Shown here piece after piece: positions 1 to 34,110 of a stretch of DNA of 34,110 nt (position 1 is its first letter; every line of letters starts with the position of its first letter). The position numbers were made by a program, and so were the translations under genes. Location of the stretch: positions 1 through 34,110 of the forward strand of contig CAIVPR010000030.1 in the NCBI GenBank assembly GCA_903907865.1, given 5' to 3'. This DNA comes from an uncultured Acidobacteriia bacterium (lineage in GTDB: Bacteria; Acidobacteriota; Terriglobia; Bryobacterales; Bryobacteraceae). The notes beneath the pieces were generated by a model that was given only the letters and a program-made list of their open reading frames with translations, was not told where the DNA came from and ran no database searches.

Positions 1-20
1 CGACCGCGAGGGAGCGTTTG
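1..20 (+). repeat. Right arm of dispersed stem-loop repeat (partial)
   Basis: The first 20 bases match the right arm of the stem-loop family seen at 13257, 14508, 23421 and 31011 (core GACCGCGAGGGAGCG followed by TTTG). The left arm would lie outside the window, so only half a copy is visible. Bases 63-77 also share AGTCCGGTTATGCCA with the other dispersed element at 4800-4910. The rest of 21-88 holds no gene I can support. Confidence 0.6.
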
Positions 21-88
21 AAAGGGCGGCAATACGGATCATGCGGCGGTTGCTTGGTGACAAGTCCGGTTATGCCAATTGCCCTGAA

Positions 89-1636
89 TCAATGGTACGG
101 CTTCATTTCGGTCGGGGCGAGATCGGGGTCGAATTGCCAGAACGACCGGCCTGTGTAGTACTTCATCAGCTTGGCGTTCTCGGCGTCGCCCATGTCGTGG
201 GCCCAGACGACCGGGGCCGAGTCGATGTCGGCAGGGTTGTAGACCCACTCCTCGTGCGGAATCTTGGGCACCGAGTATTTGACAAAGACCACGTGTTTGA
301 CGGGGTGGCCGTCCACGGGGTGTGCGTCGATGAGATCCTGCTCGATTTCCGGCTTCGTCGCGTTGAGGGATTTGCGCCTGTCGGGGGTGGAATCGTTGAG
401 GATTCTCCAGGCATCTTCGGTGGCGCGATAGCCCACGGCGAGCAGCAACAGGACCGCTGCCGCCTGGGGATGAAGTCGCCGCGAATACCGGAGGGCGGAA
501 ACGATCAGGATGAGGAACACGGCTTGGAACGGCGCTGGATAGTGGGCGAACAGGTTCACCTCGAACCAGGAGACGGCTACCATCAGAGCGGCCAGGCCCG
601 CCAGCCATCGGCCTTTCCAGGAACGGAGTAGCCAAGGGAGCGCCAGGATCGGCAGCAATGCCCAAATCGGGGAACCGAAGACGGCGGACACCAACGGGTA
701 CCAGTCGCGCAGACGGGCCAGAAGGAAGTCCGGGGTGCGCGATTTGGTCCAAGCCGCGAGGGCCCAGCCCTGGTCGGTCCACTCGAAATTCGGGTGCGTG
801 AAGGGTTTCAGCGGGGTCAGGGGGAGTATGCTGAGCGGCGCGACGGTTTCGTACTGCCGGTAGTATTCGTCGTAGGGCATCCGCAGGGGATTGCCTGTGA
901 CGCGAAAGTTGTAGTAGCCGAGCCAGGCGAGTCCGGCGGCGACGCAGAGGGCTGCCGGGAGGAGCGCTTGCCTGTCGCGGCGGCGGAGGACCAGCCCGAC
1001 GGCCACCGGCAGGACGAGCAGCGCGCCTTCGAAGGGCCGGGAAAGCATTAGGATTACGATGCCCGCACCGAGGAGCCAGCCCCAACGCCGGGGTCCCTGG
1101 TGCAGGATCCTCCCGAACGCGCCCGCCACCAGCGCGCCGCCGATGGCCGCGACGGCCCCGCCCCAGTAGCCGTTCATCCAATAGGTCATCAGGCACAGGT
1201 GGAGGCTGATGGCGGCTCCGGCAAGCGCCCACCGTCCCGGAAGCCAGCCCTGCAACGCCCAACACAACGCCGCCATCAGGACACCGCAGGAAAGCCAGAC
1301 CCCGTACCAGGGATGTCCGAAGAGCACTTGGCCCAAGGCCATCGCCATGCCTGCGGCCGGGGGATACCGGGAGGCGTAGGTGGGCTGCTGGAGCACGAAG
1401 ATGGACTCGAAGAACGGCCAGAGGGGGTGCGGGGGATTGGCGAGGCGACCGTGGGCGAAGGTGTCGGCCTGAAGTTGGTAGCTGAATTCGTCGTAGATGC
1501 TGGGGGCGGGAATTGGCCAGGTCGGCAGGAGCGCCGCGCGGACGAGGAGGACGAACAGTCCGGCTCCGAGACAGCAGACCAGCCTGCGACGGGCCAGCCG
1601 CGCGAAGCCCCGGTTGACTGTCGCGGAGGCTACCAC
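89..1636 (-). CDS. Multi-pass membrane protein, GT-C / family 39 glycosyltransferase-like
   Basis: An integral membrane protein of about 515 residues. A first hydrophobic segment follows the Arg-rich start (RRRLVCCLGAGLFVLL). A periplasmic-type loop with an acidic pair (YDEFSY) comes next, as in GT-C enzymes that use polyprenyl-phosphate sugars. Six to nine further hydrophobic segments and a soluble tail of about 120 residues (HVVFVKY, EWVYN, PVVWAHD) complete it. The layout resembles the dolichyl-phosphate-mannose transferase-like proteins annotated in Acidobacteria. Substrate is unknown and catalysis is unproven. The start is uncertain: I use GTG at 1636, but TTG at 1654 or 1702 stay in frame and no clear ribosome site decides. 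The gene diverges from the S53 protease gene, so about 110 bp serves both promoters. Confidence 0.8.
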   Translation of the reverse strand: MVASATVNRGFARLARRRLVCCLGAGLFVLLVRAALLPTWPIPAPSIYDEFSYQLQADTFAHGRLANPPHPLWPFFESIFVLQQPTYASRYPPAAGMAMALGQVLFGHPWYGVWLSCGVLMAALCWALQGWLPGRWALAGAAISLHLCLMTYWMNGYWGGAVAAIGGALVAGAFGRILHQGPRRWGWLLGAGIVILMLSRPFEGALLVLPVAVGLVLRRRDRQALLPAALCVAAGLAWLGYYNFRVTGNPLRMPYDEYYRQYETVAPLSILPLTPLKPFTHPNFEWTDQGWALAAWTKSRTPDFLLARLRDWYPLVSAVFGSPIWALLPILALPWLLRSWKGRWLAGLAALMVAVSWFEVNLFAHYPAPFQAVFLILIVSALRYSRRLHPQAAAVLLLLAVGYRATEDAWRILNDSTPDRRKSLNATKPEIEQDLIDAHPVDGHPVKHVVFVKYSVPKIPHEEWVYNPADIDSAPVVWAHDMGDAENAKLMKYYTGRSFWQFDPDLAPTEMKPYH

Positions 1637-1744
1637 TGAAACACCACTTGCCAAATAGTGGAAATCACGTTCCAATTGTAAGAGAGGTCCAATGGCCACC
1701 AATTGGCAGGAAACCGCGCGCCGCCCCGCGCCGTCAGGAATCGC

Positions 1745-4700
1745 ATGAACGGGGCGTCTCGGAGGGTTGTTTTAGCGGCTTTGTTTTGTTGGGCGGCGAG
1801 CGGAACGCTGTGGGCGCAGCGGGACCGGATCGCGGCGATTGATCCGGCGACGCGGAGCAGCCTGACGGGCCACATCCATCCGGCTGCCACGGCCGCAAGC
1901 GACCAAGGCGCCGTGTCCGAGGACATGGCGATGGGCGGCATGTCGCTGGTGCTGGCCCCTTCGCCAGCGCAGGAGGCCGACCTGACCGCGTTGCTGGCGA
2001 GCCAGCAAGACCCGGGCTCACCCGACTTCCACCGCTGGTTGACGCCGGAGCAGTACGCCGAGAGGTTCGGGTATACGCAGGTCGATCTCGACCGGATCAC
2101 CGCATGGCTGAAGTCCGAAGGCCTGGAAGTGGTTTCGGTCGCGCGGGGTCGCAATGCGGTGTGGTTTCGAGGCACGGCGGCGAAGGTTCAGCGGGCGTTC
2201 CGAACGCAGATCCACCGGTATGCGGTCAATGGCGAGGCGCACTACGCCAATGCCACGCAGCCGTCGGTGCCGGGGGCGCTGGCTGGCAGGGTCACGGGGA
2301 TCACGGGCTTGCATGATTTCCGGTTGCACGCACGGGCCAAGCCGCGTTACAACAATCCGAGCAACGGCCGGCACCAACTGGCCCCGGACGACATCGCGAC
2401 CATCTATGACGTGAAGCCGCTGTACGGCGCGGGCATAGACGGTGCGGGACAGAAGATCGTGGTTGTGGGACAGACACAGGTCGACCTGACGGACATCGCG
2501 AACTTCCGGACTGCCTTCAACTTGCCGCCGAACGTGCCCCAGACGGTTTTGGTGCCGGGTTTGCCCGATCCAGGGGTCAGTTCGGCAGATTTGGGCGAGG
2601 CGGACTTGGACATCGAGTGGTCGGGAGCGGTGGCCCGGAAGGCGACGGTCATTTACGTGTATTCGGCGGACGTGACGGACGCGGTGACGTATGCGATCGA
2701 CCAAAACCTCGCGCCGGTGATCACGATGAGCTACGGGTTTTGCGAGCTTCCGCTGGTGCGGTCCGAACTGAACCTGCTGCAGAGCTACGCGCGCCGCGGC
2801 AACACGCAGGGGATCACATGGGTTACGGCCTCCGGCGATTCCGGTGCCGCGGATTGCTTCGGCAACACGAAACAGACGGGCCTGACGGTGGACGTTCCGA
2901 GCGCGATTCCAGAGGTGACTTCGGTGGGCGGCACGGAATTCAACGAGGGTTCGGGTACCTATTGGAATGCCACCAACGATGCCAATTCGGCGTCGGCGAT
3001 CTCGTACATTCCCGAGATGGTCTGGAACGACCCTCCCGACAGTTCCGGCACGCCGTCCTCGGGTGGGGGTGGAGCGAGCGTATTCTTTGCCAAACCGGCA
3101 TGGCAGACCGGCGCGGGTGTGCCCAGCGACGGCGCGCGGGATGTTCCCGACGTCTCGATGTCGGCCTCGGCCCAGCACGACGGATACCGGGTCTATACCG
3201 GTGGAAACATGGCGACCTACGGCGGGACGTCGGTGGCTTCGCCCGTTTTCGCGGGCATCACGGTCCTGTTGAACCATTACCAAGTCGCCAACGGGTACCA
3301 GACGGCCGCCGGACAGGGCAATTTGAACAGCAAGCTGTATTCGCTGGCCGTTACCGCGCCGAACGCCTTCCACGACGTGACGATCGGCAACAACATGGTG
3401 AATCCGTGTCCGGCGAGGGCGACGAACTGCTTGCCGACGCCGATCGGGTATTCGGCGGGGCCGGGGTACGATTTGGCGTCGGGTCTGGGGTCGGTGGACG
3501 CCTTCAACTTCGTGACGGCTTGGCATCAATCGAGTTCCAAGTCGGCCGCGACGGTGACCGCGACTGCGAGCGCCGGGACGATTCCGGTCACTGGATCCGT
3601 CACGATCACCACGACGGTTACGGGCACGAGTTCCACGGTGCCGACGGGGACGGTGACCTTTTTCGCGAACGGGGTCTCGGTGGCGAGCGCGACGCTTTCC
3701 TCGGGAACCGTGTCGGTGACAATTCCGGGGACCAAGCTGGGGACGGGGGCGACCTCGATTTCCGTCCAGTATGGCGGCGACGCGACCTTCGGTGCAGGTA
3801 CCGCGTCCGTCGCGGTGGTAGTGACCGGACTGACGGTGACGATGGTGGCATCCTCGAGCGTGGCCAACGTGCCGCGCGGGGGCACCGCGGTTTTGACGGC
3901 GCAGTTTGGGACCATCGCCGGGACTACGAGCACGCCGACGGGAACGGTGAAATGGTCGGCGGCTGGATCAGCCTTCGCGACGGCGACGATCCCGGCGGGG
4001 TCGCTGTCGGCACCGTTGACCATCCAAGGAACCTTGTTGCCGACGGGGACGGTGACATTGACCGCGAGCTACTCCGGGGACAGCTTGTTTGCTCCGGCGA
4101 CGGCGACGGTGGTGGTGACGGTGGTTGGCCCGAAGATTGACGGCGTTGCGAACTCTGCCTCGGGGCGTCTGATCGGGGCGCCGGGCATGGTCGCGGCCAT
4201 TTACGGCACGCAATTGGGGACCAGCACGGCGAATGCGCCGTCAATTCCGCTGCCTACAACGTTAGGCGGCGCGTCGGTGACCGTCAATGGCGTTGCGGCA
4301 CCGCTGTACTACGTCTCGCCGACGCAGATCAATTTCCAGATTCCGTACGCGACCAAGACGGGTTCGGCGGTGTTGGGGATCACGTCGAGCGGTCAGACGG
4401 TGACGACGCCGATTACGATCGCGGCTGCGGCACCCGGGATCTTCATGCAGGCGGGGTCTGTGGCAGGGGATATGACCGCGAAGCGCGGGCAGCAAGTGAC
4501 GCTTTACATGACAGGCGAAGGGGCGTCGAGCCCGCAGCCGGTCACGGGGAGCACGCCCGCGCCGGGCACGGTGCCGAAACCGACGCAGTTGGTGGTGGTG
4601 CTGGTGGGGGGCGTCCCGGTGGCGACGGATTCGGGGAGCTTTTTCGTGGGGATACCGTCGTGGTCTGTCGGGGTGACGCAGGTCAACTATACGATCCCGG

Positions 4701-4786
4701 CGTCGGTGTCGGTTGGCACGAAGGCGGTGGTGGTGTTGGTGGGTGGCGTGGCCAGCGGTAGCGCGAATATTGTGATTACGCAGTAG
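1745..4786 (+). CDS. Secreted S53 (sedolisin/kumamolisin) protease with Ig-like repeats and TIGR03437 C-terminus
   Basis: A 1013-residue secreted serine-carboxyl peptidase. ATG at 1745 gives a clean signal peptide ending near ALFCWAASGTLWAQ; an upstream TTG at 1703 would bury it. A pro-kumamolisin activation domain covers about residues 45-180. The S53 catalytic domain follows with every expected residue: Glu285 and Asp289 (in GEADLDIEW), the oxyanion Asp365 (SGDSGA) and nucleophile Ser496 (GGTSVASP). Two bacterial group-3 Ig-like domains span about 600-795 (PTGTVTF and PTGTVKW motifs). Residues from about 796 match the Solibacter C-terminal domain TIGR03437 (YYVSPTQINFQIP). The family cleaves proteins at acidic pH after removing its own propeptide. 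It is probably exported, and the C-terminal modules may hold it at the surface or on a polymer. No neighbour suggests a specific substrate. Confidence 0.93.
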   Translation: MNGASRRVVLAALFCWAASGTLWAQRDRIAAIDPATRSSLTGHIHPAATAASDQGAVSEDMAMGGMSLVLAPSPAQEADLTALLASQQDPGSPDFHRWLTPEQYAERFGYTQVDLDRITAWLKSEGLEVVSVARGRNAVWFRGTAAKVQRAFRTQIHRYAVNGEAHYANATQPSVPGALAGRVTGITGLHDFRLHARAKPRYNNPSNGRHQLAPDDIATIYDVKPLYGAGIDGAGQKIVVVGQTQVDLTDIANFRTAFNLPPNVPQTVLVPGLPDPGVSSADLGEADLDIEWSGAVARKATVIYVYSADVTDAVTYAIDQNLAPVITMSYGFCELPLVRSELNLLQSYARRGNTQGITWVTASGDSGAADCFGNTKQTGLTVDVPSAIPEVTSVGGTEFNEGSGTYWNATNDANSASAISYIPEMVWNDPPDSSGTPSSGGGGASVFFAKPAWQTGAGVPSDGARDVPDVSMSASAQHDGYRVYTGGNMATYGGTSVASPVFAGITVLLNHYQVANGYQTAAGQGNLNSKLYSLAVTAPNAFHDVTIGNNMVNPCPARATNCLPTPIGYSAGPGYDLASGLGSVDAFNFVTAWHQSSSKSAATVTATASAGTIPVTGSVTITTTVTGTSSTVPTGTVTFFANGVSVASATLSSGTVSVTIPGTKLGTGATSISVQYGGDATFGAGTASVAVVVTGLTVTMVASSSVANVPRGGTAVLTAQFGTIAGTTSTPTGTVKWSAAGSAFATATIPAGSLSAPLTIQGTLLPTGTVTLTASYSGDSLFAPATATVVVTVVGPKIDGVANSASGRLIGAPGMVAAIYGTQLGTSTANAPSIPLPTTLGGASVTVNGVAAPLYYVSPTQINFQIPYATKTGSAVLGITSSGQTVTTPITIAAAAPGIFMQAGSVAGDMTAKRGQQVTLYMTGEGASSPQPVTGSTPAPGTVPKPTQLVVVLVGGVPVATDSGSFFVGIPSWSVGVTQVNYTIPASVSVGTKAVVVLVGGVASGSANIVITQ

Positions 4787-4799
4787 GTGATGCCCCAGT

Positions 4800-4910
4800 G
4801 ATCACCCGGCCCTTGGCAGTCCGGTTATGCCAGGCTGAAAGCTTGGGGCAGCCAAGAATGGCTGCCCTGTACGAGGCGCAGCCGCCTTTCATCCGGATTG
4901 GTGGTCGAAG
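4800..4910 (+). repeat. Dispersed ~110-bp intergenic repeat, copy A
   Basis: This element fills the gap between two convergent genes. Its reverse complement recurs at 14582-14692: both contain GATCACCCGGCCC, then a 25-base exact match beginning AGTCCGGTTATGCC, then CAGCCAAGAATGG, GCCGCCTTTC and GGATTGGTGG in the same order. It has no open reading frame of its own. Its position suggests a non-autonomous dispersed element. No other terminator was seen between the two genes. Confidence 0.8.
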
Positions 4911-4921
4911 GCCCGTGAGGC

Positions 4922-5905
4922 CTACGAGTGCGCCATGATGGGGCGCGTTTCGTAGAGCTCGCCCAGCGACTTCAGTTCAGCATCGTCAAGTTTGATCGAC
5001 TGCGCGCAGACCGCGTCGTCCAAGTGGCTGAGCTTGGTCGCGCCCACGATGGGTGCCGTGATGCCCGGTTGCTGGAGCACCCAGGCCAAGGCGATCTGCG
5101 CGTTGTTGACTCCCCGCGCCTCGGCGATGGCGGAAATCCGGTCCACGATGGCGAAGTCCAAAGGTCGGTAATATTGCCCGCGCGAATAGTCGTCGGTCTT
5201 GGCGCGGATCGTTTCGCCCCAATCCTCCGTGCGCCGGTTGCCGACCACAAACCCGCGGGCGAGCGGGCTGAACGGGATCACTCCAATGCCCTCGGTCCGG
5301 CAGAGCGGCAGCATTTCGCGCTCCTCCTCGCGGTAGACGAGGTTGTAGTAGTTCTGCATGCTGACGAACTTCGCCAATCGCAGCCGTTCCGACGTCGCCA
5401 ACATCTTCATGAACTGCCACGCGTACATGGCCGACGCTCCGATGTAGCGCACCTTGCCGATGCGGACGAGGTCGTCGAGGGCACCGAGCGTTTCCTCGAT
5501 CGGCGTCTCGTAGTCGAAGCGGTGGATCTGGTAGAGGTCGACGAAGTCGGTGCCGAGTCGGCGCAGGCTGTTGTCGATGGATTTGAAGATGTGTTTGCGC
5601 GAGAGGCCGCGGTCGTTGGGGTCGTCGCTCATGGCGTTGAAGACCTTGGTGGCGATGACGACACGGTCGCGCGACGCCCCCAGTTCCTTGAGCGCGCGGC
5701 AGACCACTTCCTCGCAGGCACCGAAGGAGTACATGTCGGCGGTGTCGAAGAAGTTCACGCCGAGGTCGAGGGCATGGCGGAAGAAGGGGATGGCCTCGTC
5801 GTATTCGAGGATCCACGGACGCCAGGTTTTGGAGCCGTAGGTCATGGTGCCGAAGCACAGTCGGGAAACTTTGAGGCCGGTATTGCCGAGTCTGCGGTAT
5901 TCCAT
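4922..5905 (-). CDS. Aldo/keto reductase
   Basis: A 327-residue cytoplasmic NADPH-dependent oxidoreductase of the (beta/alpha)8 aldo/keto reductase family (PF00248). The start MEYRRLGNTGLKVSRLCFGT is typical. The catalytic tetrad is complete: Asp54 (FFDTAD), Tyr59 (DMYS), Lys87 (IATKV) and His128 (YQIH). The C-terminal cofactor region includes GITAPIVGATKLSHLDD. Length is normal. The gene lies 15 bp downstream of the creatininase-family gene on the same strand, so the two are probably cotranscribed. The natural substrate cannot be told from the sequence; family members reduce aldehydes, ketones or sugar derivatives. Confidence 0.95.
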   Translation of the reverse strand: MEYRRLGNTGLKVSRLCFGTMTYGSKTWRPWILEYDEAIPFFRHALDLGVNFFDTADMYSFGACEEVVCRALKELGASRDRVVIATKVFNAMSDDPNDRGLSRKHIFKSIDNSLRRLGTDFVDLYQIHRFDYETPIEETLGALDDLVRIGKVRYIGASAMYAWQFMKMLATSERLRLAKFVSMQNYYNLVYREEEREMLPLCRTEGIGVIPFSPLARGFVVGNRRTEDWGETIRAKTDDYSRGQYYRPLDFAIVDRISAIAEARGVNNAQIALAWVLQQPGITAPIVGATKLSHLDDAVCAQSIKLDDAELKSLGELYETRPIMAHS

Positions 5906-5920
5906 GCGGGAAGTCCCAGT

Positions 5921-6799
5921 TTACTGTTTGGTGTCGTTCGGATGTTTGGCGGCTTCGAAGAACTCGGCCTGGAGGCGGGGGCCGACGGTGTCGGACTTGA
6001 TGGCGCGGATGGCGGCGGCGATTCCCGCTCCGGCGGCCTCGGTGGCGGCCTTGCCGCGCGCGGCGGTGGACCCTGCGGCGTCGCCCGCGTAGTGGTTGGG
6101 GTACATGGAGTACCAAGAGATGCCTGTCGTGACGCCTTGGGGCAGGTCGAGGCGGCGCAGGTTCTTGCCGGATTCCTCGGCGGCGCGTTCGGGGTGGGCG
6201 AGTTCGGGCCGGTGCGCCATGATGTTGGAGACTTCGCCCTCGCCCGCGTGGCCGTCGACGCCGGGCTTGGACGGTGCGGCTGCCGGGCTCTGGCCGCTGG
6301 CGCTGCTAACGCCGGAGACGACGTAGACGATGTAGTCCTTGGGCGAATCGAGCTGGACTTGGATGAAGTAGTTCAGCAGGGCGTTGTTGCCGCCGTGTCC
6401 GTTGATGATGATGACCTTCTTGCAGCCGTTGCGGGACATTTCGGAGACGGTTTCCTGGAGGAGGTCGAGCTGGAGCTTGGTGGAGTAGGCGAGGGTGCCG
6501 GGCTGGTGGCGGGCCTCGAAGATCTGGCCGAAGTAGTAGGCGGGGAAGAGGATGGTGTATTCCTGCTTGGCGGCGAGCTCGGAGGTGTAGCGGACGTTGA
6601 GGAGGTCGGTGCCGAGGGGGCCGGAGGGGCCGTGCTTTTCGATGATGCCGAAGGGCAGGGCACAGGTGTTGCGGGATTCGGCGAGGGCTTTGGTGAAATC
6701 CTCGGCGGTGAGGTCCTCCCAGTGCACGGATTTCTGCTGGGCCGAGGCGGCGGTCGCGATGGCGAGAAGGGCGGCGAAGGTGAGGGTGGGGGCGCGCAT
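5921..6799 (-). CDS. Secreted creatininase-family amidohydrolase
   Basis: A 292-residue protein of the creatininase/creatinine amidohydrolase family (PF02633). ATG at 6799 starts a signal peptide (MRAPTLTFAALLAIATAASA); earlier codons in frame look like leader DNA. The metal-site pattern is clear: Glu54, His56 and Asp65 (IIEKHG...GTD) have the same spacing as in known creatininases. His135 in INGHGGN and Glu187 in GHAGEGEVS also match. The family hydrolyses cyclic or linear amide bonds with a two-metal centre. Periplasmic location and poor likeness to true creatininase make creatinine an unlikely substrate. A Pro/Ala/Ser linker sits near residues 170-180. It heads a probable two-gene unit with the aldo/keto reductase. 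Confidence 0.9.
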   Translation of the reverse strand: MRAPTLTFAALLAIATAASAQQKSVHWEDLTAEDFTKALAESRNTCALPFGIIEKHGPSGPLGTDLLNVRYTSELAAKQEYTILFPAYYFGQIFEARHQPGTLAYSTKLQLDLLQETVSEMSRNGCKKVIIINGHGGNNALLNYFIQVQLDSPKDYIVYVVSGVSSASGQSPAAAPSKPGVDGHAGEGEVSNIMAHRPELAHPERAAEESGKNLRRLDLPQGVTTGISWYSMYPNHYAGDAAGSTAARGKAATEAAGAGIAAAIRAIKSDTVGPRLQAEFFEAAKHPNDTKQ

Positions 6800-6926
6800 G
6801 TTCGATTTGGATTTTATCAGCCTGGAAACGGCCGGTGTCCGCGCTTCATGCTGATTCCGCGGGGCCGCGACCTCGGGGAACGTCACGAACCTGTCGCGGT
6901 GCGAAATCTTTCGTGATAACTTGGCG

Positions 6927-6956
6927 TTGACGGGGTTGGTACTGCCCGTTTGTACA
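6927..6956 (+). promoter_or_regulatory. Possible sigma-70 promoter for the GNAT gene
   Basis: TTGACG (6927-6932) and TGTACA (6951-6956) are separated by 18 bp, with the likely start codon 40 bp further on. The -35 hexamer is good and the -10 is weak. It lies in the divergent spacer between the creatininase-family and GNAT genes. Confidence 0.35.
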
Positions 6957-6995
6957 AGTGGTCCTTGCCGCGCCGAGTTGCGGCATAGCACCTAT

Positions 6996-8168
6996 ATGGA
7001 GGACGCACGCTTGAGGACCTTGGCAAGGAGACTGCGCGACGCGTTGCGTCCGGCCGTTCGAATGCTCCAGACATGCAGGTTGACTGTCTCCAGGCTCGAA
7101 GGCATGGGGCCGGTGGGGCCCGTGTGCGTGTTGCTGGCCAGCGCCGGGCGGGCTGCGGAGATTCTGGCGCAGCAGGCGTTCCAGGGCGAGGCTCGGCGCA
7201 CGGAGCTCGGTCGCGTTCCGCTTTGGCTGCTTGCGGGCTTCGTGAAGCGCAATCTTGGGGGGGTGGATCTTGTCATCGTCCAACTCGACACCTTGGCTGC
7301 GAAACTGTTCCGTCCGAATGACTGCTTGTGCGTGCCGGAGTCCCTGGATGTGGGTTTGCGGGTGCCGGACGAGATCCCATCCCTGTTGAAATCCAACCAC
7401 AGCCTGAAGGACGACATGCGGATTGTTCGGAAGAACGGCCTGACGATGCGGATCTCCCACGATGAGTCCGATTTCGAGGGGTTCTACGAGGATTCCTACG
7501 TGCCGTTCGTCAACGGTCGCCATGGGCAGGACTCCGTTCCGCGCGACAAGGAATGGCTGCGCCGGCAATTCCGTGAAGGTGCGATTCTTTGGGTGATGCG
7601 GGGAGACCAGAGGCTAGGCGGCGCGGTGGTCAGCAGCGGCCACGGAGCGCTGCATTTCTGGGCGCTCGCAACCCAGGATGGTGACGTCCGCCACATGAAG
7701 GAAGGCGCGATTGCCGCCTTGTATTTGTTCGTGGTCGAGCATGCGAAGGCCGAAGGGTGCTCGTACGTGGATTTTGGACGAAGCCGGGGGTTTCTCGGCG
7801 ACAATATCCTGCGCTACAAGCGGAAGTGGGGGATGGAACTGCGGGCCCAAGGCGACCTCCAGAGTTTTCTGTTCGTCAGTTGGCCGCAGTGGAATTCCAC
7901 GGTGGCGGCGTTCCTCGCGAGCGCGTCCGTAGTCCACCAGGACGGTGCCGACTTGGCGGTTGTCACGGCCACAGGACTTGACGTGAAGGCCGGGCAGGAG
8001 GACGCCGAGCGCGTTCTGCACCGTGTCGCCATGGACGGTCTGGCCCGTATTGTGATGGTGAACGAATCGGGCTGGGGGGAGGGGGTTGTCGTGCCGCCAC
8101 GTGTTCGTCTGGCGGGCGCAAAGCCGAAAGCGGGGGAGTTGGCATTGCTGGCGCAGGCCAGGGGCTGA
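6996..8168 (+). CDS. GNAT acyltransferase, FemAB/BioF2-like
   Basis: A protein of 390 residues from ATG 6996; a TTG at 6921 is in frame but its added residues look non-coding. The central part carries the BioF2-like/FemAB GNAT pattern: a basic stretch (LLKSNHSLKDDMRIVRKNG), then LPFVNGRHG-like and GAVV strands. The C-terminal core has EHAKAEGCSYVDFGRSRGFL and NILRYKRKWG, where related proteins place the acceptor pocket. Relatives transfer acyl or aminoacyl groups in cell-envelope, peptidoglycan or polysaccharide assembly. There is no signal peptide or obvious membrane segment, so it should be cytoplasmic. The gene stands alone between divergent and distant neighbours. Substrate is not inferable. 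Confidence 0.75.
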   Translation: MEDARLRTLARRLRDALRPAVRMLQTCRLTVSRLEGMGPVGPVCVLLASAGRAAEILAQQAFQGEARRTELGRVPLWLLAGFVKRNLGGVDLVIVQLDTLAAKLFRPNDCLCVPESLDVGLRVPDEIPSLLKSNHSLKDDMRIVRKNGLTMRISHDESDFEGFYEDSYVPFVNGRHGQDSVPRDKEWLRRQFREGAILWVMRGDQRLGGAVVSSGHGALHFWALATQDGDVRHMKEGAIAALYLFVVEHAKAEGCSYVDFGRSRGFLGDNILRYKRKWGMELRAQGDLQSFLFVSWPQWNSTVAAFLASASVVHQDGADLAVVTATGLDVKAGQEDAERVLHRVAMDGLARIVMVNESGWGEGVVVPPRVRLAGAKPKAGELALLAQARG

Positions 8169-8271
8169 TCGCGCAAATGTCGTTCAGCCCGTGCCGGCGG
8201 CCTACGGCTAGGCGTGCTGGCCGGTTCGCGGGGCATCACACCGGTGTTGGAAACGGGTTACACTGGTAGCG

Positions 8272-8880
8272 ATGCAGCTGTTGGTGGAACAGTTCGAGAC
8301 CTTTGCCGGGGCGGTTTTACAGCCCGGGCAAGCGCTACTGAGCGACGAGCAGTTCCTCTCCCTCTGCAGTCGGTACCCGGATTACAGGATCGAATCCACA
8401 GCGGAGGGTGATGTTCTCATCATGCCCCCGGCCCATCCCCGAACAGGCCAACGAAACGCGGCGATCACATCCCAGCTGTTCCACTGGGCGGAAAGGGACG
8501 GGAGGGGCGAGGCGTTCGACTCCAGTGCCGGATTCTTCCTTGCAAACGGGGCGCGGAGGTCGCCGGACTCGGCGTGGGCGTCGCACGAGCGGCTGCGTGG
8601 GCTGGATGATGCCGCAATGTGGCACGCGACGCCGGAGTTCGTGATCGAGCTCAAGTCGGCCACGGACCGGCTGCCTGTTTTGCGGCAGAAGATGCGGGAG
8701 TGGGTCGCGAACGGCGTGGAGTTGGCGTGGCTTGTGGTGCCGGAGGGGCGGAAGGTGGAGATTTACCGGGCCGACGGGACGGTTGAGGAGCGGGTCGGGG
8801 TGCCGGAGATTGCGGGCGAGGGGGCTGTGGCGGGGTTTGTGCTGCGGTTGGAGCGAATTTGGCGGGGGATCGGGGGGTAG
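8272..8880 (+). CDS. Uma2 family (DUF820) PD-(D/E)XK protein
   Basis: A 202-residue protein of the Uma2/DUF820 family (PF05685), a PD-(D/E)XK nuclease fold that is widespread and often multi-copy in Acidobacteria, Cyanobacteria and Chloroflexi. The putative active site is intact: Asp99 (RRSPDSAW) and Glu126-x-Lys128 (PEFVIELKSATD). LAWLVVPEGRKVEIYRADG is the family's typical C-terminal strand pair. The length is usual. Nuclease activity has rarely been tested for this family, so function is uncertain. The gene is solitary, with 103 bp of non-coding DNA before it. Confidence 0.93.
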   Translation: MQLLVEQFETFAGAVLQPGQALLSDEQFLSLCSRYPDYRIESTAEGDVLIMPPAHPRTGQRNAAITSQLFHWAERDGRGEAFDSSAGFFLANGARRSPDSAWASHERLRGLDDAAMWHATPEFVIELKSATDRLPVLRQKMREWVANGVELAWLVVPEGRKVEIYRADGTVEERVGVPEIAGEGAVAGFVLRLERIWRGIGG

Positions 8881-9022
8881 AGTCTTGACAAATGGTCTAC
8901 ACTCAAGTCGTCGGAGTGTATGCGGAACGGCGAACGCCGCGCGTCGATCCCGCCAGAAATGGCCTCCACCCAAGTGTGGAGAGACCCAAGAGGTCCGTTT
9001 AGCTGTACCGAACAAACAATGA

Positions 9023-9048
9023 ACAAGGGCTCCTGCGGGAGCCCTTGT
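9023..9048. terminator. Perfect 11-bp stem-loop, terminator-like
   Basis: ACAAGGGCTCC (9023-9033) pairs perfectly with GGAGCCCTTGT (9038-9048) across a TGCG loop. On the plus strand CATTTTGGG follows, so it could end the Uma2 transcript 143 bp upstream. On the minus strand it begins at the stop codon of the reading frame at 9048-9329 and is followed by TCATTGTTTGTT. The U-tract is weak in both directions. Confidence 0.55.
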
Positions 9049-9329
9049 CATTTTGGGATGCGGATCAGCTTGCGGTTCAGCGTGTTGTACAAGATGACAT
9101 GGAATCCGATTGGCTTGCCGAATGGCCGGTCACGAGCATGTTCGTCGTCCCGGACGTACGCGCTCTCCACGATCAGGCTGATCGCGCCCTTTTTCTCGGC
9201 GAGTCTCGCGGTGGTCGCTGTAGAGCAGGGCACGGTTCGGAGCGGTCGCTCAAACACCCGTTGCGTAGCTTGAACAAAACGGTTCGGAAAGCTCAAGGGA
9301 CCGCTCCATCCCTGTCGCGGCTCTGTCAC
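9048..9329 (-). pseudogene. Possible gene remnant of unknown family
   Basis: The last 50 or so codons read like real protein (KKGAISLIVESAYV, then RPFGKPIGFHVILYNTLNR), and the stop codon abuts a terminator-like hairpin. The first 45 residues, rich in Arg, Pro and Thr, look like non-coding translation. No start codon or ribosome site is convincing. I read it as the 3' end of a lost minus-strand gene; it could also be chance. Family not recognised. The rest of 8881-9490 holds no supportable gene. A TTGACA at 8885-8890 lacks a matching -10. Confidence 0.25.
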
Positions 9330-9360
9330 AGCGCTGGCGGTCTACAGCAAATATGAAACT

Positions 9361-9380
9361 GCTCTAGAGCGTACTAGTAC
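9361..9380. repeat. Two adjacent perfect 10-bp palindromes
   Basis: GCTCTAGAGC (9361-9370) and GTACTAGTAC (9371-9380) are each perfectly self-complementary and directly abut, about 110 bp before the large repeat-protein gene. The flanking DNA is less GC-rich than the window average. They may be an operator pair or a footprint of a mobile element; nothing else shows which. Confidence 0.5.
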
Positions 9381-9490
9381 GGGGATGATAAACAAAAACG
9401 CGACCATTGTGGTAGCCTTATCAAAGCAAAATTTGGAGTCCTGTCGTCGAGTGGATCGAGTGGGCCTCCCGGAGGACCGAGATACACCCG

Positions 9491-12400
9491 ATGACGCAGC
9501 CGGACGCCGAACAATTTGAAAACCCTTCCAGTCCCCCGAAGCGCGGGAAGTACATGGGGCTGCTTGCGTTTGCCTTGGTGGCAGTGTTGTGGGCCGGCTT
9601 CGGGTATGACATGGTGCGCAACGACGCTTCGAAGGTCTGCGCCACATGCCAATCGTATTTCGTCAACGAGAGCTTGATATTCTCCAACACTTCCGACGTC
9701 CGCCGAAACTTTTTCCTTACGGCTGGCAACTGTCAGGTCCAGCAAACCTCCGGAACTTTTGTTCAGGCCAGCACCATCACTTGGACGACGACGAACCAGA
9801 ATACGTTCGTCAACCAAAGGTGGAGTTGTGTCGTGGGCGGCATAACATACAGCTATACCCCCGCCACTTGCTCGTGGAACACGCCGCCTCCGGTCGAGCC
9901 GCGCTGTACGGTGAGTGCTTCGCCAACCACGATTACTGCAGGGGACCCCGTCACTCTCAGCTCTAGCTGCACCACCCCGTACAACTCAGGGGTTGGAGCC
10001 TATTACTGGCAGTATGGGCTGGGCAGCAACTGGCCAATTGACGGCCCCAGCGGCTTCTATTTGAAATCAAACCCCGACGGTGCCCAGACGGGCGTGGGGC
10101 CGTTTGCCTCTTCTACATGGCCGTATACCACTTCCGACTCCGGGGGGACGGTTTACCCGACTACTACGACTACCTACTTTCTCCAAGGGCTTCCTCTCGC
10201 GAACAACCCAATAGGGCTCTACTTCGCCAATCAATCCAAGGTGACAGTGACGGTAAACGCACTCGCCGCGCCCGTTTGCAGCTTGGCCGCTTCGCCCACC
10301 ACCATCAACCGGGGCGGATCGACCACTCTGACCGCAAGCTGCTCCCCGGCGGCCACGTCCCTCACTTGGAGCAGCAATTCCGGCTTGGCATCCTCGGCCT
10401 CCAGCGGCAGTGTGTCGCCGACCTCCGATACGACCTATACCGTCACGGGCACCAACGCGGGCGGCACCGGCGCGACTGCATCCGCCACCGTGACCGTGAA
10501 CCAGCCCCCGACCTGCACCCTGTCGGCCTCGCCCTCCACCATCAACAAGGGTTCCGCCACGACTCTGACCGCTACCTGCAGTCCGGCGGCGACGTCCTAC
10601 ACCTGGAGTAGCAACGCCGGTTTGGCGACATCGGCTTCGAGCGGCAGCGTGTCCCCAACCGCCGACGCGACATATACCGTCACCGGCACCAACGCGGTCG
10701 GCACCGGCGCGGTGGCGTCCACCACGGTAACAGTGAACCAGCCCCCGACCTGCACCCTGTCGGCCTCGCCAACCACCGTCAACCGGGGTTCAGCCACGAC
10801 TTTGACCGCAAGTTGTACTCCTGCGGCGACGTCCTACACATGGAGCAGCAATGCGGGCTTGGCGACGTCCGCGTCGAGCGGCAACGTCTCGCCGACCGCC
10901 GACGCGACCTATACCGTGACGGGCAGCAACGCGGCCGGTACGGGCGCGGTGGCGTCGACTAGTGTGACAGTGAACCAGCCCCCGACCTGCACCCTGTCCG
11001 CCTCCCCCTCCACCATCAACAAGGGTTCAGCCACGACTTTGACCGCAAGTTGCACTCCCGCGGCGACGTCCTACACATGGAGCAGCAATGCGGGCTTGGC
11101 AACGTCCGCGTCGAGCGGCAACGTCTCGCCGACCGCCGACGCGACCTATACCGTGACGGGCACCAATGCGGCGGGAACCGGCGCGTCGGCATCTGCGACG
11201 GTCACCGTGAACCTGCCCCCGACCTGCACCCTAACCCCGTCGCCCGCTGCGATCAACCCGGGCGGGTCTTCGACGCTGACCGCGAGTTGTACGCCGGCCG
11301 CGACATCTTACACGTGGACCAACACCGGTTTCGCGTCGTCGGCTTCGAGCGGCAGTGTTTCCCCTGCGTCCACGGCAACTTACTCGGTGGTCGGGCACAA
11401 TGCGGCGGGCGACAGCGCGTCGGCATCTGCGACGGTGACGGTGAACCTGGCTCCGACCTGCACCCTGACTGCATTGCCCGCGACGATCAACCTCGGCGGG
11501 TCGTCCACTCTGACCGCAAGCTGCACCCCCGCTGCGACGTCGTACACGTGGACGAACTCTGGATTTGCCACGTCGGCCTCAAGCGGCAGTGTTTCGCCGA
11601 CGTCCACCGCGACTTATTCAGTGGTCGGGCACAACGCGGCTGGCGACAGTACCTCGGCATCGGCAACGGTGACCGTGAACCAGCCCCCGACGTGTATTCT
11701 GACTCCCTCGCCTTCGACGATCAACCTCGGCGGCTCGTCCACACTGACGGCGAACTGCACACCCGCCGCGACGTCGTATACGTGGACCAACACCGGTTTC
11801 GCGGGGTCGGCCTCAAGCGGCAGTGTTTCGCCGACGTCCACCGCGACTTATTCCGTGGTCGGGCACAATGCGGCTGGTGACAGCACCTCGGCATCGACGA
11901 CGGTGACCGTGAACCAGCCCCCGACGTGCATCCTGTCCGCCTCCCCCAGCAACATCAACCGGGGCGGGTCGACAACGCTGACCGCAAGCTGCACACCGGC
12001 GGCGACGTCCTTCACTTGGAGCAGCAACGCCGGGTTGGCGACGTCTGCATCCAGCGGCAGCGTTTCCCCCACCACCGACGCGACCTACACCGTCACGGGC
12101 ACCAACGCGGCGGGCACCGGCGCGGTGGCATCCACGACGGTAACGGTGAACCAGCCCCCGTCGTGCACCTTGACGCCCTCGCCCTCCGCGATCAACTTGG
12201 GCGGGTCGTCGACGCTGACGGCAAACTGCACTCCCGCAGCCTCGTCGTTCACCTGGACCAACACCGGGTTTGCGTCGTCGGCATCCAGCGGCAGCGTTTC
12301 GCCCACCTCGACTTCAACCTACGCGGTCGTCGGGCACAACGCCGCCGGCGACAGCGCCCAGGCATCCGCGACGGTAACGGTGAACCTGCCGCCCACGTGT

Positions 12401-13180
12401 ACGCTGACTCCGTCGCCCGCCACCATCGCGCGGGGTGACTCCGCCACGTTGACCGCAGTCTGCAGTCCCGCGGCGACTTCCTACACGTGGACCAACTCCG
12501 GGTTCTCATCGAGCGCCTCGTCCGGCAGCGTGAGCCCGAACACGACCACCAACTACACGGTGCAAGGAACGAACAGCTTTGGCACGGGCGCTACCGCGAG
12601 CGCGACAGTGACCGTGACCCAGCCGGCCGTGCCCGTTTGCACTTTGGCGGCCTCGCCGACTGCGATCAACCTGGGCGACTCGTCCACGCTGACGGCAAGC
12701 TGCACTCCGGCGGCGACTTCCTATGCGTGGACGAATGCCGGGTTTGCGTCCTCGGCCACAGGCGGCAATGTTTCGCCGACCACGACTACCTCGTATTCAG
12801 TGGTGGGCCACAACGCGGCGGGCGACGGAGCTTCGGCGTCGGCCACTGTAACCGTAAATGGCATGACGGAAGTGACCACGGGCACGCAGGTGAACGCCTC
12901 GGCGTTGTCGCTGAACCGCGCGACCGGGAAGTACACGGGGACGATCACGGTTACAAATACCGGCAGTGCCGCGCTGGCGGGTCCGGTGTATCTGTTCTTC
13001 ACCACGCTGCCGACCGGAGTGACGCTGCCGAGCCTACCGACATCGGGCGGCATTCCCTATATCATCTTGCAGGGCGGCTTGGCACCGGGCGGGACCAGCA
13101 GCCCGGTCACGATCACGTTCACCGATCCGACCAACGCGCGCATCTCGTACACCACGAAGCGGTATGTGATGGCGAACTAG
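9491..13180 (+). CDS. Membrane-anchored giant protein with 11 tandem Ig-like repeats
   Basis: A 1229-residue extracytoplasmic protein. A short Pro/Glu-rich cytoplasmic head is followed by one membrane segment (about residues 21-39, MGLLAFALVAVLWAGFGY) acting as a signal anchor. A Cys-containing region follows (Cys50, 53, 81, 113, 127), then a divergent repeat from about residue 138. From residue 263 there are 11 tandem repeats of 78-80 residues. Each has two Cys about 21 apart (CTLSASPSTIN...TLTASC) and the beta-rich blocks SYTW, SASSGSVSP, TYTVTGTNAAGTG and ATVTVN. This is the layout of PKD/Ig-like surface stalk domains. A unique C-terminal domain of about 110 residues ends in ISYTTKRYVMAN. 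Role is unknown; adhesion or a surface stalk is plausible. It stands alone, followed by a stem-loop repeat. Confidence 0.92.
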   Translation: MTQPDAEQFENPSSPPKRGKYMGLLAFALVAVLWAGFGYDMVRNDASKVCATCQSYFVNESLIFSNTSDVRRNFFLTAGNCQVQQTSGTFVQASTITWTTTNQNTFVNQRWSCVVGGITYSYTPATCSWNTPPPVEPRCTVSASPTTITAGDPVTLSSSCTTPYNSGVGAYYWQYGLGSNWPIDGPSGFYLKSNPDGAQTGVGPFASSTWPYTTSDSGGTVYPTTTTTYFLQGLPLANNPIGLYFANQSKVTVTVNALAAPVCSLAASPTTINRGGSTTLTASCSPAATSLTWSSNSGLASSASSGSVSPTSDTTYTVTGTNAGGTGATASATVTVNQPPTCTLSASPSTINKGSATTLTATCSPAATSYTWSSNAGLATSASSGSVSPTADATYTVTGTNAVGTGAVASTTVTVNQPPTCTLSASPTTVNRGSATTLTASCTPAATSYTWSSNAGLATSASSGNVSPTADATYTVTGSNAAGTGAVASTSVTVNQPPTCTLSASPSTINKGSATTLTASCTPAATSYTWSSNAGLATSASSGNVSPTADATYTVTGTNAAGTGASASATVTVNLPPTCTLTPSPAAINPGGSSTLTASCTPAATSYTWTNTGFASSASSGSVSPASTATYSVVGHNAAGDSASASATVTVNLAPTCTLTALPATINLGGSSTLTASCTPAATSYTWTNSGFATSASSGSVSPTSTATYSVVGHNAAGDSTSASATVTVNQPPTCILTPSPSTINLGGSSTLTANCTPAATSYTWTNTGFAGSASSGSVSPTSTATYSVVGHNAAGDSTSASTTVTVNQPPTCILSASPSNINRGGSTTLTASCTPAATSFTWSSNAGLATSASSGSVSPTTDATYTVTGTNAAGTGAVASTTVTVNQPPSCTLTPSPSAINLGGSSTLTANCTPAASSFTWTNTGFASSASSGSVSPTSTSTYAVVGHNAAGDSAQASATVTVNLPPTCTLTPSPATIARGDSATLTAVCSPAATSYTWTNSGFSSSASSGSVSPNTTTNYTVQGTNSFGTGATASATVTVTQPAVPVCTLAASPTAINLGDSSTLTASCTPAATSYAWTNAGFASSATGGNVSPTTTTSYSVVGHNAAGDGASASATVTVNGMTEVTTGTQVNASALSLNRATGKYTGTITVTNTGSAALAGPVYLFFTTLPTGVTLPSLPTSGGIPYIILQGGLAPGGTSSPVTITFTDPTNARISYTTKRYVMAN
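10277..12871 (+). repeat. Tandem array of 11 in-frame repeats (234-240 bp)
   Basis: Repeat units begin at the first Cys codons 10277, 10514, 10751, 10988, 11225, 11459, 11693, 11927, 12164, 12398 and 12638. Most units with SSNAGLA and VTGTNAAGTG are 237 bp (79 residues). Most units with TNTGFAS and VVGHNAAGDS are 234 bp (78 residues). The order is A-A-A-A-B-B-B-A-B-mixed-B. Units 3 and 4 are nearly identical in DNA over about 190 bp, and units 6 and 7 over their last 90 bp or so, which points to recent duplication or gene conversion. Confidence 0.9.
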
Positions 13181-13256
13181 GGCACTTGCAGATGTACGGG
13201 TCTGGCGTGGTGCGGTGGAACAGCTTAGCGCGTGGACCTGAACCTGGAAACGGCGT

Positions 13257-13312
13257 CCCTAGCGGTCTCGGCTCTGCAGAATCAGCATGTTACCGAGCCA
13301 CGACCGCAAGGG
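13257..13312 (+). repeat. Dispersed stem-loop repeat
   Basis: The left arm (13257-13273) and right arm (13296-13312, AGCCACGACCGCAAGGG) pair over 17 bp with three mismatches. The loop contains AGAATCAGCATGTTAC. GAGTGTTTGTTCG follows the right arm. It lies between the repeat-protein gene and the 3' end of the murG-like gene; the rest of 13181-13393 shows no gene. Confidence 0.75.
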
Positions 13313-13393
13313 AGTGTTTGTTCGAGCCCTGCGCAACCGTTCATCCAACGGGTGAACGAGGGATCAACGCAAGCCTCCTGCAAGCAAGGCCTT

Positions 13394-14464
13394 CTAGGCT
13401 GAAGGGCTGAGGCGGGCCAAGAGTCGTTCGCAGTGGCGTACCAGTTCGGTGGCTGCGGGCTTCGCCCTATCGGAGGCCCCTTGCCCGGCCCCCGCGCTCC
13501 TCAAAGCCGCTTCGATCCGGGACGCCAACGCTGCCGTGTCCCACGGACCTTCGGGAACGGTGAGAGCTCCGGTTCGTTCGGCGTAGAACCGCGCGTTCAA
13601 GATCTGATGGTCGTCCGCAGTGCCTTGTGTGGGCACCGGAAGACAGGGTATGCCACAGGCGGACAGCTCGGCCAAAGTGCGTGCGCCCGCGGCCGCGAGC
13701 GCAAATGTGGCACCAGCGTAAACGGGCCGCATATCGTCCACGAAGCCCTCCACGCGGGCCTCCACGCCTGCCCTTGCATAGGCCCGCTCCACCGCGACGG
13801 GATCGCTGAAACCCGTCAAATGCCGCACCGTGAATCGAATGCCCCGGTGTCGCAATTCGGAGAAGAGCCGGGGTGCTTCCGCGTTCAGAATCGGGGAACC
13901 TTCCGAGCCGCCGAGCACGATGAAGTTCGGGACCGCAGGCGGCATGCGCGGCACCTGGCGCGCCGGAATTCCCGTCACTACGCTGCGGGGCCCGAAGGCC
14001 CGCCGCGTCTCTTCAAAACCCACTCCGATCAGGTCGGCGAACTTCGAGATCAGCCGGTTTGCCAAGCCGGGTTCCACATTGGATTCGTGGATCGCCACCG
14101 GCACGCCCAAGGTTCGCGCGGCGATGCAGGTGCCCAGAGATGCGTAGCCGCCGGTGCCGATCACGAGGTCCACTTTTTCGCGCCGCAGAATTCTCCGGGC
14201 CGCCAGAATTCCGGGCGGGAGACTGGCCAGTGCGCGTATGCGTCCGAACCAGCCTTGGCGAGCCCAGGGCTTTCCGGGTATCGTTTCCATCCTCACCGAT
14301 TGGGCTGGCACCAAACGGCGTTCCATGCCGCCCTCGCACCCGATGAAAAAGCCCTCCGCACCGGCCTCGCGCCGATAGGCCTCAAGGAAGTCCAAGGCGG
14401 GCAGAATATGCCCCGCGGTGCCACCGCCGGTCACGGCAATCCGGCGTCGCGACGTAGATACCAT
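13394..14464 (-). CDS. murG: MurG-like glycosyltransferase (family 28)
   Basis: A 356-residue GT-B enzyme resembling MurG, which adds GlcNAc from UDP-GlcNAc to lipid I to make lipid II at the inner face of the membrane. Landmarks are in order: N-terminal loop GGGTAGHILPA (residues 13-23), IGTGGYAS (102-109), HESNVEPGLANR (126-137), second Gly loop LGGSEGS (184-190), and the donor-sugar region GARTLAELSACGIP (260-273) with PTQGTADDHQILNA (278-291). It departs from the MurG consensus at GGTGGH (here GGTAGH), HEQN (here HESN) and GGSQGA (here GGSEGS). There is no division or cell-wall cluster around it, although murJ lies 14 kb away. It could be the only MurG or a specialised paralogue. ATG at 14464 is the natural start. 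Confidence 0.85.
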   Translation of the reverse strand: MVSTSRRRIAVTGGGTAGHILPALDFLEAYRREAGAEGFFIGCEGGMERRLVPAQSVRMETIPGKPWARQGWFGRIRALASLPPGILAARRILRREKVDLVIGTGGYASLGTCIAARTLGVPVAIHESNVEPGLANRLISKFADLIGVGFEETRRAFGPRSVVTGIPARQVPRMPPAVPNFIVLGGSEGSPILNAEAPRLFSELRHRGIRFTVRHLTGFSDPVAVERAYARAGVEARVEGFVDDMRPVYAGATFALAAAGARTLAELSACGIPCLPVPTQGTADDHQILNARFYAERTGALTVPEGPWDTAALASRIEAALRSAGAGQGASDRAKPAATELVRHCERLLARLSPSA

Positions 14465-14507
14465 CCAGTCTGTATGTTACAACGGTGCGCGCACACCAAT
14501 GTTATGA

Positions 14508-14565
14508 TCCCTTGCGGTCATGGCGCGGTAGCATGCCGATTCAGCCGAGCCGCGACCGCAAGGGA
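14508..14565 (+). repeat. Dispersed stem-loop repeat
   Basis: TCCCTTGCGGTCATGGC (14508-14524) pairs with GCCGCGACCGCAAGGGA (14549-14565) over 17 bp with two mismatches. Its loop (GGTAGCATGCCGATTC) is the reverse complement, with few changes, of the loop in the copy at 13257. The whole element is therefore palindromic and the two copies are opposite in loop orientation. Confidence 0.8.
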
Positions 14566-14581
14566 GTGTCCAAGGGCCGGT

Positions 14582-14692
14582 GGCCCACCAATCCGCAGGA
14601 AAGGCGGCTTACGCCGCGTGTGTAGGGCGGCCATTCTTGGCTGCGCCATGCTTTCAGCCTGGCATAACCGGACTCCCCGGGGCCGGGTGATC
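14582..14692 (-). repeat. Dispersed ~110-bp intergenic repeat, copy B (inverted)
   Basis: This is the reverse-complement partner of 4800-4910, with a 25-base exact block and several shorter ones in the same order. It directly follows the stem-loop at 14508-14565, so the gap 14465-14828 is made almost entirely of repeat DNA. No gene is supported there; open frames across it encode only repeat-derived peptides. Confidence 0.8.
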
Positions 14693-14716
14693 TTGCTCGG
14701 CCAGCCCTTCGGTTAT

Positions 14717-14735
14717 CGCGACCTGAAAGGTCGCG
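14717..14735. other. Short perfect hairpin
   Basis: CGCGACCT (14717-14724) pairs perfectly with AGGTCGCG (14728-14735) around a GAA loop. CAAGAATGCCCGCCCTAC follows, a variant of the CAAGAATGGCTGCCCT block in the 110-bp repeat. It is probably a third, shorter relative of that element. It lies about 95 bp beyond the 3' end of the PQQ dehydrogenase gene and could also act in transcription ending. Confidence 0.45.
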
Positions 14736-14828
14736 GCCGGCAAGAATGCCCGCCCTACAACCGGTACCCCGGTGGTCCGAAGCACTAACCTTCAACGGAG
14801 TGTTTCTTCGGAGATCCGGAAGCCCGTC

Positions 14829-16697
14829 TTAGCGGATCGACATCTTGTCCAGCGAGTCGCCCGTCGCATTGAGTTTTGCCGTGCCGGCTTTGAAGCCATT
14901 GAACTGGAGAATGTAAGCGAGAATGTTGCTGTAAACTTCGTCCGTCAGCGACGCCGGAGCGGACGGCGGCATGGTCTTCGCGTGGTCGTAGAACTTCCGA
15001 ACCGTCTGGCCGACCCACTTGCCACGGAAGTATTCGCCCGCCAGCGGCGGACCGAAGGTGCCGTTCGTCATCGTGTTGCCATGGCAGGCGGCACAATTGG
15101 AATTGAACGCGTCCTTGCCCAAGGCGGCTTGTTCGACCGTGAACTGCGGGGCAATGCCCTGAGTGCTACTAGCCGGAACGCTCGCGCTCGCTGCAGCGCC
15201 AGTCTGGCCGGAACGACCGGGGGCTGCGGCAGAGACACCGGTGCCTTCCCCAACGTACGTAAAAGCCAGAATCGCGCCGGGGTTCTGCATCTTCCCCGTA
15301 GTTCCGCCCGAGAGCGATTCGGCAAGGCCTCCGGGATCGGTGGCGACGTAAATCGTCCTTCCATCGGGGCTGACTGCGGTATCGCGGTAGCGATTTTCGC
15401 TCTGGAAGTAGCGCGAGAAATGACCGGCGGCTGCCTTGCCGTCGGCGGTCAGCGGCAGTATGTACAGGGAGCCCCGCTTCAGGGTCGTCACCAGAAGAAC
15501 TTTGTCCCAACCCGGGATCCCTTTTCCTCCCGAGGCGTAGTATTCCACGCCAGAAGTACCCACGGTCGGCCAGCAGATGAAGTCGACCCCCTTGCAGGCG
15601 GGGGCGTGGAAGTTGTACCCGGTCGGCACGGTGAACATGGTTGCGATCGGCTCCACGAAAGGCTGGGTGAAGGCCGATTCCGGCGTGCGGGGCACGGATG
15701 GATCGATCGCGAGGTCGCTGAAAGTCAGCGTCGAGCAACCCTTCGACGATTCGGCCCAGCGCGCGTATTCATACGCCTTGCCGTCCTTCTTGCCGGCCAC
15801 ATGCGGCCACCCATAGTTGGACCCGGGTGTCAGGATATTGACCTCGTCGTCGGTTTTCGGGCCCTGTTCGGAAGCGTAGAGCGTGCCGTCCGGCCCGAAG
15901 TCGATGCCTTGCATATTGCGGTGGCCGTAGGTGTAGACGTGGCTGACCACGCCGCCCAGTTTCGGGTTGTCGTCCGGGATCGAGCCGTCCAGATTCAGGC
16001 GGAGCGACTTGCCGACATATGCGGCGTACACCTTCCGGCCGATCTCGTCCTTGGTCGGCAGCCGCTGGGCCTCAATCGGCCAGCAGAAGTTGCCGAGCTG
16101 GTTGTGTCCCTCGTCGCCCAAGGTCAAGTACAGCTTCCTGTCCGGTCCAATCTTCAGCCGTCCCGCAACGTGGTCGTTGCCGACCGGCAATCCGGCGATC
16201 ACCTCGACCGGATTGGAGAGCTTGCCGGTGGCCTTGTCGTAGCTGAGCCGCACGACCTTGCCGTAGAGATACCGGTACGGGCTCTTGGCGTCGGAGAAGA
16301 AAGGGCTGGCCTCCCTGTTCCGGTCGACGTAGGTGTAGGCGGCGTAGACATAGTCGTTGCCCGTGCCCTTGAGCAGGTCGGGGTGCAGGGCCATGCCGAG
16401 CAAGCCGTCCTGGGCACCCGGTGCCGAGACTTCGTTGATCGTGATCGCAGGGCTAGGCCGCCCGGTCGCCGGATCGACGCGCGTGATGCGCTTGCCCGTC
16501 CGCTCGGTCACCCAGAGCATGTTGTCGGGTCCCCAGGTGAGTTCCCAGGGACCCGCAAGCCCGGTGGCCACGACGGTCCTGCGAAACTCCTTGGTTCCGC
16601 GGAGCACCGACTCCGGCCCGTCCTGGGCCGCCGCCAATTGCAGGAAAAGAAAAGCCAAGGGCAGCAGCGCCGCGCGGACTGAGCAGTTTCTGGACAT
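14829..16697 (-). CDS. PQQ-type sugar dehydrogenase with C-terminal cytochrome c domain
   Basis: A 622-residue periplasmic protein. A signal peptide (LLPLAFLFLQLAAAQ) precedes a six-bladed propeller of the glucose/sorbosone dehydrogenase family (PF07995). Its signatures include LAGPWELTWGPDNMLWVTER, DGLLGMALHPD, GHRNMQGIDFGPDGTLYASEQGP and GSNYGWP. A Gly/Ala/Ser linker at about 485-515 leads to a class I cytochrome c domain with Cys535-AA-Cys538-His539 and a likely axial Met576 (KTMPP). The family oxidises aldose sugars with PQQ, and the fused haem can pass electrons to the respiratory chain. PQQ synthesis genes are not in the window. It lies 51 bp downstream of the YVTN gene on the same strand, so the two are likely one transcript. 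The exact sugar is unknown. Confidence 0.9.
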   Translation of the reverse strand: MSRNCSVRAALLPLAFLFLQLAAAQDGPESVLRGTKEFRRTVVATGLAGPWELTWGPDNMLWVTERTGKRITRVDPATGRPSPAITINEVSAPGAQDGLLGMALHPDLLKGTGNDYVYAAYTYVDRNREASPFFSDAKSPYRYLYGKVVRLSYDKATGKLSNPVEVIAGLPVGNDHVAGRLKIGPDRKLYLTLGDEGHNQLGNFCWPIEAQRLPTKDEIGRKVYAAYVGKSLRLNLDGSIPDDNPKLGGVVSHVYTYGHRNMQGIDFGPDGTLYASEQGPKTDDEVNILTPGSNYGWPHVAGKKDGKAYEYARWAESSKGCSTLTFSDLAIDPSVPRTPESAFTQPFVEPIATMFTVPTGYNFHAPACKGVDFICWPTVGTSGVEYYASGGKGIPGWDKVLLVTTLKRGSLYILPLTADGKAAAGHFSRYFQSENRYRDTAVSPDGRTIYVATDPGGLAESLSGGTTGKMQNPGAILAFTYVGEGTGVSAAAPGRSGQTGAAASASVPASSTQGIAPQFTVEQAALGKDAFNSNCAACHGNTMTNGTFGPPLAGEYFRGKWVGQTVRKFYDHAKTMPPSAPASLTDEVYSNILAYILQFNGFKAGTAKLNATGDSLDKMSIR

Positions 16698-16748
16698 GGA
16701 ATTCCCGATATTATCATCCCCTGCTGCTGGCCCTGACTACTGGCCCGA

Positions 16749-17822
16749 CTACTGGACGCGGTCCAGAGTGACGACGCCCCACGGACTGCCGCTCGCCTTT
16801 ATCTTCTTCGTGACTGTGTTGGTGGCGACGTCGACGACGGAAATGTCGTTCGAGGGTCCATTGGCCGAATAGTGGGTCTTGCCGTCGGGTGAGACGGCGA
16901 TTCCCCAGGGACGCTGGCCCACTTCGACCGCCCCCGCGACCTTGTCTGTAGCGGTGTCGATTGTGAACACTTGATGCCCTCTACCGGTGCTGACAAACAA
17001 CTTGGTCGCATCCGGCGACAACAGAACAGCCATCGGTTTGATCTCTCCGGGCTTGCCCAAGGAAATCGCGCCCGTCATTTTCTGCTTCACCGCGTCCACC
17101 ACCACCACCGTGCCGTCGTTCTCGGCGTTGATGTAAGCCTTCGTGCCGTCCGGTGTGAACGCGACCGAGCGGGGCCTGTGCCCGACTTTAAATGTCTTGA
17201 GGATCTTGCCCGCGACCGGGTCCAACACCCCGATGGTGCCCGTTTCTTCCGACGTCACGTAGACGAGCTTGCCGTCCGGCGTCACCTTGACACCCTCCGG
17301 CTGCGCCCCCACTTTGGCCGATTTGACAACCGTACCCGAGGCGACGTCGACGACGCTCACGGCGGAATCGTCCTCGTTCGAGATGAACAGCTGTGTGCCG
17401 TCCTTGCTGATGTCGAAGTTTTCCGGATCCGACCCGGCCTTGAGGACACGGACAACCTTGTTCTGGGCCACATCGAAGACTCCGATACCGTCGGCACTGT
17501 GGTCGGCGGGCGGCAGCGAGTCTTCATCAACGCCGGGGCCTGCGATCGGCGACCCGCTCAATGCCACGTAGATCGTTTTCCGGTCGGGACTTGCGTGGAT
17601 TCCACGCGGCCGTTTTCCGAGAGGCACGGTGGCGATCACGGTCGCAGTCGCGGAATCGATGACGGTCAGGTCCCCTGAGACCTCGTTGGTCACGTAGACC
17701 CGGTACGCGGTCGATTCCGCGGGCTTCTTCTCCGCCGCCTGTTGCACGGGAGCGGGGGTGGAGCAGTTCGTGCAGAGAGCAAAAAGGCACGTGGGCAGAA
17801 GCAGATTCCTGATGATGGGCAA
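16749..17822 (-). CDS. Secreted YVTN/YncE-type beta-propeller protein
   Basis: A 357-residue extracytoplasmic seven-bladed propeller. The N-terminus is a signal sequence (LLLPTCLFALC); no ideal lipobox is present. Blades repeat every 40 or so residues with the YVTN-type pattern: YVTNEVSGDLTVID, LFISNEDDSAVSVVD, VYVTSEETGTIGVLD, AYINAENDGTVVVVD, LFVSTGRGHQVFTID and SANGPSNDISVVD. The start is TTG at 17822, with a good ribosome site (GAGGAG) six bases away and no ATG alternative. A small leader hairpin (AGGGG and CCCCT, 17835-17850) lies just upstream. YVTN propellers often accompany PQQ or cytochrome c proteins, which fits the downstream dehydrogenase. The ligand is unknown. The 25-bp ECF-like motif at 17860-17884 lies 38 bp before the start. 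Confidence 0.9.
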   Translation of the reverse strand: MPIIRNLLLPTCLFALCTNCSTPAPVQQAAEKKPAESTAYRVYVTNEVSGDLTVIDSATATVIATVPLGKRPRGIHASPDRKTIYVALSGSPIAGPGVDEDSLPPADHSADGIGVFDVAQNKVVRVLKAGSDPENFDISKDGTQLFISNEDDSAVSVVDVASGTVVKSAKVGAQPEGVKVTPDGKLVYVTSEETGTIGVLDPVAGKILKTFKVGHRPRSVAFTPDGTKAYINAENDGTVVVVDAVKQKMTGAISLGKPGEIKPMAVLLSPDATKLFVSTGRGHQVFTIDTATDKVAGAVEVGQRPWGIAVSPDGKTHYSANGPSNDISVVDVATNTVTKKIKASGSPWGVVTLDRVQ

Positions 17823-17859
17823 GGCGTTCTCCTCAGGGGACCAAGCCCCTATATGGAGT

Positions 17860-17884
17860 GTTCCGCCTCAGGCCCGTTTGTTCA
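17860..17884 (-). promoter_or_regulatory. Candidate ECF promoter for the YVTN-PQQ pair
   Basis: Read on the minus strand: TGAACAAAC (17884-17876), then GGAAC (17864-17860), starting exactly 20 bp apart and preceded by an A-rich tract (AAATAAAAT). The same two words at the same spacing occur in both arms of the palindrome between the sigma factor and TonB receptor genes. Three matches in regulatory gaps of one neighbourhood make a shared regulator likely. Which part is the -35 and which the -10 is inference; TGAAC fits a -35 preceded by A-rich DNA. Confidence 0.6.
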
Positions 17885-17910
17885 GATTTTATTTGCCGGC
17901 TTGCGGGGGA

Positions 17911-18882
17911 TTACCGCGCGCCATCCTTGGGCAGCACCAGAACCGCCAGCGCACAGCTTTTCGACTCGATCGAAAGTGCCTGTGGCCCTCCGAGCAAACT
18001 ACCGTTCGCCGGATACCCGCGATGGAACGCCGAAAGGGAATACTCCCCGCCAACCAGTCCATCGAACACGAACCGGCCTTTGCCGTCGGATGTGGCGTAC
18101 CGGAGCAGCCGCTCGGACCGCAACTCGAGGACCACTCCCGGCACCGGCGATCTCATCGTTGTTGGATCGTGCATCTTGTCCAGATCCAACTGGTACGAAT
18201 AGTCCGTGGTTGTGAAGCCCTCCAGCCGCGTCGATTCCTCCCGCCGCCCCTTGTAGAAAGTCAGATAGGCCAAATCCTCGCCCGCGTCGGTCAACCGGCG
18301 GGTGCGGGCGCAGACGGTTGTCGAGAGAACTCCCGAGCTTTCCTCGTTGTCGGCGTAGACCAAGTAGGTTTCGCCGACCTGGAAATCGATGCCGCAATCG
18401 CCGAACGGCGTCGAGACTTCCAAATAATCGTCGTCGTCCTCGTCGTCGTCATCTTCGCCGTGCTTGAAGAACGTCCGCACCTTGAACCGTACCCTCAGTC
18501 CGCCACTGAGCGAGGCATCGAAAAGCGACGCGATGTCCCGTACCGTGCTTGCCGCCTTCATGCGCTCCCTGCCTTCCGGTTCCAGATCGGGAAAGGTCCG
18601 CAGATACGCCTCCTTGAGGGTGTCCAGCGACGCGGGAGACGGATGATCCGTCGCGTCGAGATACGCGGCGTTCAGCGATTGCAGGGACGGGCGACTAGCC
18701 AGGTTCCAACGGCTCAGGAAAATTGGAGACATGGACTCCACCGTTCCAATAAAGACGGTGTTGCTCGCGGCAACCTCGTTGCAGGGGGCGTAGGACGCCT
18801 GGCAAGTGCACGCCGAGGCTGGCGGAGTGCCATGCAACGCCGCGCAGAGCAGGAGGATGGACCCGGCGCGTCGGACTCTCAC
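17911..18882 (-). CDS. Secreted Cys-rich protein, NTR/TIMP-like start, acidic run and regulatory-like C-terminal domain
   Basis: A 323-residue extracytoplasmic protein. GTG at 18882 overlaps the anti-sigma stop codon by four bases (GTGA), indicating translational coupling, and gives a signal peptide (SILLLCAALHGTPPASA). The mature start, Cys25-T-Cys27 with Cys34 followed by ASNTVFIGTV, resembles netrin/TIMP-like (NTR) proteins in bacteria. Around residues 143-152 lies an acidic run of eight Asp and one Glu after HGE, encoded by a GAC/GAT-rich repeat. The last 80 residues (PGVVLELRSERLLRYATSDGKGRF type) look like a carboxypeptidase regulatory-like beta sandwich. Coupling to the sigma/anti-sigma pair suggests a part in envelope signalling, but function is not known. 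Confidence 0.85.
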   Translation of the reverse strand: MRVRRAGSILLLCAALHGTPPASACTCQASYAPCNEVAASNTVFIGTVESMSPIFLSRWNLASRPSLQSLNAAYLDATDHPSPASLDTLKEAYLRTFPDLEPEGRERMKAASTVRDIASLFDASLSGGLRVRFKVRTFFKHGEDDDDEDDDDYLEVSTPFGDCGIDFQVGETYLVYADNEESSGVLSTTVCARTRRLTDAGEDLAYLTFYKGRREESTRLEGFTTTDYSYQLDLDKMHDPTTMRSPVPGVVLELRSERLLRYATSDGKGRFVFDGLVGGEYSLSAFHRGYPANGSLLGGPQALSIESKSCALAVLVLPKDGAR

Positions 18883-19703
18883 CTTGCGGAATCCGCCCGG
18901 GGTCTGCGATGTTCCGGCAGCGGCTGGTCCACCTGGAAATACTTCTTGTAGGCGGAAATCCAATTGGTGGCGATTTCCTGCTGGGCTTCCCCAAGGTCGA
19001 GACTGCCTTCGCACACCATCTCGCGAAGCCGGTCTTCCAGCGCGTCCTTCACATGGGCGTTCCATGTGGTCGACTGCGAGTGCGGCCACAAGTTGTGGAT
19101 GTCGTCGGCGCCGCCGAGTGCGGGCGTCACAAGATAGTCCACTTCATAGGCCTGTGGATCCGCGCTGGGAATGCCGTATTCCTGAAAAACCTGCCGCTGC
19201 AGCGAGACGGGGACGGACCGGTTTCCTTCGGCGGACTGGGAGCAAACGGCGGACCTGTGCAGCAACACGGTGGCTCCGGGTGTCAGCCGCGAATCGGGCA
19301 TGTAGTACAAGGCCGCTTGTAGGCGCGGGCGACCCGTCCGCTTGACGATGAGGCCGCTGGTTGCGACCCCCAGCGCGAGTACCGCACAGGCCGCCATCGC
19401 AACGGCAAGGCTCCGGGAGAGCCAAAACCGGGCTAGGCCGCGCGGGCTGGCCTCGGACAACTGCGCCATCCTTGCCCTCAAGAGCGCCCGTGGTCCCGAC
19501 GGCGAAGGCAGGTCAGGCGCAAACTCACTCTGATGAAGCCGGACGAAATCCGTGATCGCCCCCTCGAATTCCTGTCGGCGGGCCCGGCAGGTCCAGCACG
19601 CCGAAAGATGTGCGCGGGCCATCTTGCCCTCGTGGGCCGAAAGTTCTCCTTCGACATCGAGAAGCAACTGCTGGTCGGAGAGATGCGAATCCGGATAGTT
19701 CAT
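18879..19703 (-). CDS. Anti-sigma factor with HNH-like extracytoplasmic domain
   Basis: A 274-residue single-pass membrane anti-sigma factor. The N-terminal zinc-binding anti-sigma domain has His24, His32, Cys36 and Cys39 (AHLSACWTC). A membrane segment spans about residues 98-120 (SLAVAMAACAVLALGVATSGLIV). The outer domain (about 130-256) carries the framework of a secreted HNH-type nuclease family: EVDYLVTPALGG (187-198), NLWP (204-207), VKDALED (218-224), MVCEGSLDL (229-237) and AQQEIATNWISAYKKY (240-255). In active relatives the first motif reads EVDHL; here His is Tyr190 (TAT). I infer a sensor domain made from an inactive nuclease fold. ATG at 19703 lies 9 bp after the sigma stop, with AAAGG as ribosome site. 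Confidence 0.88.
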   Translation of the reverse strand: MNYPDSHLSDQQLLLDVEGELSAHEGKMARAHLSACWTCRARRQEFEGAITDFVRLHQSEFAPDLPSPSGPRALLRARMAQLSEASPRGLARFWLSRSLAVAMAACAVLALGVATSGLIVKRTGRPRLQAALYYMPDSRLTPGATVLLHRSAVCSQSAEGNRSVPVSLQRQVFQEYGIPSADPQAYEVDYLVTPALGGADDIHNLWPHSQSTTWNAHVKDALEDRLREMVCEGSLDLGEAQQEIATNWISAYKKYFQVDQPLPEHRRPRADSAR

Positions 19704-19712
19704 AGCAGTTTT

Positions 19713-20303
19713 TCACCTTTCGGCGGAGCGCGCCACCCGCGCCAACGACCTCGTTAGTGACATGGACACAGCCCCGAGCGACATACCGAGAACCTCACCG
19801 ATCTCCCGGTAGCGCAACCCTTCGGCCCGCAGGAAAAGACAGCGGCGGTCCTGCTCGGGCAGTGCGTCAACCACCGCCCGGACACGCTTTTGAGCTTGGT
19901 CGTTGGCGAAGCATGCCTCCGGGTTGGGGGCGGGGTCGGCAGCCCGCTCCGCGTCGCTGGCCTCCAACTGCACTTCCGAATCGCGCCGTGTTCGTTGGCG
20001 ATGCCGCAGCGCGAGGTTGTGGGCGACCCGGAACAACCACCCGCGGACGTTTTCGACGGGTTTGCCCGCATCCAAGTGGCGGTATAAGGCAAGGAACACC
20101 TCCTGCAATACCTCTTCCCCGTCGGACACTTCCAGCCCAAACGTCCACAAGTACCGAAGCAGGGGATCCCGAAGCTGGTCGAAAACCGCGGTGACATCCT
20201 CGTGGAGTCTGGCGTGCGCATCCCCGCGCCGCGTCGAAGCTGCGATGGGCAGCAGCGGCGTAGCCAAGGAAACTGGAAACCGGGGTGTCATGGAGCTACT
20301 CAT
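19713..20303 (-). CDS. ECF-type RNA polymerase sigma factor
   Basis: A 196-residue sigma-70 family protein of the ECF class, with only regions 2 and 4. Region 2 covers FDQLRDPLLRYLWTFGLEVSDGEEVLQEVFLALYR in two blocks (FDQLRDPLLRYLWTF, then DGEEVLQEVFLALYR) and RGWLFRVAHNLALRHRQR. Region 4 covers LPEQDRRCLFLRAEGLRYRE and IGEVLGMSLGAVSMSLTRSL, a helix-turn-helix for the -35 element. The likely start is ATG 20303; ATG 20291 is a shorter option, and a longer frame to 20354 would run into the palindrome. It is first in a unit with its anti-sigma factor and the Cys-rich protein. The palindromic promoter region with its own arm suggests it activates itself and the divergent TonB receptor gene. Confidence 0.92.
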   Translation of the reverse strand: MSSSMTPRFPVSLATPLLPIAASTRRGDAHARLHEDVTAVFDQLRDPLLRYLWTFGLEVSDGEEVLQEVFLALYRHLDAGKPVENVRGWLFRVAHNLALRHRQRTRRDSEVQLEASDAERAADPAPNPEACFANDQAQKRVRAVVDALPEQDRRCLFLRAEGLRYREIGEVLGMSLGAVSMSLTRSLARVARSAER

Positions 20304-20310
20304 ACTGGAT

Positions 20311-20388
20311 GTTCCACCGCCGCCCGGTTTGTTCACTGTTTTTTCTCGGTGCACAAAAAACCGTGAACAAACCGGGCCGCGGTGGAAC
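20311..20388. promoter_or_regulatory. Palindromic divergent promoter region, 34-bp arms
   Basis: Arm 1 (20311-20344) and arm 2 (20355-20388) are inverted copies with 32 of 34 bases matching, around the loop CTCGGTGCAC. Each arm read outward gives AAAAAAC, TGAACAAAC, a GC-rich stretch, then GGAAC. The minus-strand arm ends 8 bp before the sigma ATG, and the plus-strand arm ends 9 bp before the TonB-receptor ATG. Each arm also supplies GGTGGA, a possible ribosome site. If TGAAC is a -35 element, transcripts would begin at or close to the start codons. The DNA would also form a very strong cruciform or RNA hairpin. Confidence 0.8.
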
Positions 20389-20397
20389 TTACATTAT

Positions 20398-23160
20398 ATG
20401 GACACATTGAGACATCGACTGGGCTCGGCACCAGTCCTGTTCCTTCTAGGGCTTGCTGGCGTGGCTGCCCCGCTCCTGGCGCAGCAGACCACCGGCAGTA
20501 TTCGAATCGAGGTGAAGGATCCGTCCGGGGCGGCCGCGCAGGCTTCCCTCAAGCTGGGTTCCCGACCGGTGGAGACCGATTCCCAAGGTGTCTACGAATC
20601 GAAAAGTCTCACCGCCGGCCACTACCGGATCGAAGTATCCAAGACTGGATTCGAGACTCAGTCCATCGAGGTCGACGTCAAACCCGACGTGCCCGTTTCG
20701 CGAACAGTCACGCTGGTGATCGGGGCGCAGTCCTCCCGTGTGGATGTTGTGGCGACCACGCCGCTGCCGGGAGTGGATCTGTCGGTCAACCAGGTCGCGG
20801 CGGCGGTCCAAGTCGCGACGCAAGCCGAGATCGAGGCAAGCGGTGCGAGCGATCTCCCCGATTTCCTGAACCGTCGCCTCAACGGCGTCTACCTGAACGA
20901 AATGCAGGGGAATCCCTATCAGCCGGATGTGAACTTCCGGGGCTACACGGCGTCCCCCTTGCTCGGAACCCCGCAGGGCATCGCCGTCTATTTGGACGGC
21001 GTGAGGCAGAACCAACCGTTCGGCGATGTGGTGAGCTGGGATCTGATTCCGAAAAACGCCATTTCCTCGCTTACGCTGATGCCCGGCTCGGACCCGATTT
21101 TCGGCCTCAATGCGCTGGGCGGAGCACTCTCGGTGCAAACCAAGGATGGTTCCACCAGCCCCGGCCTTTCGGGCAACCTGACGTGGGGCAGCAGCGGACG
21201 CAAGGCCGTGGAAGCCGAGGCGGGCGGCGGCAAGGCTACCGGCTTCAACTGGTTTCTTGCGGCGAATGCATTCCACGAATCCGGTTGGCGGTACGACTCG
21301 CCGTCGGACGTGCGGCAGGGTTTTGCCCGTCTCGGCTGGCGCACCCCCAAAACGGATTTGGGGCTGACGCTTTCCTACGCCTACAACACCCTCACCGGGA
21401 ATGGAGTCCAGGACTACCGCCTACTGGCAACGGACTACAAGAGCATCTACACTGCGCCGGACACTATCGGTAACCGGTCCCCGTCGCTGAACTTTCTGGT
21501 CCGGCACACCTTCACCAGTTCCGTGACCTTCTCCGGGAATGTGTACTACCGCAATATCAGGACGGAAAGCATCAACGGGAACTTGAATACCAATTCGCTC
21601 GATGAGTCGGTCTACCAGCCGAGCGCGGGCGATATCACAGCCCTGAAGAATGCTGGCTATACGGGGTACCCGGCAAGCGGGGCCAACGCGGCCAACACGC
21701 CGTTTCCCAAGTGGCGTTGCATCGCGCAGGCACTACAGTTCAGCGAGTCCATTGAAAAGTGCGACGCCATCATTGTTTACTCGAAGACCATTCAGAACCA
21801 GGCCGGCGCTTCGGGTCAGTTTAGCTGGGCAACCTCGCCGGATCCGTTCCACCGCGGCTCCGGGCGCAACCAGCTTACAGCCGGAGCCGCCTTCGACCGT
21901 GGTTCCGTAGTCTTCACGCAGAACACCCAGTTCGGCTATTTGAATCCGGACCGGACCGTCCACGGTATCGCCTCCTGGGAAGACGGCTCCACCAACAGCA
22001 ACGGCGATCCCGTCGACACGCGGGTCAACCTCCACGGAGTGACGCCCAGCTTCAGCCTCTTCGCGACCGACACGCTCACCATCGGACAGACCGTCAACCT
22101 GACGTTCTCGGGGCGGTACAACCGGAACACCATCGACAACAAGGACCTGTTTCAGCCCAAGGCCGGCCCGGGATCGCTCACCGGCACGAACGTCTACCAG
22201 CGCTTCAACCCGGCGCTGGGTTTCACGTGGAGTCCCTCGGCCTTGGTCAACCTGTATGCCAGCTACATTCAGGGAAGTCGGGCACCTACCTCCATCGAAT
22301 TGGGTTGCGCGGACCCCCTCAATCCCTGCAACCTGCCCAACGCGCTCGCCAGCGATCCGCCTCTCAAGCAGGTCACCACCGACACCTGGCAGGTCGGCGT
22401 TCGTGGCAAGACCGAGGCGCACATCAACTGGAACCTCGGTGCGTTCACCGCCGCAAACCAGAATGACATCCTGTTTGTCGCTTCGCAGCAAACGGGCACC
22501 GGCTATTTCAAGAACTTCGGAAAGACGCGGCGGCGTGGAGTTCAGGCCAGCGTGGATGGACAGTTTAAGACGGTCACCGGGGGGCTGGACTACACTTGGC
22601 TGGAGGCGACGTATCAAAGCACCGAGGTACTCTCGGGCACCGGCAACAACACCAACGACACGGCACTTTCGGGCTTTCCCGGCTTGGACGGCCTGATCAC
22701 CATTCACGCCGGCAACCGGATTCCACTGGTTCCCAAGCAAACGGGCAAGGCCTATTTGAATTGGCAGCCGACTCCCAAGCTGGTCCTCAATCTCAACCTG
22801 CTCGCAGCCTCCAGCGCCTACGCGCGCGGCAACGAGAACAACGCCTACAAGGCCGATGGAAAGTACTACCAGGGACCAGGCATCTCGCCCGGATACGCCG
22901 TGGTGAACTTCCGGGCCCACTACGACCTGACCCGCCGGTTCCAACTGGCGGTTCAACTGGACAACCTGTTCGACCGCCACTACTATACGGCGGCCCAGTT
23001 GGGAAACACGGGACTCACAGCGGCGGGCACGTTTGTTGCCCGACAGTTTGCAGCCTATGGAGCCGGCCCCCAATCAGGGAACTATCCGATCCAGAGCGTG
23101 ACGTTCTTCGCGCCAGGGGCTCCCCGTAGGGCGTGGGCCGAACTTCGGGTCCGGTTCTGA
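20398..23160 (+). CDS. TonB-dependent outer membrane receptor with N-terminal regulatory-like domain
   Basis: A 920-residue outer-membrane receptor. ATG 20398 starts a signal peptide (FLLGLAGVAAPLLAQQ); longer frames run through the sigma gene and can be ignored. Residues about 33-115 form a carboxypeptidase regulatory-like beta sandwich (GSIRIEVKDPSGAAAQ, TAGHYRIEVSKTGFE). The plug follows (VNFRGYTASPLLGTPQGIAV, YLDGVRQNQPFGD, DPIFGLNALGGALSVQTKDG). The remainder is a 22-strand-type barrel with NLYASYIQGSRAPTSIELG and FQLAVQLDNLFDRHYY, ending in a terminal Phe (ELRVRF) as outer-membrane assembly requires. It is divergent from the ECF sigma/anti-sigma genes, the arrangement of receptors controlled by cell-surface signalling. 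There is no separate N-terminal signalling (STN) domain. Substrate unknown. Confidence 0.95.
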   Translation: MDTLRHRLGSAPVLFLLGLAGVAAPLLAQQTTGSIRIEVKDPSGAAAQASLKLGSRPVETDSQGVYESKSLTAGHYRIEVSKTGFETQSIEVDVKPDVPVSRTVTLVIGAQSSRVDVVATTPLPGVDLSVNQVAAAVQVATQAEIEASGASDLPDFLNRRLNGVYLNEMQGNPYQPDVNFRGYTASPLLGTPQGIAVYLDGVRQNQPFGDVVSWDLIPKNAISSLTLMPGSDPIFGLNALGGALSVQTKDGSTSPGLSGNLTWGSSGRKAVEAEAGGGKATGFNWFLAANAFHESGWRYDSPSDVRQGFARLGWRTPKTDLGLTLSYAYNTLTGNGVQDYRLLATDYKSIYTAPDTIGNRSPSLNFLVRHTFTSSVTFSGNVYYRNIRTESINGNLNTNSLDESVYQPSAGDITALKNAGYTGYPASGANAANTPFPKWRCIAQALQFSESIEKCDAIIVYSKTIQNQAGASGQFSWATSPDPFHRGSGRNQLTAGAAFDRGSVVFTQNTQFGYLNPDRTVHGIASWEDGSTNSNGDPVDTRVNLHGVTPSFSLFATDTLTIGQTVNLTFSGRYNRNTIDNKDLFQPKAGPGSLTGTNVYQRFNPALGFTWSPSALVNLYASYIQGSRAPTSIELGCADPLNPCNLPNALASDPPLKQVTTDTWQVGVRGKTEAHINWNLGAFTAANQNDILFVASQQTGTGYFKNFGKTRRRGVQASVDGQFKTVTGGLDYTWLEATYQSTEVLSGTGNNTNDTALSGFPGLDGLITIHAGNRIPLVPKQTGKAYLNWQPTPKLVLNLNLLAASSAYARGNENNAYKADGKYYQGPGISPGYAVVNFRAHYDLTRRFQLAVQLDNLFDRHYYTAAQLGNTGLTAAGTFVARQFAAYGAGPQSGNYPIQSVTFFAPGAPRRAWAELRVRF

Positions 23161-23174
23161 GGTCCAGACGAGCG

Positions 23175-23200
23175 TGACGCCGAGGATGCCCTCGGCGTCA
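23175..23200 (+). terminator. Strong hairpin after TonB-receptor gene
   Basis: TGACGCCGAGG (23175-23185) pairs perfectly with CCTCGGCGTCA (23190-23200) around ATGC, 15 bp after the stop codon. There is no U-tract, so it may stabilise the 3' end or act with Rho rather than end transcription on its own. Confidence 0.45.
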
Positions 23201-23233
23201 GTCCATCAGGCGGTACCGGGATTTGAGACCTAC

Positions 23234-23410
23234 ATGAATACCGGAACTGGTCGACTGGCGCGCTTGCTTGTTCTGTGCGCGGTCCTCGGGCTGAGCGCGC
23301 TTGTTTCACCCGACGTTTCCGCCCCTCTCGCCCGCCGGGACTTCGTGCCGGCAATCATCGGGGTCTCGATTGTGGTGGTGGCGGTCAAGATGCTGCTCGG
23401 ACGCCGATAG
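23234..23410 (+). CDS. Small membrane protein, 58 residues
   Basis: From ATG 23234 the frame encodes a basic start (MNTGTGRLARLL), one hydrophobic segment (LLVLCAVLGLSALV), a short polar link (SPDVSAPLARRDF) and a second hydrophobic segment (VPAIIGVSIVVVAVKMLLG) ending in Arg-Arg. This reads as a real two-segment helical hairpin. The family is not recognised. A longer frame from 23174 would begin inside the terminator hairpin and is rejected. It follows the receptor gene by 73 bp and could share its transcript if the hairpin leaks. Confidence 0.5.
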   Translation: MNTGTGRLARLLVLCAVLGLSALVSPDVSAPLARRDFVPAIIGVSIVVVAVKMLLGRR

Positions 23411-23420
23411 GTCGGGGTCG

Positions 23421-23490
23421 CCTCGCGGTCGCCGCTCGCTAAGATCCTGATTCTGCCGAGCCGCCACCGCGAGGGAGCGTTTGTCCGGCG
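23421..23490 (+). repeat. Dispersed stem-loop repeat
   Basis: CCTCGCGGTCGCCGCTCG (23421-23438) pairs with CGAGCCGCCACCGCGAGG (23457-23474) over 18 bp with two mismatches. The loop AAGATCCTGATTCTG matches the orientation of the 14508 copy. GAGCGTTTGTCCGG follows, and further blocks (GAACC, then AACTGCCGTTTC near 23520) are shared with the copy at 31011, so the full element may be about 110 bp. Confidence 0.75.
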
Positions 23491-23541
23491 AACCCAGGGC
23501 GCGCGTGTTACGCGGCCAACTGCCGTTTCCAGGATAACCAT

Positions 23542-23660
23542 TTAACCCTCGAAAACTAGGGTGGCGCGAAGCGTCACAAACAACAAGATGTCGAAGCGGT
23601 CCGTGTCGTGCGGCACACGGGGGATGCCTTGGAATAGCAGGTTTGTGAGGAATGCCGGAT
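23542..23660 (-). pseudogene. Possible 3' end of a lost gene
   Basis: Read on the minus strand, the last 38 or so codons before the stop at 23542 look protein-like (FLTNLLFQGIPRVPHDTDRF, then DILLFVTLRATLVFEG). There is no start in the same frame; upstream the DNA belongs to the vapC-like frame. It may be the tail of a truncated gene. The family is not recognised, and chance cannot be excluded over this length. Confidence 0.25.
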
Positions 23661-24058
23661 CAGCGGATGAACTGGATGCGATAGTCGCGGGCCAATGCGT
23701 CCATTTCGTGATGATCCGCCGTGAGGAGGGTCGCGTCCAGCCTGCGGCCCAGGACCAATCCGCAACAGTCCGCAAGCGAGATGCGGCGCGCGACGGACTT
23801 GATCTCGCCCATCTCCATCCAGAACTCCTCGTCGAGGTCGGGTCGAAACCAGACGCCGGCTGCGCGGAGGAGTTCAACCGTTTGGGACGCCGATGAGGAA
23901 CCGCCAACCCGGTTGACGTCGTAGTAGACCTAGCATAGATTCATGGCGTGGGCGAAACACACGTGCCGTGGGTCGCAGATGATTGCGTCCACGATGTCCG
24001 CCCCGGTTTCCGCGCGGAGGTATGCGATCATGGCGCTGGCATCGAGAACATAGTTCAT
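23660..24058 (-). pseudogene. VapC-like PIN-domain toxin broken by an amber codon
   Basis: A full-length 132-codon frame for a PIN-domain ribonuclease, except that codon 43 is TAG (23932-23930). The front part reads MNYVLDASAMIAYLRAETG with the first catalytic Asp6. Before the stop comes HAMNLC and after it VYYDVNR; intact relatives read NLCEVYYD, so the lost residue is very probably the second catalytic Glu, one base away (GAG to TAG). Downstream, ISLADCCGLVLGRRL and ATLLTADHHEMD keep the remaining acidic residues. ATG overlaps the antitoxin stop by four bases (ATGA). The toxin should be dead unless the strain suppresses amber codons or the base is a sequencing error. VapC toxins cut tRNA or rRNA. 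Confidence 0.8.
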
Positions 24059-24282
24059 GAGCGGTCCCGACGATTCTCCCATTCGATCTCGGCTGCTTTG
24101 CGGCGGATGAAGTCCTCGCTCGAATTCGGGAACTGGGCCATTTTGCCGTAAGCGCTGGTCTTGGGAACCGAAGATGGACGATTCTCCATCTGGCCGAGCA
24201 ACTCAATCAGCTGCGACCGGTCCGAGGGCGACAGGGAGCGAACTTGGCGGAGGATGTCGTGGACGGTAGTTTCCGGCACCAT
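24055..24282 (-). CDS. VapB-like antitoxin
   Basis: A 75-residue protein just upstream of, and overlapping by ATGA, the PIN-domain frame. TVHDILRQVRSLSPSDRSQLIELL is in two typical parts: a short helix, then the LSPSDR/LIELL repeat pattern seen in small antitoxins. The charged C-terminal part (EDFIRRKAAEIEWENRRDRS) would wrap the toxin. No clear ribbon-helix-helix or AbrB domain is visible, so the DNA-binding class is uncertain. Its frame is intact although the partner is broken, consistent with recent toxin loss. ATG at 24282 is the natural start. Confidence 0.7.
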   Translation of the reverse strand: MVPETTVHDILRQVRSLSPSDRSQLIELLGQMENRPSSVPKTSAYGKMAQFPNSSEDFIRRKAAEIEWENRRDRS

Positions 24283-24342
24283 GATTGGAGTGTAACGTGA
24301 GAAAGCCGTGGAGTGGAGTGTGCGGTTGCGTTTCGGCTGCGA

Positions 24343-24580
24343 CTACCGGCGATCCACGGGCTTACGGCAGGCGTCGATAAACACAATGCTGAGCTTCGCC
24401 GTGCCTTGCCGAAGGAGCCGTAAAACGCTGCTGACTGACGCCGCACTGTCCTCAAGATTCATGACATCGGCGATTCGGAGTTCGAGCAGCGTCTGGAGTC
24501 ACGCCAGTCGCCGTGTCGATTCCGGCCCCGATGTTCTCCTGGTGAACTGCCGCTAGCCCTCCAAAAACTATTTTGATCCC
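24343..24580 (-). pseudogene. Caspase-like (peptidase C14) gene remnant
   Basis: The minus strand ends in KLSIVFIDACRKPVDRR followed by TAG at 24343. IDACR matches the catalytic-Cys block of bacterial caspase-like proteins (usually VILDACRNNP), with Cys at 24369-24371. The preceding codons (LLELRIADVMN, SVSSVLRLLRQGTA) fit the helix before that strand. A TGA interrupts the frame upstream, and the better protein-like reading continues in another frame (GLAAVHQENIGAGIDTATG), similar to the His-Gly/ENYL region of the family, so a frameshift is likely. No start or full fold remains. The rest of 24283-24654 has no supportable gene. Confidence 0.45.
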
Positions 24581-24654
24581 GTTTTCCAAGATCCTACGCG
24601 TGTGTGGGCAGAGAGCATGCGAGACCAATCGCGGCTCGAAAGGAAAACAAAACC

Positions 24655-25080
24655 ATGAACACGAAACCCGTCCTCGCATCCGCCTTGTTCGCGCTTGCCG
24701 TCGCGGCCGCAGCCCCTGCTGCAGACCCCGGCTACACCCCCGGCAGCGTTCCCGCCGCAACCACCGCGGCTTCCCACGTCTCGCTTGTCGCCGGCAGCGG
24801 CAACGCCAAGCAGGCCGTCATCGAGGCAGGCACCGACCCCTCTTCGGTCGAAATCCATTTCGCCAACGCCCAGCGGGTCTCGAACGCCTTCGGTGGCGGC
24901 GTGGAAGTGGTCTCCAAAGACGGCAGCCTGTGGCACTATCGCCCGCACGTCTACCAGACCGTCAACGGCAAGGAGCGTGAAATTGCGGCCTCGTTCAAAG
25001 TGGTGGACAAGGACCGCGTCTCATTGGTCGTCGGCAAGATTGACCCGACGGTGCCCCTGGTGGTCTCTCCGGTCCTGTAG
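24655..25080 (+). CDS. Small secreted protein, stand-alone DUF7948-like module
   Basis: A 141-residue protein with a signal peptide (LASALFALAVAAAAPAA), ATG 24655 after AAAGGAAAAC. The mature part reads like the end of the module that precedes SBBP beta-propeller repeats in large secreted proteins (I believe Pfam DUF7948): AGTDPSSVEIHFANAQRV, then YRPHVYQTVNGKEREIAASF, then a closing strand PTVPLVVSPVL. In those proteins the motif is PLVIDPVL followed by the propeller; here the gene stops exactly there. It is therefore either a minimal free module or a truncated relic. The frame and signal peptide are intact, so I call it a gene. It converges with the peptidase gene, 15 bp apart. Confidence 0.75.
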   Translation: MNTKPVLASALFALAVAAAAPAADPGYTPGSVPAATTAASHVSLVAGSGNAKQAVIEAGTDPSSVEIHFANAQRVSNAFGGGVEVVSKDGSLWHYRPHVYQTVNGKEREIAASFKVVDKDRVSLVVGKIDPTVPLVVSPVL

Positions 25081-25095
25081 CCCGTGCGCGCCCAG

Positions 25096-27519
25096 CTACC
25101 GGCGCAGCACGCTCCACCCCGGATCCAACACCGCCTTCGCATTCGGAATCGCCACATTGACGCTGAACGACGCCGCCTCCGAGCCGGTACGCACCAACTG
25201 CACCACCGGCTTTCCTTTCCCCGTCTGGATCTCGACCGGGACCGCCACGCTGAAGTCCTCCGAAACATCGGACTGCGTGAGGGTTCCGGTCATCTTGTAA
25301 GCCCCCGGCTTGCCCTTCACCGCGGAGCTCAGCTTCAAAGTCGGAACGCCGGTTCCGTAAACCCAGTTGTCGAAGAATGTTTCCAGCTTCGGGTCCGCCG
25401 CTCCCTTCGGCAGGAACCCCGCGCACACTTCGCGGAACTCGTCGGAACTGACGGTCCGCAATTCGTAGCGCCGCCGGAGTTCCCCCAACATCTTGAAGAA
25501 CTGCTCGTCGCCCAGCTTGCGGCGCAGCATGTGGATAATCCAGGTCCCCTTGCCGTAGACCACCGCCACGAACGCCGACGGGTTGTTGGAATTCTCCAAC
25601 CTGCGTCCTTGGACCACAGGCCCTTCCGATTCCGAGGTGCTGCCGTCCTGGCCCAACTGGAACAGGCCCTTGCGGTAGGCTTCCAGCGCGGTCTCCACCG
25701 ATTTCGGGCCCAGCTTCGACTCCATGTACAGGGCCGCCGAGTAGTTCGCCAGCGCCTCCATGATCCACTCGTGGTGGTAGGAGCCGGACGTCACGATATT
25801 GCCCCACCATTGGTGCGCCACCTCGTGGGCGATCAGCAGGTCGCGGAAGTAAATCTGCTGGGCGACCGTCGCGCCTCCCGTCACGGCGACAGGTTCGAGG
25901 TAGCTGGCCGTCGGCAAGTACAGCATGCCCGGAAAACCTTGGCCGAAGCGGCCGGGCACCGGCGTGACTTCCAGCCGCTTGAGGGGTGGCTCGCCGAACT
26001 TGGAGCGGTAGAACAACATCGCCTCGTCAATCTGCTCGGCGATCTGCGTCAACCGGTTCACCGGATTCTGGATCCTTGGCTGCGTAACAGGCAGGACGTC
26101 GTTGGCGATCTGGCCCGGTGTCCGCCGCAGGCCTCCTCGGCCGGGGGAGACCTCCAGCGGAATCATTTCCGCGCGCGGACGTAGCGCGTCCTCCAACTCC
26201 TTGTTGGCGCAGACCTCGGCGGTGATCCCGTCCCGGACCCGTTGTTGGCATTCATACTGGCCGAGGTTGAACCCGAACAGGCGCACGGGGACCTCGGCGA
26301 CGCGGCGTGTGATGTGGAACTCCCCGTCGTCGCGGTCTTCCGCGCGGGTTCCGGCGGAGACTAGGCTCAGGGATTTCGGGTACCGGAACGTGGCGTCGAA
26401 TTTGGAGAACTGCTGCCCGCGCCCCGGATACCAGGAACCGCGCGCTCCCACGAAATACACGTTGTGCCCGGCCTCCACCACCACCTTGCCCTCGTGCACG
26501 ATTTCGATTTCATGTTCGGTGCCCGGCTCGAGCGGCGTTGGCGGCAGAATCAGTAGGAGTTCGTTGCCCGTGTTGTGGACCAGGCCGGTCCTGATGGAGT
26601 CGCGCTCGTACAGCTCGGCCGGGACGCCGTCCACTTTCGCCGATATCGCCCGCATCTGGCCCGAGAGGTCGAATGGGATGGCGTTCCGCGAGCGCTCGGT
26701 GGTGCGCAGCCGCAGCCGGGTGGTGCAGCGCATGTCGAGGGTCGGGTCCAGCGAGGCGTCGATGCGGTACGAGAGTATGGTCTGTTCCGGTTCCGGGGCG
26801 GCGTGGCCGCGGTGGCTGCGGCTCACGAAACTGGTCCAAGTCTCCCACCATTGCCGCCCGTCGCGCTGCGCGATTTGGCCCGCAAGCAGCTGCTCGTAGC
26901 CCCGCGCGTCGTAGAGCACGTCGAAATTTCCCAGCTTCTTGCTCTGGATGACGGCCTCGAACAGCCCGCCATGCTCGCCGGGAGTGAGCAGGTCGAGCAC
27001 CATGCGGGATTCGAAGCTGGTCATCAAGTTGGCGACGACGCGCCCCCAGCGGTCGACCATCAGGGCCCCCACGTCGGGCGCAGGCTTGGCACCCGCCGCG
27101 TTGATCTGTTCCAAAAGGTCTTTGGCCGTGTCGTCGGTGAAGATGAACGCGGCCTGGGTAAAGTGCTCGGACAAGTTCGGGGATCCGACATAGGCCGCGA
27201 GCGACTTTCGCTCGGCCTGGTCCGGGGGGAGCATCAGCAGCTGGGCGTCGCCGCCGTCGGTGTCGCCGGAAAAGACGGCGGCGCGGGGCTGGCCGTTGAC
27301 GGGCTGGCCGAAGACCAGGTAGCCGTCGGTGAGGAAGATGCGGGCCTCGTCGCGGGTGACTTCGAGGTCGCGGACCCGGTAGCACTGTGTCGGATCAAGC
27401 CCGGCTTGCAGGACTCGACGGCCCAGCTCGGCGGCCGACGTCCGGGCGGGCGCGGGTTCTTGGGCTTGGCAGCCGATGGCGGCGCAGGCCAGCAGGATCG
27501 GAAACTTGAAAACTCTCAC
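25096..27519 (-). CDS. Secreted M1-family zinc metallopeptidase
   Basis: About 807 residues from GTG 27519; a TTG at 27570 would extend it. The N-terminus (FPILLACAAIGC) is a signal sequence with a possible lipobox AIGC. Residues to about 230 form an extra region not found in classical aminopeptidase N. A beta-sandwich domain and the gluzincin catalytic domain follow, with His565-Glu566-VA-His569 and Glu588 as zinc ligands (HEVAHQWWGN, EWIMEALANY; HExxH-18-E). Instead of the GxMEN exopeptidase motif it has GQGFPGMLYLP, as in a divergent M1 branch, so strict aminopeptidase activity is unsure. The C-terminal part has FFDNWVYGTGVPTL. It is probably periplasmic or lipid-anchored. Confidence 0.92.
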   Translation of the reverse strand: MRVFKFPILLACAAIGCQAQEPAPARTSAAELGRRVLQAGLDPTQCYRVRDLEVTRDEARIFLTDGYLVFGQPVNGQPRAAVFSGDTDGGDAQLLMLPPDQAERKSLAAYVGSPNLSEHFTQAAFIFTDDTAKDLLEQINAAGAKPAPDVGALMVDRWGRVVANLMTSFESRMVLDLLTPGEHGGLFEAVIQSKKLGNFDVLYDARGYEQLLAGQIAQRDGRQWWETWTSFVSRSHRGHAAPEPEQTILSYRIDASLDPTLDMRCTTRLRLRTTERSRNAIPFDLSGQMRAISAKVDGVPAELYERDSIRTGLVHNTGNELLLILPPTPLEPGTEHEIEIVHEGKVVVEAGHNVYFVGARGSWYPGRGQQFSKFDATFRYPKSLSLVSAGTRAEDRDDGEFHITRRVAEVPVRLFGFNLGQYECQQRVRDGITAEVCANKELEDALRPRAEMIPLEVSPGRGGLRRTPGQIANDVLPVTQPRIQNPVNRLTQIAEQIDEAMLFYRSKFGEPPLKRLEVTPVPGRFGQGFPGMLYLPTASYLEPVAVTGGATVAQQIYFRDLLIAHEVAHQWWGNIVTSGSYHHEWIMEALANYSAALYMESKLGPKSVETALEAYRKGLFQLGQDGSTSESEGPVVQGRRLENSNNPSAFVAVVYGKGTWIIHMLRRKLGDEQFFKMLGELRRRYELRTVSSDEFREVCAGFLPKGAADPKLETFFDNWVYGTGVPTLKLSSAVKGKPGAYKMTGTLTQSDVSEDFSVAVPVEIQTGKGKPVVQLVRTGSEAASFSVNVAIPNAKAVLDPGWSVLRR

Positions 27520-27587
27520 CTTGTTCAGGATTATCGCAGTTCGGACGCGCCGGATTCCCGCCCGCCGCAAAACGCTATCCTAGTGTA

Positions 27588-28523
27588 TTGATCGTAACCC
27601 TCACCATGAATCCGGCTATCGACCGGACCATCCTCGTCGACCGGCTTGCTTTCGACGACCGCGCCTATATTCTCTCCAGCAAGGACTCGCCTGGCGGCAG
27701 GGGCATCAACACCTCCCGCGTGCTCCATTCCTTTGGTGCCTCCACCCTCGCCATCCTCCCCGCTGGCGGCGGCCGGGGCACGCGTTTCGAACAATTCCTC
27801 GACGACTGCGGTTTCCCCGTCACCACCGTCCCCATCGAAAACGACATTCGCCTCAACCTCACCATCACGGACCGCCACGGACTGACCATCAAGCTCAACG
27901 AGATCGGCCCTCAACTCGACCCCATGGAGGTCGCCGCGATCGAGGTCGCCGTAGAGGCCCGTCTCGGCGAAACCTCCTGGCTGACTCTCTGCGGCAGCCT
28001 GCCACCGGGAGTCCCGTCGTCTTTCTACGCCCGCCTGATCGAACGCGCAAGGTCGCGCGGCGTCCCCACCCTTCTGGACACGGACGGCGACGCCTTTGCC
28101 CAAGGCGTCGAGGCAGGTCCGACCCTCGTCTCTCCCAACAAGCAGGAGGCCGAACGTCTCCTCAACACCGTGTTGCTGACACGCTCCCAGTCGGTGGCCG
28201 CGGCAAAGCGGATCCACGCGCTCGGGGCGCAGTCGGTGGTTCTTTCGCTGGGAAGCCGGGGTGCCATCGGGGTGGGACCGAGTGGCGACCTTTGGGAGGC
28301 GATCCCGCCGCGCATCGACGCGATTTCGCCCATCGGGGCGGGCGACGCCATGGCCGCCGCCGTCTTGTGGGCGCACAGCAACGGCAATGCGTTTTCCGAC
28401 GCATTGCGCTGGGGCGTCGCGGCGGGCACGGCGTCGGCGCAACTCCCCGGCATGAGTTTCGCCACCTTGGAACAGACGCGGTCCATCCATGACGAAGTGG
28501 ACCTCCGCCCCATTGGGGCTTGA
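27588..28523 (+). CDS. PfkB-family sugar kinase, 1-phosphofructokinase-like
   Basis: A 311-residue cytoplasmic kinase of the ribokinase/PfkB family. The start MIVTLTMNPAIDRT with KDSPGGRGINTSRVL is typical of the FruK/LacC/PfkB branch acting on phosphosugars. The substrate-side Gly pair (GGRGIN), LCGSLPPGVP and the anion-hole motif GAGDAMAAA with base Asp253 are all present. TTG at 27588 is used because it reproduces the family's N-terminus; the next ATG (27606) would remove the first strand. Fructose-1-phosphate, tagatose-6-phosphate or fructose-6-phosphate are the likely substrates; no PTS genes nearby decide. It is divergent from the M1 gene (68 bp) and runs into murJ. Confidence 0.9.
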   Translation: MIVTLTMNPAIDRTILVDRLAFDDRAYILSSKDSPGGRGINTSRVLHSFGASTLAILPAGGGRGTRFEQFLDDCGFPVTTVPIENDIRLNLTITDRHGLTIKLNEIGPQLDPMEVAAIEVAVEARLGETSWLTLCGSLPPGVPSSFYARLIERARSRGVPTLLDTDGDAFAQGVEAGPTLVSPNKQEAERLLNTVLLTRSQSVAAAKRIHALGAQSVVLSLGSRGAIGVGPSGDLWEAIPPRIDAISPIGAGDAMAAAVLWAHSNGNAFSDALRWGVAAGTASAQLPGMSFATLEQTRSIHDEVDLRPIGA

Positions 28524-28549
28524 CCCCAAGATTCCCGACTAGGGCCCGT

Positions 28550-30175
28550 GTGACCAAACAAACCCAGCCGCCGGGCCTCCTCCGTTCCGCCGGGATCGTG
28601 TCCGCGGCCGTGGCCACCAGCCGCGTCACAGGCTTGATGCGCGAGAGCGTTCTGAGCGCCCTGTTCGGTGCCAGCGCCAGCCTCGACGCCTTCATCCTCG
28701 GCTACCGCATCCCCAACTTGGCGCGCGACCTGTTCGCCGACGGCGCTCTCTCCGCAGCCTTCGTTCCGACCTTTTCCCGCTATCTGGCCACCAAGTCGAA
28801 GGAGGAGGCCCGCGAACTCTCGAATGTGGTCGCAAGCCTCCTCATGTTGGTGACCGGCTGCATTTGCGGCCTCGGGATGCTGGTCAGCCCGCAGTTCGTG
28901 GAACTATTCGCCTCGGGCTTCCACGCCGTGCCGGGCAAGTTCGAACTTGCGGTCGACCTTGTGCGGATCATGTTTCCGTTCCTCTTCCTTGTGGCGTTGG
29001 CCGCCCAGGCTCAGGGGATCCTCAACGCCTGCCATCAGTTCGGCGTTCCAGCGGTATCGTCGAGCATGTTCAACATCGGCTCGATTGCCACGGGCCTCGC
29101 GCTGGGCTACTGGGTGGGCCCGCGTTTTGGCCTCTCGATGGTCCATTGCATGGCTTTCGGAATCCTGGCCGGAGGCATGGCGCAACTGGCTTTCCAGTTG
29201 CCAGCCGTGTGGCGTGCCGGCTTCCACTGGACACCCCGCGTGGACTTCCACCATGAAGGCGTGCGGCAGATCCTCCGGCTGATGGGGCCTGCGGTGATTG
29301 GAGGCGCATCGGTCCAAGTGAACGTGCTGGTGAACACCACCTTCGCCGCCGGACTGACGGACGCTGCCGGCCACGCGATGAACGGACCGGTGACATGGCT
29401 CAACTGCGCCTTCCGGTTCATGCAATTGCCCATTGGCGTCTTTGGAATCGCGCTGGCCCAAGCCGCGCTGCCCCGCATGGCCCGCAGCGCCGCCGAGGGC
29501 GACCTGCCGGGAATGCGCGCGACCCTGCTCCAATCCCTGAACACCATGATGATGCTCACGATTCCGGCGTCGGTCGGCCTTGCCGTGCTCGGCCGCAGCA
29601 TGATCGCGCTCGTCTACCAGCACGGCAAATTCCTCGCCCGCGACACCGATCAGACCGCTTTGGCGCTCGCCTGCTACGCGGTGGGCTTGGCGAGCTACGC
29701 CTCCGTCCGGCTGCTGGCCCCAGCCTTTTACGCACTCGGGGATGCCCGGACGCCGATGCTGGTGAGTATGGCGTCGGTCGTGATCAACGGGTGCGTGTCG
29801 TTTGCAACCGTCAGAATCTTCGGATGGGGCCACGCTGGCCTGGCATTGGCTCTTTCGGCAGTCTCGATATTCAACTCGGTGGTCCTCGCCGCGCTGCTTG
29901 GTCCTCGTCTGGGCGGCACCGGGCTGGGCGGCACCGGGCTGGGTATTTTCCGGGGCGGGGAACTGGGTTTGAATTGTCTCAAGTCTCTCGTCGCCTCCGC
30001 CGTTATGGGATGCGCCTGCTACGGCATCGTGCGGCTGGTCCCAGGGGCGGTCGCCAGCCTCGTGCTCGGCATTCCCGTCGGGGCCGCGGTCTACTACGTC
30101 ACAGCCTCCGCGCTCGGCATCCCTGAACTGGCGAGGGTCCGGGAGACGGTGCTGCGCCGATTCGGGGGAAACTAG
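28550..30175 (+). CDS. murJ: Lipid II flippase MurJ
   Basis: A 541-residue MOP-superfamily membrane protein with about 14 hydrophobic segments. It moves lipid II from the cytoplasmic to the periplasmic face for peptidoglycan synthesis. The N-terminal signature is clear: LLRSAGIVSAAVATSRVTGL, RESVLSALFG, LDAFILGYRIPN and LARDLFADGALSAAFVPTFS, carrying the charged residues of the central cavity. Further blocks include PFLFLVALAAQAQGILNA and FMQLPIGVFGIALAQAALPR. I prefer GTG 28550; a TTG at 28520 overlaps the kinase stop codon (TTGA) and adds ten residues. Close packing with the kinase suggests cotranscription. A tandem GGTGL duplication lies near residues 454-463. Confidence 0.93.
   Translation: MTKQTQPPGLLRSAGIVSAAVATSRVTGLMRESVLSALFGASASLDAFILGYRIPNLARDLFADGALSAAFVPTFSRYLATKSKEEARELSNVVASLLMLVTGCICGLGMLVSPQFVELFASGFHAVPGKFELAVDLVRIMFPFLFLVALAAQAQGILNACHQFGVPAVSSSMFNIGSIATGLALGYWVGPRFGLSMVHCMAFGILAGGMAQLAFQLPAVWRAGFHWTPRVDFHHEGVRQILRLMGPAVIGGASVQVNVLVNTTFAAGLTDAAGHAMNGPVTWLNCAFRFMQLPIGVFGIALAQAALPRMARSAAEGDLPGMRATLLQSLNTMMMLTIPASVGLAVLGRSMIALVYQHGKFLARDTDQTALALACYAVGLASYASVRLLAPAFYALGDARTPMLVSMASVVINGCVSFATVRIFGWGHAGLALALSAVSIFNSVVLAALLGPRLGGTGLGGTGLGIFRGGELGLNCLKSLVASAVMGCACYGIVRLVPGAVASLVLGIPVGAAVYYVTASALGIPELARVRETVLRRFGGN
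29911..29940 (+). repeat. Perfect 15-bp tandem duplication inside murJ
   Basis: GGGCGGCACCGGGCT occurs twice back to back (29911-29925 and 29926-29940), adding GGTGL twice in a loop before a membrane segment. The frame is kept. Confidence 0.9.
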
Positions 30176-30205
30176 CCATACCTCTGCTAAACTCAGGATC
30201 ATCAT

Positions 30206-30949
30206 ATGCTTCCGGATATTGAGCTAGCCGTTCAGCTTCAAAGTCTCGACGACAGGCTCGCCGCCATCGCCAAGGAAATCGCCGACCTACCGAAACACGT
30301 GGCGGTCATTGAGAAGAAGCTTGAAAACCACCTCAAGCGCCTTGAGGCGGACCGGGCCGCTCTGGTCGCGAACCAGAAGGAGCGCCGCAAGCTGGAACTC
30401 GACATCCAGGGCCACGAGCAGAAGATTTCCAAGCTCAAGGGCCAGATGATGGACGCCAAGTCCAACGAGGTCTACAACGCGTTCCAACACGAGATCGGGT
30501 TTTGCCAGAAGGAAATCAGCAACATTGAGGACCGCATCCTCGAGTTGATGGGCGAGTCCGACCCTCTCGAGAAGGCTGTCAAGGTTGCCGAGGGTGAACT
30601 GGCGGTTGAGAAGAAGCAGGTCGACGCCGAGAAGAAGTCGGCACAGGAGCGTTCCGCTGCTGACCGCGCCGAGGCTGCCAAGCTCAACCAGCAGCGGGCG
30701 GACGTCGTGGCGCGGGTGACGCCCAAGGTTTATGCCGAATACGAGCGCATCCGCAAGGGCCGCGCCGGATTTGCCGTTTCCGAGGCCGTGAATGGCAAGT
30801 GCTCCAAGTGCCACATCCAGATCCGCCCCCAATTCCTCCAAGAGCTGAAGCAGGGCAACGCCATCATGGTGTGCGAGAGCTGCAAGCGGATCCTGTACTA
30901 CGCGCCGCCGCAGAGTTTCGAGGATTTGGTCCCGGCCTCGGCGCGATAG
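30206..30949 (+). CDS. Coiled-coil protein with C4 zinc ribbon (zf-RING_7 type)
   Basis: A 247-residue cytoplasmic protein. Residues about 10-180 form a long, highly charged antiparallel coiled coil (rich in Lys, Glu and Ala), followed by a zinc ribbon with Cys199-SK-Cys202 and Cys223-ES-Cys226 (PF02591-type; GKCSKCHIQIRPQ, IMVCESCKRILYY). The family is widespread, and proteins of this form have been linked to nucleic-acid or ribosome-associated roles, but no firm function is assigned. ATG 30206 follows AGGATC. The gene lies 30 bp after murJ and may share its transcript. The length is normal. Confidence 0.9.
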   Translation: MLPDIELAVQLQSLDDRLAAIAKEIADLPKHVAVIEKKLENHLKRLEADRAALVANQKERRKLELDIQGHEQKISKLKGQMMDAKSNEVYNAFQHEIGFCQKEISNIEDRILELMGESDPLEKAVKVAEGELAVEKKQVDAEKKSAQERSAADRAEAAKLNQQRADVVARVTPKVYAEYERIRKGRAGFAVSEAVNGKCSKCHIQIRPQFLQELKQGNAIMVCESCKRILYYAPPQSFEDLVPASAR

Positions 30950-31010
30950 CACCTGTCAGGCGGCACGCGACCTCGGCGCAGTCCTGTAACTGCACATGGA
31001 TCGAACAACC

Positions 31011-31052
31011 ACTCCCTTGCGGTCTTCAGCCGAGCCGCGACCGCGAGGGAGC
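31011..31052 (+). repeat. Dispersed stem-loop repeat (short-loop copy)
   Basis: ACTCCCTTGCGGTC (31011-31024) pairs with GACCGCGAGGGAGC (31039-31052) over 14 bp with two mismatches; the loop has shrunk to TTCAGCCGAGCCGC. Downstream blocks TTTGTTCGGAGAACC and AACTGCTGTTTCTAG are shared with the copy at 23421. The surrounding gap (30950-31300) contains no gene I can support. Confidence 0.75.
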
Positions 31053-31210
31053 GTTTGTTCGGAGAACCGAAAAATCCGTGGCACGGCAAACTGCTGTTTC
31101 TAGCAATCCCAGTGAAATTGTCAAAGTGGCGCGTGACACGGTCTCAGCAGCAGGGCCTCCCGGAACTCCGTATTGAGCGCGCGAGCCGCGGCGGGCGCGG
31201 CTAACAAGGA

Positions 31211-31254
31211 CCATCAACAGCCCTGCGCCTCGGCTGGACGTGCGCTGTTGATGG
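31211..31254. other. Perfect 11-bp stem-loop upstream of the DUF1592 gene
   Basis: CCATCAACAGC (31211-31221) and GCTGTTGATGG (31244-31254) are perfectly complementary around a 22-base loop, 46 bp before the start codon. A smaller hairpin (AGCCGCG/CGCGGCT, 31184-31202) precedes it. They may form a leader structure or an operator. Confidence 0.5.
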
Positions 31255-31300
31255 AGAGAACGCACGCGCCACCGAGACGAGTGATAAACTTTGCAAGGAC

Positions 31301-33292
31301 ATGTCCTCGCTCGTGCCCGTTGCCGCCGCGACCCGTCGACTCTTGCAGATGCCTGCACCGAGCCTCTGGCTGATCTTGTCCCTGACCTGCCCGTGCGGCT
31401 TGCAGGCTGAAAACCACGACGCTCTCAAGGCCGACGCCAGCCAGTACTTTCGTGACCAGGTCACGCCCTTCGTTAAGACATATTGCCTTCCCTGCCACCG
31501 CAGCGAACGCCCCACAAGGGCCGGAGTGAATTTCACGCCAGCCCTCAAGACGCCCGAACACGCGGCCTTTACCGAAAACTGGAAGAAGGCCGACGTCCGG
31601 GTCCGTGCACACGACATGCCGCCCAAAGGGGCGAAACAGCCGTCCGACGAGGAGCGGCAGACGTTCGCGGGGTGGTTGCCCCGCCTGAAGTACCTTAGCG
31701 ACAAAGATCCCGGCCCTTTCGTCATCCGGCGCCTCACCAAAACCGAGTACGCCAACACCCTCCACGATCTCTTCGGCGTGCCCCCGTCCATCGCCGATGG
31801 ACTGCCCGATGAAGTCTCGGGCCAGGGCTACCTCAATTCGCTCTCGCCGCTCCAGCTCGAACAATATCTCGCGATCGCCGACAATGTCCTCCGCCAGATT
31901 GTCGCGCCGCCCGGCCGTCGCCGCACCGACCTCGAAAAGCGCCTGTTCGGCCCGTCGTCGAAGCCCTCCGGCAACCCTCGCCGCGCCGCCCGGGAAATCG
32001 CCCGGTCTCTCGCCCGCAAAGCCTTCCGCCGGCCACCCACCGAGACCGAACTCGACACTCTGGTCGCCACCTTCGACCTCGGCACACGCAACAAACTCCC
32101 CTGGCAGCAGGCGCTCGGCCTCATGCTGAAGGGCATCCTCGTTTCGCCCCAGTTCCTGTTCATCACTCCCGCCCGCGATGCCGAAACCAATACCGGCATC
32201 ACCCCGCTCGACGACTACCAGCTCGCCTCCCGTTTGTCTTATTTCCTCTGGGCAACCATGCCCGACGCGGAACTCATGACTCTCGCCGACCGCGGCGAAC
32301 TCCACAAACCCGCGGTTCTTCAGGCGCAGACCAAACGCCTCCTCGACGATCCCCGTTCCCGCGCTCTGTTCGATGGCTTCGGCGCCCAGTGGCTGAACGT
32401 CGGCGGCCTCCAGCGCCAGACCTTCGACCCCGCTCTCTTCCCGCAGATGACCCCCGCCCTGCGCCAGGCCATGTATGACGAAGTCCGGCTGTTCTTCCAG
32501 AGCATCGTCCGGGACAACGAGCCCGCGATTCGTTTCGTCGACAGCAATTACACCTATCTCAATGGGACCCTCGCGCCGATTTATGGCCTCGAAAAAACCA
32601 TCCAGGGACCCGAAATGCGCAGGGTCGCGCTGAGCGACACCCATCGCGGAGGAGTGCTGGGCATGCCCGGCATTCTGGCGGCCACCTCTTTGCCCAATCG
32701 CACCAGCCCGGTGAAGCGCGGCGTGTGGGTGCTCGAACAGGTGCTCGGCGAACACGTGCCTGCCCCTCCGCCGGACGTCCCGGCGTTGGATAAGCAGGAT
32801 CCGGCAGCGGTCGCGCGGCTCACAATGCGGCAGCGGACCGAACTCCATCGCACCAATCCCGTCTGCGCCAATTGCCATCAGATTCTCGACCCCATCGGGT
32901 TCGGTCTCGAGAAATTCGATGCCATCGGACGCTGGCGGGACCGTGACACCAATGGCGAGGCCATCGATTCATCCGGTGAACTGCCTGGCCGTGAAGGGCC
33001 CGGCAGTGAAGGGTCAAGACCGAAGCGCTTTTCAGGCCCGGCCGATCTGAAAGCCATCATCGCCGAACGCAACCGCGACGTGGCACGCAATCTGGTCGAG
33101 AAGATGCTGGCCTACGCGTTGGGCCGCAAGCTCGAAGGCTACGACGAAATCGTGGTGGATGACCTGATGCGCGATCTTGCCGGGGGTGAAGGTAGGAATG
33201 ACGACTACCGAATGCGGGCCATTGTCACCGGCGTTGTTACCAGTTATCCTTTTACGTATAGGCGCATCGAAGCGCAGAGGAGGCTCCCATGA
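31301..33292 (+). CDS. DUF1587/DUF1592/DUF1588/DUF1585 cytochrome-like protein
   Basis: A 663-residue secreted protein of the planctomycete-cytochrome type. The signal sequence is near [15 protein letters not shown]; Met17 is an alternative start, but AAGGAC before ATG 31301 supports the longer form. An N-terminal cytochrome-like motif has Cys62-LP-Cys65-His66 and DMPPKG as a likely Met ligand. Then come DUF1587 ([20 protein letters not shown]), DUF1592 ([18 protein letters not shown]), DUF1588 with a second Cys522-AN-Cys525-His526 ([19 protein letters not shown]) and DUF1585 at the C-terminus ([19 protein letters not shown]). The family is abundant in Planctomycetes, Verrucomicrobia and Acidobacteria and is nearly always paired with DUF1552. 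The biochemical role is not established; haem-based electron transfer is inferred. Confidence 0.93.
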
Positions 33293-34110
33293 GCAGAATG
33301 AACCGGCGGGCTTGTCTGAAGGGGTTGGGTATGAACGCGGTGGGCGTTTCCCTCGCCCTGCCATGGATGGAATCCCTGGGTTGGGCCGGCGTCCCGGCGG
33401 GCAAGGCGGACAAGCCGCCCGTGCGCTTGGGCTTCATGTACATGCCGCACGGCGTGATCATGAATGAGTTCTGGCCGACCAGTCCGGAGAGCTTCCTCTC
33501 GTCGCCGCAGCCGGCTCTGGCATCGTTGCGCCCGGTACTGGATCAGTGCGTCGTCATGAAGGGGATTTCCGGCGTGCCCATCGCGCCCTTCAGCGGGGCT
33601 CCGCACGCACTCGAGCTGTCTACCTGGCTGACGGCGACGTTGCCGGCACCCGAAAAGCGGAACGAGATCAATATCGCCATTTCCGCGGACCAGATCGCAG
33701 CCAACCACGTGGGCGCGTTCACGGCCCTGCCCTCGCTGGAACTGGCCACGATGCCCCAAACCTGGAAAGAGAACCAGGAAGGCCTCAACGAGGGCTATTA
33801 CTCGCATTGCAGCTTCAGTTCCCCCACGCAGGCCGTGCCGGCCGAGGTCAATCCGCGCAACGTCCTGAACCGGCTCGCCAACAAACAGGAGCCGAAGAAC
33901 GCGCAGGGGTCGGCACCACTGAGCGAACTGGACCGCAGCCTGCTGGACGTCGTGCTGGGCGGCGCGCGGGACCTCCGCAAGACCCTGCCCGTCTCCGACC
34001 AGCGCAAGCTCGATGAATACCTCGACAGCGTGCGCTCCGTCGAACGGCGCATCGCCGCCATCGAGGCCCGGCAGAAGGAGGCCGCCCTCGAGAAGGCCGG
34101 CGTCAGCCAG
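33289..34110 (+). CDS. DUF1552 protein, Tat-exported (runs off window)
   Basis: The first 274 codons of a DUF1552 protein, cut by the window edge. The start ATG overlaps the DUF1592 stop by four bases (ATGA) with GAGGAGG as ribosome site, so the two genes are translationally coupled. The N-terminus ([26 protein letters not shown]) begins with a twin-arginine signal, split here as [10 protein letters not shown] and a hydrophobic part. [29 protein letters not shown] and [11 protein letters not shown] are typical of the family. The function is unknown; the partner with two CxxCH motifs suggests a periplasmic redox or hydrolytic complex. Confidence 0.95.

Follow-up and report, generated by a model that had tools for sequence, protein, structure and literature searches.

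A predicted zinc anti-sigma factor of Acidobacteriota carries an HNH-like outer domain with tyrosine at the general-base position

Introduction

Few signalling devices are as common in bacteria as ECF systems, and we know of no signal for most of their anti-sigma factors. The window, as we call the whole stretch of 34,110 nucleotides analysed here, belongs to an uncultured member of the Acidobacteriota, which are abundant, poorly understood soil bacteria. An earlier note on this DNA described an anti-sigma factor whose outer domain looks like an HNH nuclease that has lost its general-base His. The locus raises the question whether an enzyme has become a sensor here and what such a sensor would control. 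The reading that we prefer, at a probability of roughly 0.55, is that an ex-nuclease outer domain has turned into the sensor of an anti-sigma factor controlling a small private regulon.

Results and Discussion

The anti-sigma factor and its operon

The gene in question (18879..19703, reverse strand, ATG at 19703) has a reading frame for 274 aa, and the gene order and domains around it were computed directly. Its product begins with a cytoplasmic zinc anti-sigma part of about residues 1–60 (19524..19703, reverse strand; H7, H32-x3-C36-x2-C39), delimited by conservation and profile matches. It is followed by a membrane helix predicted from hydropathy (residues ~98–120; 19344..19412, reverse strand) and by the extracytoplasmic HNH-like domain (residues 127–256; 18936..19325, reverse strand), placed by a fold model of residues 127–274 and a fold comparison with the PDB. 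The range 18879-19320 singled out earlier corresponds to about residues 128–274, that is, the outer domain together with the stop codon.

H7, H32, C36 and C39 are invariant in an alignment of 36 sequences, and hydropathy found a hydrophobic stretch like that at residues ~98–120 in 121 of the 138 anti-sigma copies described below. The family profile matches the solved anti-sigma factors ChrR (9e-4; PDB 2q1z) and RsiW (3e-4; PDB 5wuq). Pfam did not find zf-HC2 in the window's own protein, whose match to NF052375 of NCBIfam is below the cut-off, and zf-HC2 is present at E ≤ 0.1 in 28 of 36 homologues. The stop of the sigma gene (19713) lies 9 bases ahead of the anti-sigma start, and across the collection 131 of the 138 loci have a sigma gene on the strand of the anti-sigma gene, which it directly neighbours in 126. 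The profile matches, the zf-HC2 of the homologues and the neighbouring sigma gene uphold the identification as an anti-sigma factor, and the sequence supports a membrane-bound class I zinc protein that is predicted to bind and inhibit its sigma factor. The cytoplasmic zinc domain would thus hold the neighbouring ECF sigma factor.

This sigma factor (19713..20303, reverse strand; Pfam Sigma70_r2 and r4) has 196 aa if ATG 20303, an inferred start, is used. A longer frame from GTG 20354 would contain the promoter-like motif discussed below, and ATG 20303 lies just after it. At another locus (L072:1896-3389) sigma factor and anti-sigma/HNH protein seem to share one open frame of 494 aa from ATG, either as a true fusion or through a sequence error. 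The third operon gene in the window (17911..18882, reverse strand) encodes a protein that is predicted to be secreted. Close to the start this protein has a CTC motif, and its end resembles CarboxypepD_reg, the Pfam match to which is weak and below the cut-off. The anti-sigma stop and the GTG start of the third gene share bases (GTGA), and the two genes are apparently translationally coupled; relatives of the third gene were found in just 3 of 138 loci, the window included.

An HNH-like outer domain

The fold model of residues 127–274 (pLDDT 89.5, pTM 0.84) has a core built from a strand ending at D189-Y190, a strand straight after N204 and a helix bearing K219, D220 and E223. HNH or HNH-containing chains made up 25 of 33 rows of a Foldseek search against the PDB and 45 of 46 rows, among the matches listed, of a VIA fold comparison, both with weak scores, and in a weakly scored alignment Tyr190 falls on a His of Cas8f-HNH and of the Gme HNH 4h9d. 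For a second model, of the stand-alone protein L025, the top four rows of the comparison include Rhs2-CT, a Cas9 and the Gme HNH, with many unrelated rows lower down.

Because the window protein itself has no HNH match in Pfam, PHROGs or NCBIfam, the link was made through its His-bearing relatives. Their profile matches Cas8f-HNH at E = 7e-4; weaker matches, with E values from 0.3 to 1.2, are 4h9d, pyocin, an Rhs protein, McrA and Cas9. In alignment A2 the window's outer domain shares 40–76% identity with the 22 further anti-sigma outer domains and 27–46% with 7 proteins without an anti-sigma part, well above what chance would give. Such proteins also have in common with it, with some variation, the framework EVDxL, LGG, NLWP, KD, VC and AQ..IA..W that had been ascribed to a secreted HNH family, and several stand-alone HNH-like proteins begin, by eye, with what looks like a signal peptide or the start of a lipoprotein. 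It could be argued that the likeness is superficial and the outer domain an unrelated sensor, as the window's domain lacks a Pfam match and the fold scores are weak. We regard this as very improbable in view of the identity to the 7 His proteins, the match of the His-protein profile to Cas8f-HNH and the weaker ones to further HNH proteins, and the predicted strand-strand-helix. The earlier note had named a different fold, or homologues unlinked to HNH proteins, as outcomes that would speak against it; structure prediction and profile searches gave neither. Judged from the model, the domain is predicted, with high confidence, to have an HNH-like strand-strand-helix core, and it would descend from a secreted HNH nuclease family.

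Residues of this core are strictly kept: none of the 174 domains deviates at D189, N204, K219, D220 or E223. On the sequences compared, the outer domain is under purifying selection (dN/dS median 0.069, maximum 0.196 in 28 close pairs). Cys154 and Cys231, each present in 138/138 anti-sigma and 29/36 stand-alone copies, could possibly form a disulfide.

Tyrosine, histidine and phenylalanine at residue 190

In order to place residue 190 in a wider context, 174 distinct outer domains were gathered, 138 in anti-sigma copies and 36 without an anti-sigma part; we call the latter stand-alone, though one of them forms a fusion with an S1/P1 nuclease. A scan of named genomes (best 80 of 254 relatives, 79 with acidobacterial labels), with search patterns that omit residue 190, contributed 70 of the 138 anti-sigma copies, and the other 68 came from the other genomes searched. 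These other sources were searches of relatives, phylum and class, all inside the window's phylum, and six plasmid loci were added, taken from 48 matching plasmid records. The whole-protein profile matches 146 of 399 genomes of the class among the matches listed, many of them ordinary anti-sigma factors without the outer domain, so the tally is to be read as a large sample and not as a census, and further fusions may exist outside the phylum.

Several members of this collection may be mentioned separately. The sole other copy of the HNH-like domain found in the window's own genome (L026:1948-3387, contig 14) is a His-bearing one fused to an S1/P1 nuclease. Two plasmid-borne HNH-like proteins (L129:1438-2477 and L130:1417-2465) each have a small gene of about 107 aa directly behind them. 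By eye the products of the two small genes are similar, possibly pointing to a conserved pair. At L086:1761-2258 a distant His-bearing HNH-like protein (EFDHWFPEWMGG) is encoded upstream of a sigma/anti-sigma pair. One record labelled Bordetella parapertussis (L092) contains a system whose match values are identical to those of L032, a genome from the family of the window, and its species label is probably wrong. For the stand-alone protein L037 no relative was found in phage records.

The Tyr190 codon, TAT (19134..19136, reverse strand), occupies the general-base His position of HNH nucleases according to the tally and the weakly scored alignment mentioned above. It is flanked by the codon of Asp189 (19137..19139, reverse strand), which together with Asn204 (19092..19094, reverse strand) is a putative metal ligand kept in all 174 domains. 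The anti-sigma copies, all from Acidobacteriota, have Tyr in 127, His in 9 and Phe in 2 of 138 cases, and all 36 stand-alone copies have His. Thus the exchange of the general-base His for Tyr, read from the frame and seen against the stand-alone relatives, is borne out, and the survey for His or Tyr that had been suggested gives a clear majority of Tyr. The Tyr codon is TAC in 75 and TAT in 52 copies. Other positions also separate the two groups: Pro194 is present in 138/138 anti-sigma and 0/36 stand-alone copies, Trp214 in 138/138 and 7/36. Glu187 is replaced by Gln in 24 of the 127 Tyr copies and is Glu in all others, including the 36 stand-alone ones. Tyr176 is also His in 5 of the 9 His copies, and both changes occur in the same branch.

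Catalysis and the history of the switch

The earlier note called the domain inactivated. Loss of nuclease activity is likely from the sequences, as it fits the two Phe190 copies and the 24 Gln187 copies. It does not fit the three returns of His inside the anti-sigma branch described below or the retention of the putative metal ligands, and it stays unproven because Tyr is the proposed base of PacI, an HNH enzyme. A review describes the metal of PacI as bound by Asp and Asn, with a tyrosine in the place of the general base (PMC4081073). The window has the same three kinds of residue (Asp, Tyr, Asn), PacI being compared by description only.

A domain that is still a nuclease, membrane-anchored and with Tyr190 as base in the manner of PacI, so that cutting or product release feeds the signal, is an alternative that we consider unlikely. 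The PacI site speaks for it, as do D189 and N204, kept in 138/138 copies next to a residue 190 that is only Y, H or F, and the threefold appearance of His, as though base residues were interchangeable. However, Phe (2/138) is unable to serve as a base, and Glu187, always Glu in the 36 stand-alone copies, is Gln in 24/127 Tyr copies. Moreover, His and Phe are among the commonest replacements of Tyr generally, so that these exchanges need not concern catalysis. From the claim of inactivation we thus keep the residue exchange as observed and the loss of activity as likely.

The order of events was examined with two trees, computed as directly as the residue distribution and the conservation. A quick tree of 171 rows, containing all 138 anti-sigma copies, with the residue-190 column removed and 3 stand-alone near copies left out, separates the anti-sigma domains from the rest by a branch with support 98, inside which His turns up in three separate places. 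For a careful tree 59 rows were chosen (37 of 127 Tyr, 9 His, 2 Phe and 11 of 36 stand-alone), with six long-branch stand-alone rows deliberately left out; alignments A3 and A4 are without the chosen rows L086 and L240. Here the anti-sigma branch has support 90/90, His takes three changes over the 5–95% range of 200 bootstrap trees, and a single His clade is rejected (AU p = 0.0003). Rooting on the stand-alone proteins gives, as the simplest history, one His to Tyr change near the fusion and three later changes from Tyr to His; as many inner branches are weak, this order is likely but not certain.

A promoter-like motif and a proposed small regulon

The best pair of sequence blocks is common to 61 of 128 upstream regions and to at most 5 in any one shuffled set. 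It consists of an A-tract, TGAACA, 14 bases and GGAATAT, and we use it as A(n)-N3-TGAACA-N14-GGAAY. By motif scan it stands in the window before the sigma gene (20311..20343, reverse strand), before the TonB-dependent receptor gene (20356..20388, forward strand), the ATG of which is 34 bases from the start of TGAACA, and before the beta-propeller gene (17860..17892, reverse strand). At 35 of the 128 loci the strict seed points towards the sigma gene and at 64 towards the divergent gene; 77 loci have it in one or both directions and 51 in neither. At four loci (L057, L191, L196, L213) the motif comes immediately before the anti-sigma gene; no sigma gene was detected at L057, and orphan anti-sigma copies may exist.

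The own genome of 7.5 Mb has three sites of the A-tract motif, and still three with one mismatch, against 0 in the control, and all three lie in the window. The own genome and 40 relatives together have 18 sites against 3 in controls; for a set of 200 genomes from the class the numbers are 25 and 0. Nine of these 25 are outside the collected sigma/anti-sigma loci: three stand before genes for Plug-domain receptors (L283, L286, L294), one before a quinoprotein (L281), one before a GFO/IDH-type oxidoreductase (L284) and one before what is, by eye, an apparent DNA ligase (L285), and at L279, L280 and L299 no clear gene follows. Only the A-tract form was used because the loose form TGAACA-N14-GGAA was rejected as non-specific (11 sites against 7 in the control). 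Judging by where the sites lie, the motif would be read by the cognate sigma factor.

The receptor, the quinoproteins and candidate ligands

The divergent gene (20398..23160, forward strand) encodes a TonB-dependent receptor of 920 aa with barrel, Plug and N-terminal CarboxypepD_reg domains in Pfam, in which an STN domain was not found at E ≤ 0.01; phmmer against the PDB gave nothing at 1e-3. Using tblastn, the window receptor matches at 69 of 138 anti-sigma loci. Four receptor-like queries match at 97 of 138, and at 54 of the 64 loci with more than 2.2 kb upstream; both numbers count receptor-like proteins and not proven receptors, because some matches span the first domain only and the queries from L023 and L111 have CarboxypepD_reg without Plug or barrel in Pfam.

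This frequent neighbour bears on a further alternative, which we find possible but doubtful, namely that no small ligand is bound and the old fold is a protein-docking platform, for example for the CarboxypepD_reg domain of the receptor, with the kept residues stabilising the fold. A receptor-like protein led by CarboxypepD_reg near the 54 of 64 loci would suit such docking, and Pro194 and Trp214, strict in the anti-sigma copies and absent or rare in the stand-alone ones, fit a new surface. Strict conservation of the putative metal ligands together with Lys219, Asp220 and Glu223 in 138/138 copies, however, goes beyond what a docking surface needs.

Downstream of the operon follow a YncE-like, PQQ-associated beta-propeller protein of 357 aa (16749..17822, reverse strand; Pfam PF21783), which matches TIGR03866 with E 2e-75 and 254 bits, under the cut-off of 287, and a PQQ-dependent glucose/sorbosone-type dehydrogenase with a C-terminal cytochrome c (14829..16697, reverse strand; TIGR03606, PF07995, PF13442), which matches TIGR03606 with E 1.8e-170, above the cut-off. 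The dehydrogenase gene lies downstream of the beta-propeller gene and lacks a promoter-like motif of its own. YncE-like beta-propellers occur near 23 of 134 loci with more than 1 kb downstream. PQQ-type dehydrogenases recur, as the GSDH-type enzyme in the window and as quinoproteins (PF01011) after the motif at L064 and L281. As far as the accessible text goes, xoxF3 clusters of Acidobacteria and Gemmatimonadetes include genes for YncE and TonB (PMC10875860).

PqqC is absent from the own genome (98% complete), and therefore a PQQ user may need to import PQQ here. Above the cut-off PqqC was found in 4 of 41 genomes and in 0 of 14 control genomes, those 4 relatives being the sole positive control. 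An identity of the receptor with PqqU was considered and rejected (NF041535, 93.5 bits against a cut-off of 1200); published PqqU of Acidobacteria is confined to Vicinamibacteria (PMC12124388). A metal or PQQ, or else nucleic acid, would be candidate ligands of the outer domain.

A model for the system

In the preferred reading, an HNH domain turned sensor, the general-base His would have changed to Tyr around the fusion while the putative metal-site residues were retained, and the main role of the outer domain would no longer be that of a nuclease. Its metal/phosphate site, or the surface around it, might bind a ligand or partner that reflects uptake by the co-regulated receptor. Binding would free the sigma factor, probably via proteolysis of the anti-sigma factor, and the freed sigma factor would read the motif before its own operon, the receptor gene and, here, also the beta-propeller gene and then the PQQ-dehydrogenase gene. 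A bolder version, quite unlikely to hold as a whole, is that the Tyr-locked HNH site binds a metal-cofactor or phosphodiester ligand brought by the TonB receptor. This ligand could be PQQ, for example, or a metal complex on which the quinoproteins of the regulon depend, and through it the site would govern a private ECF regulon throughout Acidobacteriota. The return of His in three lineages would then have restarted catalysis, so that the regulator cleaves the very signal it senses.

Across Acidobacteriota a single conserved outer domain keeps company with a single promoter-like motif and, in many cases, with a single kind of outer-membrane receptor, and therefore the signal-response circuit can be tested gene by gene. 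The series of Tyr, His and Phe at a single catalytic position could also serve as a natural experiment on the change from enzyme to sensor and on its reversibility.

Comparison with known systems

In the surface signalling system FecA/FecR/FecI a TonB-dependent receptor, a membrane anti-sigma factor and an ECF sigma factor are encoded together, and the window has the same three kinds of protein together. FecR-type signalling itself was rejected, as the receptor starts with CarboxypepD_reg and not with STN and the HNH-like outer domain has no FecR match. ChrR and RsiW share the Hx3Cx2C cytoplasmic domain encoded beside an ECF sigma gene, and to our knowledge neither carries an HNH-like outer domain. 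The stand-alone E-x-D-H-L...LGG...NLWP proteins, such as WP_134493347.1 of Methylocella tundrae, annotated as HNH endonuclease, have the same domain as the window protein and differ from it by His at the base position (36/36) and by lacking the anti-sigma part.

R.PacI differs from our protein in being a restriction enzyme and, as far as we know, has no regulatory part. By description it resembles the window protein in an HNH-type site with Asp and Asn ligands and Tyr replacing His (PMC4081073, accessible part).

We found no report of an anti-sigma factor with an HNH or nuclease domain in the literature covered, most subscription papers being outside that coverage; a broader search that did without HNH likewise gave no relevant title, and PMC3174227 gave nothing on it. 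The view that the arrangement is not described thus holds, in the literature covered, for this fold but not for the principle of a weakened enzyme as sensor. RsgI6 of Clostridium thermocellum is an anti-sigma factor with a GH10 domain of very low activity that still binds polysaccharide (PMC4711584, accessible part). As far as that part goes, RsgI and RsgI6 share with the window protein an enzyme-derived extracytoplasmic sensor on an anti-sigma factor, an autoregulated sigma factor and a functionally linked regulon, whereas RsgI6 differs by its sigma-I instead of an ECF sigma factor, by a glycoside hydrolase instead of an HNH fold and by its known ligands, the polysaccharides (PMC4711584). RsgI6 with its weakened GH10 enzyme is, on the accessible part of that source, the nearest described principle to the system found here.
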